Part shown: positions 1 through 64,000 of the stretch, piece by piece
Numbering within the stretch: position 1 is the stretch's first letter
Layout of the letters: every line of letters starts with the position of its first letter
Source: an uncultured Oscillospiraceae bacterium
GTDB lineage: Bacteria > Bacillota > Clostridia > Oscillospirales > Oscillospiraceae
NCBI GenBank assembly: GCA_947591105.1
Contig: CANQDL010000001.1
Span: 1-64,000, forward strand
Direction of reading: 5' to 3'
Length of the DNA stretch: 64,000 nt
The notes under the pieces: generated by a model
What the model saw: only the letters and a program-made list of their open reading frames with translations
Told to the model about the DNA's origin: nothing
The model's database searches: none
Position numbers and translations under genes: made by a program

Positions 1-1
1 G

Positions 2-184
2 GTCATCATGGCCACCAACCCGGACACGGAGGGCGACGCCACGGCCATGTACATCGCCCGGCTGCTCAAGCCCTTCGACGTGCGGGTGACCCGCCTGGCC
101 TACGGCATCCCCGTGGGCTCCAATCTGGAGTTTACCGACGACGCCACCCTGGTGCGGGCGCTGGAGGGCCGCCGGGACATGTGA
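2..184 (+). CDS. recR: Recombination protein RecR, C-terminal fragment (cut by window edge)
   Basis: Open frame ...[58 protein letters not shown] matches RecR Toprim C-terminus. Confidence 0.9.
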
Positions 185-280
185 GCGTTTTCGGGGAATA
201 TTTTCCCGGGATAGGGGTATGATCTCTACGGGCAGGACGCGTGCCGTCCTGATACATAAAGCAAGGAGTATTTTTATTTC

Positions 281-1939
281 ATGGCACAAAAACTGAAGAT
301 CATGGCTCTTGGCGGTCTGGACGAGATCGGCAAGAACCTCTATGTCTATGAGTACGGCAGGGACATCCTGGTGATCGACTGCGGCATGGGCTTTCCCGAC
401 GAGGATATGTACGGCATCGACGTGGTCATCCCGGACATCACCTACCTTGTCCAGAACAAGCAGCGCATCCGGGGCATCGTGCTCACCCACGGCCACGAGG
501 ATCACATCGGGGCCATGCCCTACGTGATGAGCCGGCTGGACTGCCCGGTGTACGCCACCCGCCTGACGGCCGGCCTGGTGCGCTTAAAGCTGGAGGAGCA
601 CGGCCTGGCGGAGAAGGTGAAGCTGATCACCTGCTCGGCGGGCGACCGGATCAAGATCGGCGTGTTCGAGTGCGAGCTGATCCATGTGAACCACTCTATC
701 GCCGACTGCGTGGCCGTGGCGGTCAAGACGCCGGTGGGCACCGTGATCCACACCGGCGACTTCAAGATCGACCTGACCCCTATTGAGGGCGGGGTATTCG
801 ACTTCCACCGGTTCGCGGAGCTGGGCAAGGAGGGGGTGCTGGCCCTTTTGAGCGACTCCACCAACGTGGAGCGGCCGGGCTATTCCGAGTCCGAGCGCCA
901 CGTGGGGGAGAGCATGGAGCGGCTCTTCCGGGGATGTGACAAGCGGATCATCGTCACCACCTTTGCCTCCAACGTGCACCGCATCCAGCAGATCATCAAC
1001 TGCGCGGCCCACTATAAGCGCAAGGTGGGCATCACCGGCCGGAGCATGGAGAACGTCATCAAGCTGGCCATGGAGGAGGGCTATCTCACCGTGCCGAAGG
1101 ACGTGCTGGTGGATATGAACCGGATCAATTCCCTGCCCCCGTCCAAGGCGGTCATCATCACCACCGGCAGCCAGGGGGAGAGCATGTCCGCCCTGTACCG
1201 GATGGCCTTTTCCGAGCACCGGCAGGTGAAGATCGGCGCGGGGGATCGGGTGATCATCTCCGCCTCCGCCATCCCGGGCAACGAGCGGACGGTCACCAAG
1301 GTCATCGACGAGCTCTTCTGGAAGGGCGCGGAGGTGATCTATGACCGGAGCATCGACATCCACGTGTCCGGCCACGCCTGCCAGCAGGAGCAGAAGACCA
1401 TGCTGGCCCTGACAAAGCCCCGGTTCTTCATCCCCGTCCACGGGGAGCACCGGATGCTCTGCCGCCACGCAGAGCTTGCCCAGGAGATGGGCATTGCCCC
1501 GTCCAATATCGTCATTGCCGGCGTGGGGGACGTGGTGGAGCTTTCCGCCAAGCGGATACAGAAAAACGGCGCCGTCCCCTCCGGCAGGGTGCTGGTGGAC
1601 GGCACGAACGACGCGGGCGTGGAGAATATCGTCCTGCGGGATCGGCAGCATCTGGCCCAGGACGGTATGCTGGTGGTGGTCATGACCATGTCCACCCAGG
1701 ACGGCACCATGATCTCCGAGCCGGAGATCATCACCCGGGGATTCGTGTATGTGAAGGACAACGCCCAGCTCATGGAGGAGATGCGCCGGGTGGTGTATGA
1801 GTCCATCGAGTCCTGCGAGCGGGCCCGGATCACCGACTGGGCGGAGATCAAGGGACGGGTCAAGACCAATTTGAGCGGGTATCTCTATAAGATCACCCGC
1901 CGGAGCCCCATGATCCTTCCGGTGATCATGGAGGTATGA
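281..1939 (+). CDS. rnj: Ribonuclease J family metallo-beta-lactamase/beta-CASP RNase
   Basis: HGHEDHIGAMPY motif, PVHGEHRML, 552 aa RNase J architecture. Confidence 0.93.
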   Translation: MAQKLKIMALGGLDEIGKNLYVYEYGRDILVIDCGMGFPDEDMYGIDVVIPDITYLVQNKQRIRGIVLTHGHEDHIGAMPYVMSRLDCPVYATRLTAGLVRLKLEEHGLAEKVKLITCSAGDRIKIGVFECELIHVNHSIADCVAVAVKTPVGTVIHTGDFKIDLTPIEGGVFDFHRFAELGKEGVLALLSDSTNVERPGYSESERHVGESMERLFRGCDKRIIVTTFASNVHRIQQIINCAAHYKRKVGITGRSMENVIKLAMEEGYLTVPKDVLVDMNRINSLPPSKAVIITTGSQGESMSALYRMAFSEHRQVKIGAGDRVIISASAIPGNERTVTKVIDELFWKGAEVIYDRSIDIHVSGHACQQEQKTMLALTKPRFFIPVHGEHRMLCRHAELAQEMGIAPSNIVIAGVGDVVELSAKRIQKNGAVPSGRVLVDGTNDAGVENIVLRDRQHLAQDGMLVVVMTMSTQDGTMISEPEIITRGFVYVKDNAQLMEEMRRVVYESIESCERARITDWAEIKGRVKTNLSGYLYKITRRSPMILPVIMEV

Positions 1940-1948
1940 CCAAATACG

Positions 1949-1974
1949 CCAGGGCCCGCCAGACCGGGCCCTGG
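1949..1974 (+). terminator. GC-rich hairpin after RNase J gene (no clear U tract)
   Basis: CCAGGGCCCG...CGGGCCCTGG 10-bp inverted repeat. Confidence 0.45.
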
Positions 1975-2056
1975 GCGCACACAGACCCAAACCGCGCCGG
2001 CGAAAAAGCGGCGCGGCGGATAGATAAACATATCGGATATTGGGAGGAAAACGTAC

Positions 2057-2353
2057 ATGACCATTACAAAAACACAGGATGGAACCCATCTGGACCTGGC
2101 CCTGGCCGGCCGGCTGGACACCACCACCGCCCCCCAGCTGGAGGCGGAGCTGAAGCAGAGCGTCGGCGGCGTTACGGAGCTGACGATGGACTTTGCCGGA
2201 TTGGAGTATCTTTCCTCGGCGGGCCTGCGGGTGCTGCTCAGCGCCCAGAAGGTCATGAATAAGCAGGGCTCCATGGTGATCCGTAACGTGAACGAGACGA
2301 TCATGGAGATCTTTGAGGTCACTGGCTTTGCGGATATCCTGACCATCGAGTGA
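2057..2353 (+). CDS. STAS-domain anti-sigma factor antagonist
   Basis: 98 aa, LDTTTAPQLEAEL...LDFAGLEYLSSAGLRVLL STAS signature. Confidence 0.9.
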   Translation: MTITKTQDGTHLDLALAGRLDTTTAPQLEAELKQSVGGVTELTMDFAGLEYLSSAGLRVLLSAQKVMNKQGSMVIRNVNETIMEIFEVTGFADILTIE

Positions 2354-2357
2354 ACCG

Positions 2358-4895
2358 ATGGCGGGCAGCGGGAAATTGAAACGCAGACCCATCCGCCGCC
2401 AGGTACAGCGGATGGTTTTGCTGCTGTGCGTGGCGGCGCTGGTGCTCACCGGCGTGCTGTGGGTCGGGAGCCTGCTGACGCTGCGGGATACCGTGCTGCG
2501 GGACAGCCAGGATCTGGGACGGGACGCCGCGACGGCCAGCGGCATGGCCCTCATGGATCAGATGGAGAACAACCTTCTGCAGGGCGTGCAGAGCGAGGCG
2601 GCCGTGGTGGACGGAAAGCTGGCGCGGTTCGCGGGCTATGTGCAGGATTTCGCGTTCTATGCCCACCGGCTCTATGAGGAGCCGGCGGCATACGTGCCGA
2701 AGGAAGTCCTGCCGCCAAACGCGGAAAACAAATACCAGTACGTTTTGCAGCTGGCGCTGCGGGACGAGAACGTGGAGCAGGACGATATCCAGGAGGAGGT
2801 CGGCCTGCTGGCGAACCTTGTCCACATGTGGCAGCCGGTGATGACCAACAACGCCGGCAACATCGCCTCCATCTACCTGTGCACCGAGAGCGGCTTTATG
2901 ATTAACTATGACGAGCGCTCGGATCTGACGGACGAGCTGTTCGACTACAGTGACAGGATGTGGTATGTGGGGGCCAGGGATGCGGACGGCGTGATATTCA
3001 CGGAGCCCTATCTGGACACCTTCGGCCGGGGACTGATCATCACCTGCGCCGCGCCCTTCTATGACCGGCAGAACCGCTTTGCCGGTTCCGTGTGCATGGA
3101 TTTGATGGTGGAGGATCTGTGCAGTACGGTGCTGGACATCGACTTTGGCGAGGGCACCTACGCCTTTCTGGTGGACGGGAATGGGGACATCATCATCTCC
3201 CCCAACATGCGGGACGACGGGGTGTTTGAGAGCCTGTATAGTCCGACCTGCCTGGCGTTTCCCGCGGCGGGCAGCATCATGAGCGGCCAGACCGGGGTGA
3301 TCGCCGCCTCGGCGGAGATCTACTACGCCTACACGCCCATCGGAATGGCCAACTGGATCCTGGCGATCCACATGCCGGCGGATATGGTGACCGCCCCCGC
3401 GGAGGGCATCCGGGAGGATATCACCGAAACCACCGACGCCACCGCGCTGGCCATGGACGAGAGCATCCTGCGGGCGGGGTTCATCTCCCTGGCCGTATTC
3501 GTGGCCATCGTGGGCGCGGTGATCCTGTTCAGCGGCGGCTTCTCCCGGCGGCTCACCGGGCCGCTGCTGGCTCTGCGGGAGGACGTGCAGCACATCAGCC
3601 AGGGGGATCTTGCCCACCAGGCGGCGGTACACCAGAACGACGAGATCGGCGATTTGGCTGTGGCGTTCAACACCATGGCGGGCTCCCTGGATCAGTACAT
3701 CCACGACCTGACGGCCGTGACGGCGGAGAAGGAGCGTATCGGCGCGGAGCTGGACATCGCCACCCACATCCAGGCGTCGATGCTCCCCTGTATCTTCCCG
3801 CCCTTCCCGGATCGGCAGGAGTTTGACATCTTTGCCTCCATGGATCCGGCCAAGGAGGTGGGCGGCGACTTTTACGACTTCTTCATGGTGGATGACACCC
3901 ACCTGGCCGTGGTGGTGGCGGACGTGTCCGGCAAGGGCGTGCCGGCGGCGCTGTTCATGGTCATCGGCAAGACCCTCATCAAGGACCACACCACCCCGGG
4001 CCGGGATCTGGGCGAGGTGTTCACGCAGGTGAACGATCTGCTGTGCGAAGGCAACGGCGAGGGGCTCTTCATCACCGCCTTTGAGGGGGTGCTGGATCTG
4101 GAGACCGGCGAGCTGCGCTTCGTCAACGCCGGCCATGAGATGCCCTTTATCTACAAGAAGGGGGAGCGCTTCGCCCCCCATAAGATCCGGCCCGGCTTCG
4201 TGCTGGCGGGTATGGAGGGTATGCGCTACAAGATGGGCAGCGTGACCCTCGCCCCCGGCGATAAGCTGTTCCAGTACACGGACGGGGTCACCGAGGCCAC
4301 CAACAGCGAAAACGAGCTGTACGGCATGGAGCGGCTGGAGGCGGTGCTGAACCGCAACGCGGACGCGGCTCCGGACGCGCTTCTGCCGGCGGTGAAGGCG
4401 GATATCGACGCCTTCGTGGGCCAGGCGCCCCAGTTTGACGACATCACAATGCTCTGTCTGGAGTTTAAGAAAATGATGCGATCAGATCCCAACGAGTTGA
4501 CGCTGGAGGCCACGCTGGAGAACATCCCGGCGGTGACGGCCTTCGTGGACGAACGGCTGGAGGCGCTGGACTGCCCCATGAAGGCCCAGACCCAGATCGA
4601 CATTGCCATCGACGAGCTGTTCAGCAACATCGCCCGGTACGCCTATGATCCGGCCACGGGGCCGGCCACCGTGCGGGTGGACGTGGACAACGATCCGATG
4701 GCGGTGCGCATCACCTTCATCGACCAGGGCAGACCCTACGACCCGCTGGCGCAGACAGACCCGGATGTGAGCCTGTCCGCGGAGGAACGCCAGATCGGCG
4801 GCCTGGGGATCTTCATGGTGAAAAAGTCCATGGACGATGTGAAGTACGAGTACAAAGACGGCCAGAACATTCTGACCATCCGCAAGAACATCTGA
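2358..4895 (+). CDS. Membrane sensor with HAMP, SpoIIE PP2C phosphatase and C-terminal HATPase (RsbW-like) domains
   Basis: Two TM segments, HAMP, AKEVGGDFYDFF...VADVSGKGVPAALFM phosphatase motifs, C-terminal IDELFSNIARYAY kinase-like domain. Confidence 0.9.
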   Translation: MAGSGKLKRRPIRRQVQRMVLLLCVAALVLTGVLWVGSLLTLRDTVLRDSQDLGRDAATASGMALMDQMENNLLQGVQSEAAVVDGKLARFAGYVQDFAFYAHRLYEEPAAYVPKEVLPPNAENKYQYVLQLALRDENVEQDDIQEEVGLLANLVHMWQPVMTNNAGNIASIYLCTESGFMINYDERSDLTDELFDYSDRMWYVGARDADGVIFTEPYLDTFGRGLIITCAAPFYDRQNRFAGSVCMDLMVEDLCSTVLDIDFGEGTYAFLVDGNGDIIISPNMRDDGVFESLYSPTCLAFPAAGSIMSGQTGVIAASAEIYYAYTPIGMANWILAIHMPADMVTAPAEGIREDITETTDATALAMDESILRAGFISLAVFVAIVGAVILFSGGFSRRLTGPLLALREDVQHISQGDLAHQAAVHQNDEIGDLAVAFNTMAGSLDQYIHDLTAVTAEKERIGAELDIATHIQASMLPCIFPPFPDRQEFDIFASMDPAKEVGGDFYDFFMVDDTHLAVVVADVSGKGVPAALFMVIGKTLIKDHTTPGRDLGEVFTQVNDLLCEGNGEGLFITAFEGVLDLETGELRFVNAGHEMPFIYKKGERFAPHKIRPGFVLAGMEGMRYKMGSVTLAPGDKLFQYTDGVTEATNSENELYGMERLEAVLNRNADAAPDALLPAVKADIDAFVGQAPQFDDITMLCLEFKKMMRSDPNELTLEATLENIPAVTAFVDERLEALDCPMKAQTQIDIAIDELFSNIARYAYDPATGPATVRVDVDNDPMAVRITFIDQGRPYDPLAQTDPDVSLSAEERQIGGLGIFMVKKSMDDVKYEYKDGQNILTIRKNI

Positions 4896-4967
4896 CGAGA
4901 GCCCGCGCCCGCAAGGGCGCGGCGCGCTCATCCGGGCGCAGATCACCGGTTTTCGGAGGGGTAAGGA

Positions 4968-5447
4968 ATGTTTGAGATCAAGATCAGGATTGATCGGGAA
5001 GAGGATCTGTACTGCGGCTTTGACGAGACGGGCCAGACGCTGAGCGACGACGTGCTGTCCTACATCATCCGCGCCCTGGAGGGCAGGAGCAAGGGCGAGA
5101 GGCTGCGGCTACGCTTCATCAGCGCGCTGGATCTGGACGAGAGCCGCTTGGAGCGGGCCATCGGGCAGTACATGGAGTATGTGACCAGAACTGTCAAGCG
5201 GCAGAAGCGGAGCAGCTGGCTCAACAGTCTGCGGCTGCTGGCCATCGGCGTGGTCTTTATTGTGCTGGGCCTGGCGTTTGAGAACCGGATGGGCGCGGTG
5301 GTGGCGGCGATCGTGTCCACCATCGGCTCCTTCTCCGTGTGGGAGGCGGCCAATGTGTGGATACAGAAATTCCCCGCCATACGGGCCAACGAGCGGGCTG
5401 TGTCGTTTTTGAAGCAGTCCGAGCTGGTGATCGAGGACAACGACTGA
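4968..5447 (+). CDS. Hypothetical membrane protein
   Basis: 159 aa ORF with RBS and central TM segments. Confidence 0.7.
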   Translation: MFEIKIRIDREEDLYCGFDETGQTLSDDVLSYIIRALEGRSKGERLRLRFISALDLDESRLERAIGQYMEYVTRTVKRQKRSSWLNSLRLLAIGVVFIVLGLAFENRMGAVVAAIVSTIGSFSVWEAANVWIQKFPAIRANERAVSFLKQSELVIEDND

Positions 5448-5471
5448 AAACTTCCCAAGGAGGTTCGGTAT

Positions 5472-5960
5472 ATGACTATCTCCCAGATCATGGCCAGGAT
5501 GATCGACTATGCCAACGGGAACATCCACGACATCGGCCACCTGACCCATGTGTGGACGTACGCCAAGACCATCGGGGAGCTGGAGGGCCTGGATCAGCAG
5601 ACCCAGTTCATCCTGGAGACGGCGGCCATCACCCACGACATCGCGTGCCCCCTCTGCCGGGAGAAATACGGCAGCGCCGACGGCAAGCGCCAGGAGCAGG
5701 AGGGCCCCGCGCTGGTGCGGGCGTTTTTGGCGGACACCGGCATGACGCCGGAGCAGATCCAGCGGGTGGCCTATCTTGTGGGACACCACCACACGCTCCA
5801 TGACATCGACGGGCCGGATTATCAGATCCTGATCGAGGCGGACTATATCGTCAACGCCTGCGAGGGAGGATATGACAAAAAGACCGTGGGGGCGTTTATC
5901 GACAAATTCATGCGCACCCAGAGCGGCAGGCGAATCGCAAAGGCCGTGTTTCAGATCTGA
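5472..5960 (+). CDS. HD-domain protein (putative phosphohydrolase)
   Basis: GNIHDIGHLTHVW...ITHDIA...VGHHHT. Confidence 0.85.
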   Translation: MTISQIMARMIDYANGNIHDIGHLTHVWTYAKTIGELEGLDQQTQFILETAAITHDIACPLCREKYGSADGKRQEQEGPALVRAFLADTGMTPEQIQRVAYLVGHHHTLHDIDGPDYQILIEADYIVNACEGGYDKKTVGAFIDKFMRTQSGRRIAKAVFQI

Positions 5961-5995
5961 AGGCGCACGGCGGAAAACGACGGGAGGCGGCGGCA

Positions 5996-6628
5996 ATGGC
6001 GTTTGATTTTAAGAAGGAATACAAGGAGTTCTATATGCCCGGCAACAGGCCGGAGATCGTGGATGTCCCCAGGGCGAACTATGTGGCCGTGCGGGGCGAG
6101 GGCGACCCCAACGAGGTGGGCGGGGCATACCAGCGGGCGATCGGCGTCCTGTATTCGGTCGCCTATACCCTGAAAATGAGCTATAAGACGGATCATAAGA
6201 TCGAGGGATTTTATGAATATGTGGTGCCGCCGCTGGAGGGATTTTGGCGGCAGACGGGCATGAACGGCGCCGGCCATTGGGACAAATCGGCCTTCAGCTG
6301 GATCTCCGTGATCCGCCTGCCGGATTTCGTAACGGCGGCGGATCTCAACTGGGCCATCGAGACGGCGGGCAGAAAGAAGAAGCTGGACTGTTCCTCCGCG
6401 GAATTTCTGACGGTCGACGAGGGGCTGTGCGTGCAGATCATGCACCTGGGCGCCTTCGACGACGAGCCGGCGACAGTGGCGCTGATGGACGCGTATTTGG
6501 AGCAAAACGGATACGTCAACGATATGAGCGAGCACCGGCTGCACCATGAGATCTACATGTCCGACGCGCGGCGGGTCGCGCCCGAGAAGTGGCGGACGGT
6601 CATCCGCCACCCGATCAAAAAGGCGTGA
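5996..6628 (+). CDS. GyrI-like small-molecule-binding domain protein
   Basis: MAFDFKKEYKEFYMPGNRPEIVDVPRANYVAVRGEGDPNEVGGAYQ family signature. Confidence 0.85.
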   Translation: MAFDFKKEYKEFYMPGNRPEIVDVPRANYVAVRGEGDPNEVGGAYQRAIGVLYSVAYTLKMSYKTDHKIEGFYEYVVPPLEGFWRQTGMNGAGHWDKSAFSWISVIRLPDFVTAADLNWAIETAGRKKKLDCSSAEFLTVDEGLCVQIMHLGAFDDEPATVALMDAYLEQNGYVNDMSEHRLHHEIYMSDARRVAPEKWRTVIRHPIKKA

Positions 6629-6669
6629 GCGGCCCCATTCCGCTGCGTCTCTAAAGGGAGGGAAACACC

Positions 6670-7150
6670 GTGAAAACACTGATCGTCTATTATTCGCTGG
6701 AGGGCAACACCCGGTGGGCGGCGGAGAAGATCGCCGCAAGGATCGGCGCGGATACGCTCCGGCTGGTTCCTAAGGCCGCCTATCCGGACAAGGGGTTTAA
6801 GAAATTCCTCTTTGGCGGCAAGAGCGCGGTCATGAAGGAGAGCCCGGAGCTGGAGCCATATGAAGTTGACATAACACAATATGCGCAGGTCGTTCTGGCC
6901 ACGCCGGTGTGGGCGGGGACGATGGCGCCGCCTCTGCGCACGTTTATCCAGCGGGAGGATCTCTCCGGCAAGCGTCTGGCCCTGGTGGCCAGCAGCATGG
7001 GGGGGCAGTCCCGGCAAGACTTTTTCCAACCTGAGATCCATGCTGGGCGTGACGGAGGATATCCCTGCCTTGTGCCTCAAAGACCCGAAGATCCACCCCA
7101 GCCAGGCCAACGAGGACGCCCTGTCGGCGTTCTGTGATAAGTTGACATAA
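6670..7150 (+). pseudogene. Flavodoxin family protein, frameshifted at a G7 tract (6999-7005)
   Basis: Frame 1 gives MKTLIVYYSLEGNTRWAAEKIA...VASSMGG; the flavodoxin-like C-terminus SPGKTFSNLRSMLGVTEDIPALCLKDPKIHPSQANEDALSAFCDKLT lies in the next frame. Confidence 0.8.
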
Positions 7151-7224
7151 TCGAATATAAACGACATGGCAGCTCCCCGTATACCGCTGCGGTATACGGG
7201 GAGTTGGCATATATCCGTATTCGT

Positions 7225-8283
7225 TTACGGTTTGCACAGGCCGCAGGGGACGTAGCCCATGGCGATCACCTCGTCCCGGGTGCCCTGATAGAATTGCTTG
7301 TTCTTTTCGCTCATCTTGTCTACGGCGGAACATGCGGGGCGATGGAATTTGAGGGTATTGGTGTTGAGCACATACTCTGCGCCGGAGGATGGGGCGTCCG
7401 GGACGCCGCCGGGCGCGGGTGTCGGCGGCGTGCCGGCGTCCGGATCTTTCTCCGTGGCAAAGGTGACGGTCGTGCCGTCGATGGTGCAGATCACGTCCCC
7501 ATGTATATCCGTCCGATAGACCTGAACGTCCGCGTCCCGCAGGCGGCTGAGCGTGTCCGCGTCCGGGTGGCCGTACATATTGCCGGCCCCCACGGAGATC
7601 ACCGCATATTGGGGCGACGCGGCCAGGAGAAAGGGGTAGCAGGTGGACGCGGCTGCGCCGTGGTGACCCACCTTCAGCACGGTGCAGGCCACATCCGTGC
7701 CAGCGTCGAGCAGCGCTTGCTCCCCGTCCCGCTCACAGTCTCCGGTGAAGAGAAAGGACGTTTCGCCGTAGGTCACCCGCAGGACGATGGAGGAATTGTT
7801 CAGATCTTCCCCGTTGACCGTGACGGGCCCCAGGACTTCCACCGCGGCGCTGCCCAGGGAAAAGCTGTCGCCGGGGGCGGGCACGGTGATGGACACGCCC
7901 TGCCGCTCCAGATAGGACGTGAAGCTGAAAAACAGGTCGCTGTCATAGCTGGCGACGGGGCAGAGGACATGGCTCGCCGTTGCCGCGTTGAGGGCCCCGG
8001 GCAGTCCGCCCAGGTGATCTGCGTGGGGATGGGTGCAGACGATGTATTCCAGATGGTCAATGGAGAGTTTTTTCAGGTAAGCGTAGATCAGACTGGAATC
8101 CTCCCGGTTGCCGCCGTCGATCAGCATCGCCTCGCCGTCGCACAGCACCAGCGCGGCGTCCGCCTGGCCCACGTCGATGAAGTGGACGGCAAAGGAACGC
8201 TCCGCGGCGCGTCCCCAGGGGGCGGCGCACTGGAGCAGGAGAAACAGCGCGGCCGACAATGCCAGTATCCTTTTCTTCATCAT
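7225..8283 (-). CDS. Secreted ComEC/Rec2-like MBL-fold hydrolase with C-terminal Ada-like metal-binding domain
   Basis: Signal peptide, DVGQADAALV, HPHADHLGGL, C-terminal FHRPACSAV...GYVPCGLC. Confidence 0.88.
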   Translation of the reverse strand: MMKKRILALSAALFLLLQCAAPWGRAAERSFAVHFIDVGQADAALVLCDGEAMLIDGGNREDSSLIYAYLKKLSIDHLEYIVCTHPHADHLGGLPGALNAATASHVLCPVASYDSDLFFSFTSYLERQGVSITVPAPGDSFSLGSAAVEVLGPVTVNGEDLNNSSIVLRVTYGETSFLFTGDCERDGEQALLDAGTDVACTVLKVGHHGAAASTCYPFLLAASPQYAVISVGAGNMYGHPDADTLSRLRDADVQVYRTDIHGDVICTIDGTTVTFATEKDPDAGTPPTPAPGGVPDAPSSGAEYVLNTNTLKFHRPACSAVDKMSEKNKQFYQGTRDEVIAMGYVPCGLCKP

Positions 8284-8391
8284 GACACCTCTCCAGTCCG
8301 TTTTCCCCTACCATAGAGCAGAACAGGCGCAAAATTTGTCGAATTTAGTCGAATGGCGGGGAAACGGGCAAAACACGATAATTTATTCGTC

Positions 8392-8490
8392 ATTATTGCG
8401 TCATAATACCACTATTTTCGTTATGACGCAATAATGCCATTATAATTGCGTCATACTGGTGTTGTAATTAGGTTTAGGAGACGCAATTAT
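8392..8490. promoter_or_regulatory. Operator cluster between divergent MBL hydrolase and Arc-like genes
   Basis: ATTATTGCGTCATAA (8392-8406) / TTATGACGCAATAAT (8421-8435) perfect 15-bp inverted repeat; further copies ATAATTGCGTCATA (8442-8455) and ACGCAATTAT (8481-8490) touching the start codon. Confidence 0.75.
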
Positions 8491-8668
8491 GGACAGCAAG
8501 CTTTTGCGGTATACCTTGCGTGTGGATAGAGTTCTTTTTCAGAAATTCCGCTATATTGCAGAATCCGAGGGACGTTCCGCGAATAAGGAGATAGAGCAGT
8601 ACCTCAAGCGGTGTGTGGCCCAATATGAAAAGGAAAATGGGAAGATCCCTTTGAAACCGGAAGAGTGA
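8489..8668 (+). CDS. Arc-like (ribbon-helix-helix) DNA-binding protein
   Basis: MDSKLLRYTLRVDRVLFQKFRYIAESEGRSANKEIEQYLKRCVAQYEKENGKIPLKPEE; RBS TTTAGGAG. Confidence 0.75.
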   Translation: MDSKLLRYTLRVDRVLFQKFRYIAESEGRSANKEIEQYLKRCVAQYEKENGKIPLKPEE

Positions 8669-8691
8669 GAGACGGCAGAGCGCCGTCTCTC
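8667..8691 (+). terminator. Hairpin after the Arc-like gene
   Basis: GAGAGACGGC/GCCGTCTCTC stem followed by TT. Confidence 0.5.
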
Positions 8692-8711
8692 TTGCTATCC
8701 GGTATAGATAG

Positions 8712-8753
8712 AGCCCCCGGAAGACGGAGAAAGGTCTTCCAGGGGCTTTTTTG
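8712..8753 (+). terminator. Rho-independent terminator
   Basis: AGCCCCCGGAAGAC/GTCTTCCAGGGGCT stem followed by TTTTTT. Confidence 0.75.
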
Positions 8754-8764
8754 GTTGTTGGATA

Positions 8765-8884
8765 TCATTGCTTGTGGTCGTATATCCATTGGAGCAATTG
8801 CTCATAATCCATGCTCCCGTCGGCGACAGAGAGGCCAATGTGGATCAGATCCTCATCCGAACAACGAATCCGAATCCCGTTCAT
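8765..8884 (-). pseudogene. Remnant of a Doc/death-on-curing toxin C-terminus
   Basis: NGIRIRCSDEDLIHIGLSVADGSMDYEQLLQWIYDHKQ resembles the Doc-family C-terminal segment; no Fic HPFxxGN motif upstream. Confidence 0.55.
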
Positions 8885-9028
8885 CTTATAGGATAAAATC
8901 AACCTAGATATATTCGCTATAGGACACCTTTTTTTATAAGCAGCAAATGGTTGTCCGTTTTTCGGGACAGCAGGGAGCATATCCTGTGGTCATCGAAAGA
9001 CGGACTTTTATGTTGGGAGGTACGATTT

Positions 9029-9436
9029 ATGGACAGTGCTGTGACGGGGGTGGGCGCTATGCCGAGGATTGAGAAGGCGCAGGACGCGGATCGGGCGGTG
9101 CAGGCGTGTCTGGAGAACATCCGCCGGGATCTGCTCCGGCGGGTGGAGCGGGGCGAGCTTTCCGCGATGGACGGGGAGCGGTACGTGGAGGGCGTGGGCG
9201 AGCTGCCCTGCGGCTGCTGCCGGGTGTACGGCGGGCGGTTTGAGATCGACCCGGCGCGGCAGGAGCAGGCGGTGCGGCTGTTTTCCCGGCTGCGGGCACG
9301 GGCGGCCCGGGAGGGCATCGCGGTGACGCGCTTTGCGGCCATATGCGGCGGCACGGTTTGCAGCATCCCCGCCGCCGTGGGCGACGCGCCGGAGAGGTGG
9401 CGTCTGGGGGTGCAGTACCGGGTGGTCATCGACTGA
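9029..9436 (+). CDS. Hypothetical protein
   Basis: RBS GGGAGGT upstream of ATG 9029 (MDSAVTGVGAMPRIEK...). Confidence 0.65.
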   Translation: MDSAVTGVGAMPRIEKAQDADRAVQACLENIRRDLLRRVERGELSAMDGERYVEGVGELPCGCCRVYGGRFEIDPARQEQAVRLFSRLRARAAREGIAVTRFAAICGGTVCSIPAAVGDAPERWRLGVQYRVVID

Positions 9437-9615
9437 GGGCGGGGCCCCCGTGCGGGATCGCCTCCGGTACAGTGACCGGCCTGGAGACGGGGCGGCTCGC
9501 TTGACAGTGAGGGGCCGGCAGGCTATACTGGGATCGGACGGGCCCTCCGCGGGGGGGACGCCGGGTTCAGAGAGATCCTTGTTTTCAGGCGCAGCGGTTT
9601 GCGGAGGACGGTTTT

Positions 9616-9939
9616 GTGAATATCCAGATCTTTGGCAGGAACAAGTGCTTTGACACGAAAAAGGCCCAGCGGTATTTCAAGGAGCGGCGGATCAAGTTCC
9701 AATACGTGGACATCCAGCGCTACGGCATGAGCCGTGGAGAGCTCGCCAGCGTGAAGAACGCGGTGGGTCTGGCCGCCATGAGCGACGCGCCGGAGATCGC
9801 CTATCTTGCCTATGACGAGGATAAGCTGGAAAAGCTCTTCGATTACCCGGAGCTTTTGAAAACGCCTATCGTGCGAAACGGAAAACAGGCCACGGTGGGC
9901 TACTGCCCGGACGTTTGGAAGAGTTGGGAGAATGCTTGA
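9616..9939 (+). CDS. ArsC/Spx-family thioredoxin-like protein
   Basis: MNIQIFGRNKCFDTKKAQRYFKERRIKFQYVDI; ends ...TPIVRNGKQATVGY. Confidence 0.88.
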   Translation: MNIQIFGRNKCFDTKKAQRYFKERRIKFQYVDIQRYGMSRGELASVKNAVGLAAMSDAPEIAYLAYDEDKLEKLFDYPELLKTPIVRNGKQATVGYCPDVWKSWENA

Positions 9940-10946
9940 TGGATATTTTTGTTTTTGGCAGCGGCGCGTGGGGCACGGCCCTTTCCATCCTTCTGGCTGG
10001 CAACGGCCACAGGGTGCGGCTGTGGACCCATGATCCGGAGAAGGCGGCCGCTGTGACCCGTACCCGGAAGAATCCGGCTCTGCCGGGGGTGAGTCTGCCC
10101 CCGGAGGTGGAGGTGACCGCCGACATGGCCGGGGCGGAGGGGGCGGAGCTTGCGCTGTTTGCGTCCCCGTCCAACCTGCTGCGGCGGACGGCAAAGCTGG
10201 CCGCGCCCCACATCCGGCCCGGCACGGTGATCGTCTCGGCAACCAAGGGCATCGAGGCGGACACCTGCCTGCGCATGAGCCAAGTCCTGGCCGGGGAGAT
10301 CGGCGGGGGCTGCCCGGTGGCGGTGCTGTCCGGCCCTTCCCACGCGGAGGAGGTGTCCCGGCATATGGCCACGGGATGCGTGGCCGCCTGCGAGGACAAG
10401 GCTGTGGCGGAGCTTGTGCAGAACGTCTTTATGAACGATATGTTCCGGGTGTACGTCAACCAGGACGTGGTGGGCGTGGAGCTCTGCGGCGCGGCCAAGA
10501 ACGTGGTGGCGCTGGGCTGCGGGGTGGTGGACGGCCTGTCCCTGGGGGACAACGCCAAGGCCCTCTATATGACCCGGGCCATGGCGGAGCTGGCGGTGCT
10601 GTGCCAGCGGGCCGGGGGAGAGCGCACCACCTGCTCGGGCCTGGCCGGCATGGGGGATATGATCGTCACCTGCCTGTCCGTCCACTCCCGGAACCGGAGA
10701 GCCGGCCTTCTCATCGGCCGTGGCGCACCGGTGGCGCTGGCCCTGCGGGAGGTGGGCGCGGTGGTGGAGGGCTATTACGCCGCCGCCAGTGTGGTCAGTC
10801 TGGCCGACCGGCTGGGGGTGGAGCTGCCCATCTGCCGGTGTGTGTACGACCTGCTGTACAACGACATGGATCCGGAAAAGACCGTACACCGGCTGATGAG
10901 CCGTGACCGGCGCAGCGAGTTTGACTACCGCTGGGATAAGAAATAA
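9939..10946 (+). CDS. gpsA: Glycerol-3-phosphate dehydrogenase [NAD(P)+]
   Basis: GSGAWGTALSILLAGNGH; NVVALGCGVVDGL; SRNRRAG. Confidence 0.95.
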   Translation: MDIFVFGSGAWGTALSILLAGNGHRVRLWTHDPEKAAAVTRTRKNPALPGVSLPPEVEVTADMAGAEGAELALFASPSNLLRRTAKLAAPHIRPGTVIVSATKGIEADTCLRMSQVLAGEIGGGCPVAVLSGPSHAEEVSRHMATGCVAACEDKAVAELVQNVFMNDMFRVYVNQDVVGVELCGAAKNVVALGCGVVDGLSLGDNAKALYMTRAMAELAVLCQRAGGERTTCSGLAGMGDMIVTCLSVHSRNRRAGLLIGRGAPVALALREVGAVVEGYYAAASVVSLADRLGVELPICRCVYDLLYNDMDPEKTVHRLMSRDRRSEFDYRWDKK

Positions 10947-10953
10947 ATAAGAT

Positions 10954-10981
10954 CTCCCGGCGGCCCAAGCGGCCGCCGGGA
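10954..10981. terminator. Bidirectional hairpin between convergent gpsA and dapA
   Basis: CTCCCGGCGGCC ... GGCCGCCGGGAG inverted repeat. Confidence 0.6.
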
Positions 10982-10996
10982 GCGCCATATTGTCCG

Positions 10997-11884
10997 TCAG
11001 GCCAGAAGGCCGTGCTTTTTCAGCACCTGCGCCAGATCCTCCCGATGGGCCCTGCCCATGGGGACAAGGGGCAGGCGCATCTCGTCGGAGCACATGCCCG
11101 CCAGAGCCATGGCCGTCTTTACGGGGATGGGGTTCACCTCCCAGAACAGGGCGGAGAACAGATCCATATACCGCTCGTTCAGGGCGGCGGCGTCGGCATA
11201 GTTTCCGTCCAGGCACAGCGCGCACAGCCGGCTGACCGTCTCCGGCACCAGGTTGGACGCCACGGAGACCACGCCCTTGGCGCCCAGCGCCATCATGGCC
11301 ACGGTGTCGCTGTCGTTGCCGCTGTAGAAGGTGAGCGCATCGCCGCACAGGGCCTTGGCCCGGGCAAACTCGCCCACGCTGCCGGAGGCCTCTTTGACGG
11401 CGTTGATGTTGGCGTGGCCGGCCAGAATGGCGTATGTCTCCGGAGAGACGCCCACGCCTGTCCGGCTGGGCACGTTATAGACGATCAGCGGAAGAGCCGA
11501 CCGGTCGGCCACATAGGTAAAGTGCTCCACAAGCCCCGCCTGGGTGGTCTTGTTGTAGTAGGGCGTGACCATCAAAAGCCCGTCCGCCCCGGCGTCCTCG
11601 GCCCGCTTTGCCATGTCCAGGGCGCCGGCGGTGTCGTTGGAGCCGATGCCGGCGATGACCTTCATCCGCCCGGCGGCGGTCTGGGCCGCCAGACGGAAGA
11701 GCCGGGCGTGCTCCTCGGGGGAGAGGGTGGCTCCCTCGCCGGTGGTGCCGCAGACCACGATGGCCGCGGTGCCGCCGGCGTACTGGGCCTCTATGAGGCG
11801 CCGGAAGGCGTCGGTGTCGATGGAGCCGGCCCGGAAGGGCGTCACGATGGCCGTGGCGGAGCCGGTGAATATTGGCGATTTCAA
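10997..11884 (-). CDS. dapA: 4-hydroxy-tetrahydrodipicolinate synthase (TTG start preferred)
   Basis: LKSPIFTGSATAIVTPF...CGTTGEGATL...YYNKTTQAG...YNVPSRTG; SD GGGAGG just upstream of TTG. Confidence 0.93.
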   Translation of the reverse strand: MKSPIFTGSATAIVTPFRAGSIDTDAFRRLIEAQYAGGTAAIVVCGTTGEGATLSPEEHARLFRLAAQTAAGRMKVIAGIGSNDTAGALDMAKRAEDAGADGLLMVTPYYNKTTQAGLVEHFTYVADRSALPLIVYNVPSRTGVGVSPETYAILAGHANINAVKEASGSVGEFARAKALCGDALTFYSGNDSDTVAMMALGAKGVVSVASNLVPETVSRLCALCLDGNYADAAALNERYMDLFSALFWEVNPIPVKTAMALAGMCSDEMRLPLVPMGRAHREDLAQVLKKHGLLA

Positions 11885-11901
11885 AAATATTCCTCCCATT
11901 G

Positions 11902-11938
11902 AAAAGATGCCGCGGGCAGTCGCCCACGGCATCTTTTG
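11902..11938 (-). terminator. Terminator-like hairpin between asd and dapA, abutting the dapA RBS
   Basis: AAGATGCCG...CGGCATCTT then TTTT on minus strand. Confidence 0.6.
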
Positions 11939-11956
11939 TGTTTGATGTTCAGGAGG

Positions 11957-13042
11957 TCAGCGGTCAAGCCATCCCTCGGCGCGCAGCAGCTCCGCCAGCA
12001 GCACGCCGCCGCCGGCCGCGCCGCGCAGGGTGTTGTGGCTCAGACACACGAATTTGTAGTCATACTGGGTGTCGGGCCGCAGACGGCCGATGCTCACGGC
12101 CATGCCGCCCTCCAGAGAACGATCCAGCTTTGTCTGGGGCCGGTTGTCCTCCTCAAAATAGTGGAGGAACTGCTTGGGGGCGGAGGGGAGGTTCAGCTGC
12201 TGGGGCCGGCCGGAAAAGGCCGCCCACCGGGCCAGGATCTCCTCCTTCGAGGGCTTGCGGTCAAAGCTGGCGAACACGGCCGCCATGTGGCCGTTGGAAC
12301 AGGGCACCCGCAGGCACTGGGCGGTGATGGACGGGGCGGCTGCGTTCTCGATGCGGCCGTCCGACACCTTGCCCCACAGCTTCATGGGCTCCTGCTCGCT
12401 CTTCTCCTCCTCGCCGCCGATGTAGGGGATGATGTTGTCCACCATCTCCGGCCAGGTCTCAAAGGTCTTGCCGGCGCCGGATATGGCCTGGTAGGTGCAA
12501 ACCAGCACCTTGTTCAGACCGAACTCGTCCTTGAGCGGGTGCAGCGCGGGCACGTAGCTCTGCAGAGAGCAGTTGCTCTTGACGGCGATGAAGCCCCGCT
12601 TGGTGCCCAGACGCCTGCGCTGGGCGGGGATCACTTCCAGATGTTCCGGGTTGATCTCCGGCACCACCATGGGCACGTCCGGCGTCCAGCGATGGGCGCT
12701 GTTGTTGGATACCACCGGGCACTCCAGCTTGGCATAGGCCTCCTCCAGATCCCGGATCTCCTCTTTCTTCATGTCCACGGCGGAGAATACCAGATCCACC
12801 TGGGCGGCGATCTCCGCCATGTCGTCCACGGCGTTTTTCACCACGATGCCGCGGGCCATCTCGGGCATGGGCACTTCCAGCGCCCAGCGGCTGCCCACAG
12901 CCTGCTCGTAAGTTTTGCCCGCGCTGCGGGCGCTTGCCGCGATCACAGTCAGCTGGAACCAGGGGTGCTCCGCCAACAGAGAGACGAAGCGCTGCCCCAC
13001 CATTCCCGTACCGCCGATGACGCCGACTTTCAGCTTTTCCAT
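11957..13042 (-). CDS. asd: Aspartate-semialdehyde dehydrogenase
   Basis: MEKLKVGVIGGTGMVGQRFVSLLAEHPWF; VKSNCSLQS. Confidence 0.94.
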   Translation of the reverse strand: MEKLKVGVIGGTGMVGQRFVSLLAEHPWFQLTVIAASARSAGKTYEQAVGSRWALEVPMPEMARGIVVKNAVDDMAEIAAQVDLVFSAVDMKKEEIRDLEEAYAKLECPVVSNNSAHRWTPDVPMVVPEINPEHLEVIPAQRRRLGTKRGFIAVKSNCSLQSYVPALHPLKDEFGLNKVLVCTYQAISGAGKTFETWPEMVDNIIPYIGGEEEKSEQEPMKLWGKVSDGRIENAAAPSITAQCLRVPCSNGHMAAVFASFDRKPSKEEILARWAAFSGRPQQLNLPSAPKQFLHYFEEDNRPQTKLDRSLEGGMAVSIGRLRPDTQYDYKFVCLSHNTLRGAAGGGVLLAELLRAEGWLDR

Positions 13043-13105
13043 GTTCTCTGACCTCCTGATACAGAATATGTAACCGACAAAAAAGTGTGATAGGTTACAT
13101 AATTG

Positions 13106-13133
13106 TTGACATTTTGTAATCTTTTGATATAAT
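13106..13133 (+). promoter_or_regulatory. Sigma70/SigA-type promoter for SpoIID/SLH gene
   Basis: TTGACA (13106-13111), 16-nt spacer, TATAAT (13128-13133). Confidence 0.8.
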
Positions 13134-13211
13134 ATGTCCCTAGAAGTATAGCACACGAAGTTTTTTCCGTCAATGACGACTGCCCATACCTTTTGGGAGG
13201 AAGGATACATA

Positions 13212-15149
13212 ATGGATATACGAAAGAAAATATGTCTTTTACTGGCGGCGCTGCTGCTGGCCGGCGCGGTGCTGGCGCCCATGGGCGCGGTTCGGGCCGA
13301 GGCGGCGGGGAGCTTCAACGACGTGGGCTCCGGCGACTGGTTTTATGACGCGGTGAACTTTGTGGTGGGCAAGGGTCTTTTCCAGGGCTCCTCCGCCACC
13401 ATGTTCAACCCCAACGGCCGCATGACCCGGGGGATGTTCATCACCGTGCTGGGCCGGTACGCCAAGGTAGATCCGTCAGCCTGGCTGACCGGGACGGTCA
13501 CCGGCTCGGACGTGAACATGCGCAGCGGCCCGGGGACAGGCAACAGCGTGGTGGCCGTGCTTTCCAAGGGCACCTCCGTCACCATCCAGGGCCAGAGCGG
13601 CAGCTGGTACAAGATCAGCTCCGGCTCCGGCTCCGGGTACATGAGCGCGGACTATGTGTCCCCCGACTACCACCATTTTTCCGACGTGGACTACAGCCAG
13701 TACTATGCCGGCTACGCGGTTTGGGCCTATGAGAAGAAGATCGTCAACGGCAACGGCTCGGCCGACCTGTTCACCCCCGACAGCAACATCACCCGGGAGC
13801 AGCTGTGCGCCATGCTCAGCCGGTTTGCCTCGGTGATGGGGGCGAGCCTTTCCCAGAGTCAGAGTGCCGTGACCTTCCCCGACGGGGGAAATATCAGCAG
13901 CTGGGCCACGGAGAGCGTGACGGCCATGCAGTGCGCCGGCGTGGTCAAGGGCGACAGCTCCGGCAACTTCCGCCCCCAGGGCTCCGCCACCCGGGCGGAG
14001 ACGGCCACCATGCTCCAGCGGTTTGACAGCGCCTGCGGCGGTCTTGTGCCGCCGGCGCAGAATCCGGCGCCCAAGCCGGAGACCCAGCAGCCGGAACAGA
14101 CGAACCCCACGCCCTCCGAGGACGACGGGACGGACGTGCCGCCGGACGACGGCAGCGTGCCGGAGATCCCGGAGATCACCGATCCCGGCTCCATTGCGGA
14201 TACCCCCGCGTCCCTCATCGGCGGCTCGGTGGGAGTGAAGGCCAGCGTGATCCGTGTGGGCGTGCTCGTCAACACCAAGAGCCAGAACACCAGCGTCAGC
14301 TCCGTGACGATGCAGAACCTGAACGGCTCCGGCTTTGAGTACGGCTCCATGGCCGACCGCACCTTCGTGTACGGCGGTTCCATCGGGGACACCTATATCA
14401 CCGTCACCACCGACGGGGCCGCGTTCACCGTCTGCGACAGCATGGGGAACGTGGTGTATACGGGCGGGGAGCCCCTGGCCATCCACCCGGTGAGCGGCGG
14501 AAAGGCCCTGACCCAGGTGAACGGGGAGTATAAGTACTACGGCGACTTTGAACTGCGCCAGGCCATGTATACCCCCGGGAATATCACGGTCACCAACTTC
14601 GTGGGCGTGGAGGACTATGTGAAGGGCGTGGTGCCCTTTGAGTTCTCCAACAGCTGGCCGGAGGAGGCGATGAAGACCGCGGCGGTGGTGTGCCGCAGCT
14701 ATGTGATGAGCTACGACTGGAGCATCTATTCCTCCTACGGCATGGATATCGTCACCGGCTCGGGCACACAGATCTACTACGGCCGGGCCATCACCTATGA
14801 CGAGAGCTATTTCGCCCTGTCCGACGCGGCGGTGGACGCCACCAGCGGCCAGTATCTGACCTACAACGGCCAGATATGCGTCACGGCCTATTCCTCCTGC
14901 GACGGCGGCGCCACCCGCAGCGCCGAGGATGTGTTCGGCACGCCCCACCCCTACCTTGTGGGCAAGACCGACCCCTATGAGGCGGCGGCCAAGGGGGATA
15001 TCAGCAGCTACGACAGCTGGGTCAGCAACAGCCACAAGGTGGGCATGAGCGCCTGGGGCTGCTACGCCATGGCGAAGTACTACAACAAGAGCTATGAGGC
15101 CATTCTGGGCTTCTACTACACGGGAACGAATCTGCAATACGGAGCTTGA
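13212..15149 (+). CDS. SpoIID/LytB domain protein with SLH repeats and SH3 domain
   Basis: Signal peptide; three SLH-like repeats; GTVTGSDVNMRSGPGTGNSVV SH3; C-terminal VEDYVKGVVPFEFSNSWPEEAMKTAAVVCRSYV SpoIID. Confidence 0.92.
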   Translation: MDIRKKICLLLAALLLAGAVLAPMGAVRAEAAGSFNDVGSGDWFYDAVNFVVGKGLFQGSSATMFNPNGRMTRGMFITVLGRYAKVDPSAWLTGTVTGSDVNMRSGPGTGNSVVAVLSKGTSVTIQGQSGSWYKISSGSGSGYMSADYVSPDYHHFSDVDYSQYYAGYAVWAYEKKIVNGNGSADLFTPDSNITREQLCAMLSRFASVMGASLSQSQSAVTFPDGGNISSWATESVTAMQCAGVVKGDSSGNFRPQGSATRAETATMLQRFDSACGGLVPPAQNPAPKPETQQPEQTNPTPSEDDGTDVPPDDGSVPEIPEITDPGSIADTPASLIGGSVGVKASVIRVGVLVNTKSQNTSVSSVTMQNLNGSGFEYGSMADRTFVYGGSIGDTYITVTTDGAAFTVCDSMGNVVYTGGEPLAIHPVSGGKALTQVNGEYKYYGDFELRQAMYTPGNITVTNFVGVEDYVKGVVPFEFSNSWPEEAMKTAAVVCRSYVMSYDWSIYSSYGMDIVTGSGTQIYYGRAITYDESYFALSDAAVDATSGQYLTYNGQICVTAYSSCDGGATRSAEDVFGTPHPYLVGKTDPYEAAAKGDISSYDSWVSNSHKVGMSAWGCYAMAKYYNKSYEAILGFYYTGTNLQYGA

Positions 15150-15152
15150 CCC

Positions 15153-16175
15153 TTGAAAACATCCGACTTTATGTATGATCTGCCGGAGCGGCTGATCGCC
15201 CAGTCGCCGCTCCAGCAGCGGGACGCCTCCCGCCTGCTGGTGCTGGACAAGCGCACCGGCGAAAGGGAGCACAGCCACTTTTTCGACCTGCCCAAATATC
15301 TCCGGCCCGGGGACTGCATGGTGCTCAACGACTCCCGGGTGATCCCCGCCCGGCTCATCGGGGCACGGCCCACCGGCGGGGCGGCGGAGGTGCTGCTGCT
15401 CAAGCAGCTGGACGCGGATCGCTGGGAATGCCTGGTGCGGCCGGGAAAAAAGCTCCGGGCCGGGGCCAAGGTGCTCTTCGGAGACGGGGAGCTGACGGCC
15501 ACGGTGGAGGATGTCTCCCCGGACGGCAACCGGATCGTGCGCTTTGACTACCAGGGGATCTTCCTGGAGGTGCTGGAGCGGCTGGGCCGGGTGCCGCTGC
15601 CGCCCTATATCAAGCAGCAGCTGGACGATCCGGAGCGGTACCAGACGGTGTATTCCCTCCATCCCGGCAGCGCCGCGGCCCCCACGGCGGGCCTGCATTT
15701 TACGGACGAGCTGCTGGACAGGATACGCGCCATGGGCGTGCAGGTGTGCTTTGTGACCCTGCACGTGGGGCTGGGGACGTTCCGCCCGGTGAAGGTGGAG
15801 GACGTGGAACAGCATGAGATGCACGCGGAGTTCTGCACCGTGCCGCCGGAGACGGCCCAGACCGTGAATCGGACAAAGGCCGCCGGCGGGCGTATCGTGG
15901 CCGTGGGGACTACCTCCTGCCGGACGCTGGAGAGCTTTGCCGGGGAGGACGGCCTTCTCCGGGAGGGCAGCCGCTGGACCAATATCTTCATCTATCCCGG
16001 CTACCGCTTCCGATGTATCGACGCGCTGGTGACCAACTTCCACCTGCCGGGCTCCACGCTGATGATGCTGGTGTCCGCCCTGGCCGGGCGGGAGAAGATC
16101 ATGGAAGCCTACAAAGAGGCGGTGGAACAGGAGTATCGGTTTTTCTCCTTTGGGGACGCCATGTTCATACACTGA
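15153..16175 (+). CDS. queA: tRNA preQ1(34) S-adenosylmethionine ribosyltransferase-isomerase
   Basis: [46 protein letters not shown]. Confidence 0.96.
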
Positions 16176-16194
16176 CGCGGTGGACGTATAATCA

Positions 16195-16232
16195 TTCGGG
16201 CCTGCTTTTTGGTAAGCAGGCCCGATTTTTTC
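16195..16232. terminator. Rho-independent terminator after queA/asnB (convergent)
   Basis: CGGGCCTGCTTTTTGGTAAGCAGGCCCGATTTTTTC. Confidence 0.8.
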
Positions 16233-17811
16233 ACTCGCCGCTGGCGCCGTAGTTGGAAAGCACCCGGGCGCTGGGGTCGTTCACGTCGCACCCGGCCCAG
16301 GACTTGTTGGGCATCCAGAAGTCCGTCACCATTTCCGCCTGGCCGGGGTAGTACTTTTCAAAGATCTCCCGGTAGAGCAGGCTCTCCTTTGTGAACGGCC
16401 GGGCAAAGTCGTACGCCATGCGCTTTTCCTCAAATTCCGCGTCGGTGTACTTTGTCTGGGCGTAGGCCTTCAGGTCGTCCACCATGGAGTGGCCCACCGC
16501 GTCGGAGAAGGCTGCCTTCTGCCGCCAGAGAATGGCGTCGGGCAGCAGGTGATCCCGCTCAAAGGCGTGGCGCAGAAGGTACTTGCCCATGTTGTAGCTG
16601 TTCACCTTCAGCTTGGGATCGACGTGCATCACGTATTTGACGAATTCCAGATCCCCGAAGGGGACGCGGGCCTCCAGAGAGTTCACCGATATGCACCGGT
16701 CGGCCCGGAGCACGTCGTACATGTAAAGCTCATCCACCCGCTTTTTTGCCTCCTGCTGGAAGGCCTCCGGCGAGGGGGCGAAGTCGGTGTATTTGTAGCC
16801 GAAAAGCTCATCGGATATCTCCCCGGTCATCAGCACCCGCACGTCCGTGCGCTGGTGGATGGCCTTGCAGCACAGGTACATCCCCATGCTGGCCCGGATG
16901 GTGGTGATGTCGTAGGTGCCCAGCATGGCGATGACCTCCTCCAGACTGTCCAGCACCTGCTGCCGGGTCATGTACACCTCCGTGTGCTCTGCCCCCAGGT
17001 AGTCCGCCACCTGCCGGGCGTATTTCAGGTCGATGGCGTCGGAGTCCATCCCGATGGCGAAGGAGCGGATGTGCTTGCCCAGGATGCGGGCGGAGATGGC
17101 GCACACAAGGCTTGAGTCCAGCCCGCCGGAGAGCAGAAACCCCAGCGGCGCGTCCGCGTCCAGACGCTTATCCACCCCCAGGATCAGCTTTTCCCGGATG
17201 TTCCTGCAGACCGTCTCCAGATCGTCGGGAAGGTACTCGTCCACGGCCGTCACATCGGCATAGCGCACGAACTTGCCCCCGGCGTAATAGTGGCCGGGAG
17301 GGAAGGGACGCACCTGCCGGCACAGGCCCACCAGATTTTTCGCCTCGCTGGCAAAGACCATGCTGCCGTCGTCCAGATAGCCGTAAAACAGCGGCCGTAT
17401 GCCGATGGGGTCACGGGCGGCGATCAGCTCGTCCCGGCGGCTGTCGTAGATCAGCATGGCAAATTCCGCGTCCAGCATCTTGAACATATCCAGTCCGTAT
17501 TTCCGGTACAGAGGCAGAATGATCTCGCAGTCGGAATCGCTGACGAACGCATATTCCTTCGCCAGCTCCGCCTTCAGCGGCCGGAACAGATACAGCTCCC
17601 CGTTGCACACCGCCATGTCCCCGTCCAGATGAAAGGGCTGCATCCCCTCCGGGTGCAGGCCCATGATGGCCAGCCGGTGGAAGCACAGCCACCCGCCGCC
17701 GGCTTCCTCCACCCGGCTCATATCCGGCCCCCGGGACGCCGTCCGCTCAAAATAGGGCAGAAGCTGTTCCCTCGTAAGCGTCCTTCTCGTGAAACCCATG
17801 ATCGCGCACAT
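16231..17811 (-). CDS. asnB: Asparagine synthase (glutamine-hydrolysing), AsnB type
   Basis: MCAIMGF N-terminal Cys; LSGGLDSSLVCAI PP-loop. Confidence 0.94.
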   Translation of the reverse strand: MCAIMGFTRRTLTREQLLPYFERTASRGPDMSRVEEAGGGWLCFHRLAIMGLHPEGMQPFHLDGDMAVCNGELYLFRPLKAELAKEYAFVSDSDCEIILPLYRKYGLDMFKMLDAEFAMLIYDSRRDELIAARDPIGIRPLFYGYLDDGSMVFASEAKNLVGLCRQVRPFPPGHYYAGGKFVRYADVTAVDEYLPDDLETVCRNIREKLILGVDKRLDADAPLGFLLSGGLDSSLVCAISARILGKHIRSFAIGMDSDAIDLKYARQVADYLGAEHTEVYMTRQQVLDSLEEVIAMLGTYDITTIRASMGMYLCCKAIHQRTDVRVLMTGEISDELFGYKYTDFAPSPEAFQQEAKKRVDELYMYDVLRADRCISVNSLEARVPFGDLEFVKYVMHVDPKLKVNSYNMGKYLLRHAFERDHLLPDAILWRQKAAFSDAVGHSMVDDLKAYAQTKYTDAEFEEKRMAYDFARPFTKESLLYREIFEKYYPGQAEMVTDFWMPNKSWAGCDVNDPSARVLSNYGASGE

Positions 17812-17835
17812 GTCTTGCTCTCCTTGTTCTCCAGA

Positions 17836-17876
17836 TGAAAAAAAGCAAAGATGTCCCGGCGGAACATCTTTGCTCT
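17836..17876 (-). terminator. Terminator hairpin between Na/Pi cotransporter gene and asnB
   Basis: Minus strand GCAAAGATGTTCCGCCGGGACATCTTTGCTTTTTTTC. Confidence 0.75.
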
Positions 17877-17915
17877 GGTGTGCATTATAAGGGATGCTTC
17901 TGGAAATGTCAAGAA

Positions 17916-19748
17916 TTATTTATCGCCTTTGCCGCCGCTGGCCTCCGCCGCGTCCAGGTGCAGCTGCCGGAAGTACTTGCGGTAGTTCTCCCGGAACATC
18001 TGCCGGTAGGCGGCGTTGTCCGAGTGGTGCAGGTCGTGCAGATACCGGTGCTCCTGGCCGCTGATGGCGTCGTCGGCCCGGCTCAGCATGTATACGGCCA
18101 GGTCAGAGCACTGGTCGGACACCCGCTCCAGATTTTGCAGCACGTTCTGGTACTGGATGCCGTTGAACACGTCGCACACACCGCTGGTCATGCGGTGTAC
18201 GTGGCGGGACTTCATGGTCTCGATGATGTCGTCGATGACCTCCTCCAGCGGCTCCACCGCCCGGGCCCGGGCCAGGTCATCCTGTCGGAAGGCGTCCACG
18301 GTCAGGCTGAGGATGTCGTTGACGGCGGAGATGGTGCCCTTCAGATCCAGCTGGGCCTCGGGGGAGAGGGGCTTGCCGGAGCCCGCCAGCTGACTGCCGT
18401 CGCGCTGGATGTTCTGGGCCAGGTCGCCGATGCGCTCAAAGCAGGTGAGGGCCTTGATCTGGAAGCTTTGGCTGCGGGTGTGGGAGGGCAGGGTCACATA
18501 GGGGGAGAGCTCCACGATGTACCGGTTGGTGGCGTCGGCCATCCGATCCAGCAGTGCCTCCCGGCTGTCCACCCGTTCGGCCCGCTTTTCGTCATAGGCG
18601 AAAAGCTGCTCCGCGGCGGCCTGGTAGTTCTCCTGGGCCACGTCGGCCATGTGGAGGATAAGGTGCGCCGACTGATCCAGGGCCACGCCCGGGTTGGCCA
18701 CCAGGTGGCTGTCCAGCTCCCTGAGGTTGAGCTCGATGTCCTGCTCCACCTGGTCGGCGGGCTTGTCCGGCACAAGGCGCTCCGCCAGAGAGGCGAATGC
18801 TCCGGACAGGGGCAGCAGCAGCACCGCCGGGATCAGACGGAACAGACCGTGTACGTTGGCCACGCCGCCGGAGTCCAGCGTGGCGTACCAGAGCCTGTTG
18901 TCCAGCACGCCTGCCGTCCGCAGCACGGCCAGGGCCACGGCGATGAGCGCCGCAGCGCAGATGTTGTAGATGACGTGGACGGCCACCGTGCGGATCTGCT
19001 CGGGCTTTGCGCCGATGCGGCAGACCAGGTACGCCGACAGGCTGTCGCCCATATTCACGCCCAGGACGATGGCGATGATGCCGCAGAAGCGCAGGCCGAA
19101 GGAGCTGGCGAAGGACTGGAGGATACCGATGACGGCGGAGGAGCTTTGAATGACGCATGTGGCGCCGGCGCCGGTGAGAAAGCCCAGCAGATAGTTGTCC
19201 TCCAGAGCCAGCAGAAAGCCGCTGACCGTGGAGCTCAGACCGCTGACCGCATCGCGCATGTAGATCAGGCCCATGAACAGGATGCCAAAGCCCGCGGCGA
19301 TGGTGCCGGTGTTCTTGGCGGCGCTCTTGTTGACGAACATGATCAGCGCCACCCCGGCGATCAGGGCCAGAGGGGCGAGGTTTTCCGCGTTGAGCATATA
19401 CAGCAGGTCGGAAGCGCCGCTCTCCACGTCCATGAGACGGATGATCTGGGCGGTGATGGCGGTGCCCACGTTGGCCCCCAGGATCACGCCGATGGACTGG
19501 CGGAAGGTGAGAAATCCCGCGCCCACCAGACCCACCGTCAGCACGATGGTGGCGTGGGAGCTCTGGATCATGCAGGTGACCAGCATACCCAGGATAAAGC
19601 CCAGAGCGGGCCGGCTGGTGACCTTGGCCTGAGCGGCCTTCATGGCGCCGCCGGAGCAGCTCTTCAGCCCGTCGCCCATGACGCGCATCCCGTACAGGAA
19701 CATGGCCAGTCCGCCCAGCAGGGCGATCAATTGATAAAACAGATCCAT
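17916..19748 (-). CDS. Na/Pi cotransporter family protein with C-terminal PhoU-like domain
   Basis: LLGGLAMFLYGMRVMGDGLK; two QSSSA-type repeats; PhoU-like tail. Confidence 0.93.
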   Translation of the reverse strand: MDLFYQLIALLGGLAMFLYGMRVMGDGLKSCSGGAMKAAQAKVTSRPALGFILGMLVTCMIQSSHATIVLTVGLVGAGFLTFRQSIGVILGANVGTAITAQIIRLMDVESGASDLLYMLNAENLAPLALIAGVALIMFVNKSAAKNTGTIAAGFGILFMGLIYMRDAVSGLSSTVSGFLLALEDNYLLGFLTGAGATCVIQSSSAVIGILQSFASSFGLRFCGIIAIVLGVNMGDSLSAYLVCRIGAKPEQIRTVAVHVIYNICAAALIAVALAVLRTAGVLDNRLWYATLDSGGVANVHGLFRLIPAVLLLPLSGAFASLAERLVPDKPADQVEQDIELNLRELDSHLVANPGVALDQSAHLILHMADVAQENYQAAAEQLFAYDEKRAERVDSREALLDRMADATNRYIVELSPYVTLPSHTRSQSFQIKALTCFERIGDLAQNIQRDGSQLAGSGKPLSPEAQLDLKGTISAVNDILSLTVDAFRQDDLARARAVEPLEEVIDDIIETMKSRHVHRMTSGVCDVFNGIQYQNVLQNLERVSDQCSDLAVYMLSRADDAISGQEHRYLHDLHHSDNAAYRQMFRENYRKYFRQLHLDAAEASGGKGDK

Positions 19749-19884
19749 ATCCAGGCTCCAAAAGGCGCCGGTATAGTAAAATCGCGCCTTTTCCCATAAT
19801 TATATACTATCCAATAAGTCCCCCCGGGGCAAGTTAAAATTGGGTGTCATTTTGTTACGGCATATACACCGGTGTAATATCTTC

Positions 19885-19937
19885 ATATCAAAAAGCGGCT
19901 GCCATCCCAAGAGCGGGAGGCAGCCGCTTTTTGATAT
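19885..19937. terminator. Terminator hairpin (19-bp perfect stem)
   Basis: ATATCAAAAAGCGGCTGCC...GGCAGCCGCTTTTTGATAT. Confidence 0.85.
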
Positions 19938-19943
19938 AGAGAC

Positions 19944-20777
19944 TCATATGCCGTCGATTTGCTCGGCCAGAAACAGATCTGGGTAATTGGATAGGATGCT
20001 GGCCGCTTTTGCCAGTTCCGCGGCGTATTTGGGGATGAGCTCGTCATTCATACTGATGACGGAACCAGAGATGCTCAACGCGCCGATGGAATTGCCGGCG
20101 CTGTTACGGATGGCCACCGCGACGCACTTTACGCCCAAAGACTCCTCCTCGACATCCAGCGCGAAGCCTCGCTGCCGGCAGAGATCCAGCTCCTCGAAAA
20201 GCCGGGTCTTATCTGTGATGGTATTGGGCGTAACAGGACAGAGGCCCCACTTGTCAACGATGCTCTCTACTTCGTCGCAGGGCAGGTAACTGAGCATGGC
20301 CTTACCACAGCTGGTGCAGTGCATGGGCAGCGTTTTGCCGGAAATGGAATACTTAGCGCTGCGGCTGCCGGAGTAGAGCGCTTCCAGATAGAGGACACGC
20401 CCGTCGATAAAGGTGGTGAGATACACGTTCTCTCCGGAGACCTGCTGCAGATCCTCCATCAGGGGGAGGGCATACTGGTTAATGGGCATGGAACTGCGCA
20501 TAAAATATGCCAGCTCCAGGATCTTATAACTGAGACGATAGGTCTGGCTGTGCTTTACCTTGTATATATACCCCTCCGACTCCAGTGTGCGCAGCATGTT
20601 CAGCAGTGTGCTCTTGGGGTAATTCAACATTCTGCTGATCTCGGCCATGCTGAGCCCTTGCCGCGACTGGGTAAAGCAATTCAGCACGCTAAGCGCTTTG
20701 GATACGGAGCCGACTCTCCAGCGATTGAGTTCTGACAAATCTCCGGACGGCTGCGTCTTGGTCAATTGGATCACCAC
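19944..20777 (-). CDS. IclR family transcriptional regulator
   Basis: SVSKALSVLNCFTQSRQGLSMAEISRMLNYPKSTLLNMLRTLESEGYI. Confidence 0.93.
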   Translation of the reverse strand: MVIQLTKTQPSGDLSELNRWRVGSVSKALSVLNCFTQSRQGLSMAEISRMLNYPKSTLLNMLRTLESEGYIYKVKHSQTYRLSYKILELAYFMRSSMPINQYALPLMEDLQQVSGENVYLTTFIDGRVLYLEALYSGSRSAKYSISGKTLPMHCTSCGKAMLSYLPCDEVESIVDKWGLCPVTPNTITDKTRLFEELDLCRQRGFALDVEEESLGVKCVAVAIRNSAGNSIGALSISGSVISMNDELIPKYAAELAKAASILSNYPDLFLAEQIDGI

Positions 20778-20964
20778 CAGTTTTTAGTAATACTGAATAT
20801 CAAGGCAGCTATTCTGGATGCCTGTTAAAAAACGCGAACTGTTACCTATTATAGTGTATAGAGATAATGACTGTCAAGGGGATGGATTTGCAGCAGTTTC
20901 AACATAATATTTATTGGGAGATTATAAAAAATAACTAAATTTAGTGCATTTCGACAAATTGTTA

Positions 20965-20992
20965 TTGACAGTTTGATGAATTTCACTATAAT
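20965..20992 (+). promoter_or_regulatory. SigA-type promoter of TRAP/KDG operon
   Basis: TTGACA (20965-20970), 16-nt spacer, TATAAT (20987-20992). Confidence 0.8.
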
Positions 20993-21060
20993 AGAACACA
21001 TAAACAGCGATGACGTTAATCGTTCAGCATCGCTGAATAAAATGAAAGGATTTTAGTACC

Positions 21061-22200
21061 ATGAAGAAAAACAGACTACTGGCTGCGCTCTTGGTTTTTG
21101 TCATGCTTCTGTGCCTGTTTTCCGGCTGCAGCAGCTCTGGCAAGGAAGAGGAGACGAAACAAGAGCCCGAACAGGCGGCGGACGCCAAAACGAGCGAAGA
21201 GGAACCGGCGGATGACGCTGCCAAGACCGAGCCCGAGGCGGATGGAAAGGTTTATAAGCTCAAGATAGCCTACAACCCGCCCGAGTTGACACCGGACACC
21301 TGCACAGAGACCTGCGTTGCCTATAGCCTGCGGGATTATCTCAACGAAAAGGCGCCGGGTCGGTTTGAGATCGAGATCTATCCCTCCGCGCAGTTGGGTA
21401 CCTTTGACGAGATGCTTGCTGGCGCCTCTGACGGCTCCATCGAGATGTCCATCGTGAACATCGGTACGCTGGCCTCTGTTGACCAAAGTCTCAACGTCTG
21501 GCAGATCCCCGGCAGCATTGCCAGCATCGAAGAGTGCAACGCCCTTCTGGCAAGCGAGGAAGGCAAGGCGACCTTCGCAAACATCGAGTCCAATATGGGC
21601 ATCATGATGGTAGCCGGCTTTACCAGCGGCCCCCGTCACTTTACCAACAACGTCCGCGAACTGAAGACGCCCGAGGATATGAAGGGCATCGTGTTCCGCG
21701 TGATGCAGAACAATCTGTATGTGAAGATGGTGGAGTCCATGGGAGCGATCGCCACGCCCATGTCTTCCTCCGAGCTGTATTCCGCGCTGCAGAACAAGGT
21801 GGTGGAGGGACAGGAGAACCCCATTGCTTCCATTATCAACGACATCACCTATGAGGTGCAGAAGTATCTTACTCTGGACGGACACGTCTATTCCATCCCT
21901 ATCTGCGTTGTCAATACCGCCTGGTTCAACACTCTCTCGGAGGATTTGCAGCAGATATTCCTGGATGGCATAGAGGTGGCGAGAGAGGACGTTATCAAGT
22001 TTATTGATAAGCAGGAGAGCGAGGGCCTTGAATTCCTGAAGGAAAAAGGCATGACGGTGTACGAGCCTACGGAAGAAGAGCTGGAACAGTGGCATGAGGC
22101 TGTGTACAACGGCGTTATCGACTATGTGTATGAGCAGGTGGGCGAGGAGCAGGTCAACGACTTCTTGGCGATGATCGAAAGCTACAGGCAGTCGGCCTGA
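21061..22200 (+). CDS. TRAP transporter substrate-binding protein (DctP family lipoprotein)
   Basis: Lipobox FSGCSSS; TRAP SBP fold motifs (GFTSGPRHFTNNVRELKTPEDMKG). Confidence 0.93.
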   Translation: MKKNRLLAALLVFVMLLCLFSGCSSSGKEEETKQEPEQAADAKTSEEEPADDAAKTEPEADGKVYKLKIAYNPPELTPDTCTETCVAYSLRDYLNEKAPGRFEIEIYPSAQLGTFDEMLAGASDGSIEMSIVNIGTLASVDQSLNVWQIPGSIASIEECNALLASEEGKATFANIESNMGIMMVAGFTSGPRHFTNNVRELKTPEDMKGIVFRVMQNNLYVKMVESMGAIATPMSSSELYSALQNKVVEGQENPIASIINDITYEVQKYLTLDGHVYSIPICVVNTAWFNTLSEDLQQIFLDGIEVAREDVIKFIDKQESEGLEFLKEKGMTVYEPTEEELEQWHEAVYNGVIDYVYEQVGEEQVNDFLAMIESYRQSA

Positions 22201-22228
22201 GTGTCTTGTCCGCCGCCGGCAGGAAGGA

Positions 22229-22783
22229 ATGTACAGGATGCAGAAGCTAAAAAAGACATATCTGTTTTTGGATAAGTGCGAGGATCGTGTATACAAGGTT
22301 TTGGAAGCAATTGGCACAGTTCTGCTGATGCTGGCTTTTTTGGCGATAGGGTTTCAGGTGATCTACCGGTATATCCTGGCGCAGTATGTCCAGGTGTCCA
22401 TCGTGTTCACCGAGGAGTTTGCCAGATACTGTCTGATATGGATCGTCTATCTGCTCCTGCCCGTCAGCGTAAAAGAGGGGACGGAATCGTCCGTTACATT
22501 CCTTCATGACCGGGTCAAGTCAAAAGCCGGAAAGGTGGCGTTTTACATCGTCATCCGGCTGGTCTGCATCACAGTGGCCGTTGTCGGCTACAAGTATTCC
22601 TTCAGCGTCATACAGACCAACTGGCTTTATCGTTCGCCGACGATGCAGCTGCCTGGCGTTTACATCTATGGCTCTGTCACGGTGGGAATGCTTCTGATCC
22701 TTATACACTATGCTCTGGAGATGCTGGGGCTGATATGCGGCGAGTACCAGCCGTTTTCCAATCAATCCACGGGGGTCGAATGA
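22229..22783 (+). CDS. TRAP transporter small permease (DctQ)
   Basis: Four TM segments, TEEFARYCLIWIVYL. Confidence 0.92.
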   Translation: MYRMQKLKKTYLFLDKCEDRVYKVLEAIGTVLLMLAFLAIGFQVIYRYILAQYVQVSIVFTEEFARYCLIWIVYLLLPVSVKEGTESSVTFLHDRVKSKAGKVAFYIVIRLVCITVAVVGYKYSFSVIQTNWLYRSPTMQLPGVYIYGSVTVGMLLILIHYALEMLGLICGEYQPFSNQSTGVE

Positions 22784-24066
22784 TGGACGCATTATTCTTG
22801 CTTTTGATTTTTCTGGCGGTGATCGTCATAGGCGTTCCCATAGGCTGGAGCATCGGCTTTGTCTCCATGATAAGTCTGCTCTACTGTGGGGGCAACCTGA
22901 CGGTGATCCCATCAAAAATGGTCGCCGGGGTGAACAACTTCACATATATGTGTATCCCCTTTTTCATTCTGGCGGCCAATATCATGTCCTACAGCGGTAT
23001 CACCAACCGTATACTGAACTTCTGCAACGCGTTGGTGGGACATATACGGGGCGGACTGGCCCATGTGAATGTGCTGGCCAGTATGTTCTTCGGGGGGATC
23101 AGCGGCGCGGCCAGCGCCGACGCTGCCGGCCTGGGGCCGATCGAGATCGAACTGATGACCAAAAACGGTTATCCAAAAGATCATGCCGCGGCAGTCACAG
23201 CGGCCAGCGCCGTTCTCTCGCCGATCATCCCGCCCAGCAATATCATGATTATCTACGCCGTGATCGCGGGCAATGTGTCCGTGTCTGCCATGTTCCTGGG
23301 CGGCATTCTTCCGGGCGTCATACTGGTGATCGGGATGATGATCCTCAACTACCTTCTGGCGATCAGGCTGAAGGTGCCCCATACGGGCAAATTTGCCGGT
23401 TTCCGGACGGTACTGCGTACGTTCTGGGAGACGCTGCCGGCGCTGTTTATGCCGGTCATTATCCTGGGAGGCATTCTGGGAGGGGTGTTTACGGCGACGG
23501 AGTCGGCGGTGGTAGCGGCGGCATACGCGCTGATCGTCTCCTCCGCAGGACTGCATGAGCTGTCTTGGAAAAAGGTCTGGAGAGGTTTTAAGGAGTCGGC
23601 AAAAATGACGGCAGTGGTGCTGTTCGTTATTTCCATGGCGTCCGCCATGGGGTGGGGCATCACCGCTATGCAGCTGCCCCAAAAGATATCGGCGATGTGC
23701 CTGAGCTGGGCCAGCAGCGAGACCGGCTTTCTGCTCATTACATTCGCCATCCTTGTGGTGGTGGGCATGCTCATGGACGTGACCCCCGCCATGCTGATCA
23801 TGGTGCCGATCCTGCTGCCGTCGGCGCTGGCCTTTGGCGTCAGTCCGCTACGGTTTGGGCTGATCTGTGCCATAACGCTGACAGTGGGGCTTATTACGCC
23901 TCCGGTGGGTATGCTGCTGTTCACCACATCCACCATATCAAAGGTGGATCTGTCCGCGCTTTACAAGCAGATCATACCCTATGCTATTGTGGAGCTGCTG
24001 TGCCTGTTCGTCATCATCTTCATTGAGCCGGTGACGATGTTCATCCCCCGCTTGTTCGGGTACTGA
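22783..24066 (+). CDS. TRAP transporter large permease (DctM)
   Basis: MDALFLLLIFLAVIVIGVPIGWSIG; GGISGAASADAAGLGPIEI. Confidence 0.95.
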   Translation: MDALFLLLIFLAVIVIGVPIGWSIGFVSMISLLYCGGNLTVIPSKMVAGVNNFTYMCIPFFILAANIMSYSGITNRILNFCNALVGHIRGGLAHVNVLASMFFGGISGAASADAAGLGPIEIELMTKNGYPKDHAAAVTAASAVLSPIIPPSNIMIIYAVIAGNVSVSAMFLGGILPGVILVIGMMILNYLLAIRLKVPHTGKFAGFRTVLRTFWETLPALFMPVIILGGILGGVFTATESAVVAAAYALIVSSAGLHELSWKKVWRGFKESAKMTAVVLFVISMASAMGWGITAMQLPQKISAMCLSWASSETGFLLITFAILVVVGMLMDVTPAMLIMVPILLPSALAFGVSPLRFGLICAITLTVGLITPPVGMLLFTTSTISKVDLSALYKQIIPYAIVELLCLFVIIFIEPVTMFIPRLFGY

Positions 24067-24087
24067 TAAACTGAAAGAGGTAAAACG

Positions 24088-25203
24088 ATGAAAATAGAAA
24101 AAGTAGAAGCGATCTATGTAAAAGTGCCTCTGTCCTATGTGCAGATCCATGAGACCGTGCCGTCTCAAACGGATCATGGCACGGTACTGACAAAAATCAC
24201 CTGCGACAACGGCATCATGGGCTTTGGGAGAACCTACGGCAACTCCGTGGCCGGGCCTTATGCCACCATGGCGTGCGTGCGGGAGTTCAGCCAGTATCTG
24301 ATCGGCGAGGATCCAACAAACATCCAAAAGCTCTGGCTGAAGCTGGAAACAGCAAGCCACTATCTGGGCCGCTATGGCGTGGCGTTCGCCGCGCTGAGCA
24401 CCATCGACGTGGCGCTGTGGGACATTTTGGGCAAGAGCCTGGGCGTGCCCATCTACAAACTGCTGGGGCAGGCCAGGGACGAGTGCGATATCTATTCCAG
24501 CGAGGGATGGGTGTATCTCTCGGAGGAGGAGCTGGTGGAGCAGCTGCGCCGCCGCCGGGACGAGGGATACAGGGCCTTTAAGCTCCGTCTGCCGGTCAAG
24601 CGCAGCGAGTGCGTACGGAAAATGCGTGCGGTCAGAGATCTGGTTGGCCCGGATTTTGACTTGATGGTGGACGTGCAGAATACGTGGAACGACACCGCTA
24701 CGGCAGTTTACAATACCAACGCCGTGAAAGAATTTGAGCCATACTGGATCGAGGAGCCCGTAGCGGTGCAGGATTTTGAGGGCCATGCCGAGGTGTTCCG
24801 GCGCACGGGCGTGCCTGTGGCAGGGGGAGAGCATCTGTACAGCAAGCATTTTGTCCGGGACGCGCTGTGCAAAAATGCCTTCAATTATATCCAAACGGAT
24901 GCCATGCGCGTAGGTGGTATCAGTGATTTGGAGAAGATCGTGGGTATGGCGGAGAGCTTCTTTGTGCCGGTGGTGCCCCACGGAGCTTGCGATATCCATG
25001 TGCATGTGGCCCTGGCGCACAAAAAGACGCAGATCCCCTATCTGGAGCTGCTGACGGACAGTGAAGGGCCTCTGCTGTCGATCCTCTATACCGACTACAA
25101 ACTGCCGGAGAACGGCAAAGTGTACGTGCCCACAAAACCGGGGCTCGGTTACACTCTGAATGAGGACGCCATCCGGGAGTTTGTTGCCACAGAAGAGCTT
25201 TAA
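24088..25203 (+). CDS. Mandelate racemase/muconate lactonizing enzyme family (acid-sugar dehydratase-like)
   Basis: Enolase-superfamily motifs FKLRLP, DLMVDVQNTW, WIEEPV, VPHG. Confidence 0.92.
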   Translation: MKIEKVEAIYVKVPLSYVQIHETVPSQTDHGTVLTKITCDNGIMGFGRTYGNSVAGPYATMACVREFSQYLIGEDPTNIQKLWLKLETASHYLGRYGVAFAALSTIDVALWDILGKSLGVPIYKLLGQARDECDIYSSEGWVYLSEEELVEQLRRRRDEGYRAFKLRLPVKRSECVRKMRAVRDLVGPDFDLMVDVQNTWNDTATAVYNTNAVKEFEPYWIEEPVAVQDFEGHAEVFRRTGVPVAGGEHLYSKHFVRDALCKNAFNYIQTDAMRVGGISDLEKIVGMAESFFVPVVPHGACDIHVHVALAHKKTQIPYLELLTDSEGPLLSILYTDYKLPENGKVYVPTKPGLGYTLNEDAIREFVATEEL

Positions 25204-25306
25204 GAAACGCGCAGACCGCTTTTCCCGGTGGCCTGAACAAAACGATACCGGCGCTGCGGGAAGGGGCGAGGCATCGCCGCGACAGGGCAGGGGAATGGAG
25301 ATAGAT

Positions 25307-26269
25307 ATGTCAGAGGCAATGAACAGAATAGCGCAGATCGGCATTCTGCCCGTGATCCGGATCGACAGGCTGGAGGACGCGGCCGCCTTGGCCGAGGCGC
25401 TGTGTGCCGGGGATATACCGGCTATTGAGATCACGATGCGCACCGAGTGCGCGTTGGACGCGATTCGGCGCATCAAGACCCAATGTCCGCAAATGACTGT
25501 GGGCGCGGGAACGGTCACATCCCCTGAACTTGCAGATCGCGCGCTGGAGGCGGGCGCGGATTTCCTGGTCTCACCCGGCCTGAATCCGGAGACTGTGGAG
25601 CACGCGTTGAGCCGGGGAGCCGCGATCGTGCCCGGGTGTGTGACGGCGACCGAGATCGAGGCGGGTATGGGCATGGGCCTGGATACGTTCAAGTTCTTCC
25701 CCGCGGAGCAGATGGGCGGACTTCAGACGATCAAGCTGCTGAGCGGGCCGTTTCAAAAAGCACGGTTTATCCCGACCGGCGGACTGAACTATTCCTTGCT
25801 CCCGCAGTATCTGGCGTTGCCACAGGTGATGGCCTGCGGCGGAAGTTTCATGGCGCCGGGAGAACTGATCCGGGCGGGGGCTTGGGATCGCATCACCGAG
25901 CTGTGCAAAAAGGCGGTAAAGCTGTCTTTGGGCTTTGCGTTGGCCCATGTGGGTATCAACCACACCGATTCAGAGCAGGCGCAGAGCAGCGCGGAGTGGT
26001 TTTGCCGGGCGTTTCTGATGGAAAAGGATGAACACAAAGGCGCGGTGTTTGCCGGCAGTATGGTGGAATGCCTGCGGGGAAAGGGAAAAGGAACCTTGGG
26101 GCATATCGCGGTGAGCACCGCCTCCATGTACAGGGCAATGGCCTATTTGCAGAACAAGGGTTTCCAACTGCGTCAGGATGCCGCGGGCGTAGATGAAATG
26201 GGAAGGACGAAGTGGATCTATCTTGCCGACGAGGTGGGGGGCTTTGCCGTTCACATTCAGCAGAGGTGA
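25307..26269 (+). CDS. KDPG/KHG aldolase fused to a C-terminal VOC-like domain
   Basis: GILPVIRID...AIEITMRTECAL...VGAGTV...FKFFPAEQMGG...PTGGL; C-terminal AHVGINHTDSEQAQ...GHIAVST...DEVGGFAVHI. Confidence 0.9.
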   Translation: MSEAMNRIAQIGILPVIRIDRLEDAAALAEALCAGDIPAIEITMRTECALDAIRRIKTQCPQMTVGAGTVTSPELADRALEAGADFLVSPGLNPETVEHALSRGAAIVPGCVTATEIEAGMGMGLDTFKFFPAEQMGGLQTIKLLSGPFQKARFIPTGGLNYSLLPQYLALPQVMACGGSFMAPGELIRAGAWDRITELCKKAVKLSLGFALAHVGINHTDSEQAQSSAEWFCRAFLMEKDEHKGAVFAGSMVECLRGKGKGTLGHIAVSTASMYRAMAYLQNKGFQLRQDAAGVDEMGRTKWIYLADEVGGFAVHIQQR

Positions 26270-26273
26270 CAGG

Positions 26274-27299
26274 ATGAAAGATACTTTTGTGGGACTGGGC
26301 GATATGCTCATCAGCTTCAGTCCGCCGGGCTACCGGCGTTTTCTCCAGGCAGATACTATGGATGTCAGCTATACTGGCGCAGAGGCCAATGTGTGCTTTT
26401 CGCTGGCTATGCTGGGAGCCAAAACGCGCTTTGTCACCAGGCTGCCTGACAACGATATCGCCCGCTGCGCCGTCAATAAAATGAAAGGGTTTGGAATCGA
26501 CACTTCCGCCATCGCCTACGGCGGCGACCGAATGGGCGTGATCTACACAGAAAAAGGCGCGGCACAGCGCCCGTCCAAGGTGATCTATGACCGAGGCGGC
26601 ACCTCTTTTGCGCGTATCAAAGAGACAGATCTGGATTGGGACGCCGTTTTCGCCGACGCTGCCTGGTTCCATTTTACCGGGATCACGGCGGCCTTGAGCG
26701 GGAATACCCGAAGACTTTGCCTGCGGGCGTGCCGGGAGGCGAAGGCGCGGAATATCACCGTAAGCTGTGATCTCAATTACCGGAAAAAGCTGTGGAGCGA
26801 ACAGACTGCCCGGCAGGTGATGAGTCAGCTGATGCAGTATGTGGATGTGGTGATCGGCAACGAGGAAGACGCGGAGAGAGTGCTGGGCATCAAGGCGGCC
26901 AACTCCGATGTGATCTCGGGTAAACTGTCGAACAGCGACTATGAGCATACGGCGGGCGAGATCATGGGTCAGTTTGGCGTGAAAAAGGTGGCCTTTACCA
27001 TGCGCCGCAGTCTTTCCGCCTCGGACAACGAGTGGTCGGCCATGTTCTTCGACCAGGGAAAGGTCTGCTATTCCAGAACTTACACCATACATATTGTCAA
27101 CCGTGTGGGCGGAGGCGACGCCTTTTCCGCGGGGCTGATCTATAGTCTGATGAACGGCTTTGAGCAGCAAAAGGCGGTGGAATTTGCCGCGGCGGCTTCC
27201 TGCCTTAAACACAGCATAGAACTGGACGTCAACCTCTCCACAGTGAACGAGGTGATGACACTGGTCAATGGCGACGGCTCCGGCCGGGTACAGAGATAG
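26274..27299 (+). CDS. PfkB-family carbohydrate kinase (2-keto-3-deoxygluconate kinase-like)
   Basis: GLGDMLISFSPPGYRRFLQADTMDVSYTGAEANV; VGGGDAFSAGLIYSL. Confidence 0.9.
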   Translation: MKDTFVGLGDMLISFSPPGYRRFLQADTMDVSYTGAEANVCFSLAMLGAKTRFVTRLPDNDIARCAVNKMKGFGIDTSAIAYGGDRMGVIYTEKGAAQRPSKVIYDRGGTSFARIKETDLDWDAVFADAAWFHFTGITAALSGNTRRLCLRACREAKARNITVSCDLNYRKKLWSEQTARQVMSQLMQYVDVVIGNEEDAERVLGIKAANSDVISGKLSNSDYEHTAGEIMGQFGVKKVAFTMRRSLSASDNEWSAMFFDQGKVCYSRTYTIHIVNRVGGGDAFSAGLIYSLMNGFEQQKAVEFAAAASCLKHSIELDVNLSTVNEVMTLVNGDGSGRVQR

Positions 27300-27329
27300 C
27301 GGATCGCTGTCTGCATGGTAAATGGATCG

Positions 27330-27364
27330 GTCAGGCCGGCGGGCTATCCGCCGGCCTGACTTTT
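27330..27364 (+). terminator. Terminator of sugar-acid operon
   Basis: GTCAGGCCGGCGG GCTAT CCGCCGGCCTGAC TTTT. Confidence 0.85.
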
Positions 27365-27474
27365 GCGCTGAATTATTAAAATTTGTTAAGATTATAAAAT
27401 CTGTATTGATTTTCCCTGTCAATTGCGGTATGGTTTGTACAACGAGCTTACTTCGAGGGGAGTAGACGGCGGGT

Positions 27475-28692
27475 ATGAGAAAAAATCTACTGGCGCTGCT
27501 GCTGGCGTTGGCGCTGGCCCTTACGGCGGCGGGCTGCGGCGGGATCTCCGGAGAGGAAGAAAAGGGGCCGGAGAAGGAACCGGAACCGACGGAGCAGGCC
27601 GACGAGGCCGGCGGGGAAGAGGAACAGGACGCGGAGCAGCAGATAACCTGGAAGCCGGCGGAGGACGTGACGGTGATGGTGCCCAACGCGTCCGGCCACA
27701 TCCATGATATCACCGCCCGGGTGCTGGGCCAGTATCTGGAGGGATATGTGGGGCAGCGCATCAACGTGGAGGACGTGGGCGGCAAGCTCACCCAGACCAA
27801 CGAGGCGGGCGAAGAGGTCAAGGTCGGCGGGGCTGGCTCCCGGTGCTGGGTGGATCTGGCCAAGCGGGAGCCGGACGGACTGACCCTGGGTTACATAGTG
27901 CTGCCCACCTTCTCCCGGGGCGTGGCCGACTGGCCGGACATCCTCTCGGAGAAGGATTATGTGGCGGTATGCACCCACACCATGGCCACGGCCGTCATCG
28001 TGGTGCGCAAAAACGACACCCGTTTTTCGACGCTGGAGGATCTGCTGACATACGGCAGAGAGCATCCGGGGGAGCTGATCGCGGCCACCGACGGCGAGAG
28101 GGGATATATGCACGCCTGGGTGCAGCTGCTGGCCCGGGAGGCGGAGATGCCCTACGGGGTGGATCACGCCGGCTCTGTGGAGAAGGCCGTGCAGGCCGTC
28201 CGCAGCGGGCAGGCCGATTTCTGCGCAGTGCGGGTGGATGAGATCCTGGAGCAGGACGACGGATTGCAGCTGCTGGGCGTATATTCCCAACAGCGTCTGG
28301 CCGAGTATCCCGACGTGCCCACTTTGGAAGAGCAGGGCTGCTATGACCGGTGGCAGGGGTACTGCTGCTGCGTGGTGGCGCCGGCGGGCACCAGCGACGA
28401 GGCGGTCGCCTTTTATGAGCGGGCCTATGAGCAGGCCATCACAGATCCCCGTTACCAGTCGTCCACCGCGGGCGTCGTCAACGAATACAGGGACGCCGCC
28501 GCCACGGCCGCGCTGATAGCGGAGCAGAAGGCGTTCGTGGAGGAACTGCTGGGCGAGAGCTTTTGGACGATGCCCGGGCAGGCGGAGACCCAGGACGACG
28601 CGGGAAGCGAAGCAGAGGCCGCCGGAGAGGATACGGCGGACGGCGGAGAGCAGGAAGAGGAACCGGAAGAGAGCCAGGAAGAGGCAGAATAG
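27475..28692 (+). CDS. Tripartite tricarboxylate transporter substrate-binding lipoprotein (TctC family) with acidic N- and C-terminal extensions
   Basis: Lipobox TAAGCGG; Bug/TctC-type core; Glu-rich ends. Confidence 0.85.
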   Translation: MRKNLLALLLALALALTAAGCGGISGEEEKGPEKEPEPTEQADEAGGEEEQDAEQQITWKPAEDVTVMVPNASGHIHDITARVLGQYLEGYVGQRINVEDVGGKLTQTNEAGEEVKVGGAGSRCWVDLAKREPDGLTLGYIVLPTFSRGVADWPDILSEKDYVAVCTHTMATAVIVVRKNDTRFSTLEDLLTYGREHPGELIAATDGERGYMHAWVQLLAREAEMPYGVDHAGSVEKAVQAVRSGQADFCAVRVDEILEQDDGLQLLGVYSQQRLAEYPDVPTLEEQGCYDRWQGYCCCVVAPAGTSDEAVAFYERAYEQAITDPRYQSSTAGVVNEYRDAAATAALIAEQKAFVEELLGESFWTMPGQAETQDDAGSEAEAAGEDTADGGEQEEEPEESQEEAE

Positions 28693-28696
28693 TTCA

Positions 28697-28730
28697 TACC
28701 GCGGGAACGGGCGCTTGTCCGTTCCCGCAT
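28697..28730 (+). terminator. Hairpin between tandem tctC genes
   Basis: GCGGGAACGG...CCGTTCCCGC. Confidence 0.6.
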
Positions 28731-28864
28731 TGTCAATGCAGGGGAGGACATTTAGTAAAAAATTCTAGTCAGATGCGAATTTATCATTGCTTTTGTGGGT
28801 AATGTGTGGTATTTTTTTCTTGACCCCAGCGCAATTTGCAAATGAACGAAAGGAAGAAAGCAAC

Positions 28865-29842
28865 ATGAAAAAACTGATCGCGCTTGTTCTTGCCCTGACC
28901 ATGGTTCTGGCTCTGGGCGCCTTCGCTTTGGCGGACGACTGGGCTCCCGACGGCCCTGTCCACATCATCGTGGCCTATGACGCCGGCAACGGCACGGACA
29001 TCACAGCCCGCCTGCTGGCCCAGTACGCCGAGAAGTACATCGGCCAGACTCTGGTCATCGACAACGTCCCCGGCGGCTCCGGCTCCATCGGCTGGTCCCA
29101 GCTGGCTGACGCCGATCCCGATGGCCTGACCATCGGCTTCGTCAACCTGCCCAACTTCAACAGCTCCATCGTCAACGAGATGGGCACCTACACCACCGAG
29201 AGCTTTGCCGCCATCTGCAACCACGTGACCGAGACCTCTCTGGTCATCGTCCGCGCCGATGACGACCGCTTCGAGACCTTGGACGACCTGGTCGCCTACG
29301 GCAAGGAGCACTCCGAGGACGGCGATCCCGATATGCTGAAGGCCTCCACCAATGGCCCCCAGGCTTCCAACCACATCGGCGCGCAGGCCTTTGCCGTGTC
29401 CGCCGGCTTCAAGTACATCGACATCCCCCAGGGCGGCACCGCTGACGAGCTGCTGAGCCTGCGGGGTGAAGAGGCCGACTTCTGCGTGGCCAAGGTCGCC
29501 GACATCGCCGGCCAGGATTCCGACCTGAAGGTGCTGGGCGCTTTCGCCGCCGAGCCCGTGCCCGAGTATCCCGACGTGCCCACCCTGGGCAGCTTGGGCT
29601 ACTATGAGGATTGGCTGGGCTCTTCCCGCTGCATCTGCGCTCCCGCTGGCGTCAGCGAGGACGTGATCGCCTTCTATGAGGAGGCCTTCAAGCAGGCCAT
29701 GGAGGACGAGGAATATCTGGCCGCCGCGGAAGAGGCCGGCGTTGCCACCGACTATCAGGACGCTGAGGCCACCGCTGCCCTGATCGTGCAGCAGCAGGAG
29801 TTCACCGAGAGCCTGTCCGAGGGCTTCTGGTTTGATGAGTAA
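28865..29842 (+). CDS. Tripartite tricarboxylate transporter substrate-binding protein (TctC family)
   Basis: MKKLIALVLALTMVLALGAFALA; PVHIIVAYDAGNGTDITARLLAQYAEKYIGQTLVIDNVPGGSG. Confidence 0.93.
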   Translation: MKKLIALVLALTMVLALGAFALADDWAPDGPVHIIVAYDAGNGTDITARLLAQYAEKYIGQTLVIDNVPGGSGSIGWSQLADADPDGLTIGFVNLPNFNSSIVNEMGTYTTESFAAICNHVTETSLVIVRADDDRFETLDDLVAYGKEHSEDGDPDMLKASTNGPQASNHIGAQAFAVSAGFKYIDIPQGGTADELLSLRGEEADFCVAKVADIAGQDSDLKVLGAFAAEPVPEYPDVPTLGSLGYYEDWLGSSRCICAPAGVSEDVIAFYEEAFKQAMEDEEYLAAAEEAGVATDYQDAEATAALIVQQQEFTESLSEGFWFDE

Positions 29843-29875
29843 TCCCGCGGCACAATCCAAGATCAATCGCTGACG

Positions 29876-29905
29876 GAAAAGGGCGGGGAAACCTGCCCTT
29901 TTCCC
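29876..29905 (+). terminator. Hairpin between tctC and tctB
   Basis: GGAAAAGGGC...GCCCTTTTCC. Confidence 0.55.
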
Positions 29906-29948
29906 CAAATCTGACCCCTTTGGCCTTTGGAAAAAGGAGTGATTATCT

Positions 29949-30398
29949 GTGAAAATGAGAAAGACGGACATCGGCGTGGTGGCTGTCATGTATGCTGTGT
30001 GCGCCTATTGGTATTATGGGACGACGCAGCTGAAGGAGTCCAGCCGGACGTATCCTTACTTCACCGTCGCGCTGCTGTTCGGGCTCACCACCCTGTATGT
30101 GCTGCAGATGGTGGTGGCCGCCAAGCGCCACGGCGTGGAGAGCGGCGTGGACGAGGTGTTCAAGGACTTTCAGCCGGCCCAGTTTTTCGTGTGCCTGGCC
30201 TGTGTGATCGTCTATGTGGTGATGGTGAGCACGGTGGGCTTTTTCGTGTCCACGGTGCTTTTCATGATCGCTGTGATGCTGTATCTGAAGGTGCCCGTGC
30301 TGCATATGGCCATTGCGGTGGTGGTGCTGAACGTGCTCATTTACGCGGCCTTTGTCAAATTCCTGGGCGTGAAGCTGCCCACCGGATTTTTGATTTGA
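29949..30398 (+). CDS. tctB: Tripartite tricarboxylate transporter TctB family protein
   Basis: 149 aa, four TM segments, between tctC and tctA. Confidence 0.88.
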   Translation: MKMRKTDIGVVAVMYAVCAYWYYGTTQLKESSRTYPYFTVALLFGLTTLYVLQMVVAAKRHGVESGVDEVFKDFQPAQFFVCLACVIVYVVMVSTVGFFVSTVLFMIAVMLYLKVPVLHMAIAVVVLNVLIYAAFVKFLGVKLPTGFLI

Positions 30399-30414
30399 GG
30401 AGGGGTGAAGAGAT

Positions 30415-31965
30415 ATGCTTGAAACTTTATCCCTGATGGGCGCGGGCTTTATCAACGCCCTCACCCCGATCAACCTGCTGATGATGGTCGGCGGCGTGGC
30501 CATGGGTATCGTGGTCGGCTGTATGCCCGGCCTGTCCGCGGCCATGGGCGTGGCGCTGATGCTGCCCATGACCTTCACCATGGAGCCGGAGACCGGCCTG
30601 ATCGTGCTGGGCGCCATCTACTGCGGCGCCATCTTCGGCGGCTCCATATCCGCCATCCTCATACATACGCCCGGTACCCCCGCCTCGGCGGCCACTGCCA
30701 TCGAGGGCTACCAGATGACCCTGAAGGGTCAGGCGGGCAAGGCGCTGTTCACCGCCTGCTGGAGCTCCTTCTGGGGCGGCCTGCTCAGCTGCATCTCCCT
30801 GTACTTCTTCGCGCCTCTGCTGGCGCAGCTGGCCCTGAAATTCATGTCCGCAGAGTACTTCTGGCTGTCCATTTTCGGCCTGACCATCATCGCGGGCGTA
30901 TCCGGAAAGAGCCTGGTGAAGGGCCTTATATCCGGCGCCTTCGGCCTGATGCTCTCCACCATCGGCCTTGACCCCATCACCGGCGTGAAGCGGTTCATGT
31001 TCGGCCAGTCCTTCCTGGCGGAGGGCGTGAACACCACCTGCGCGCTGATCGGCCTGTTCTCCATGAGCCAGGTGTTCATCCTGGCGGAGAAGAAGATCGT
31101 CAAGCGGGCCAAGGCGGCCAAGGTCAGCGACAAGATGAGCCTGACGAAGGAAGAGAGAAAGCTGCTCTGGCCCACCATCTTCCGCTCCTGGATCATCGGC
31201 AACCTGACCGGCATCCTGCCCGGCGCGGGCGCCTCCATCGCCTGCTTTGTGGGCTACAACACCGCAAAACAGTTCTCCAAGCATAAGGATCAGTTCGGCC
31301 ACGGCGCCATCGAGGGCGTGGCCGGTTCCGAGGCGGCCAACAACGCCGTCACCGGCGGCTCGCTGATCCCCACCCTGACCCTGGGCATCCCCGGCGAGTC
31401 CGTGACGGCGGTGCTCATGGGCGGACTGATCATCCAGGGCCTGACGCCGGGCCCGGAGCTGTTCACGAAATACGCACCCATGACATATACTTTCTTCGCC
31501 GGATTCGTGCTGGTGCAGTTCTTCATGCTGGCGGTGGGTCTGCTGGGGTGCAAGGGCTTTGCCAACATCTCCCGGCTGTCCGACGCCATCCTGATCCCCT
31601 GCGTGACGGTGCTGTGCGTGGTGGGCTCCTACGCCATCCACAAGAACATCCTGGACGTGGTGGTCATGCTCATCTTTGGCATCATCGGCTACGCCATGCG
31701 TAAGTTCGATCTGAACACCGCCGCGGTGGTGCTGGCGCTGATCCTGGGGCCCATCGGAGAGAAGGGCCTGCGCAACGCGCTGCGTGTGTCACAGGGGAGC
31801 GTGAGCGTGCTGTTCTCCAGCGTGGTGGACTGGGTGCTCATCATCCTGTGCGTGGTGGGCGTGCTGTCCCCGCTGCTGATGAACAAGATGGAGAAGAAGA
31901 GCCAGGCTCTGGCCGACGGGAACGACGCCGTAAAAACAGAGTCGGACGCCCCCACCGGAGACTGA
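30415..31965 (+). CDS. tctA: Tripartite tricarboxylate transporter permease TctA
   Basis: GCMPGLSAAMGVALMLPMTF; HTPGTPASAATAIEGYQM; GVAGSEAANNAVTGGSLIPTLTLGIPG. Confidence 0.96.
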   Translation: MLETLSLMGAGFINALTPINLLMMVGGVAMGIVVGCMPGLSAAMGVALMLPMTFTMEPETGLIVLGAIYCGAIFGGSISAILIHTPGTPASAATAIEGYQMTLKGQAGKALFTACWSSFWGGLLSCISLYFFAPLLAQLALKFMSAEYFWLSIFGLTIIAGVSGKSLVKGLISGAFGLMLSTIGLDPITGVKRFMFGQSFLAEGVNTTCALIGLFSMSQVFILAEKKIVKRAKAAKVSDKMSLTKEERKLLWPTIFRSWIIGNLTGILPGAGASIACFVGYNTAKQFSKHKDQFGHGAIEGVAGSEAANNAVTGGSLIPTLTLGIPGESVTAVLMGGLIIQGLTPGPELFTKYAPMTYTFFAGFVLVQFFMLAVGLLGCKGFANISRLSDAILIPCVTVLCVVGSYAIHKNILDVVVMLIFGIIGYAMRKFDLNTAAVVLALILGPIGEKGLRNALRVSQGSVSVLFSSVVDWVLIILCVVGVLSPLLMNKMEKKSQALADGNDAVKTESDAPTGD

Positions 31966-32069
31966 CGTCTGACCGAAACGAAATATACGAAAGGGAGGGT
32001 GCGCTTTTTCGCGCGCCCTTCCCCAGTTGGCCGCCGCCGGACAGGGGCGGCAATGTGGTTTGAAGGGGT

Positions 32070-32801
32070 GTGAGCGCGATGGAACAGTTGGCCTATCTGC
32101 GGCAGCTGAACATGCCGTCGCTGCTGCTGCGGCTGGCTCTGGCCATGTTCTGCGGCGGCATGATCGGCATCGAGCGGGGCAGAAAGCACCGGGCGGCGGG
32201 CTTTCGGACATACATGCTGGTGTGTCTGGGGGCGACGCTGACCATGATCCTGGGCCAGTATGTGGACTATATGGGACACCAGGTGTGGACGGAGCAGGCG
32301 GAGCAGATCGGCTTTCGCAACGATATCGCCCGCCTGGGCGCCCAGGTCATCAACGGCATCGGCTTTCTGGGCGCCGGGATCATCGTGGTGACCGGCCACC
32401 AGGAGGTGAAGGGCCTGACCACCGCGGCGGGCTTTTGGGCGTCGGCCTGTATGGGCCTGGCCATCGGCGCGGGCTTTTACGAGTGCGTGGTGGTGGTGTT
32501 CGTGCTCATCTTTCTGTGCATCCGCATCCTGCCCCGGGTGGAGAACGCGGTGGTGGAGCGGGCCAGAAACCTGAACCTCTATGTGGAATTTCAGTCGCTG
32601 GACGATGTGGGCGACATCATCGGCTGCATCAAGGAGCAGGGCGTGCACATCTATGACGTGGATATCGACCGGGGGAAGGCCTATAAGGGCCGCAACCCCA
32701 GCGCGGTATTTTCCGTCCGGCTGCACCACGGCCAGCATCACACCCAGGTCATGACGGCCATCTCCGCGCTGGAGAGCGTCACCGTCATCGTGGAACTGTA
32801 A
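32070..32801 (+). CDS. MgtC/SapB family protein
   Basis: GGMIGIERGRKHRAAGFRTYMLVCLGA; GIGFLGAG. Confidence 0.93.
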   Translation: MSAMEQLAYLRQLNMPSLLLRLALAMFCGGMIGIERGRKHRAAGFRTYMLVCLGATLTMILGQYVDYMGHQVWTEQAEQIGFRNDIARLGAQVINGIGFLGAGIIVVTGHQEVKGLTTAAGFWASACMGLAIGAGFYECVVVVFVLIFLCIRILPRVENAVVERARNLNLYVEFQSLDDVGDIIGCIKEQGVHIYDVDIDRGKAYKGRNPSAVFSVRLHHGQHHTQVMTAISALESVTVIVEL

Positions 32802-32816
32802 GGGGGGAACGGAGTT

Positions 32817-33509
32817 ATGCTGACGATCTTTGACAATCTGCGCCAGATGACGCTGCTCTCTGTGGTTCTGCGCATGGTGCTGGCGGCGATCTGCGGCGGA
32901 TGTATCGGCCTGGAGCGGGAGTTCAAGCGCCGGCCGGCGGGCTTCCGTACCCACATCCTTATCTGTCTGGGCGCGGCGGTGACCACCGTCACCGGCGAGT
33001 ATCTTTACCGGGTCATGGGCTACTATACCGACGTGAGCCGTATGGGCGCCCAAGTGGTGGCCGGCATCGGCTTCATCGGCGCGGGCTGTATCATGGTCAC
33101 CCGCCGGCGGCGGGTGAAGGGCCTGACCACGGCAGCCGGCCTGTGGGCGTCAGCGGTGATCGGACTGTGCCTGGGCTCCGGATTTTTCGAGGGCGGCATT
33201 TTTGCCACGGTGCTGGTGCTGGCGGCGGAGATGCTGTTTTCCAGACTGGAGTACCGGATGCTGGAAAATTCCGCCGAGATCAACCTGCTTGTGGAGTACA
33301 GCGACAAGACGTGCCTGGATAAGGTGCTGGTCATGCTGGACGAGATCCAGGTGAAGATCCAGAACATGGTCATCACCCGCTCTCCCGAGTCGGAGAAGAA
33401 TACGGCCAGCGTGCTGTTCACCCTGCAGGTGAACAAAAAGCACCGCACGGAGACCATCATTACCGACATCAGCGCCGTAGACGGCATTGTGGCGGTGGAG
33501 GAGCTGTGA
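32817..33509 (+). CDS. MgtC/SapB family protein (paralogue of previous)
   Basis: GGCIGLEREFKRRPAGFRTHILICLGAA; GIGFIGAGCI. Confidence 0.93.
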   Translation: MLTIFDNLRQMTLLSVVLRMVLAAICGGCIGLEREFKRRPAGFRTHILICLGAAVTTVTGEYLYRVMGYYTDVSRMGAQVVAGIGFIGAGCIMVTRRRRVKGLTTAAGLWASAVIGLCLGSGFFEGGIFATVLVLAAEMLFSRLEYRMLENSAEINLLVEYSDKTCLDKVLVMLDEIQVKIQNMVITRSPESEKNTASVLFTLQVNKKHRTETIITDISAVDGIVAVEEL

Positions 33510-34177
33510 TGATGGACAAAAAGGGAAAACTAATCGTCATTGAAGGGGTGGACGGCAGCGGCAAGACCACCCAGCTCCAGCGTCTGTACGACGCGCTGCT
33601 GGCCCGGGGCGTGGCGGCCAGAAAGCTCAAATTCCCCCACTACGACAGCGACTCGTCCGCCCTGGTGCGGATGTATCTGCGGGGGGACTTCGGCAAGGAG
33701 CCCCAGGACGTGAACGCCTACGCCGCCTCGTCCTTTTACGCGGTGGATCGCTACGCCAGCTACAAGGCGGACTGGGAGGGATTTTACCGCGACGGCGGCG
33801 TGCTGGTGGCCGACCGGTACACCACCTCCAACGCCGTACACCAGTGCTCCAAGCTCCCGGAGGAGCAGTGGCCGGCGTTTTTGCAGTGGCTCTTTCACTT
33901 TGAGTACGAGCTGCTGGGCATTCCCGCCCCGGATCAGGTGATCTTCCTGCAGGCGGAGGCGGCGGTGACGGAAAAAATGCTGCTCAAGCGCTACGGCGGC
34001 GACGCCAGCCGGGAGGACATCCATGAGGCCGACCGGGCCTATATGGCCCGCTCCCGGGCGGCGGCGACGTACTGCGCCACCCACCTGGGGTGGACGACAG
34101 TGCACTGCACCCGCGACGGCGCCATGCGTCCTGTGGAGGATATCCACGGGGAGATCATGAAGTCGCTGGGATACTGA
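33506..34177 (+). CDS. tmk: dTMP kinase
   Basis: GKLIVIEGVDGSGKTTQLQRL P-loop; VADRYTTSNAVHQ. Confidence 0.93.
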   Translation: MMMDKKGKLIVIEGVDGSGKTTQLQRLYDALLARGVAARKLKFPHYDSDSSALVRMYLRGDFGKEPQDVNAYAASSFYAVDRYASYKADWEGFYRDGGVLVADRYTTSNAVHQCSKLPEEQWPAFLQWLFHFEYELLGIPAPDQVIFLQAEAAVTEKMLLKRYGGDASREDIHEADRAYMARSRAAATYCATHLGWTTVHCTRDGAMRPVEDIHGEIMKSLGY

Positions 34178-34200
34178 AATAGAAAGAAACAGAAAAAGGA

Positions 34201-34232
34201 AAAAGCACGATGCTCTTGCATCGTGCTTTTTT
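34201..34232. terminator. Bidirectional terminator
   Basis: AAAAGCACGATGC TCTT GCATCGTGCTTTT with A/T tracts on both sides. Confidence 0.9.
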
Positions 34233-34277
34233 GGTCGGAGTGAGGTGACTTGAACACCCGGCCTCTTGGTCCCGAAC
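34232..34277 (-). other. Prophage attachment site: 3' half of tRNA-Pro(CGG)
   Basis: Minus strand GTTCGGGACCAAGAGGCCGGGTGTTCAAGTCACCTCACTCCGACCA: anticodon loop TTCGGGA, T-arm GGGTG-TTCAAGT-CACCT, acceptor CACTCCG-A-CCA; no 5' half adjacent. Confidence 0.85.
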
Positions 34278-34318
34278 GAATTAAAAATCGCTGAATATCA
34301 AGGCTTTGCGGGTTTGGA

Positions 34319-34339
34319 GTCCACTTTGGTGTCCACTTT
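34319..34339. repeat. Two direct GTCCACTTT repeats, candidate integrase arm sites
   Basis: GTCCACTTT at 34319-34327 and 34331-34339, between att core and integrase gene. Confidence 0.45.
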
Positions 34340-34346
34340 CGGTCAA

Positions 34347-35522
34347 TTACTTCTCGTTCGGGTACACTTCCCCGTATTTTTGTGCCATGTAATCAGTCAG
34401 CTTTGAGGACTGATCTTGACGGCGGGCCTCCCGGAGATCGGTGTATGTCTGCATCGTGGTCTGGATGTCTGCGTGGCCGAGCATGACCTGTGCGGCCTTT
34501 TCGTCTATGCCAGACTCGTAGCACAGAGTAGCATATCCGTGGCGAAGCTGGTGGGGCGTGAGGGTGATCTTGATGTTGTGGTATATGTACTCCTTCCCTT
34601 GCTTGCTGGTGCGTTTCTCCGGGGTGTCCGTATAAAAACCGACGTCCTTGCAATAATGCCGCCAGCGCCGCCGGAAGGCGTTCTCCTGGAGCGGGCGACC
34701 GTCCGGAGCCGGGAATATGAGAGTGGTGTCAAGGGCGGTCTCCGGGCGCTGCAGGTGCGCCATTAGGCCGGGGAGCAAGTCGATCTCCCGGGTCCCGGCA
34801 TCCGTCTTGGGTTCTTTCAAGACAGGCATCCCGGAGGGGAACACATAGGACTTTGTGACGCTGATCTTTTTAGCCTTGAAATCTATATCCCCCCAGGTGA
34901 GGGCCAGGGCCTCGCCCCGCCGGCAGCCGGTATATAACAGGAGATAGGCGAACAGACCGAAGGTGGCGGACTCCACATTGTCGATGATCGTCTGCATGGT
35001 GTGATCGTCCGGGGCGGAGCGTTTTTTCCTCGGGAGGCCCCGCTGGATGGTGACGGAGGCCACCGGGTTCAACTTGATACAGGCCCCGGGGCGGGTGATC
35101 GCATAGTCGAAAATCATTTTGAGGATGCTCTTTTGCGACTTGACCGTTTTCGCCGCATATCCTTGGAGAGCCATGCGCTGGATAAACTGGTCGATGTCTG
35201 CCGGGGTTATATCCGATATGAGCTCGCCGCCAAGAGCATCCACAGCGCGGTTATAAGAGACCTCATAACAGATTTGGGTATTTCGCTCGATCTTGGGCCA
35301 CTTCCAGTTCATCCAAGCTTCCGCCGTCTCCCGGAAGGTGGGAACCGGCGGCCCGGCCTTCTCCTCCTTCTCCGCGGCCTGTATCTTCACATACAGGACT
35401 TCCGGATCCTTCGCCCGGAATTTCCGCTTTTTCAGGCCGATGGTTCGGGTGCAGTAGTATAACCCGGAGTTGCCGTCAAACGAGAACATGGCGGCATAGT
35501 CAACTTTTTTGGGGCGTCCCAT
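34347..35522 (-). CDS. int: Phage tyrosine recombinase/integrase
   Basis: SAM-like N-terminal domain; TGCRRGEALALTWGDID; HQLRHGYATLCYESGIDEKAAQVMLGHADIQTTMQTYTDL. Confidence 0.97.
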   Translation of the reverse strand: MGRPKKVDYAAMFSFDGNSGLYYCTRTIGLKKRKFRAKDPEVLYVKIQAAEKEEKAGPPVPTFRETAEAWMNWKWPKIERNTQICYEVSYNRAVDALGGELISDITPADIDQFIQRMALQGYAAKTVKSQKSILKMIFDYAITRPGACIKLNPVASVTIQRGLPRKKRSAPDDHTMQTIIDNVESATFGLFAYLLLYTGCRRGEALALTWGDIDFKAKKISVTKSYVFPSGMPVLKEPKTDAGTREIDLLPGLMAHLQRPETALDTTLIFPAPDGRPLQENAFRRRWRHYCKDVGFYTDTPEKRTSKQGKEYIYHNIKITLTPHQLRHGYATLCYESGIDEKAAQVMLGHADIQTTMQTYTDLREARRQDQSSKLTDYMAQKYGEVYPNEK

Positions 35523-35683
35523 GGTATTCCTCCTTGTAAAAATAGGGAGGATGTGATACCATAAAAGGGCAGAATCCTCCCCTGGTAGTGCGGGCGTGAG
35601 TTTTCTGTAAGCCGTTCCCGGTGGGCTAGACTGGGGGCGGCGTTTTTTATTTCAAAAAATACGTGTTCACACGTAAAAATGTG

Positions 35684-35712
35684 TTGACATACGTATTAAT
35701 ACGTGCTATAAT
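35684..35712 (+). promoter_or_regulatory. Consensus promoter with palindromic operator in the spacer, upstream of hicAB
   Basis: TTGACA (35684-35689), 17-nt spacer containing perfect palindrome ACGTATTAATACGT (35691-35704), TATAAT (35707-35712); related ACGTGTTCACACGT at 35661-35674. Confidence 0.85.
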
Positions 35713-35738
35713 GATAACCAGAAAGAGAGGTAAGGCCG

Positions 35739-35924
35739 GTGAAGTACAGCGAACTCTACAAAAGGCTGCGGGAGATAAAGTGCTACATCATAAGGGAGGG
35801 GGCCAATCACTCGATGTGGTACAGCCCAGTGACCGGAAAGACCTTCCCGGTGAGCCACCACAAGGGACAGGATGTCCCAATGGGAACACTAAGAGCGATA
35901 GAGCGGGATGCGGGGCTGAAATAA
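35739..35924 (+). CDS. hicA: HicA family toxin
   Basis: MKYSELYKRLREIKCYIIREGANHSMWYSPVTGKTFPVSHHKGQDVPMGTLRAIERDAGLK. Confidence 0.92.
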   Translation: MKYSELYKRLREIKCYIIREGANHSMWYSPVTGKTFPVSHHKGQDVPMGTLRAIERDAGLK

Positions 35925-35952
35925 GCCCCCGTCCCAAATATGAAAGGAGATA

Positions 35953-36354
35953 ATGACAATGGCGAAATATGTATATCCCGCGATCTTCACGCCGGAGCCG
36001 GAAGGGTATTCAATCAACTTCCCCGATCTGGAGAGCTGCTATACATCGGCGCCAACGCTGGAAGAGGGAATGGAAATGGCGGCCGATGTGCTGTGCCTGA
36101 CGCTCTATGGACTGGAGGAGGATGGAAGACCTATTCCAGCGGCCTCTGATCTGCGCACGGTGAAACCAGAGGGGCAGGCGTTCGTAAGTCTGGTTCAGTG
36201 TGACACCATCGAATACCGCCGGTTCTACGATAACAAGGCCGTAAAAAAGACGCTGACCATTCCAGCCTGGCTGAACACGATGGCGGAGCGAAACGGCGTG
36301 AACTTCTCAATGGTGCTCCAGACGGCCCTAAAGCATGAACTGAATATCCAGTGA
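35953..36354 (+). CDS. hicB: HicB family antitoxin
   Basis: YPAIFTPEPEGYSINFPDLESCYTSAPTLEEGMEMAADVL; C-terminal DNA-binding-like IPAWLNTMAERNGVNFSMVLQTALK. Confidence 0.92.
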   Translation: MTMAKYVYPAIFTPEPEGYSINFPDLESCYTSAPTLEEGMEMAADVLCLTLYGLEEDGRPIPAASDLRTVKPEGQAFVSLVQCDTIEYRRFYDNKAVKKTLTIPAWLNTMAERNGVNFSMVLQTALKHELNIQ

Positions 36355-36363
36355 CTATAATCG

Positions 36364-36396
36364 CCCCGGCCCCGTGCCGGGGCAGTTTTATTTTTT
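36364..36396 (+). terminator. hicAB terminator
   Basis: CCCCGGC CCCGT GCCGGGG CAGTTTTATTTTTT. Confidence 0.85.
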
Positions 36397-36579
36397 GGCG
36401 CCGTTCTGCTTCAGTGCTTCAGGGGCCTCCCCATTAAGCACCCTTAATGTCATTTTAAGGATGTGCTTCGCATCTTGCTCGGTCAATTTGTCGATAAGTG
36501 ATTCCCTCTTTTCTCTATCTCGTTCAAGGGAGATCATTGATGCCCGTTTTGCAGAAATCATAATGTAACCAGCCTCCAA
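36388..36579 (-). CDS. Hypothetical small protein
   Basis: 63 aa ORF MEAGYIMISAKRASMISLERDREKRESLIDKLTEQDAKHILKMTLRVLNG. Confidence 0.55.
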   Translation of the reverse strand: MEAGYIMISAKRASMISLERDREKRESLIDKLTEQDAKHILKMTLRVLNGEAPEALKQNGAKK

Positions 36580-36639
36580 TCAAACTACTGCACTGAATAT
36601 CCGGTGAATCCCCACCCCGGCCCCGTGCCGGGGCGTTAT

Positions 36640-37236
36640 TTATTTTGCGCCTTTCTTAAAACAGACATGTATCTCAAGGCCGTAGTTGTAGCCGTTGCCG
36701 CCGAGGATGTCATAATCATCGACGCAGTAATAATCGTCCCAGTGAGACAACAGCCAATGCAGGTCATCCCTTGAAATGTTGCCGACCTGCTCCTGTTCCG
36801 CATACACGCCGACGGCGACCTCGTCACTAAATAAGTACCGTTCCAGCCTAAACTCGGGTGTATGCTCATAGGGAGGGTCCTTGAACCGTATCTGACGGAG
36901 TATAGTCTGGCGGCTGCGGCGGCCATTTTTGAAGCTGGTGCCGACGACGTGGAACGCTTTGGAATAATCGCAGTCCACAGGCGGTTTTACAGGCGGATAC
37001 AGGTAGGCGTGCTCTTCTTCCCATTGGAGCATCTGCCGCTTCCATTCGGCGGTATCCTTCCGGTTCTGTTTCCGTTTGCACTGTGGGCACAGGTCGGCGT
37101 GAAGGTTTGTCGATAGAGTCCGCCGGCCACACTCTTTACACTTCGGGAACGTCCCGGAGAAAACTTTCCAAATGAAGAACCCCATGCCAAAAATGAGGGC
37201 GGCATAAAATAAAAGCACAAATATGGTCGTGGGCAT
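36640..37236 (-). CDS. TM-anchored zinc-ribbon protein with HIRAN-like domain
   Basis: N-terminal TM, CKECGRRTLSTNLHADLCPQC ribbon, FHVVGTSFKNGRRSRQTILRQI...VGVYAEQEQVGNISRDDL. Confidence 0.6.
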   Translation of the reverse strand: MPTTIFVLLFYAALIFGMGFFIWKVFSGTFPKCKECGRRTLSTNLHADLCPQCKRKQNRKDTAEWKRQMLQWEEEHAYLYPPVKPPVDCDYSKAFHVVGTSFKNGRRSRQTILRQIRFKDPPYEHTPEFRLERYLFSDEVAVGVYAEQEQVGNISRDDLHWLLSHWDDYYCVDDYDILGGNGYNYGLEIHVCFKKGAK

Positions 37237-37250
37237 AGCGCGTCCTCCTG

Positions 37251-37874
37251 TTATATTATATTGCTGGTGAAGGCGACGGCCTTGCCGATGATCCGCACGT
37301 CCTCCAGCTGGGATCCCTCAAACTGCAAAACGGGAAAGGTCGGATTTTCCGGGCGGAGTTCCAAACGCCCGGGGTATTTATATACCCTTTTCAGGGTAGC
37401 CTCATCCCCGATAAGGACGGCGGCGATCTCGCCGTTATTTACATCATCCTGGCGACGGATATAAACGATGTCCCCGTCAAAGATGCGGGCAGTTATCATG
37501 CTGTCACCCTTGCACCGCAGGGCGAAGTCCGCGTGGACGTGGGCGGGGATGTCCACCTCGCCGTCCAGGTTCTCCTCCGCCAGGATGGGTTCGCCACACG
37601 CGATCGTCCCCAGGAGCGGGATGCGCCGCATCTCAGGCATCGGGAGGATGTTGTCATAAACGCCACTTTTGGAAAACCGACGAATTGAGGTTTTTCCGAG
37701 AAGGTAGTCAATGGATGTTTCGTAAAATGTGGCAATTAAAATCAAAACTTCAGAATTGGGTTCACGGACGCCCTTCTCATAATTAACATACGTTGTATAG
37801 GGCATATTGAGTTGCTTTGCGGCCTCGCGCATAGTCAATCCTTTTTCTTCCCGGAGGGCCTTCATGCGGTTCAT
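37251..37874 (-). CDS. CI/LexA-like phage repressor (HTH plus S24 peptidase)
   Basis: HTH N-terminus LREEKGLTMREAAKQLNMPYTTYVNYEKG; cleavage-type ACGEP; CKGDSMITARIFDGD; DEATLKRVY. Confidence 0.95.
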   Translation of the reverse strand: MNRMKALREEKGLTMREAAKQLNMPYTTYVNYEKGVREPNSEVLILIATFYETSIDYLLGKTSIRRFSKSGVYDNILPMPEMRRIPLLGTIACGEPILAEENLDGEVDIPAHVHADFALRCKGDSMITARIFDGDIVYIRRQDDVNNGEIAAVLIGDEATLKRVYKYPGRLELRPENPTFPVLQFEGSQLEDVRIIGKAVAFTSNII

Positions 37875-37891
37875 GGTATCACCTCATGGAC

Positions 37892-37920
37892 AGTATTACA
37901 CAAATTGAGTAAATAGTCAA
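37892..37920 (-). promoter_or_regulatory. Repressor promoter with operator O1 in spacer
   Basis: Minus-strand TTGACT (37920-37915), 17-nt spacer, AATACT (37897-37892). Confidence 0.7.
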
Positions 37921-38037
37921 TGGATTTACCCAAATTAGGTAACTTGCACAAATGCGGGTTACTCAATTTGGGTATTATTTTAGCTTTACAAATACCCATT
38001 TTGAGTATAGAATGTCGAATGTACCCAAAATGAGTAA
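37896..38037. promoter_or_regulatory. Five-copy 17-bp operator array between repressor and cro-like genes
   Basis: TTACACAAATTGAGTAA (37896), TTACCCAAATTAGGTAA (37926), TTACTCAATTTGGGTAT (37959), ATACCCATTTTGAGTAT (37992), GTACCCAAAATGAGTAA (38021). Confidence 0.9.
37985..38013 (+). promoter_or_regulatory. Early lytic promoter with operator O4 in spacer
   Basis: TTTACA (37985-37990), 17-nt spacer, TAGAAT (38008-38013). Confidence 0.65.
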
Positions 38038-38055
38038 CGAAAGGAGGCGAAACGG

Positions 38056-38262
38056 ATGATGTACCCGAATATCACCGCCGAGCGGGCAAAGCGGAAAATG
38101 AGCCTGGAAACGATGGCGCGGAACCTCGGCGTAACCCGTAAGACGGTTTACAACTGGGAGAAGTCAGGGAACATCCCCCAGTCTGCGCTGGAGAAGATGT
38201 CGGAAATGTTCGGATGCCCCATTGACTATCTCCTGGGGCGCTGTGAGAAGCCGGCGGTGTGA
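38056..38262 (+). CDS. Cro-like HTH protein
   Basis: ITAERAKRKMSLETMARNLGVTRKTVYNWEKSGNIPQSALEKMSEMFGCPIDYLLGR. Confidence 0.92.
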   Translation: MMYPNITAERAKRKMSLETMARNLGVTRKTVYNWEKSGNIPQSALEKMSEMFGCPIDYLLGRCEKPAV

Positions 38263-38289
38263 GGAAACACCAGGAAGGAGAAAAAGACC

Positions 38290-38538
38290 ATGGAAGAGAA
38301 AAGGCCGGGCAGGAGCGGGGATGACCTGGAGAAACGGGTCCGGCGGCTGGAGATCAGCCAGGCGGTTTTGAGCGTCACGGTGCTGGTCATGGCCGCCTCC
38401 TGCATCCTGCAGGGGCTGAACGCCTTGCGGATGGTGGAATGGATGCGGTCGGTCACGGAAACGGTGGCGGACTGGACGGAGACCGCCGGCGAGATCACGG
38501 GGACGCTGTGGGAGCTCGTCACCGCCCTCGGGAAGTGA
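38290..38538 (+). CDS. Small phage protein with TM/coiled-coil character
   Basis: 82 aa ORF with RBS AGGAGAAAAAGACC. Confidence 0.65.
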   Translation: MEEKRPGRSGDDLEKRVRRLEISQAVLSVTVLVMAASCILQGLNALRMVEWMRSVTETVADWTETAGEITGTLWELVTALGK

Positions 38539-38548
38539 GGCCGGGGCG

Positions 38549-38959
38549 GTGAACATCCAGGAAGCCGTGCTGGCGGCGGTGAAGGAAGAGAAGCCGATCC
38601 GCCGGAAGGAATGGCCGAGGGTCCTTATGATGTACCCGACGGACACGCCGGAATGTTGCATCCTCTGGATGCCGGGGCAAGAGCCGGGGCCGCGGTGGGA
38701 ACCGTGCGCCGAGGACCTGACGGCGGACGATTGGGAAGTGTACGAGGGGCCGGATCCGTGGGAGAAGGCCCTGGAGAAGCACCTGGCCCGGGAGCGAGAA
38801 ATCACGAGATCGGAGGGAGCGCGAGATGGCAAGGGAGGCGAAATACTTCCGGGACAACCTGGAAAGCCTTCGGGCCTACTTCCCCGGGAAGGAGATGGTC
38901 TCCGTCCCGGAGGCGGCCCGATACCTGGGGACCACGAAGGAGAGCCTTTTTGCGGATGA
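38549..38959 (+). CDS. DUF2829/Tad2-like phage protein (GTG start); C-terminal part overlaps next gene
   Basis: MNIQEAVLAAVKEEKPIRRKEWPRV...RWEPCAEDLTADDWEVYEG. Confidence 0.5.
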   Translation: MNIQEAVLAAVKEEKPIRRKEWPRVLMMYPTDTPECCILWMPGQEPGPRWEPCAEDLTADDWEVYEGPDPWEKALEKHLAREREITRSEGARDGKGGEILPGQPGKPSGLLPREGDGLRPGGGPIPGDHEGEPFCG

Positions 38960-39047
38960 CTCCTTCCCTATCCTCCGGCTGGGGAAACAGTCCCGGGTGG
39001 TTCTCGTGAACTTGGCGGGATGGCTGGCGACGGAGGCGGCCCACTGA
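38826..39047 (+). CDS. HTH/excisionase-like small DNA-binding protein
   Basis: VSVPEAARYLGTTKESLFADDSFPILRLGKQSRVVLVNLAGWL. Confidence 0.75.
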   Translation: MAREAKYFRDNLESLRAYFPGKEMVSVPEAARYLGTTKESLFADDSFPILRLGKQSRVVLVNLAGWLATEAAH

Positions 39048-39253
39048 TGGCAGCGCCGAAGATATTGCCGCCGCCGAACCCGGAGGGGAACTGCGAGAAG
39101 TGCTTTTACTTCGCCCGGGTGACGGTGGGGGATGGATGGGTCTTGATGGAGACCTGTACCTGGAAACTGCATAACGCGGGCCGTGTGCGCCCGTGTACGC
39201 CCCGGAGGGGCGAAGGAGGAAAATGGCATGACAGAGAAACAGATGGTGCGTGA
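39047..39253 (+). CDS. Hypothetical Cys-containing phage protein
   Basis: ATG overlaps upstream TGA; CEKCFYFARV...METCTWKLH. Confidence 0.6.
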   Translation: MAAPKILPPPNPEGNCEKCFYFARVTVGDGWVLMETCTWKLHNAGRVRPCTPRRGEGGKWHDRETDGA

Positions 39254-39572
39254 GGAGCTGGAGAAGCTGACGGAGGCCCTGGACGCCCTCCCGGATGAAG
39301 TGGAGATATTGACGGCGGGGTACGGGTACAACGAGGGATCGACGATCACGCTGTTCAAATCGTTCCACCTCTTGATGGAGATGGGATTGCCCTGGGAGAC
39401 CGTGGCGACGTGCGCGAATGTCAAGTCCGCCCTGGTCGAGACGGAGTTCCACGGGGTGAAGGTGAAGGAGTTCGCCTGTCCGGGGACGGTGACGTTTTTG
39501 CACGTTGAGCGGGTGTTCCCGGAGGTGGCGGAGGAGGTGCGGAAGAAATGTCAGAGTTCGAGCGGGATCTGA
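39228..39572 (+). CDS. Hypothetical phage protein
   Basis: ORF with overlapping start. Confidence 0.6.
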   Translation: MTEKQMVREELEKLTEALDALPDEVEILTAGYGYNEGSTITLFKSFHLLMEMGLPWETVATCANVKSALVETEFHGVKVKEFACPGTVTFLHVERVFPEVAEEVRKKCQSSSGI

Positions 39573-39730
39573 TCCAGCTTTTGACGGTGATTGGGCTGAC
39601 CGCCGGCCTGTCCGCGATCATCGGAGCCCTGTGGTGGGCCTTGTGTTCCGCCCTGGGTATCAACATGGAGGACGAAGGCCCGGAGGACGGGTGGATATAT
39701 GACGATTTGGAGGTGGATCATGAAAGGTAA
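39548..39730 (+). CDS. Small membrane protein
   Basis: 60 aa, one TM. Confidence 0.55.
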   Translation: MSEFERDLIQLLTVIGLTAGLSAIIGALWWALCSALGINMEDEGPEDGWIYDDLEVDHER

Positions 39731-40472
39731 GAGAAAGGTGAAGGCCCGGCGCGAGTTGTTCCGCCGGAAGCCGAAGGAGGCCGAACAGAGGCCGGAGCCG
39801 GTGCAGGGCGGCCTCAACGGGGCGCTGGTGGCCGGGATTGCTATGCTTCCGCCGGAGGCGGAGACGATCATCATAAAGGCCGACGTAAACATGACCCGGG
39901 AAGAGATCGCCGCCGCCGAGCGGGAACTGGAAGAAAAGACCGGGAAGCGGGTGGCGATCCTGGAGCCGTGGGCCATCGCCGTGGAGGTCAAGACCGAAGC
40001 GCGGAAAGACCCCCGCCCGGTCACGTCCAGGGTCAAGGTGCTGGAGGACGAGGTGAACACCATCCAGTCGATCACGGAGACCGCCGGGGTCAGTGCGGAG
40101 CGGGTGGCCGCCGAGTTGAAGGAAAGGCTGGGAATTAGAAGCCCCTCGAAAGACTTGATGGACGCCGCGAAAAAAGGGCTGGAGGATGCCGCGAACGAAG
40201 TGAACGAGACCTGGGAGGCCGGAGCCGCGGAGGCGAAGGGGGCCAGCTATTATTTCCGCCTCCCGGAGTTCGTGGCGAGGATGCGGTCATACCTGGAAGG
40301 GCAGGGCATCGAGTACGAGGTACACTCCGCCTTCCCGGGAGAGTACGCCGGCGGGAGTCAGTATTGCATCGACACGGTGGGGGCCTATGACAGCGCCACG
40401 GAGATTTACTTGTACCTGATGGAAGAGCAGAAAACGGAACTGGCCCGCCGGGAAGTGGAGCGGCGGGACTAA
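39720..40472 (+). CDS. Hypothetical phage protein
   Basis: 250 aa ORF from ATG 39720. Confidence 0.65.
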   Translation: MKGKRKVKARRELFRRKPKEAEQRPEPVQGGLNGALVAGIAMLPPEAETIIIKADVNMTREEIAAAERELEEKTGKRVAILEPWAIAVEVKTEARKDPRPVTSRVKVLEDEVNTIQSITETAGVSAERVAAELKERLGIRSPSKDLMDAAKKGLEDAANEVNETWEAGAAEAKGASYYFRLPEFVARMRSYLEGQGIEYEVHSAFPGEYAGGSQYCIDTVGAYDSATEIYLYLMEEQKTELARREVERRD

Positions 40473-40486
40473 AGAAAAAAGGAGAA

Positions 40487-40517
40487 CCGCCCTCCGGGAG
40501 TGAGGCCCGGAAGGCGG
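40487..40517 (+). promoter_or_regulatory. Hairpin between a GGAG (40481-40484) and ATG (40533)
   Basis: CCGCC-CT-CCGGG-AGTGAGG-CCCGG-AA-GGCGG. Confidence 0.65.
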
Positions 40518-40532
40518 CAGAGAAAAAAGACC

Positions 40533-40970
40533 ATGAACATTATACAAGACAGCGGCGAGGCCGTCAAGGAAGAAAAAGCGCCAGGGATAGCGGAGTACAT
40601 CCAGACGATCCCCTTCCGCCATGACAAGCTGTGCGTGATCTTCTCCGTGCTGGACAGTCTGAACGCGATCCAGGGCCGCCGCCTTTACAGCATGACATAC
40701 ACCCGGGGGATTTGGATGCGGGTGTGGTACTGGGATGTTGAGGCCGGGCGGGACGTTGACCTCGCCCCGCAAGACACAAGGATCACGGACGAAAACCTCC
40801 GGGCGCTGATAGGTCGGATAATGGACGAGGCCGTGGAGGCCGGGGTGAAGGGGAAGCCCGCCGGCGAGGCCGTGCTGGCGTATCTGGACGCCCTGGCCCG
40901 GAATGACAAGGACGGAGCCGCCGGAGCCATGGCGGCGATCCTGTTCCGCCTGGACTACCTGGGGAGGTGA
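40533..40970 (+). CDS. Hypothetical phage protein
   Basis: MNIIQDSGEAVKEEKAPGIAEYIQTIPFRHDKLC... Confidence 0.65.
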   Translation: MNIIQDSGEAVKEEKAPGIAEYIQTIPFRHDKLCVIFSVLDSLNAIQGRRLYSMTYTRGIWMRVWYWDVEAGRDVDLAPQDTRITDENLRALIGRIMDEAVEAGVKGKPAGEAVLAYLDALARNDKDGAAGAMAAILFRLDYLGR

Positions 40971-40974
40971 CGGG

Positions 40975-41262
40975 ATGGCGAAGAAAGGACAAGGCCCGGC
41001 ATACTCCGCTGTTATCGCGGCGGACACGACGAAGATGTGGACGGTGGTGGCCGAGGCCGCGAACGAGGCGGCCCGGGACATCATCCAGATGGTGAATCAA
41101 TACTATTCCTCGGACTTCCCAATTGTTGCCGCCGTCATGTCCATGTGTGCGGAGAATATGGTCTCCGTCACCGGCGAGGACGGGCGGAAGATATATGAAC
41201 AGATCAAGGCACGCTCCGTCCTGATCGCAAAGGTGGCCACGGCTTCGGAGGGAGACGCATGA
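40975..41262 (+). CDS. Hypothetical phage protein
   Basis: ORF after AGGTGACGGG. Confidence 0.6.
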   Translation: MAKKGQGPAYSAVIAADTTKMWTVVAEAANEAARDIIQMVNQYYSSDFPIVAAVMSMCAENMVSVTGEDGRKIYEQIKARSVLIAKVATASEGDA

Positions 41263-41528
41263 GTAAGGTGCAGATGGGGCCTCTTCAGCGCCGCGGACGC
41301 TTCCGCCGCCGGATGAAGGCCGTGCTGATCGCGGTGGTGCTTGCCGCCCTCGCCCTCGTGGGGGGGCCGGTGGTTCGGGACGTGCCGGAGAAAGGGATAA
41401 CACTGTCACCGTCAGAGTTTCAATATATGCTCAATGTTTCGGCGACGTCACCAGGAGCAGCAGAGATATGGGCAGAAAAATATCCGCACCAATCAGATGA
41501 TTTTCTAAATGCCGCCGGTTTGAGGTGA
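41259..41528 (+). CDS. Small membrane protein
   Basis: ATGA overlap; one TM. Confidence 0.55.
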   Translation: MSKVQMGPLQRRGRFRRRMKAVLIAVVLAALALVGGPVVRDVPEKGITLSPSEFQYMLNVSATSPGAAEIWAEKYPHQSDDFLNAAGLR

Positions 41529-41532
41529 AAGG

Positions 41533-42357
41533 ATGAACGCCGTCATAAAATACCCGGGCGCGAAGTGGTCTATGGCCCGGTGGATCATAGACCGTTTCCC
41601 TCCGCATCACAGTTATTTGGAGCCGTTTTTCGGGTCAGGGGCGGTGCTGTTCACGAAGGAACGGAGCAACATCGAAACGGTGAACGACCTGGACGGGGAC
41701 ATCGTGAACCTGTTCGAGCAGATACGCCGGGATCCGGAGCGGCTGGCCCGGGAAATCTACTGGATACCATACTCCCGCCAGGTGTATGACGAGGCTTTTG
41801 AAGCCTTGGACATGGAGCGGGATCCCTTCCGGCGGGCGGTGAACTTCTATGTCCGCATGATGATGGGGCACGGCTTCCGCACGACCGGGGAGAAGGTCGG
41901 ATGGAAGAATGACGTGCAGGGCCGGGAGAAAGCGTATGCGGCCCACTACTGGGGCAAGGTTCCGGAGGTCATATTCGAGGCGGCGGAACGCCTCCGGGGC
42001 GTCCAGATCGAAAACAAGCCCGCCGTGGAACTGATCCAGCGGTTCAACTTCCCGAACGTGCTGATCTATGCGGACCCGCCTTATATGCTGGAGACCCGCC
42101 ACGGGAAGCAATACCGCCACGAAATGACAGACCGGGATCATATGGAGCTCCTGGAGGCGTTGAAGGCCCACAAGGGGCCGGTCATGGTATCAGGGTATGA
42201 AAATGACCTGTACGCCCACGCCCTCCGGGGATGGGTCAGACAGACGCGCCGGGCCATAGCACAGACGGCCACGGCCCGGGAGGAGGTTATCTGGATGAAC
42301 TACGAGCCGCCGGCGGAGCCGAGCCTGTTTGATGGGGGGTTATGCCGTGAGTGGTGA
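41533..42357 (+). CDS. DNA adenine methylase (Dam/D12 class)
   Basis: IKYPGAKWSMARWI; SYLEPFFGSGAVLF; YADPPYMLETR. Confidence 0.95.
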   Translation: MNAVIKYPGAKWSMARWIIDRFPPHHSYLEPFFGSGAVLFTKERSNIETVNDLDGDIVNLFEQIRRDPERLAREIYWIPYSRQVYDEAFEALDMERDPFRRAVNFYVRMMMGHGFRTTGEKVGWKNDVQGREKAYAAHYWGKVPEVIFEAAERLRGVQIENKPAVELIQRFNFPNVLIYADPPYMLETRHGKQYRHEMTDRDHMELLEALKAHKGPVMVSGYENDLYAHALRGWVRQTRRAIAQTATAREEVIWMNYEPPAEPSLFDGGLCREW

Positions 42358-42550
42358 GTATCACCTGATCGTCCGGGGAAAGGACTGGTATTGCAATATC
42401 CCAGTGACCCGGACGGAGCGGACGTGAGACATCGTGGAGGCATATTACGGGGATCTGTTCGTGGGGATGTTCGACCTGGGCGCCGTGAATGTGCTGTATA
42501 TCACCGGCTGGGAGCGGCTGGAGCAAATGAGGGGAGGCGGGGAACGGTGA
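42332..42550 (+). pseudogene. Small phage protein interrupted by an in-frame TGA (42425-42427)
   Basis: MGGYAVSGEYHLIVRGKDWYCNIPVTRTERT*DIVEAYYGDLFVGMFDLGAVNVLYITGWERLEQMRGGGER in one frame. Confidence 0.6.
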
Positions 42551-44448
42551 AGCACCTGGGAGATATCACAAAAATATCCGGGCGGGATGTGCAGCCGGTG
42601 GACGTGGTGATCGGGGGAAGCCCGTGCCAGGATCTCTCCGTGGCCGGACACGGCGAGGGGTTGAGCGGAGAGCGGTCCGGCCTGTTCATGGAGCAAATTC
42701 GTGTGATAAAGGAAATGAGGGATGCAGATGTACGAAGAGGGAGAACAGATCAGTCTATTCGGCCCCGATACATGGTGTGGGAAAACGTCCCCGGAGCCCT
42801 GTCATGCAACAAGGGAGCGGACTTCCGCATCGTCCTCGAAGAGACGGCCCGAATCGTCCAGCCGGACGCCCATATACCTGGACCTCCGGGGGGGGCACTC
42901 ATGGCCGCCTTGCGGAGCCGTCGTGGGAGACGGATGGAGCCTCGCTTGGCGCGTTCTCGACGCACAGTTTTGGGGAGTCCCCCAAAGACGCCGCCGAATC
43001 GCGCTTGTCGCAGATTTTGGAGGGCAATCCGCCCCCGAAATACTATTTATCCGCAAAAGCGTGTCAAGGGATTTTACGCCGGGCGGAACGCCGGGGGAAA
43101 GAATTGCCGCCGGCGCTGAAGGAGGCGCTGGAGCGGCAATCACAGTCAGAGAGCGCGGAGGATGCGCGCGGGGGGGGGTAAGGGACCTTTGATACAGAAT
43201 GAGTTATCCGGGACCCTGACCCCGAGCAATGACCAATCCGTGTTTGTCTACCCGGAGACGGCCCGGGCGCTGACCGCCCGGGAGGATGGAAGCCCGTGCA
43301 TCGACCGGGGGCCGAACATCGTCATGGCCTTCACGCAGAACCAGCGGGACGAGGTGCGGGACCTGGGAGACAAGGCCGGGGCGCTGGCGTCCCAGCCGGG
43401 GATGAAACAGCAGACCTTTATTTGCGGCGGGTTCAATTACCAGGCGGGGGGGGTACGTTCGATAGGGTATCAAAATGAGAAAGCCCCCACGCTGATAACG
43501 TGTCAGCTTCCGGCGGTGCTGTGCGCCGGGTTCAAGGCCGGGAACGGGGCGAAGGCCGGGAGTATAGGGCACAGTGAGGAAGTCTCTCCGACACTGGCGG
43601 CGGCCCCCTCCGGGATGAATCAGGTCCCGGCGGTGCTGTGCATCCAGGGGAACGTGGCCGGGGGGGCATCTAAACAGAATGGAGAAGGAGTACAGGAGGA
43701 GGTGGCCTACACGTTGAACACGCGGGACGTTCACGCCGTATATGACGCACGGGGGAACGGAGACGGGGAGACGGTGGGAACGCTGACCGGCGACCACGAG
43801 GACAGGGTGACAGACTACACGGCGATAGTCATGGCGACCGGGCAAGGCGGGGGGGAGATCATGGTCGATAAATTCCCGACGCTCACCTGTAACCATGAGG
43901 CCCCTCTTGCGGCGGTGGATTGCCGGAACGGTACGGAGAACCCGGATATAAATGGGACGCTCCAGGCGAAGTCTACCGGCGGCCAGAGCGTGAATTATCA
44001 AAACGTGGTCAGGAGCGGGAGAACAGTCCGCCGCCTGACGCCGCTGGAGTGTGAACGCCTCCAGGGCTACCCGGATGGGTGGACGCTGATCGGAGAGCTC
44101 GTGGACGTGGTGGAGGTCGTGGAGGTAGATGAAGAGCGGGGCATCAAGACCATATGGAAGTGCGGGATATACAAGTACACGGACGGGAGCGGGAAGATGC
44201 GGCTGACATCGGATGCCGCCCGGTACAAGGCCCTCGGGAACAGCATAGCGATTCCGCCGTGGTCCTGGGTGCTGAAACGCCTGTGTGCCTGTTATGAGCG
44301 CCCGGCGACGATGGCGAGCCTGTTTGACGGCATCGGAGGCTTCCCCCTGATATGGGAGCGGCTGAACGGCCCGGGGACGTGCCTGTGGGCAAGTGAGATC
44401 GAGGACTTCCCGATGGCCGTCACGAAGGCCCGGTTTGGGGAGGGGTGA
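42547..44448 (+). CDS. Circularly permuted cytosine-C5 DNA methyltransferase, frame broken at two G tracts (42888-42895 and 43170-43178)
   Basis: Motif IV GGSPCQDLSVAG, VI WENVPGA (frame 1), VIII FWGVPQRRRRIALVADFGG (frame 2), IX RRLTPLECERLQGYPDGWT, X RYKALGNSIAIPPW, then motif I MASLFDGIGGFPLIWERLNG at the C-terminus. Confidence 0.85.
42722..43181 (+). CDS. Overlapping alternate-frame ORF within the C5 methyltransferase
   Basis: MQMYEEGEQISLFGPDTWCGKTSPEPCHATRERTSASSSKRRPESSSRTPIYLDLRGG joins (via the same G8 tract) to SWETDGASLGAFSTHSFGESPKDAAESRLSQILEGNPPPKYYLSAKACQGILRRAERRGKELPPALKEALERQ. Confidence 0.7.
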
Positions 44449-44450
44449 GC

Positions 44451-44642
44451 ATGAAGGAAACGACGGAGGCCAGGGCGGTGAAGATCGCCGCCAATGCCTT
44501 GCGAGAGGCTGGGGTATGTAAGCACAAAAGCGTGTTGAAATGCTCCAGACTGTTCGTGGATGAAAGGATCTGTAATCAATGCCTCGCCGGGTGGCTGTTA
44601 TCCCGGGCCAGGCAGGAATTAGAAAAGGAGACGAGACGATGA
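44451..44642 (+). CDS. Hypothetical Cys-containing phage protein
   Basis: MKETTEARAVKIAANALREAGVCKHKSVLKCSRLFVDERICNQC. Confidence 0.6.
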   Translation: MKETTEARAVKIAANALREAGVCKHKSVLKCSRLFVDERICNQCLAGWLLSRARQELEKETRR

Positions 44643-44800
44643 ACACGAAGCACAGGAGAGCCGGCGGAGCCGAGCGGATGGACAAGCCGAGGGTGTGTGA
44701 CCCGGGGATGTGCGATTACTGCATCCAGGTCGGGAGCGGGGACTTCGATTGCGTGAAAGACCCGTGGAACCACGTCCCGGTGGTGCGGAACTGGGTGTAG
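44639..44800 (+). CDS. Hypothetical small Cys-containing phage protein
   Basis: ATGA overlap; MNTKHRRAGGAERMDKPRVCDPGMCDYC. Confidence 0.5.
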   Translation: MNTKHRRAGGAERMDKPRVCDPGMCDYCIQVGSGDFDCVKDPWNHVPVVRNWV

Positions 44801-44903
44801 CTTCGGAAGGCCGGGTGGTGCAAGCGTCCCGGCGGCCCGGGGCGGAGCCGGGAGTGAGGCCCGGTCTCCGGCGAGGTTTTCAATTTTGAAAGGAGGGAAA
44901 AGC

Positions 44904-45191
44904 GTGTATATTCTCAACGGGCCAAGGAATGAAATTATAGATAGCAGCTTTGTGGAACGGTTCTGCGTCGTGGAACGAAATGACGCCGTGCTCATCGTGG
45001 CCAGCTACAGCGCCGACAGAAAGGTGACGGTGAGCAAATACCGTGACACGAAAGAAGCGAGAGACGCTCTGATTGACATGCTTGCGGCTTTTGAGCGCGG
45101 GGACTACTGCTATGAAATGCCGATAAGCAGTCTGTTCTACGGAGAGAACGTAAAAAGAGATGCCCGAACTCAGCGCAAGGGCGGGTCATAA
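44904..45191 (+). CDS. Hypothetical phage protein (GTG start)
   Basis: RBS AAAGGAGGG; VYILNGPRNEIIDSSFVERFCVVERND. Confidence 0.6.
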   Translation: MYILNGPRNEIIDSSFVERFCVVERNDAVLIVASYSADRKVTVSKYRDTKEARDALIDMLAAFERGDYCYEMPISSLFYGENVKRDARTQRKGGS

Positions 45192-45250
45192 ATCATCAAT
45201 ACGGGTGGCTGGCGCCCATATCCGCCAGCACATGAAAGGAGCAAAAGCCG

Positions 45251-45565
45251 ATGGTGCTTAGTAAAGAAAAGATGGAAAAGCTGGCAGAGCGGTATGAAAT
45301 GCGGGCCGCTACTGCCTATGACAAATACCAGCAGACCGGCATCCAGAGATATGATCGCGAGAGGCACAACGCCGAGGATCTGGCCGATGCCCTGCGCATG
45401 GCCGCCGACGCTCACGAAGATCACACGCGGATGATCGAATACAAGGGCACGTTGGCAAATCTCGGCTTCAAGGCTGCCGCTCTGCTGGACGAAACTGACG
45501 TTACCAAATTGCTCAAGCTGGCCGAACAGGTTGTCGCTGCCGCCCGGATATATGGGCTTGTATAG
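45251..45565 (+). CDS. Hypothetical phage protein
   Basis: ORF with RBS AAAGGAGC. Confidence 0.6.
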   Translation: MVLSKEKMEKLAERYEMRAATAYDKYQQTGIQRYDRERHNAEDLADALRMAADAHEDHTRMIEYKGTLANLGFKAAALLDETDVTKLLKLAEQVVAAARIYGLV

Positions 45566-45582
45566 GAGGAAGGGGAACTTTG

Positions 45583-45801
45583 ATGGAACGACTGACTGAG
45601 CGGAATAAGCACGGCGTGGCCGTCGTGCGGCAGGATCTGCCGCGGGGCCCGGAGAACAACCTGGTCACACGCCTCGCCGCCTATGAGGACAGCGGCATCG
45701 ACCCGAAAATGGTGGCCGTGATTGGCTGGGACTGTTCAGGCGAATGTGCCAGGAAGGCAGCTGGGGAGAGAAGGAGGATGCTGTATGCCGCTGAATCTTA
45801 A
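45583..45801 (+). CDS. Hypothetical phage protein
   Basis: MERLTERNKHGVAVVRQD...VTRLAAYEDSGIDP. Confidence 0.6.
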   Translation: MERLTERNKHGVAVVRQDLPRGPENNLVTRLAAYEDSGIDPKMVAVIGWDCSGECARKAAGERRRMLYAAES

Positions 45802-45810
45802 CGGTGTCCC

Positions 45811-45975
45811 ATGCCCCCGGAGGGCAATGAGATCACCGGGTATGAAATGGCAAAGCAGCTGGGCGTGTCCCCTTCGCTGGTGTGCGACTGGGAGCAGGAG
45901 AGAAAGCCCTGGCCCGTGGATATGTACGAGCGGTATATGGCCGTGATCGAGGAAAAGGAGGCGCGTAATGGCTGA
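45811..45975 (+). CDS. Small HTH-like protein (below ORF-track cutoff)
   Basis: MPPEGNEITGYEMAKQLGVSPSLVCDWEQERKPWPVDMYERYMAVIEEKEARNG. Confidence 0.6.
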   Translation: MPPEGNEITGYEMAKQLGVSPSLVCDWEQERKPWPVDMYERYMAVIEEKEARNG

Positions 45976-46141
45976 AACCTACGGGGAGTTGATCTCCCGG
46001 CTGTGCCAGATGCGGGACGAGATGCGCAAGACGGACGCCGGAAGAATCGCCCTGGGAGAAGTGACCAACACGCTTAAAGTCGCCATCGGGCTTGGTGTCA
46101 CCTACGAAAAAGCAAAGGAGCTGATCAGATATGACAAATGA
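45968..46141 (+). CDS. Small hypothetical protein
   Basis: MAETYGELISRLCQMRDEMRKTDAGRIALGEVTNTLKVAIGLGVTYEKAKELIRYDK; start overlaps upstream ORF. Confidence 0.55.
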   Translation: MAETYGELISRLCQMRDEMRKTDAGRIALGEVTNTLKVAIGLGVTYEKAKELIRYDK

Positions 46142-46463
46142 GCAGATCGCGGCCATGGCCGCATGGACGCTGGAGGATTTTCAAAACGACCCGCTGGGGG
46201 CCATGGCGCAGATACGGGAGTTGGCTGCCTCCCACCTATCCCTGCAGCGGGAGCGGGACGCGGCGGTTCGGGACATCGAGAAAATCATGCGTTGGGACGA
46301 CACATCAGTATTTTGCCAGTTCTGCAAGAAAGATGAAGCGTGCGATCTTAATCATACAGACTGCCGCCCGAAGTGGCGCGATCCTCAGCCGGAGCAGGTT
46401 CTCGCCCCGGCAGATCAGAGCGCCGGGGAATACGCCGACAACCCGGTGCTGGCCCAGGCATAG
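46131..46463 (+). CDS. Hypothetical phage protein
   Basis: ORF overlapping upstream stop. Confidence 0.55.
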   Translation: MTNEQIAAMAAWTLEDFQNDPLGAMAQIRELAASHLSLQRERDAAVRDIEKIMRWDDTSVFCQFCKKDEACDLNHTDCRPKWRDPQPEQVLAPADQSAGEYADNPVLAQA

Positions 46464-46474
46464 GGGGTGCGGAC

Positions 46475-46909
46475 ATGAATATCGAAGATACGATCAGAGT
46501 TTTGTCCAATGAGCGGGCCTGCGTCATGAGAAACACGGAAGAAGCCTGTGATCGAAACTGCGCCGCCTGCGACCTCGTTCTCCCGGACGAGCTTGTAATA
46601 TCCGCCTATCGGACGGCGATCAACATTCTCCGCGCCCAGCAGGAGGCGGAGAAGAACGAGCCGCTGACGCTGAACGATCTGCGCCAGATGGCGGAGCGGT
46701 GCGAGGGCGTCTATATCGCGCACACCGATGGCACGGACGTATTCAGAGGCCGGAAATACTGCGCCGCAGTCCTCGATACAGCACTGGCATTCGGGAGCAT
46801 GAAAACGCACGTCCAGGCGATCTACGGGGACAAGCTGACGGTGTGGGAGGACGATTACGGAAAGACATGGGTGGCATACCGCCGCCCGCCGGAAGGAGGC
46901 GCGGCATGA
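46475..46909 (+). CDS. Hypothetical phage protein
   Basis: MNIEDTIRVLSNERACVMRNTEEACDRNCAACD...LPDELVISAYRTAINIL. Confidence 0.6.
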   Translation: MNIEDTIRVLSNERACVMRNTEEACDRNCAACDLVLPDELVISAYRTAINILRAQQEAEKNEPLTLNDLRQMAERCEGVYIAHTDGTDVFRGRKYCAAVLDTALAFGSMKTHVQAIYGDKLTVWEDDYGKTWVAYRRPPEGGAA

Positions 46910-47055
46910 GAGAGATACTTTTCCGGGGAAAGCGACTGGACAACGGCGAGTGGGCGTATGGAACCCCTATCTTCTATTCGCAAGGAACCGTTGTGCGCGA
47001 AGTGTGCGGCGGCGGTGGATGCGTTCATCAACGGGAAGGAGGCCGCGAGAAGTGA
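46906..47055 (+). pseudogene. YopX-like N-terminal fragment
   Basis: MREILFRGKRLDNGEWAYG then diverges. Confidence 0.55.
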
Positions 47056-47327
47056 GTATTGTGATCCGGGAGGTCAAGCCCGTGGAGATCGGTATGCGGT
47101 GCGACGAGTGCGGCGAGGGCATGATGAAACTGGATGTCACGGAGTTCGGGGCCATGGTGGTTCCGGCGGTGCTTCCGCCGGTTTACAGGCACAAGTGCGA
47201 TAAATGCGGAGCCGTGAAGGAGTTCGATACCACATATCCGCGGATTATTTTTGAGAACCACGGGGAGTTCCGGGAGCCTGACATGGGCGACCTCGCGGAG
47301 ATCGCGAACTCCGCGGCCCGGTGTTAG
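47052..47327 (+). CDS. Zinc-ribbon-like phage protein (GTG start)
   Basis: MRCDECGEGMMKLD...HKCDKCGAVKEFDTTYPRI. Confidence 0.7.
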   Translation: MSIVIREVKPVEIGMRCDECGEGMMKLDVTEFGAMVVPAVLPPVYRHKCDKCGAVKEFDTTYPRIIFENHGEFREPDMGDLAEIANSAARC

Positions 47328-47338
47328 GGGGGCGGAAC

Positions 47339-47512
47339 ATGGTCGATTTAAGCAAGGTCGCCTCCAGACTGGAACAGGAGCGCACGAGAAACCCCAGGGA
47401 GCAGGACGATGCCGAAGAGGCCCGGAAGGCCCTCCTGGCGGCGGAGAGGGAAGATGCCGCCGCCCGGGCCGCCGGGGCGGCGGAAGCCGAGGAAGGAGCC
47501 GGGGATGATTGA
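47339..47512 (+). CDS. Small Ala/Glu-rich phage protein
   Basis: MVDLSKVASRLEQERTRNPREQDDAEEARKALLAAERED. Confidence 0.5.
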   Translation: MVDLSKVASRLEQERTRNPREQDDAEEARKALLAAEREDAAARAAGAAEAEEGAGDD

Positions 47513-47747
47513 CTGGGAAAAGGCCGTTGACTGGGACAAGATCGCGGAGGGCCTGGATCGCGCCCGGGCGAGGAAGAACAGCGCCGAGAAGATGAAACTG
47601 ACCGAACAGCTGAAAGCGGCGGATGCAAATTACCTCGCCTATGTGGATGGGGCGTATGACGCGATCCGCCAGGTGAAGGCGGCGGTCATGGAAGCCGAGC
47701 GGGCCGCCGCCAGGGATGGAGGGGGAGGCCGGGACAATGGCGGTTGA
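47505..47747 (+). CDS. Small hypothetical phage protein
   Basis: MIDWEKAVDWDKIAEGLDRARARKNS. Confidence 0.5.
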   Translation: MIDWEKAVDWDKIAEGLDRARARKNSAEKMKLTEQLKAADANYLAYVDGAYDAIRQVKAAVMEAERAAARDGGGGRDNGG

Positions 47748-47955
47748 CGCTCCAGGGCTGGAGATCGAGGTGGCGTGTCGCCGGGGAAGATGGCTGGAGA
47801 GCGAGACAAGCGGGGTCGAGTGCCCTATATGTCACACCTGGTCTCCGCTTCCCCTTCCCCGATGCCTCAACTACAAATGCGGGGCTATGCTGACCGGGAT
47901 TAAATACCGTCACCCGCTTCCGAATGTTATGACCGGGCAGCTATTACACGGATAA
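47737..47955 (+). CDS. Small Cys-containing phage protein
   Basis: CPICHTWSPLPLPRCLNYKCGA. Confidence 0.5.
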   Translation: MAVDAPGLEIEVACRRGRWLESETSGVECPICHTWSPLPLPRCLNYKCGAMLTGIKYRHPLPNVMTGQLLHG

Positions 47956-47967
47956 GGGGAGAGAACG

Positions 47968-48495
47968 GTGCTGGAAATATGCCCCATGACACTGAAAGAG
48001 GCAAACGCATTTGTGGAGGAGTTCCACCGCCACCATCGGGCGGTGACGGGCCACAAGTTTTCCGTGGGACTGACCGACGGGGAGAAAATTGTGGGAGTGG
48101 CGATAGTGGGCCGCCCGGTGGGGCGATACATAGATGACGGGTGGACGCTGGAGGTCAACCGTCTGTGTACTGACGGGACAAGGAACGCCTGTTCGATGCT
48201 GTATGCAGCGGCCTGGAGGGCCGCCAGAGCCATGGGGTATAAAAGGCTGGTGACGTACATCCTAGAATCAGAAAACGGGGCAAGCCTACGGGCCGCCGGG
48301 TGGAAGTGTGCGGGACGTGCAGGTGGCCTCCGATGGACAGGAGAGCGGAAGCCGGAAAAAGACCTATACCCGGCGGAAATGAAGGTCAGATATGAAATGA
48401 GCGTGGAAGCGCCGGGGAGCCTATGGAGCGCCGGGAAAAGGCGCCCGGAGGTGGATATATGCCCGGAGCAGATGAAAATGAATTTGGGAGGATAA
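47968..48495 (+). CDS. XF1762/GNAT-like phage protein
   Basis: LKEANAFVEEFHRHHRAVTGHKFSVGL...VGRYIDDGWTLEVNRLCTDGTRNACSMLYAAAWRAARAMGY. Confidence 0.7.
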   Translation: MLEICPMTLKEANAFVEEFHRHHRAVTGHKFSVGLTDGEKIVGVAIVGRPVGRYIDDGWTLEVNRLCTDGTRNACSMLYAAAWRAARAMGYKRLVTYILESENGASLRAAGWKCAGRAGGLRWTGERKPEKDLYPAEMKVRYEMSVEAPGSLWSAGKRRPEVDICPEQMKMNLGG

Positions 48496-48497
48496 CG

Positions 48498-49115
48498 ATG
48501 GATTATAGTCCGAAGATTATCAAGGGCCGCGTGAGCGGGACGGGGTGGCCGATTGACGGCCACACCCTGTATTTTAGCCTGTGGGACTATGACAATTATG
48601 GGTGCTATCACCTTCACACCTGGCCCAAAGAGGCGGACGAGGCGGTCATGCGGACGCTTTACGAGGCCGAGGAAGCCGAGGGGATGTGCTGTTGCGACAC
48701 CATGCAGGAGTTCGAGAAGCTGTGGAAGTCCGGGAAGTATGACCCGGGCGGGGTGTTCACGGTGGCGCTGGATAAGGTCGAGGTGCTGGAGGTCATACAG
48801 CAGCGGGCCGGCCCCCGGAAAATAGGCCCCGCCGCCGTGGATAGGGCCGTCCAGAAAGTGGAAACGGATGTCGTGTGCGGCGACGAGTGCGCCTCCTGGG
48901 CCGGGGCGGTCTCCGAGGCCGCCGTGAAGGAGTATCTGATCGCCGGAGATCGGATTTACTTCAAGGGGGACGATGGAATGGAGGATGTACTGGAGGCCGT
49001 GCTGGGCTGGGAAGAGATCGTGGGATATAACAGCGAGGAAATGAGTAAAGCCTACAATGACCTGGCATGGAGGAAGGCCATTGTCGTGGGGATCGCGCCC
49101 GCGGACTGGGAGTAA
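48498..49115 (+). CDS. Hypothetical phage protein
   Basis: 206 aa ORF. Confidence 0.6.
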   Translation: MDYSPKIIKGRVSGTGWPIDGHTLYFSLWDYDNYGCYHLHTWPKEADEAVMRTLYEAEEAEGMCCCDTMQEFEKLWKSGKYDPGGVFTVALDKVEVLEVIQQRAGPRKIGPAAVDRAVQKVETDVVCGDECASWAGAVSEAAVKEYLIAGDRIYFKGDDGMEDVLEAVLGWEEIVGYNSEEMSKAYNDLAWRKAIVVGIAPADWE

Positions 49116-49127
49116 GGAGAAAAAGAC

Positions 49128-49781
49128 ATGAAAATCAAAAACATAGCGGCGATATGCAAAAGGAACAAGTGTGTCACGGTGTTCGACAGGTACGGGCGGG
49201 ACGGGAGCCTGACCCAGTACATCGGTGACGGGGGGGCACTCTATCCCGTCACCGGCCTCCCGGAACTGGATGGGGAGAGCGTCTTGACGATTTTCGATGT
49301 CCCGGAGAAAGACCGGGAGAAATACATCGTGCAGGAGCGGGATGTCCCGCCCGGGATCAACTTCGAGGATATAGACCCGTCGGAGAAGGTGGTCGAGGGC
49401 CGCACGATTGCCATTGTCTGTTCCGGGCGGGTGCTGAAACCGCTGCAGACCTCGAAGGGGCTGGTGTTCATAGAGAGCCGGTATCTGTCCCCTATGTCTG
49501 ACGTTATGGACGTGCTGGAACTGTACGAGCGGACCACCTCCGCCGGGCAGCCGTACATTGTGGCGAAGGCCGGGCTTTTGCTCCAGGCCGTGATTATGCC
49601 CTTCGACGTGATAAACCAGCAGTTCGTGGATCAGATGCGGGAACTGACGAGGATGTGTGGGCTGGCCCTCGACATCAAGAGGGCAGCCGGAGCGGCCTCC
49701 GCCACTATGCAGCCGGAACAGTATTCGATGGATGTGGACCCGGCCACCGGCGAGGTCGTGAAGGGGGAAGCCGATACATGA
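49128..49781 (+). CDS. Hypothetical phage protein
   Basis: 217 aa ORF, RBS AAGGAG. Confidence 0.65.
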   Translation: MKIKNIAAICKRNKCVTVFDRYGRDGSLTQYIGDGGALYPVTGLPELDGESVLTIFDVPEKDREKYIVQERDVPPGINFEDIDPSEKVVEGRTIAIVCSGRVLKPLQTSKGLVFIESRYLSPMSDVMDVLELYERTTSAGQPYIVAKAGLLLQAVIMPFDVINQQFVDQMRELTRMCGLALDIKRAAGAASATMQPEQYSMDVDPATGEVVKGEADT

Positions 49782-50248
49782 TGGTATTGCAAGGCGTGGG
49801 CCTCATGGAGAACTCCGTGGAGAGCATAGAGGCGGACACCGCCGGCGGGTCATACTGCATCGTCGTGGGGATGAAATCCGGGGCGGTGAAGAGGTTCGCG
49901 TTTGAGACGCTGGGAGAGCGGGACTCCGGGATGGAGTTGATTATGAAGCATATGAAAGCATACCAGCGCCAGCAGGGAGAGATCGTGCCGGACTCATTCA
50001 GAATTGATATGAGGCAAACAGATGGAAGATGGTTTTTGCAGGCTTGCCAAGGATTTTGCCCGGGCAGGGGTCACGACGGCGGAGGCGGCGGAGGCGGCGG
50101 AGGCGGCGGAGGCGTTCAACCGGGCGGCCCGGCTGATGCCGCCGCCAGGCCAGGCGGAGATCGTGGCGGTGAGGATGAATCCGACACTGACCCGTTTTCA
50201 GAAATGGCGGATAATCCGGCAGATCAAAAAAGGAAGGTGAAAAAATGA
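49781..50248 (+). CDS. Hypothetical phage protein with G-rich tail; overlaps 50022 ORF
   Basis: Start overlaps upstream stop. Confidence 0.45.
   Translation: MVLQGVGLMENSVESIEADTAGGSYCIVVGMKSGAVKRFAFETLGERDSGMELIMKHMKAYQRQQGEIVPDSFRIDMRQTDGRWFLQACQGFCPGRGHDGGGGGGGGGGGGVQPGGPADAAARPGGDRGGEDESDTDPFSEMADNPADQKRKVKK
50022..50240 (+). CDS. Small phage protein with AEA repeat
   Basis: MEDGFCRLAKDFARAGVTTAEAAEAAEAAEAFNRAARLMPPPGQAEIVAVRMNPTLTRFQKWRIIRQIKKGR. Confidence 0.55.
   Translation: MEDGFCRLAKDFARAGVTTAEAAEAAEAAEAFNRAARLMPPPGQAEIVAVRMNPTLTRFQKWRIIRQIKKGR
50078..50113 (+). repeat. Tandem repeat (GCGGAGGCG)x4
   Basis: Four perfect 9-bp units read directly. Confidence 0.95.
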
Positions 50249-50952
50249 ACGGGCCTATTTACACGCCGTCCGGGGCGGCGAAAGAGTACGGGGACTATGC
50301 GCTGAACATCTACACGGGATGCCCGCATAGGTGCTGGTATTGCTTCGCCCCGGGCGTCCTGCATAGGGACAAGGAAGAGTTTTACAGCCATGTGGAGCCG
50401 CGGAAGAACATCATTGGGAAGGTGAAGTTGCAGCTGGAGCGGGAGGACTTCTCCGGGAAAACCGTCCACCTGTGCTTCACCTGTGACCCCTATCCGACGG
50501 GGCATGACAGCGCCGCCACCCGGGAGGTCATAAAGCTATTGAAGGCCGCCGGCGCCCATGTGCAGATATTGACGAAGGGAGACGGCAGCCGGGACTTCGA
50601 CCTACTGGATGCAGGGGATTGGTACGGGATCACGCTGGACGGCGGCAGTATATGGTCCGCCCCGGGCGCGAAGTGGCCCAGCGAGCGGAGGAAGGCGGCG
50701 AAGGCGGCCCACGAGGCTGGAATAAAGACGTGGGTATCTTTTGAGCCGGTCACGGATGCGGAGTCCGTGTTGAGGCTGATCGAGAACGTAAGCTGGTGGG
50801 CGGACAAGGTGAAGATCGGAAAACTGAATTATCACCCGTCGGACATCGACTGGGCGGACTTCGGGGAGCGGGCTGAGGAACTGTGTCAAGACCTGGGCCT
50901 GGACTACTACATAAAAGAATCACTCCGCCGGGAGATGGGGGGTAAGACGTGA
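50245..50952 (+). CDS. Radical SAM protein (SPL-like), phage-encoded
   Basis: LNIYTGCPHRCWYCFAPGVL CxxxCxxC; VHLCFTCDPYPTGHD; WVSFEPVTDAESVLRLI. Confidence 0.88.
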   Translation: MNGPIYTPSGAAKEYGDYALNIYTGCPHRCWYCFAPGVLHRDKEEFYSHVEPRKNIIGKVKLQLEREDFSGKTVHLCFTCDPYPTGHDSAATREVIKLLKAAGAHVQILTKGDGSRDFDLLDAGDWYGITLDGGSIWSAPGAKWPSERRKAAKAAHEAGIKTWVSFEPVTDAESVLRLIENVSWWADKVKIGKLNYHPSDIDWADFGERAEELCQDLGLDYYIKESLRREMGGKT

Positions 50953-51203
50953 GGGGGCTGACACAAGAGGCGCTGGCCAAGGCCCGTAAAATTTGCACCA
51001 TGGGCGGATGCCTGGACTTCGGGGCGGCCTGTTTGCGGTGCGGGTTCGAGCGCCGGGAGGCGGAGTTCCGGCGGGCCTTGCCGATGATCCGGGGAGAAGA
51101 TGGTCTCCGCCGGAAGTACACCGGGAAGAAACCGGCCACGACGCCGGTGGAGCCGGAGGCCGAACAGGAGCCGGAGCCGGCCCAGGAGACAACCGGGGAA
51201 TGA
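50949..51203 (+). CDS. Hypothetical Cys-containing phage protein
   Basis: CTMGGCLDFGAACLRCGFERREAEFRRALP. Confidence 0.6.
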   Translation: MRGLTQEALAKARKICTMGGCLDFGAACLRCGFERREAEFRRALPMIRGEDGLRRKYTGKKPATTPVEPEAEQEPEPAQETTGE

Positions 51204-51269
51204 GGACGCCGACAAGAAAGCCGCCCCGCCATGGGGCGGTGCTGAAATATCTGAAAGGAGGAACGAACG

Positions 51270-51635
51270 ATGGGAGAAGAAAATAAGAGCGAGGGCAGGT
51301 TTTACGTCACCGGCCCGAACGGAGAGATTACGACCATGGGAGAAGTAGAGGACTTGCCGGAACTGATCGGGAAGATGCCGGAGGAGCCGACGCGCATCCG
51401 CTTCGGGGATTTGGAGTGGGAGATCAAGGTCCCTATCCCGAAGGTTTTGCGGTGCAAGAGCCGGAAGCGCATCATAAAGCTACTTATGAGCACGGGGATG
51501 CCCCGGAACACGGCCACGAAGCTGGCGGCGGCCATGTACATCTATGGCGTGAAGTATCAAGATGGATGGCTGACCTTCCTTTACCGGCATCTCCAGGCAT
51601 ACAACGCCGCCAGGCAGGAAGGAGCAGGCGCATGA
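51270..51635 (+). CDS. Hypothetical phage protein
   Basis: RBS AAAGGAGG. Confidence 0.65.
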   Translation: MGEENKSEGRFYVTGPNGEITTMGEVEDLPELIGKMPEEPTRIRFGDLEWEIKVPIPKVLRCKSRKRIIKLLMSTGMPRNTATKLAAAMYIYGVKYQDGWLTFLYRHLQAYNAARQEGAGA

Positions 51636-52009
51636 TGAAGGCCGGGGAGCGGGACGCCGCCGGGGAAGGCATAGAGGAGGACAGCATCCGGGAGGAAATA
51701 AAGGAGGCGTTCCGCCGGTTAATGACTGCGGACATGGAGAAAACCGCGGAAGAGGTGGCGAAGGTATGCGCGGAGTACGGCATGACGGCGGCGGAGCTCA
51801 TGGGGCTGGTAAAGGGATGCGGGTACAGCCTGGAGGGAACGATGCACGAACTCATGGAAAAGGCCGGGGTGTTCGCCAAGAATCGCCGGGGGCCAACGGG
51901 ATTTGAGGGGAAGCACCCACCGATGGACACGCGCCCGAAGTACACTCCCACGGACAGAACGGGCGGGAGGAAAAAGAAACACGGGCGCGAGAAAGGGAGA
52001 AAGCTATGA
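51632..52009 (+). CDS. Hypothetical phage protein
   Basis: Overlapping start MMKAGERDAAGEG. Confidence 0.55.
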   Translation: MMKAGERDAAGEGIEEDSIREEIKEAFRRLMTADMEKTAEEVAKVCAEYGMTAAELMGLVKGCGYSLEGTMHELMEKAGVFAKNRRGPTGFEGKHPPMDTRPKYTPTDRTGGRKKKHGREKGRKL

Positions 52010-52755
52010 ACAGAGAGATCAAGACGCTCATGGATGCGGCGGAGATATGCGGAGAGAGGCACAACCAGGCGGCGGAGGATGTGAATTATCACCCATGCGT
52101 CGGATGCCCTTTAAGGGGAGTGACGTGCGCGGAGATCACCGCCGGGAAGCCGGGAGCCACCGCCATGATCCAGAGGTTTTGGGTGGTGGACACGCTTCGG
52201 AAGGCCGCCGAGGCCGGCGCTGAAGGCGGGAAGATGACCACAGACGAAGCGTGGGCGAACCTGTCAGCACGGACGAAGAAGTACGCCCTGGAGAACGGGT
52301 TCACGCCCGAAGATATAGCGGCGGATGTTATGGCGTTTGAAGCCCTTCGGAAGATGGGCCAGGCGGAAAAGGCGTGGGACGGCGACACGCTGGGGACGGA
52401 GATCGTGTGGGAAATGCTGACGAATCCGAACCTGGAAAAGAAGGGGCCTGTCAAGGTGTACCTCGCCGGGCCGATGACTGGGAACCCGGAGAGCGGGAAA
52501 CAATTCGCCGCCGCCGAGCGGGTCCGCGGCCTACGGTGCGCCCGGTTCGTGGTGCTGAATCCGCGGGAGTTGCCGGATGGGATGTCCCGGGCGGAGTATA
52601 TGCGGATATGCTTCGCCATGATAGACACGGCGGACATCGTGCTATTCCTGGATGGCTGGGAGAAATCCGCAGGGGCACAGGTGGAGAGGGCATACTGTGA
52701 CTATATCGGGAAGCCGGTTATCAAGATGCCGGCGGAAAGGGATGGGGCCGTATGA
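52006..52755 (+). CDS. Phage protein with DUF4406/nucleoside 2-deoxyribosyltransferase-like C-terminal domain
   Basis: VKVYLAGPMTGNPESGKQFAAAERVR...CFAMIDTADIVLFLDGWEKSAGAQVERAYC. Confidence 0.8.
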   Translation: MNREIKTLMDAAEICGERHNQAAEDVNYHPCVGCPLRGVTCAEITAGKPGATAMIQRFWVVDTLRKAAEAGAEGGKMTTDEAWANLSARTKKYALENGFTPEDIAADVMAFEALRKMGQAEKAWDGDTLGTEIVWEMLTNPNLEKKGPVKVYLAGPMTGNPESGKQFAAAERVRGLRCARFVVLNPRELPDGMSRAEYMRICFAMIDTADIVLFLDGWEKSAGAQVERAYCDYIGKPVIKMPAERDGAV

Positions 52756-53159
52756 CCTGGGCCGGAGATCACAGGAAGAAGTGGACGCCGGAAGAGCGGG
52801 CCGCGATCCATGGAAAGACCGGCGGACGGTGCGCCTATTGCGGAGAGCCGATCACCATCCGGGGGATGCAGGTGGATCACGTTATCCCGATGGAGTTTTA
52901 CCGGGTGTATGCCGCCGAGGGGAAGGATCTGAACGACGTGGACAACCTTCTCCCGGCCTGTAAAAGCTGTAACAATTACAAGAGGTCTCTGACGCTGGAC
53001 AAGTTCCGCCTGGCCCTGGAGAGGATGCCGATGGTGCTGGCACGGGACAGTGTTACATACAGGATCGCCGCCCGGTTCGGGCTGGTGATCCCAGCGCCTC
53101 ACGCGGTCAAATTCTACTTCGAGCAGATGCAGGAAGGAGCGGGCCATGACGATCCGTGA
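52752..53159 (+). CDS. HNH endonuclease
   Basis: GRCAYCGEPITIRGMQVDHVIPMEF...NLLPACKSCNNYK. Confidence 0.92.
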   Translation: MTWAGDHRKKWTPEERAAIHGKTGGRCAYCGEPITIRGMQVDHVIPMEFYRVYAAEGKDLNDVDNLLPACKSCNNYKRSLTLDKFRLALERMPMVLARDSVTYRIAARFGLVIPAPHAVKFYFEQMQEGAGHDDP

Positions 53160-53514
53160 GGCGATAAAGGAGGGCATGGCGAGCCTAAACGCCCCGATGG
53201 CGGAGACCGTACAGATAAGCCGGGAGGCGCTGGCCCACATACTGGAACACGCAGAGATGGACCTGATCCCTGACTTTGAACAGGAGGCCAGGATCATGTA
53301 CAACCGCCGGATGCTTTGCGAGGAACGCTCGCGGAAGGAGCTCGCCGCCAGGGTGCGGGGTGGCCCGAAGTGTGGGCCGAGTTGTCCCCTGCATATTCTC
53401 CGCCATGACAGGATGACGTGTCGGGATGTGATATTGGAGGATCCGGACAAGTCGGAGGAGATACTGAAATCCGCCGGATATTGGGGAGAGGTTCCGTATG
53501 AATACGGCCTATAA
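53146..53514 (+). CDS. Hypothetical phage protein
   Basis: 122 aa ORF. Confidence 0.6.
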   Translation: MTIREAIKEGMASLNAPMAETVQISREALAHILEHAEMDLIPDFEQEARIMYNRRMLCEERSRKELAARVRGGPKCGPSCPLHILRHDRMTCRDVILEDPDKSEEILKSAGYWGEVPYEYGL

Positions 53515-54514
53515 CATGGACTGCATGGAGGCCATGAAAGCTATGCCTGACAAGTTCTTTGACCTCGCTGTTGTAGACCCGCCGTATGGTCTCGGAAAGA
53601 AACTTTTGCGTGGAGGGAACACAGGCGTCGCAAAATTCAAAGACCAATATGCTGAAAACGAGTGGGATGATGAAAGACCGCCTAAAGAGTATTTCGACCA
53701 GCTTTTCCGTGTTTCCAAGAATCAGGTAATATGGGGCGCAAATTATTTCATTGACTATCTCCGCCCGTCAAGAGGCATTATCGCATGGGACAAGAATCTA
53801 GGCGAGCCTCTTAATTTCAGTCATTGGGAAATGGCATGGACATCCTTTGATTGCATAGCGAGAAAGGTGACAATCAGGAGTAATACGGGAGACAGAATCC
53901 ATCCAACGCAAAAGCCGGTGGCGCTATACCGCTGGATATTCCAGCATTACGCCCGCCCGGGAGATAAGATACTGGACACACACCTGGGGAGCGGATCCAG
54001 CCGGATCGCGGCCCATGAGGCCGGGCTGGACTTCATGGGCTTCGAGATAGACCCGGATTATTTTGCCGGGGCGCTGGAGCGGTACGAGGCCGCCGAGGCG
54101 CAGATGTCGATGTTTGTCCAGACCGCCGAGCGGGAGCCGCCGTTTGAAGAGATCGCCAGGGCCTGGGCGGTGACGCGGGGGGTAGCCTTCGGAAGAGGAT
54201 ACACCGCCGGCGCGAAAAGGCTGATCGGAGGGGGCCGTGGCTGGCCCCTTCCCATGAACCTTTTCACACCTATACATTATTTAATATGCGCGTGCGCGTG
54301 TATTTTTTCCGGCTTGGTAAGGGCGGGATTTAGGCGCAAGGGGGAAAATCATGGAAAAGACAGAGTGGTACATCCGGGAGTACAAGTGTGCAAACGGGGT
54401 TTGTGTCAAGACGAAGTTCCCGGCCACCAGGGACGACGGGATCAGAATTGGGTCCCGTCGTTACCAGCGGGAACTTCGGCGGGCAGAAAAGAACGCCACG
54501 GAGGCAAAGCATGA
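53498..54514 (+). CDS. Site-specific DNA methyltransferase (N4/N6 class); run-on C-terminus past about 54235
   Basis: AVVDPPYGLGKKLL; HPTQKPVALYRWI; ILDTHLGSGSSRIAAHEAGLDFMGFEIDPDYF. Confidence 0.88.
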   Translation: MNTAYNMDCMEAMKAMPDKFFDLAVVDPPYGLGKKLLRGGNTGVAKFKDQYAENEWDDERPPKEYFDQLFRVSKNQVIWGANYFIDYLRPSRGIIAWDKNLGEPLNFSHWEMAWTSFDCIARKVTIRSNTGDRIHPTQKPVALYRWIFQHYARPGDKILDTHLGSGSSRIAAHEAGLDFMGFEIDPDYFAGALERYEAAEAQMSMFVQTAEREPPFEEIARAWAVTRGVAFGRGYTAGAKRLIGGGRGWPLPMNLFTPIHYLICACACIFSGLVRAGFRRKGENHGKDRVVHPGVQVCKRGLCQDEVPGHQGRRDQNWVPSLPAGTSAGRKERHGGKA

Positions 54515-55199
54515 GGCCGCCCGGTCTCTTAACAACAACTTCCTCGCCGGGGTGGATAAATACCTGGGGATGGATTACGACGATAAAGCCATGGCGAGGC
54601 TATGCCGGAGAATAGGCATCCCCGAGGAAGATATACCAGCCTTCCTCCATGCGGCCCTGGAAGAGAAGAACGAGGCCGCCCGGATGGCGCTGTACCTGTC
54701 AGCGGATAAAGAGTTTGAGAATTTTATCGACCGGGCAAGGAGGGCCTGTGCAGCCGCCGGTGTGGAGTTCCGCTATTTTTGGGTGACGAGCGACCTTGAC
54801 GGACACAGCCTCCAGCCGGTCCGAGTGCATCATCATATGGTCGCGAACAAGGAGGCGGCGGAGATATGCGCCGCGAAGTGGAACGCCGGGGAGACATGGG
54901 ACAAGAAACTATATGGCGCACACCACGGGGATTTGACGGAACTGGCGGAGTACATGATCTCCCAGGTTAGGAGCATACCGGGAAAGAAGCGGTATCACCC
55001 GAGCCGGACGCTGAAGAAGCCGAAGCCGACGAAGCCGATCAAGGCCAGGAACCCGGCGGCGGAGTTGCGTGTCCCGAAGGGGTGCGAGCTCATATGGCGG
55101 TCAGAGAACTATGCGGGCCGCCCGCAGCAGCTTCGATATTACAGACCGTCAGGCAGCGGAACGAGGGGGGGAGAAGATGATGAAGATGAAGGCGACTGA
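54351..55199 (+). CDS. Rolling-circle-type replication protein (HUH/ORF2-G2P-like)
   Basis: RVHHHMVANKEAAEICAAKWNAGETWDKKLYGAHHGDLTELAEYMISQ...KKRYHPSRTLKKPKPTKP. Confidence 0.7.
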   Translation: MEKTEWYIREYKCANGVCVKTKFPATRDDGIRIGSRRYQRELRRAEKNATEAKHEAARSLNNNFLAGVDKYLGMDYDDKAMARLCRRIGIPEEDIPAFLHAALEEKNEAARMALYLSADKEFENFIDRARRACAAAGVEFRYFWVTSDLDGHSLQPVRVHHHMVANKEAAEICAAKWNAGETWDKKLYGAHHGDLTELAEYMISQVRSIPGKKRYHPSRTLKKPKPTKPIKARNPAAELRVPKGCELIWRSENYAGRPQQLRYYRPSGSGTRGGEDDEDEGD

Positions 55200-55386
55200 A
55201 CAGGAGGACCAGCGCCCGGGCGTGGAGATAATCCGGGAAGCCCTGGGGGACGTGAAGAAACTGGTCGAGATCGTGGGCCGGGACTGTCCGCGGGGTCATA
55301 GGCCCGGGGCGGATTGCTACCTGACGAACTGTAAAGAGTGCTGGATGGCATGGCTGGAAGGCCGGGAAAGGAGGGCGGAAGAATGA
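55177..55386 (+). CDS. Small phage protein
   Basis: MMKMKATEQEDQRPGVEIIREALGDVKKLVEIVGRDCPRG. Confidence 0.55.
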   Translation: MMKMKATEQEDQRPGVEIIREALGDVKKLVEIVGRDCPRGHRPGADCYLTNCKECWMAWLEGRERRAEE

Positions 55387-55802
55387 GCAAAGACAGGGAT
55401 GGATGGCGGTCGTATATGAAGAAGATGATAAGAAAATTCCCGGGTCGTGCCAGGGAACTGAACGACCTCCAGAGCGTACAGATCACAGCGAAGTATAACA
55501 GCGAGCCGAAGGGCGGCGGTGAAGCGCGGACAACGGAGAACATAGCGTTGCGCCAGCTTCCACCGTTAGATCAAGAGGAGTATGATGCCGTTCGGCGGGC
55601 TCTGGATGCGGTGCAGATGAAGATGGATGGCCCGCAGAGGTTGATGATGATCCGGCTGGTGTACTGGGAGGAAGTTTACAATCTGAAGGAGGCTTGCGAT
55701 GTGATCGGGTGCTCATACTCAACCATCAAGCGATGGAATGTGGAATTGATTAACTCTGTGGCGAGGAACTTCGGGCCATTCAAGGGCTTGTTGGAAATAT
55801 GA
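55383..55802 (+). CDS. Sigma-like/ArpU-RinA-type late transcriptional regulator
   Basis: MIRLVYWEEVYNLKEACDVIGCSYSTIKRWNVELINSVA HTH near the packaging genes. Confidence 0.65.
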   Translation: MSKDRDGWRSYMKKMIRKFPGRARELNDLQSVQITAKYNSEPKGGGEARTTENIALRQLPPLDQEEYDAVRRALDAVQMKMDGPQRLMMIRLVYWEEVYNLKEACDVIGCSYSTIKRWNVELINSVARNFGPFKGLLEI

Positions 55803-55913
55803 GCCTTATGAGCCAACAATCCGTGCTATTATGATACCGTGAAGAAATCGGGACAGGCGCGGAGCGATCCACCGCCTGTCCCGTCTGCATCGGAGGCCGG
55901 GAAGGAGCACAGG

Positions 55914-56237
55914 ATGGCGAGGCCATTTGCGGAAGCGTTCTATAATTCGGCAGCCTGGCGGAAGTGCAGGACGGCGTACATCAACCGGCGGATAGCGATT
56001 GATGGCGGCCTGTGCGAAGTCTGTCACCGGGAACTGGGCTATATTGTCCACCACAAGATATGGCTGACCGAAGAGAACATCAACGATCCAGAGGTCACAC
56101 TGAACGCGGACAACCTCCGCTTCGAGTGCCTTCAATGTCATAACCTGGAGGAGCCAGACGGCGGGAGGAAAACCGCCGGGCGGGAGAATCAATACACATT
56201 CGACGCGGACGGGCAGATCGTCCCACTCCCCCCCTAA
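55914..56237 (+). CDS. HNH endonuclease (packaging-associated)
   Basis: AFYNSAAWRKCRTAYINRR...CEVCHRELGYIVHHKIWLTEENINDPEVTLNADNLRFECLQCHN. Confidence 0.92.
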   Translation: MARPFAEAFYNSAAWRKCRTAYINRRIAIDGGLCEVCHRELGYIVHHKIWLTEENINDPEVTLNADNLRFECLQCHNLEEPDGGRKTAGRENQYTFDADGQIVPLPP

Positions 56238-56348
56238 AACGAAATCGCCCCCGCCGCTTGGACACCACGGCGCCCCTTACAAAAAACACACAGGCCGCGT
56301 GTATGACCCCCTCCCCATTTTATTTTCAAAGAGCGGAGGCTGAAAAAG

Positions 56349-56717
56349 ATGCCGAAAAAGACCAAAATAAACCGCATAAAGGACGAGAAGGCCAGACTTG
56401 AGTACATTTTTTTGGAAATCAAAGGGGAGAAGAAAGCGGTCACGGAAGGGCTGATCGAGCGGGCCTCCTTCATGCGGGTGGAACTGGAGGAAATGGAAAT
56501 CGACCTCCGGGAAAACGGGTACACGGAGGAATTTTCCCAGGGGAATCAAGAGCCGTATGACCGCCTCCGGCCTATTGTGAACGCATACAACACCATGAAC
56601 GCCAACTATCAGAAAATCATCCGGCAGTTGACAGACCTACTCCCCAAAGACCCGCCGGCTGACCCGGAAGGGGGCGGAGATGGCTTTGAGAACTTTGTCT
56701 CCGGGCGGCAGAATTAA
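56349..56717 (+). CDS. Terminase small subunit (P27 family-like)
   Basis: Position and MREL-EEMEIDLRENGYTEEF...RPIVNAYNTMNANYQKIIRQLTDLLP. Confidence 0.8.
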   Translation: MPKKTKINRIKDEKARLEYIFLEIKGEKKAVTEGLIERASFMRVELEEMEIDLRENGYTEEFSQGNQEPYDRLRPIVNAYNTMNANYQKIIRQLTDLLPKDPPADPEGGGDGFENFVSGRQN

Positions 56718-58392
56718 ATATGCCGCGGACTATAACCCGATCCTGGAATACTGGGAACAGATTGAGAGCGGGAAGATAGAGGTCTCCCGGAAGGTTAGGA
56801 CGCTGTATAAGAAGCTGGCCCATGACGTAAGGAACCCGGGCCGGTGGCATTATTCGGTGAACCGGGCGAATCATGTGCTGGAGTTCGCGGAGAACTTTTG
56901 CCGACAGTCAAAGGGGAAATACGGCGGGCAGCTTGTCCGCCTCATGCTGTGGGAGAAGGCGCTACTGGCGGCGGCCTTCGGTTTTATCGACGGCGAGGGC
57001 CGGCGGAAGTATCAGTTTGTCCTCCTGATCGTCGGAAAGAAGAACGGGAAATCACTCCTGGCGTCCATCGTCGGACTGTATATGCAGGTGGCGGATGGTG
57101 AGCCTGGCCCCGAGTGCTATGCGGTGGCGACGAAGAAGGATCAGGCGAAGATCGTGTGGGGCGAGGCCAGGAGGATGGTGAATAAGTCTCCAACGCTAAA
57201 GCGGCGGATCAAGCCGCTGGTGGCGGAGATGGTGAGCAATTTTAACGATGGGACATTCAAGCCCCTGGCGTCCGATAAGGACACCATGGACGGGCTGAAT
57301 GTCCATTGTGCTTTACTGGACGAGTTGCACCAATGGAAGAACGGGCGGGCGCTGTACGACATCGTGGTGGACGGCATGATCGCCCGGGAACAGCCGATGG
57401 CCTTTATGACATCGACCGCCGGAACTATCCGGGAGGACCTCTACGACGAACTGTATGAAGAGGCCACGATGATAATAAACGGCTACGAGGATCCGCAAGG
57501 GTACACGGATGACCGCTTCCTCCCGGTGATCTATGAGCTCGACGCCCGGGAAGAGTGGACGGTCGAAGAGTGCTGGATCAAGGCGAACCCCTCCCTGGGG
57601 GAAGTCAAGTCAGCGGCGGCCCTCCGGGAGAAGGTCAACAAGGCGAAGAAAAACCCGCAGCTTGTCAAAAACCTGGTATGCAAGGAGTTCAACATCCGGG
57701 AGACAACGAGCGAGGCGTGGCTGACCTTCGAGGAATTGAACAACGAGACCCGGTACGACCTGGAGAAGCTGAAACCAAGGTATGGCATCGGAGGCGCTGA
57801 CCTGTCCAGCACCACGGACTTGACGGCGGCAAAGGTGATCTTCCAGGTTCCCGATGACCCGAAGATATATGTCATGTCGATGTACTGGATGCCGGAGGAT
57901 TTGGTGGAGGAGCGGTCGAGAGAGGACCGCATCCCCTATGAAAAGTGGATTGAAAAGGGCTATATACGGACCTGTCCGGGGAACTCCGTTCATGCGAAGT
58001 ATGTAACGGAATGGTTTGTGGAGGTCCAGCAAAAGCACGATGTCTATATCCCGTGGGTGGGCTATGACTCATGGAGCGCGAAATACTGGGTCGAGGAAAT
58101 GAAGGGGTATTTTGGAGCCTCGTCGATGATCCCGTTGCAGCAGGGATATAAAACGCTGTCCGCCCCCATGAAACAGATGGGAGCGGACCTCCGGGCGAAG
58201 GTCATAGTCTACGACAATAACCCGGTGGACAAGTGGTGCCTGGCGAACACGTCAAAGGTGGAGGACACGAACGGGAATATAAAACCGTTCAAGACGAGCA
58301 ATCACCGCCGGCGGATAGACGGGACGGCGGCGTTACTTGATGCCTACGCCGTGTTGATGGACAAGCGGGACGAATACCACACGATGATTTGA
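56680..58392 (+). CDS. Terminase large subunit
   Basis: VLLIVGKKNGKSLLASIVGLYM Walker A; ALLDELHQWKN. Confidence 0.96.
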   Translation: MALRTLSPGGRIKYAADYNPILEYWEQIESGKIEVSRKVRTLYKKLAHDVRNPGRWHYSVNRANHVLEFAENFCRQSKGKYGGQLVRLMLWEKALLAAAFGFIDGEGRRKYQFVLLIVGKKNGKSLLASIVGLYMQVADGEPGPECYAVATKKDQAKIVWGEARRMVNKSPTLKRRIKPLVAEMVSNFNDGTFKPLASDKDTMDGLNVHCALLDELHQWKNGRALYDIVVDGMIAREQPMAFMTSTAGTIREDLYDELYEEATMIINGYEDPQGYTDDRFLPVIYELDAREEWTVEECWIKANPSLGEVKSAAALREKVNKAKKNPQLVKNLVCKEFNIRETTSEAWLTFEELNNETRYDLEKLKPRYGIGGADLSSTTDLTAAKVIFQVPDDPKIYVMSMYWMPEDLVEERSREDRIPYEKWIEKGYIRTCPGNSVHAKYVTEWFVEVQQKHDVYIPWVGYDSWSAKYWVEEMKGYFGASSMIPLQQGYKTLSAPMKQMGADLRAKVIVYDNNPVDKWCLANTSKVEDTNGNIKPFKTSNHRRRIDGTAALLDAYAVLMDKRDEYHTMI

Positions 58393-58404
58393 GGAGGCGC
58401 TGGG

Positions 58405-59565
58405 ATGGGTGCAATAAAAAATTTCCTGGCCAGGTTCGCCCAGGCCAAAACGGTGAGCCGCCTGGAGATGGTCACGCAGTACGGAGAGGGATATTACGCC
58501 TGGAACGGGAAGCTGTACAAGTCCGACATCGTGCGCGAGGCGATCCGCCCGAAGGCCCGGGCAATCGGGAAGATAGTGGGGAAACACATTCTCACGAAGG
58601 AGAACGGGGACATAAAGGTGAACCCCCGGCCCTATATCAAGTTCCTCCTGGAAGAGCCTAACCCGTACATGACGGGCCAGATGCTGCAGGAGAAGATGGC
58701 GACCCAGTTAATGCTCAACGGCAACGCCTTCGCCCTAGTGGTGCGGGACGATGCCGGCCTCCCGTGTGAGATATACCCTATCCCCGCCGGTGCGGCGGAG
58801 GCGCTGTATGACGAACACGGGGACCTGCATATCAGGTTTACCTACCTAAACGGGAAAAGCAACACATTCCTGTATAGCGATTTGATCCACCTCCGCCGGG
58901 ACTATGCGGAGCGGGACATCTTCGGGGAAAGCCAGGTCGAGGCCCTGGCCCCGGTCATGGAGTGCGTGGGGACGCTGGATCAGGGGATTATGAAGGCCGT
59001 GAAAAACAGCGGCCTCATACGATGGCTTTTGAAGTTCAACACGTCCACCCGCCCGGAGGACGTGAAGGCGCAGACGAAGCATTTTGTCGATACCTACCTG
59101 TCAACGGAGAGCGAGACCATAGGGGCCGCCGGCGTGAACGCGAACGTGGACGCGATCCAGATTGACCCGAAGGACATTATGCCGAATAAAACGCTGATGA
59201 AGGAACTCCGGGATCGGGTCTATGCGTTTTTCAACACCAACGAGAAGATCGTAACATCCTCATTCACGGATGACGAGTGGAACGCCTATTTTGAGGCGGA
59301 GATCGAGCCGGATATATTGCAGTTCACCAACGCCTGGACCCAGCGCCTATTCTCCCGCCGGGAGCGGGCCGGGGGGAACAGGATCGTTTTTGAGGCATCC
59401 AACCTCCAGTGCGCAAGCATACAAACGAAGCTGGCGCTTGTCTCCATGGTAGACCGGGGGGCGCTGACGCCGAACGAGTGGAGGGCAACGATGAACCTGG
59501 CGCCGGTGGAGGGCGGGGACAAGCCAGTCCGCCGCCTCGATACGGAAGTGGTGGACAAGCCGTGA
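58405..59565 (+). CDS. HK97-type portal protein
   Basis: VREAIRPKARAIGKIV...LLEEPNPYMTGQMLQEKMATQLMLNGNAFALVVRD. Confidence 0.95.
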   Translation: MGAIKNFLARFAQAKTVSRLEMVTQYGEGYYAWNGKLYKSDIVREAIRPKARAIGKIVGKHILTKENGDIKVNPRPYIKFLLEEPNPYMTGQMLQEKMATQLMLNGNAFALVVRDDAGLPCEIYPIPAGAAEALYDEHGDLHIRFTYLNGKSNTFLYSDLIHLRRDYAERDIFGESQVEALAPVMECVGTLDQGIMKAVKNSGLIRWLLKFNTSTRPEDVKAQTKHFVDTYLSTESETIGAAGVNANVDAIQIDPKDIMPNKTLMKELRDRVYAFFNTNEKIVTSSFTDDEWNAYFEAEIEPDILQFTNAWTQRLFSRRERAGGNRIVFEASNLQCASIQTKLALVSMVDRGALTPNEWRATMNLAPVEGGDKPVRRLDTEVVDKP

Positions 59566-59603
59566 AGGCTGGACATAAACGGAAGCGGGAGGAGGTGAGG
59601 TAA

Positions 59604-60341
59604 ATGCGTGTATTGCGGATCGTCGGGGTGATATGCCCCGATGACTACGAGTGGTACTACCGCGATTGGCTGGGTATGTCTTGCACTTGCCCTCATAACG
59701 TGCAGGACGCGATCAACGAGGCCGCCGGGGACTTCCTGACCGTGGAGATCAACTCCCCGGGCGGGGAGATCAGTTCCGGGGCGGACATCTACACGGCCTT
59801 GCGGAAGTACGACGAGGCGAACCCCGGGAAGCTGAAAATACAGATCACGGGACAGGCGTGTTCCGCCGCGAGCGTTATTGCCATGGCGGGATATTGCGAG
59901 ATGGCCCCGGTGGCCTTGATGCTCGTCCACAACGTATCACAGGAGGCCCGCGGGAATCACAACGTCATGGAAAAGGTGGCGGAGGATCTGCGGATCGCGG
60001 ATGATGCCCTGAGCGACGCATACGTCAGGAAGAGCGGGATGAGCAAGAAAGAAGTCCTCGACATGATGGAGCGGGAGGCATGGATCACAGCCGTACAGGC
60101 GAAGGATTTGAAGCTGATCGACGCGATCATGTTTGAGGGCCAGGACACGGCCTCGCCTATGGCGGCGAGTCTGTATGATTTGCCGTCCCATGAACAGATG
60201 GAAGCCGCCAAAGAGGCGCTGGCAGCCAGGAAGGCGACGGAGGCAGCGGGAGAGCCGCCGTCCCCGGAAGCCGAGGGCAAAACGGCCAGGGCAAAAGCCC
60301 GGCTGAAACTTTTGACGCTGACGAAAGGAGCGAAAAGATGA
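59604..60341 (+). CDS. ClpP-like head maturation protease
   Basis: INSPGGEISSGADIYTAL; GQACSAASVIAMAG. Confidence 0.95.
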   Translation: MRVLRIVGVICPDDYEWYYRDWLGMSCTCPHNVQDAINEAAGDFLTVEINSPGGEISSGADIYTALRKYDEANPGKLKIQITGQACSAASVIAMAGYCEMAPVALMLVHNVSQEARGNHNVMEKVAEDLRIADDALSDAYVRKSGMSKKEVLDMMEREAWITAVQAKDLKLIDAIMFEGQDTASPMAASLYDLPSHEQMEAAKEALAARKATEAAGEPPSPEAEGKTARAKARLKLLTLTKGAKR

Positions 60342-61576
60342 AGTACAAGGATTATCAGGAGAAGCGGAACGCCCTGACCGAAGAGGCTGACGGCCTCATT
60401 GACGAGGGCAAGATCGACGAGGCGAACGCCAAGATGGACGAGATCAAGGAACTGGATGCCAAGTGGGACGAGAGCGCCCAGGCCCAGGCGAACCTCCGCG
60501 CCCTGGATGGCGAGGCACGGAAGATGGATGTCTCCAATCCCGGCAGGAAGCCCGCCGAGGATGGAGCCGCCCAGGTTGACAAGGCCGGCGACGTGCTGGA
60601 GAACACCAAGGCGGAAGAGCTCTACAAGACCGACGAATACCGGGATGCCTGGGCGAAGCGAATGATGGGTAAGCCCCTCACCAGCACCGAAAAGAACCTG
60701 TACACCCGGGCGAACGAGTTCATCCACACCACCGAGAACACCGGCGACGTGATCCCGGAGACCGTGGCGGCGGGCATCATGTCCGAGATGGAGGGTATGT
60801 TCCCCTACTTCAACGACGTGGAAAAGACCACCGTTCCCGGCATCTTCACCATCATCCGGGGCAAGACCTCCAGCGAGGCGAAGTGGTATGACGAGGCCAC
60901 CGAGACGGAGGACGGCACGGAGACCTTCGACACCGTGACCCTGCAGGGGTGCGAGCTGTCCCGGTCCATTACCGTAAGCTACAAACTCCGCGAGATGGCG
61001 GTCAAGGACTTCATCCCCTACATCCAGCGGAAGATCGCGGAGCAGATGGGCAAGGCCGCCGGCTACGGCGTGACCAACGGCAAGGGCCACGAGAACGACA
61101 AGCCCGAGCCCATGGGCGTCGTTACCCTGCTGAAGAAGCTGGAGAACGAGGAAGCCCATGTGGTGAAGTATGAGAAGGGGAAGCTGTCCTATGTGAACCT
61201 GACCGCTTGCCGGGCGAAGATCAAGGGCCAGTATGCCGCCGGCCTGGCGATCTACGCGAACACGGACACCGTGTGGAACGAACTGGCGAACGTGCTGGAC
61301 AACAACGGGCGCCCCGTGTTCATCCCGGACGCCACCTCCGGCGGCGTGTACAAGGTGCTGGGTATGGTGGTCAAGGAGGATGCCTCCATGGCTGACGGTG
61401 ACATCCTCATGTCGAACGCCGCCCAGGGCTACCATGTGAACACCGCCCGGCCCATGTCCATGGAGACGGAGAATCACGCGAAGCAGCGGCGGACGGACTA
61501 TGTGGCATACTCCGTCATGGACGGCGCTGTGACCGCCGAGAACGCCCACGCCCTCCTGACCCGTTCGGACCCTTAA
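60338..61576 (+). CDS. HK97-type major capsid protein
   Basis: N-terminal scaffold-like coiled coil; GDVIPETVAAGIMSEME...VNTARPMSMETENHAKQRRTDYVAYSVMDGAV. Confidence 0.93.
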   Translation: MKYKDYQEKRNALTEEADGLIDEGKIDEANAKMDEIKELDAKWDESAQAQANLRALDGEARKMDVSNPGRKPAEDGAAQVDKAGDVLENTKAEELYKTDEYRDAWAKRMMGKPLTSTEKNLYTRANEFIHTTENTGDVIPETVAAGIMSEMEGMFPYFNDVEKTTVPGIFTIIRGKTSSEAKWYDEATETEDGTETFDTVTLQGCELSRSITVSYKLREMAVKDFIPYIQRKIAEQMGKAAGYGVTNGKGHENDKPEPMGVVTLLKKLENEEAHVVKYEKGKLSYVNLTACRAKIKGQYAAGLAIYANTDTVWNELANVLDNNGRPVFIPDATSGGVYKVLGMVVKEDASMADGDILMSNAAQGYHVNTARPMSMETENHAKQRRTDYVAYSVMDGAVTAENAHALLTRSDP

Positions 61577-61632
61577 CGGGGGCTGACCGCGTAAAGGTAA
61601 CGCCCCAGGGTCAGTCCCTTAATGATTACGGG

Positions 61633-61980
61633 GTGGGCGGCGACAAGCAGGTCTCTGACCTGATGAACGCCGACGTTGCGATTGAATGGACGGGAACCGA
61701 TGGCAAGGTGACAGGGAACTTCCCGAAGGTCTCCAAGTTCACCGGTTTTAGCGCTGATGCCACCGAACAGGAGGGTCATTACTTCTGTTTTGAGGTGGAT
61801 GAACAGTACGAGGGCCAGAAGGTGACGGTCATCGGCGCGAAGCAGAAAACCGCCCAGGATCGCAAATGGGTGGTACGCCTGGACGATTTGGTGAAGGCTT
61901 CCAAGAAGCTGACCGTCAAGGTGGCCGGCGAGATCATCTTTACCCTTGACTTCACCGGCGCACAGCTGGCGGAGACGTAA
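61633..61980 (+). CDS. Head-associated hypothetical protein (GTG start)
   Basis: Between capsid and connector genes. Confidence 0.65.
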   Translation: MGGDKQVSDLMNADVAIEWTGTDGKVTGNFPKVSKFTGFSADATEQEGHYFCFEVDEQYEGQKVTVIGAKQKTAQDRKWVVRLDDLVKASKKLTVKVAGEIIFTLDFTGAQLAET

Positions 61981-61998
61981 GGAAGGAGGCGGCCACGA

Positions 61999-62289
61999 AT
62001 GGCTTTAGGCCCGAAGGCTATCCGCGCTATTTTGCGGATGAAAACGGAAGCCCATGACGCCGAGATAAAAGGGCTGATCGAGGCCGCGAAGATCGACTTG
62101 AAACTTGCCGGAGTTGAAGTAAACTCCGGCAAGTTGTACGAGACGGCGGTGGCCTTTTACTGCAAGGCGAACTTCGGATGGCTGGAGCCGGAAGTGGCGG
62201 CCCACTGGGAGGCGCGGTATGAGAAGCTGAAAGCGACCATGCAGCACTCCACGGAGTACGGGCCGATCAAGGCGGAGCCGAGGGGGTGA
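61999..62289 (+). CDS. Head-tail connector (gp6-like)
   Basis: AEIKGLIEAAKIDLKLAGVEVNSGKLYETAVAFYCKANFGW. Confidence 0.82.
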   Translation: MALGPKAIRAILRMKTEAHDAEIKGLIEAAKIDLKLAGVEVNSGKLYETAVAFYCKANFGWLEPEVAAHWEARYEKLKATMQHSTEYGPIKAEPRG

Positions 62290-62295
62290 GCCGCG

Positions 62296-62598
62296 GTGGA
62301 GGACGTTGAAATCGTGCTGATCGCGGACAAGACCGACGAGACGGATCGGGACGGCTACCCGATAAAGACGGAGACAAAAAAGACCGTTTTCGCCAGGAAG
62401 AAATCCGTGGCGAGGACGGAATTTTACGAAGCCCTCCGATCCGGCATGAACCCGGTGTATATCTTTGAGATGTTCGCCGGGGACTATGACGGTCAGCGCC
62501 TCGTGGAGTATGAGGGAGTGAGGTATGAGGTGGCCCGATCCTACCAGGCATCCCCGGACTGTATCTCCCTCACCTGTAAGGAGGTGCGCCGGAAATGA
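62296..62598 (+). CDS. Head-tail adaptor/closure protein
   Basis: SVARTEFYEALRSGMNPVYIFEMFAGDYDGQRLVEYEGVRYEVARSYQ. Confidence 0.78.
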   Translation: MEDVEIVLIADKTDETDRDGYPIKTETKKTVFARKKSVARTEFYEALRSGMNPVYIFEMFAGDYDGQRLVEYEGVRYEVARSYQASPDCISLTCKEVRRK

Positions 62599-62963
62599 GC
62601 ATTGAAAGCAGAGCGAAGGAGGCCGTGGCCTCCTTCGCCCCGTTCTGGACGGAGGAAAGCTGGGACGGGTCAGAGGACACGAAGAGCGGGACATACCTCA
62701 CGTTCAACGCGACCTCAATGCCACATGTGTTCGCTGATGGGGAGGTTCCCTATGAGCGGTATATATGCCAGTTGCACCTCTATTGTCCGAGGGCCACGAA
62801 CACCGTCAAGATGCGGAAGCAGATAAAAAAAGCCCTGTATGCCGCCGGGTTCACCTGGCCCCATGTCGAGCCGGCGCACGACGGGGATGGCGGCCACTAT
62901 GTGTTCGAGTTCCAGGGACTTGAATCCACCGGGGAGGCGGAAGATGGCGAGCCTGACAACTGA
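62595..62963 (+). CDS. Tail terminator/completion-type protein
   Basis: Position; YERYICQLHLYCPRATNTVKMRKQIKKALYAAGFTWP. Confidence 0.65.
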   Translation: MSIESRAKEAVASFAPFWTEESWDGSEDTKSGTYLTFNATSMPHVFADGEVPYERYICQLHLYCPRATNTVKMRKQIKKALYAAGFTWPHVEPAHDGDGGHYVFEFQGLESTGEAEDGEPDN

Positions 62964-63366
62964 CGGCCTGGAGAGGCTGCTGCTCGATATGCAGGAGATA
63001 AGCGAGATACCGCTGGATATTGCGGAACAGATGCTCGAAGCGGGCGCGGATGTGCTTGTGAAGGGTCAGCGGGAAATGGCGATCTCCATGGGCGTGGTGG
63101 ACTCCGGCCAGGTGGCGGCGTCCATCGTGAAGGGAAAGGTAAAGCGGACAAAGGACGGTTACTCCATAAGCGTGTACCCGAGAGGGTCCCGCCGGCGGGG
63201 GAACAAGACAACACGAAATGCGGAAATCGCTTTTGTGAATGAGTTCGGAAAGCGGGGACAATTCCCGAGGCCATTCATCCGGGCGGCAAATGAGAAGTAC
63301 GGGGACGAGGCCGTGGATGCGGCGGCGGCCCGGTATGACCGCTTTTTGAAGTCCAAAAACCTGTGA
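62944..63366 (+). CDS. HK97-gp10-like protein
   Basis: VVDSGQVAASIVKGKVKRTKDGYSISVYPRGSRRRGNKTTRNAEIAFVNEFGKRGQFPRPFIRAANEKYGDEAVDAAA. Confidence 0.85.
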   Translation: MASLTTDGLERLLLDMQEISEIPLDIAEQMLEAGADVLVKGQREMAISMGVVDSGQVAASIVKGKVKRTKDGYSISVYPRGSRRRGNKTTRNAEIAFVNEFGKRGQFPRPFIRAANEKYGDEAVDAAAARYDRFLKSKNL

Positions 63367-63388
63367 TCTGTGAAAGGAGAATCAGAAC

Positions 63389-64000
63389 ATGAGATACGGA
63401 GCGAAAAATGCGAGGTGGGCGCCCTGGCAGGGTGACGAGCCGGAGCAGGGTATGCCCCTTTACGGCAAGACTGAGGACATGGGCGGCATCAACGAGAGCA
63501 ACGACACCATCAACTTCGCGGAGGCTTCCGGCTACGCCGACAACGGCGAGAAGGTGAAGGTCAAGGAGTTCGCCAACGGGACCATCGACGCGAAGATGCT
63601 GGCGGTTCCATTCCCTGTGGGATCCGCGATCCTGGGAACCGCCACGCACGGCCAGACGGGCCGGGCCTACGGCGGGGATGACCACGCCCCCTTCGGCGGT
63701 TACGGCTTTTACAGCTGTTACATCGACGGGGCGAACAAGCGGACGTACACCGTGATCTTCTATCCGAAGGTTCAGGGCAGCACCACCGGGAGCAACTACA
63801 AGACCAAAGAGGATCAGATCACGCTGGAGTACGACGCGATCTCCTTCAACATCCTCCTCCCGAAGTGCGGCAAGTACAAGGTGGAGGAACAGTTCGACAC
63901 GGAAGAGGAAGCCCAGGAATACCTCGACGGCCTGTTTGCCGGTACGTCCGTGGTGGCCGGCGTGGCCGGATCCGGCGTGGAACTGGGAAACCTGACCGTA
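63389..64000 (+). CDS. Major tail protein (phi13-type), truncated by window edge
   Basis: MRYGAKNARWAPWQGDEPEQGMPLYGKTEDMGGINESNDTINFAEASGYADNGEKVKVKEFANGTI. Confidence 0.85.
   Translation, partial: MRYGAKNARWAPWQGDEPEQGMPLYGKTEDMGGINESNDTINFAEASGYADNGEKVKVKEFANGTIDAKMLAVPFPVGSAILGTATHGQTGRAYGGDDHAPFGGYGFYSCYIDGANKRTYTVIFYPKVQGSTTGSNYKTKEDQITLEYDAISFNILLPKCGKYKVEEQFDTEEEAQEYLDGLFAGTSVVAGVAGSGVELGNLTV

Follow-up and report, generated by a model that had tools for sequence, protein, structure and literature searches.

A predicted membrane protein with a divergent HIRAN domain behind the CI repressor gene of an Oscillospiraceae prophage

The window, that is the whole stretch of 64,000 nucleotides analysed here (positions 1 to 64,000 of contig CANQDL010000001.1 from an uncultured gut Oscillospiraceae bacterium), contains a prophage, as is apparent from a tyrosine integrase gene (34347-35522, minus strand) and from the terminase, portal, protease and major head protein genes located at 56680-61576. 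A gene encoding a CI/LexA-like repressor with HTH_3 and Peptidase_S24 domains (37251-37874, minus strand) is separated from that of a Cro-like HTH protein (38056-38262, plus strand) by an interval with five operator-like sites TACYCANNNTGRGTA (37897-38036; three exact and two with one mismatch). The gene of interest (36640-37236, minus strand) starts with an ATG 14 nt past the end of the CI gene (37251, as read from the sequence), with a strong ribosome-binding site AGGAGG (37249-37244, minus strand) 7 nt ahead of it, and encodes a protein of 198 aa. The observation of a genuine gene at this position is confirmed, as is the claim of an earlier note that it follows the repressor directly on the lysogeny strand. 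A promoter-like site upstream of CI (TTGACT-17-AATACT; 37892-37920, minus strand), identified by a consensus scan only, presumably drives both genes. With the integrase gene farther along the same strand, the placement of the gene in the lysogeny module is supported; it is probably a lysogenic-conversion (accessory) gene of the CI operon and would be expressed in the lysogen.

The region between this gene and the integrase holds a small ORF of at most 63 aa (36388-36579, minus strand) and, beyond it, genes for a HicB-like antitoxin (35953-36354, plus strand) and a HicA-like toxin (35739-35924, plus strand). As this hicA-hicB pair is complete and encoded on the opposite strand, a role of the 198 aa protein as a HicAB partner was rejected. 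The 3' end of hicB and the terminator stem following it (36336-36354 and 36364-36395) are repeated at 36589-36607 and 36615-36646, and the two copies (within 36336-36646) flank the small ORF, a possible insertion or duplication. Elsewhere in the window (52006-55199), the prophage encodes a nucleoside 2-deoxyribosyltransferase-like protein together with a DNA methyltransferase, next to a gene for replication initiation. An IS3-like transposase pair, recognized by eye, is located at the contig end past the tail genes (G000:C1 79203-80071, L075).

The encoded protein consists of four parts, all read from the minus strand. Residues 2-27 (37156-37233) form a transmembrane (TM) helix according to both the AlphaFold model and the hydropathy profile, which has its maximum of 2.41 (Kyte-Doolittle) at residues 4-22. 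It is followed by a ribbon with four cysteines (C33, C36, C50 and C53; 37078-37140) in the spacing CxxC-x13-CxxC, by a helical linker seen in the AlphaFold model (residues 51-75; 37012-37086) and by a C-terminal domain (residues 90-196; 36649-36969). The N-terminal TM helix and 4-Cys ribbon of the earlier note are thereby borne out. The ribbon probably binds zinc; its top zinc-ribbon profile is zf-FPG_IleRS, a weak match (E 0.008) under the cut-off. The net charge of +2 on the C-terminal flank of the TM helix suggests that the ribbon and the C-terminal domain should face the cytoplasm, and all of the protein except the TM helix is predicted to be cytoplasmic.

The C-terminal domain had been proposed to resemble a HIRAN domain, with a profile and structure comparison to PF08797 as the check. 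The protein on its own gave nothing convincing against Pfam, PHROGs, NCBIfam, PADLOC or PDB, and HIRAN PF08797 was not matched even at E 10. Compared with HIRAN without its relatives, the sequence reaches an hhalign score of 22.8, with shuffles scoring up to 16.3, and relatives were therefore needed to establish homology. When these are included, the domain profile of the family matches a profile of bona fide HIRAN domains over the whole domain with a probability of 97% (E 1e-10, score 60.7), far above the maximum of 17.8 among 200 shuffles of its columns and the 15.4 of the reversed profile. One relative with TM and HIRAN parts (L066) exceeds the PF08797 cut-off directly (27.3 versus 24.7 bits), as do L092, L095, P282, 11865, IPP12 and Javan340, and the family profile picks out the HIRAN domain within RecJ-HIRAN-helicase fusions with E down to 1.3e-10. 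In the AlphaFold model, the domain (pLDDT about 95) has six strands and two helices, which follow one another as in HIRAN (b-a-b-b-b-a-b-b). Structural searches gave less: the full-length model matched 3k2y, a HIRAN protein by profile, only weakly (Foldseek probability 0.91, E 0.21), and the domain-only Foldseek search against PDB gave nothing convincing, with 3k2y not among the top 50. A better match was found among viral predicted structures (E 1.3e-10), to an uncharacterized protein. Against PDB, the full-family profile including the TM parts found no HIRAN match and the domain profile alone reached HLTF at E 0.7 only; the value of E 1e-4 for HLTF appeared only after three bona fide HIRANs had been added to the alignment, and was for this reason discounted as independent evidence. 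The profile comparison and the predicted topology thus speak for HIRAN, with no Pfam match of the protein itself and weak support from Foldseek. Taken together, a divergent HIRAN domain is supported.

The HIRAN DNA pocket of HLTF needs N90/N91 (PMC4666394), and these align with Y134/L135 here, so that the N-x-x-D pocket motif is absent. HLTF D94 aligns with D138, a position held by Gly in most relatives, and an aromatic residue (F102) is kept at the position of HLTF Y72. The pocket Asn pair is missing throughout the clostridial family, in which an RQ-x2-LR motif (R109/Q110) is conserved. Due to the loss of the Asn pair, canonical binding of ssDNA ends cannot be assumed and may have been lost.

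Since searches with the single protein failed (tblastn against phages gave no match, and scans of viral and genome contigs no confirmed relative), relatives were taken from whole-genome and profile searches. These originate from the same family and order, from viral contigs and from a sheep-colon MAG labelled 'Clostridia bacterium'; a PF08797 search of the window's own genome found no match. The gene family is sparse, being present in 4 of 199 genomes in one search and 5 of 394 in another, and is often carried by prophages. Four pairs of relatives show dN/dS values of 0.09-0.22 (Nei-Gojobori), a set outside which the window gene falls as it had no close relative; such values indicate a functional gene family under purifying selection. 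The anchor is a single N-terminal TM helix, two TM helices at either the N- or the C-terminus, or a lipobox, and is lacking in L014, L074, Javan487 and P282. That tethering is achieved in such varied ways suggests that the location matters. Some relatives are not near CI and have a divergent HTH gene and the lysis module as neighbours, and three (L004, L092 and L093) are found in contexts with no visible phage genes.

Several observations were made alongside. One relative (L092:5862-6362) is a predicted lipoprotein (lipobox LSAC) with a Pfam-level HIRAN domain, which would be placed outside the cytoplasm. Another (L070:7856-8770; L009) has two TM helices and a HIRAN-like part, and the segment that joins them is rich in Cys and His but of a different sequence (YHHNKSC...PCIKC), a second and distinct metal-site-like insertion. 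RecJ-HIRAN-helicase fusions of about 1,200 aa occur in many genomes of the phylum (L081 1-3276; L082-L091), with the domain content confirmed by Pfam for L081 only and the others that were read looking alike. An IS30-like transposase gene lies near the HIRAN/HTH module in several related phages (L068:3599-4645, L071:5721-6761, L015:175-1212, L060:5582-6631 and L064:4455-5501), its HTH_38 and rve domains being scanned in the L068 copy only; in L068 and L071 it abuts apparent host genes. It may represent the integrase of a group of transposable phages.

The position between CI and integrase recurs in other prophages. In L094 the order is CI, an 18 nt gap, a 2TM-HIRAN-like gene, a lipoprotein gene, an Abi_2/AbiD gene and integrase; in L074 it is CI, SNIPE (DUF4041/T5orf172), HIRAN-like gene, hicBA and integrase; and in L014 it is HTH, HIRAN and integrase. 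The remaining examples are annotated prophages or phages in culture. In Staphylococcus aureus phages P954 and P282, CI is followed by HIRAN, a MazF-like gene and integrase, in S. pneumoniae 11865 by a 2TM-HIRAN gene and integrase, and in S. pyogenes Javan487 by HIRAN and integrase. The HIRAN gene of phiARI0285-2, IPP12 and Javan340 lies shortly ahead of the integrase gene, and S. mitis phages also have HIRAN genes in this slot. The TM part comes before HIRAN in 11865, after it in IPP12 and Javan340, and is lacking in P282 and Javan487. In two slots the HIRAN gene has a known defence gene beside it, as the DUF4041 protein of L074 is PD-Lambda-1/SNIPE (E 7e-120) and the Abi protein of L094 is AbiD (E 4e-43); the link to defence proposed in the earlier note is thus plausible. 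In prophages whose CI is related (52-55% identical), this position is taken by other accessory genes, such as a gene for a Cys-rich TM protein in L108 and toxin-antitoxin-like genes, judged by eye, in L109. As these examples were gathered by following hits and not by an unbiased census, they document recurrence, not frequency.

The slot is modular, in that a basic module of ~65 aa is common to the N-terminus of the 11865 HIRAN protein, to SM1 gp2 (which combines it with TMs and has no HIRAN) and to a stand-alone phiEf11 protein (L100:2356-2550, L106:2501-2695, L104:2501-2698), all encoded shortly ahead of the integrase gene. The P954 HIRAN gene (L097:3606-4459) is annotated as two ORFs, gp05 and gp04, while it is a single ORF in P282, a probable frameshift.

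The combination of a HIRAN domain and a membrane anchor, which the earlier note considered unusual, turned out to recur in both Clostridia-type and streptococcal prophages. The pneumococcal version, a transmembrane HIRAN protein of the phiRMV8 lysogeny module, received the name ThaL in 2025, being named once with no test of the gene itself (PMC12637031). By this description, ThaL-type proteins share with the window protein a HIRAN domain, often with TM helices, and a gene position in the lysogeny module that follows CI and precedes the integrase gene; the window protein is a zinc-ribbon form of an already known kind of gene. The window family and the streptococcal and staphylococcal HIRANs of the slot have no direct BLAST link; they are connected by profile-profile comparison (probability 80%, score 37.0, shuffle maximum 18.0). 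In contrast to the latter, the window protein combines one N-terminal TM helix with a 4-Cys ribbon, its HIRAN domain falls below the Pfam cut-off, and it lacks the N-x-x-D motif which they keep. With PF08797 proteins at large (HLTF, Rad5-type, Lp_0118/3k2y and RecJ-HIRAN-helicase), it shares the predicted topology and is matched by profile along the entire domain, whereas it is membrane-anchored, has no helicase or nuclease fusion, and carries the RQ-x2-LR element in addition to having lost the pocket Asn residues. SNIPE, a membrane-anchored nuclease which cuts phage DNA during injection (PMC13190303), resembles it in having a single N-terminal TM helix and a cytoplasmic C-terminus (predicted for the window protein), and occupies the same prophage slot as the HIRAN-like gene in L074, but the window protein has neither DUF4041 nor a nuclease domain. 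The pneumococcal SzaL/SpaL are likewise lysogeny-module accessory proteins and are described as zinc proteins; their description as surface-exposed, with HIRAN unmentioned, sets them apart (PMC12637031). Identity with 'HipI', a HIRAN protein acting as HipA antitoxin (PMC11706625), was rejected as no HipA gene was seen nearby, and the word 'hiran' in an article about S. aureus Gp05 proved to be an author name.

The occurrence of SNIPE or AbiD in the slot of two relatives, together with the membrane anchoring, makes a membrane role against incoming phage DNA the leading reading, and a defence role is plausible. The anchor would keep the zinc ribbon and the divergent HIRAN domain next to the membrane on its cytoplasmic side, where, with the prophage silent, the protein would act on the DNA, or a DNA-protein complex, of an entering phage. 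Superinfection would thereby be limited at the same stage as by SNIPE, with no nuclease domain of its own. The binding of nucleic acid or a complex, and the resulting exclusion, are inferred by us, and the view that the protein is a ThaL-type accessory product of the CI operon limiting superinfection at the membrane is held tentatively, at somewhat less than even confidence. Counted against it were the loss of the pocket Asn residues, the members with no TM, those located elsewhere than behind CI, and the lack of a PADLOC match for the protein; in the literature, no member of the HIRAN slot family with a tested function was found. The main alternative, somewhat unlikely in our judgement, is that the protein serves the prophage itself: it would detect incoming or damaged DNA at the membrane and adjust the timing of induction by the S24-type CI switch, with no part in defending the cell. 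The co-directional gene order, 14 nt behind such a CI, and the union of TM, likely zinc ribbon and HIRAN domain are consistent with this, as is the szaL gene of the pneumococcal phi08B02743 lysogeny module, which is annotated as encoding a surface-exposed zinc metalloprotein and sensitises its prophage to competence, linking activation to competence, with thaL occupying the module of phiRMV8 (PMC12637031). The effect of szaL belongs, however, to a different protein, thaL being only named in that work, and HIRAN genes are not confined to the position behind CI and share the slot with defence genes.

The two other alternatives concern the domain itself. The HIRAN fold could serve as an adaptor between proteins and have no part in nucleic-acid handling, keeping, for instance, a membrane or replication protein of the host in place; the family-wide absence of the Asn pair, the conservation of RQ-x2-LR in its stead and the resemblance of the small HIRAN barrel to other small folds (PMC4666394) point this way. 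The RQ motif is, however, common to the HIRAN domains of RecJ-helicase fusions, the streptococcal and staphylococcal slot homologues retain N-x-x-D, and the aromatic F102 is preserved, and we regard the adaptor function as quite unlikely. Very improbable, and largely refuted, is a chance resemblance to HIRAN in an unrelated small membrane protein: the missing Pfam match, the unconvincing domain-only search and the weak full-length match to 3k2y would fit it, but not the profile-profile score far beyond shuffles, the Pfam-level match of L066, the direct matches to RecJ-HIRAN domains and the agreement in topology.

For the divergent HIRAN protein of the window, the competing candidate functions are thus exclusion acting at the membrane and an induction control that responds to DNA entry. 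Prophages constitute a major source of anti-phage systems, with genes in the interval from CI to integrase as prime candidates. Here one fold, repeatedly linked to the membrane, recurs in this slot across several kinds of host. On a broader scale, temperate phages of the Firmicutes may share a so far undescribed class of entry-stage exclusion proteins, a doubtful proposal: HIRANs held at the membrane, co-expressed with the repressor, would trap or sense DNA without cutting it, and in the branch of the window protein the pocket for ssDNA ends would have been replaced and a zinc ribbon added. The annotation 'HIRAN domain-containing protein', present in well-known streptococcal and staphylococcal phages, would thereby be turned into a testable hypothesis, of handling incoming DNA at the membrane or of controlling induction by DNA entry.
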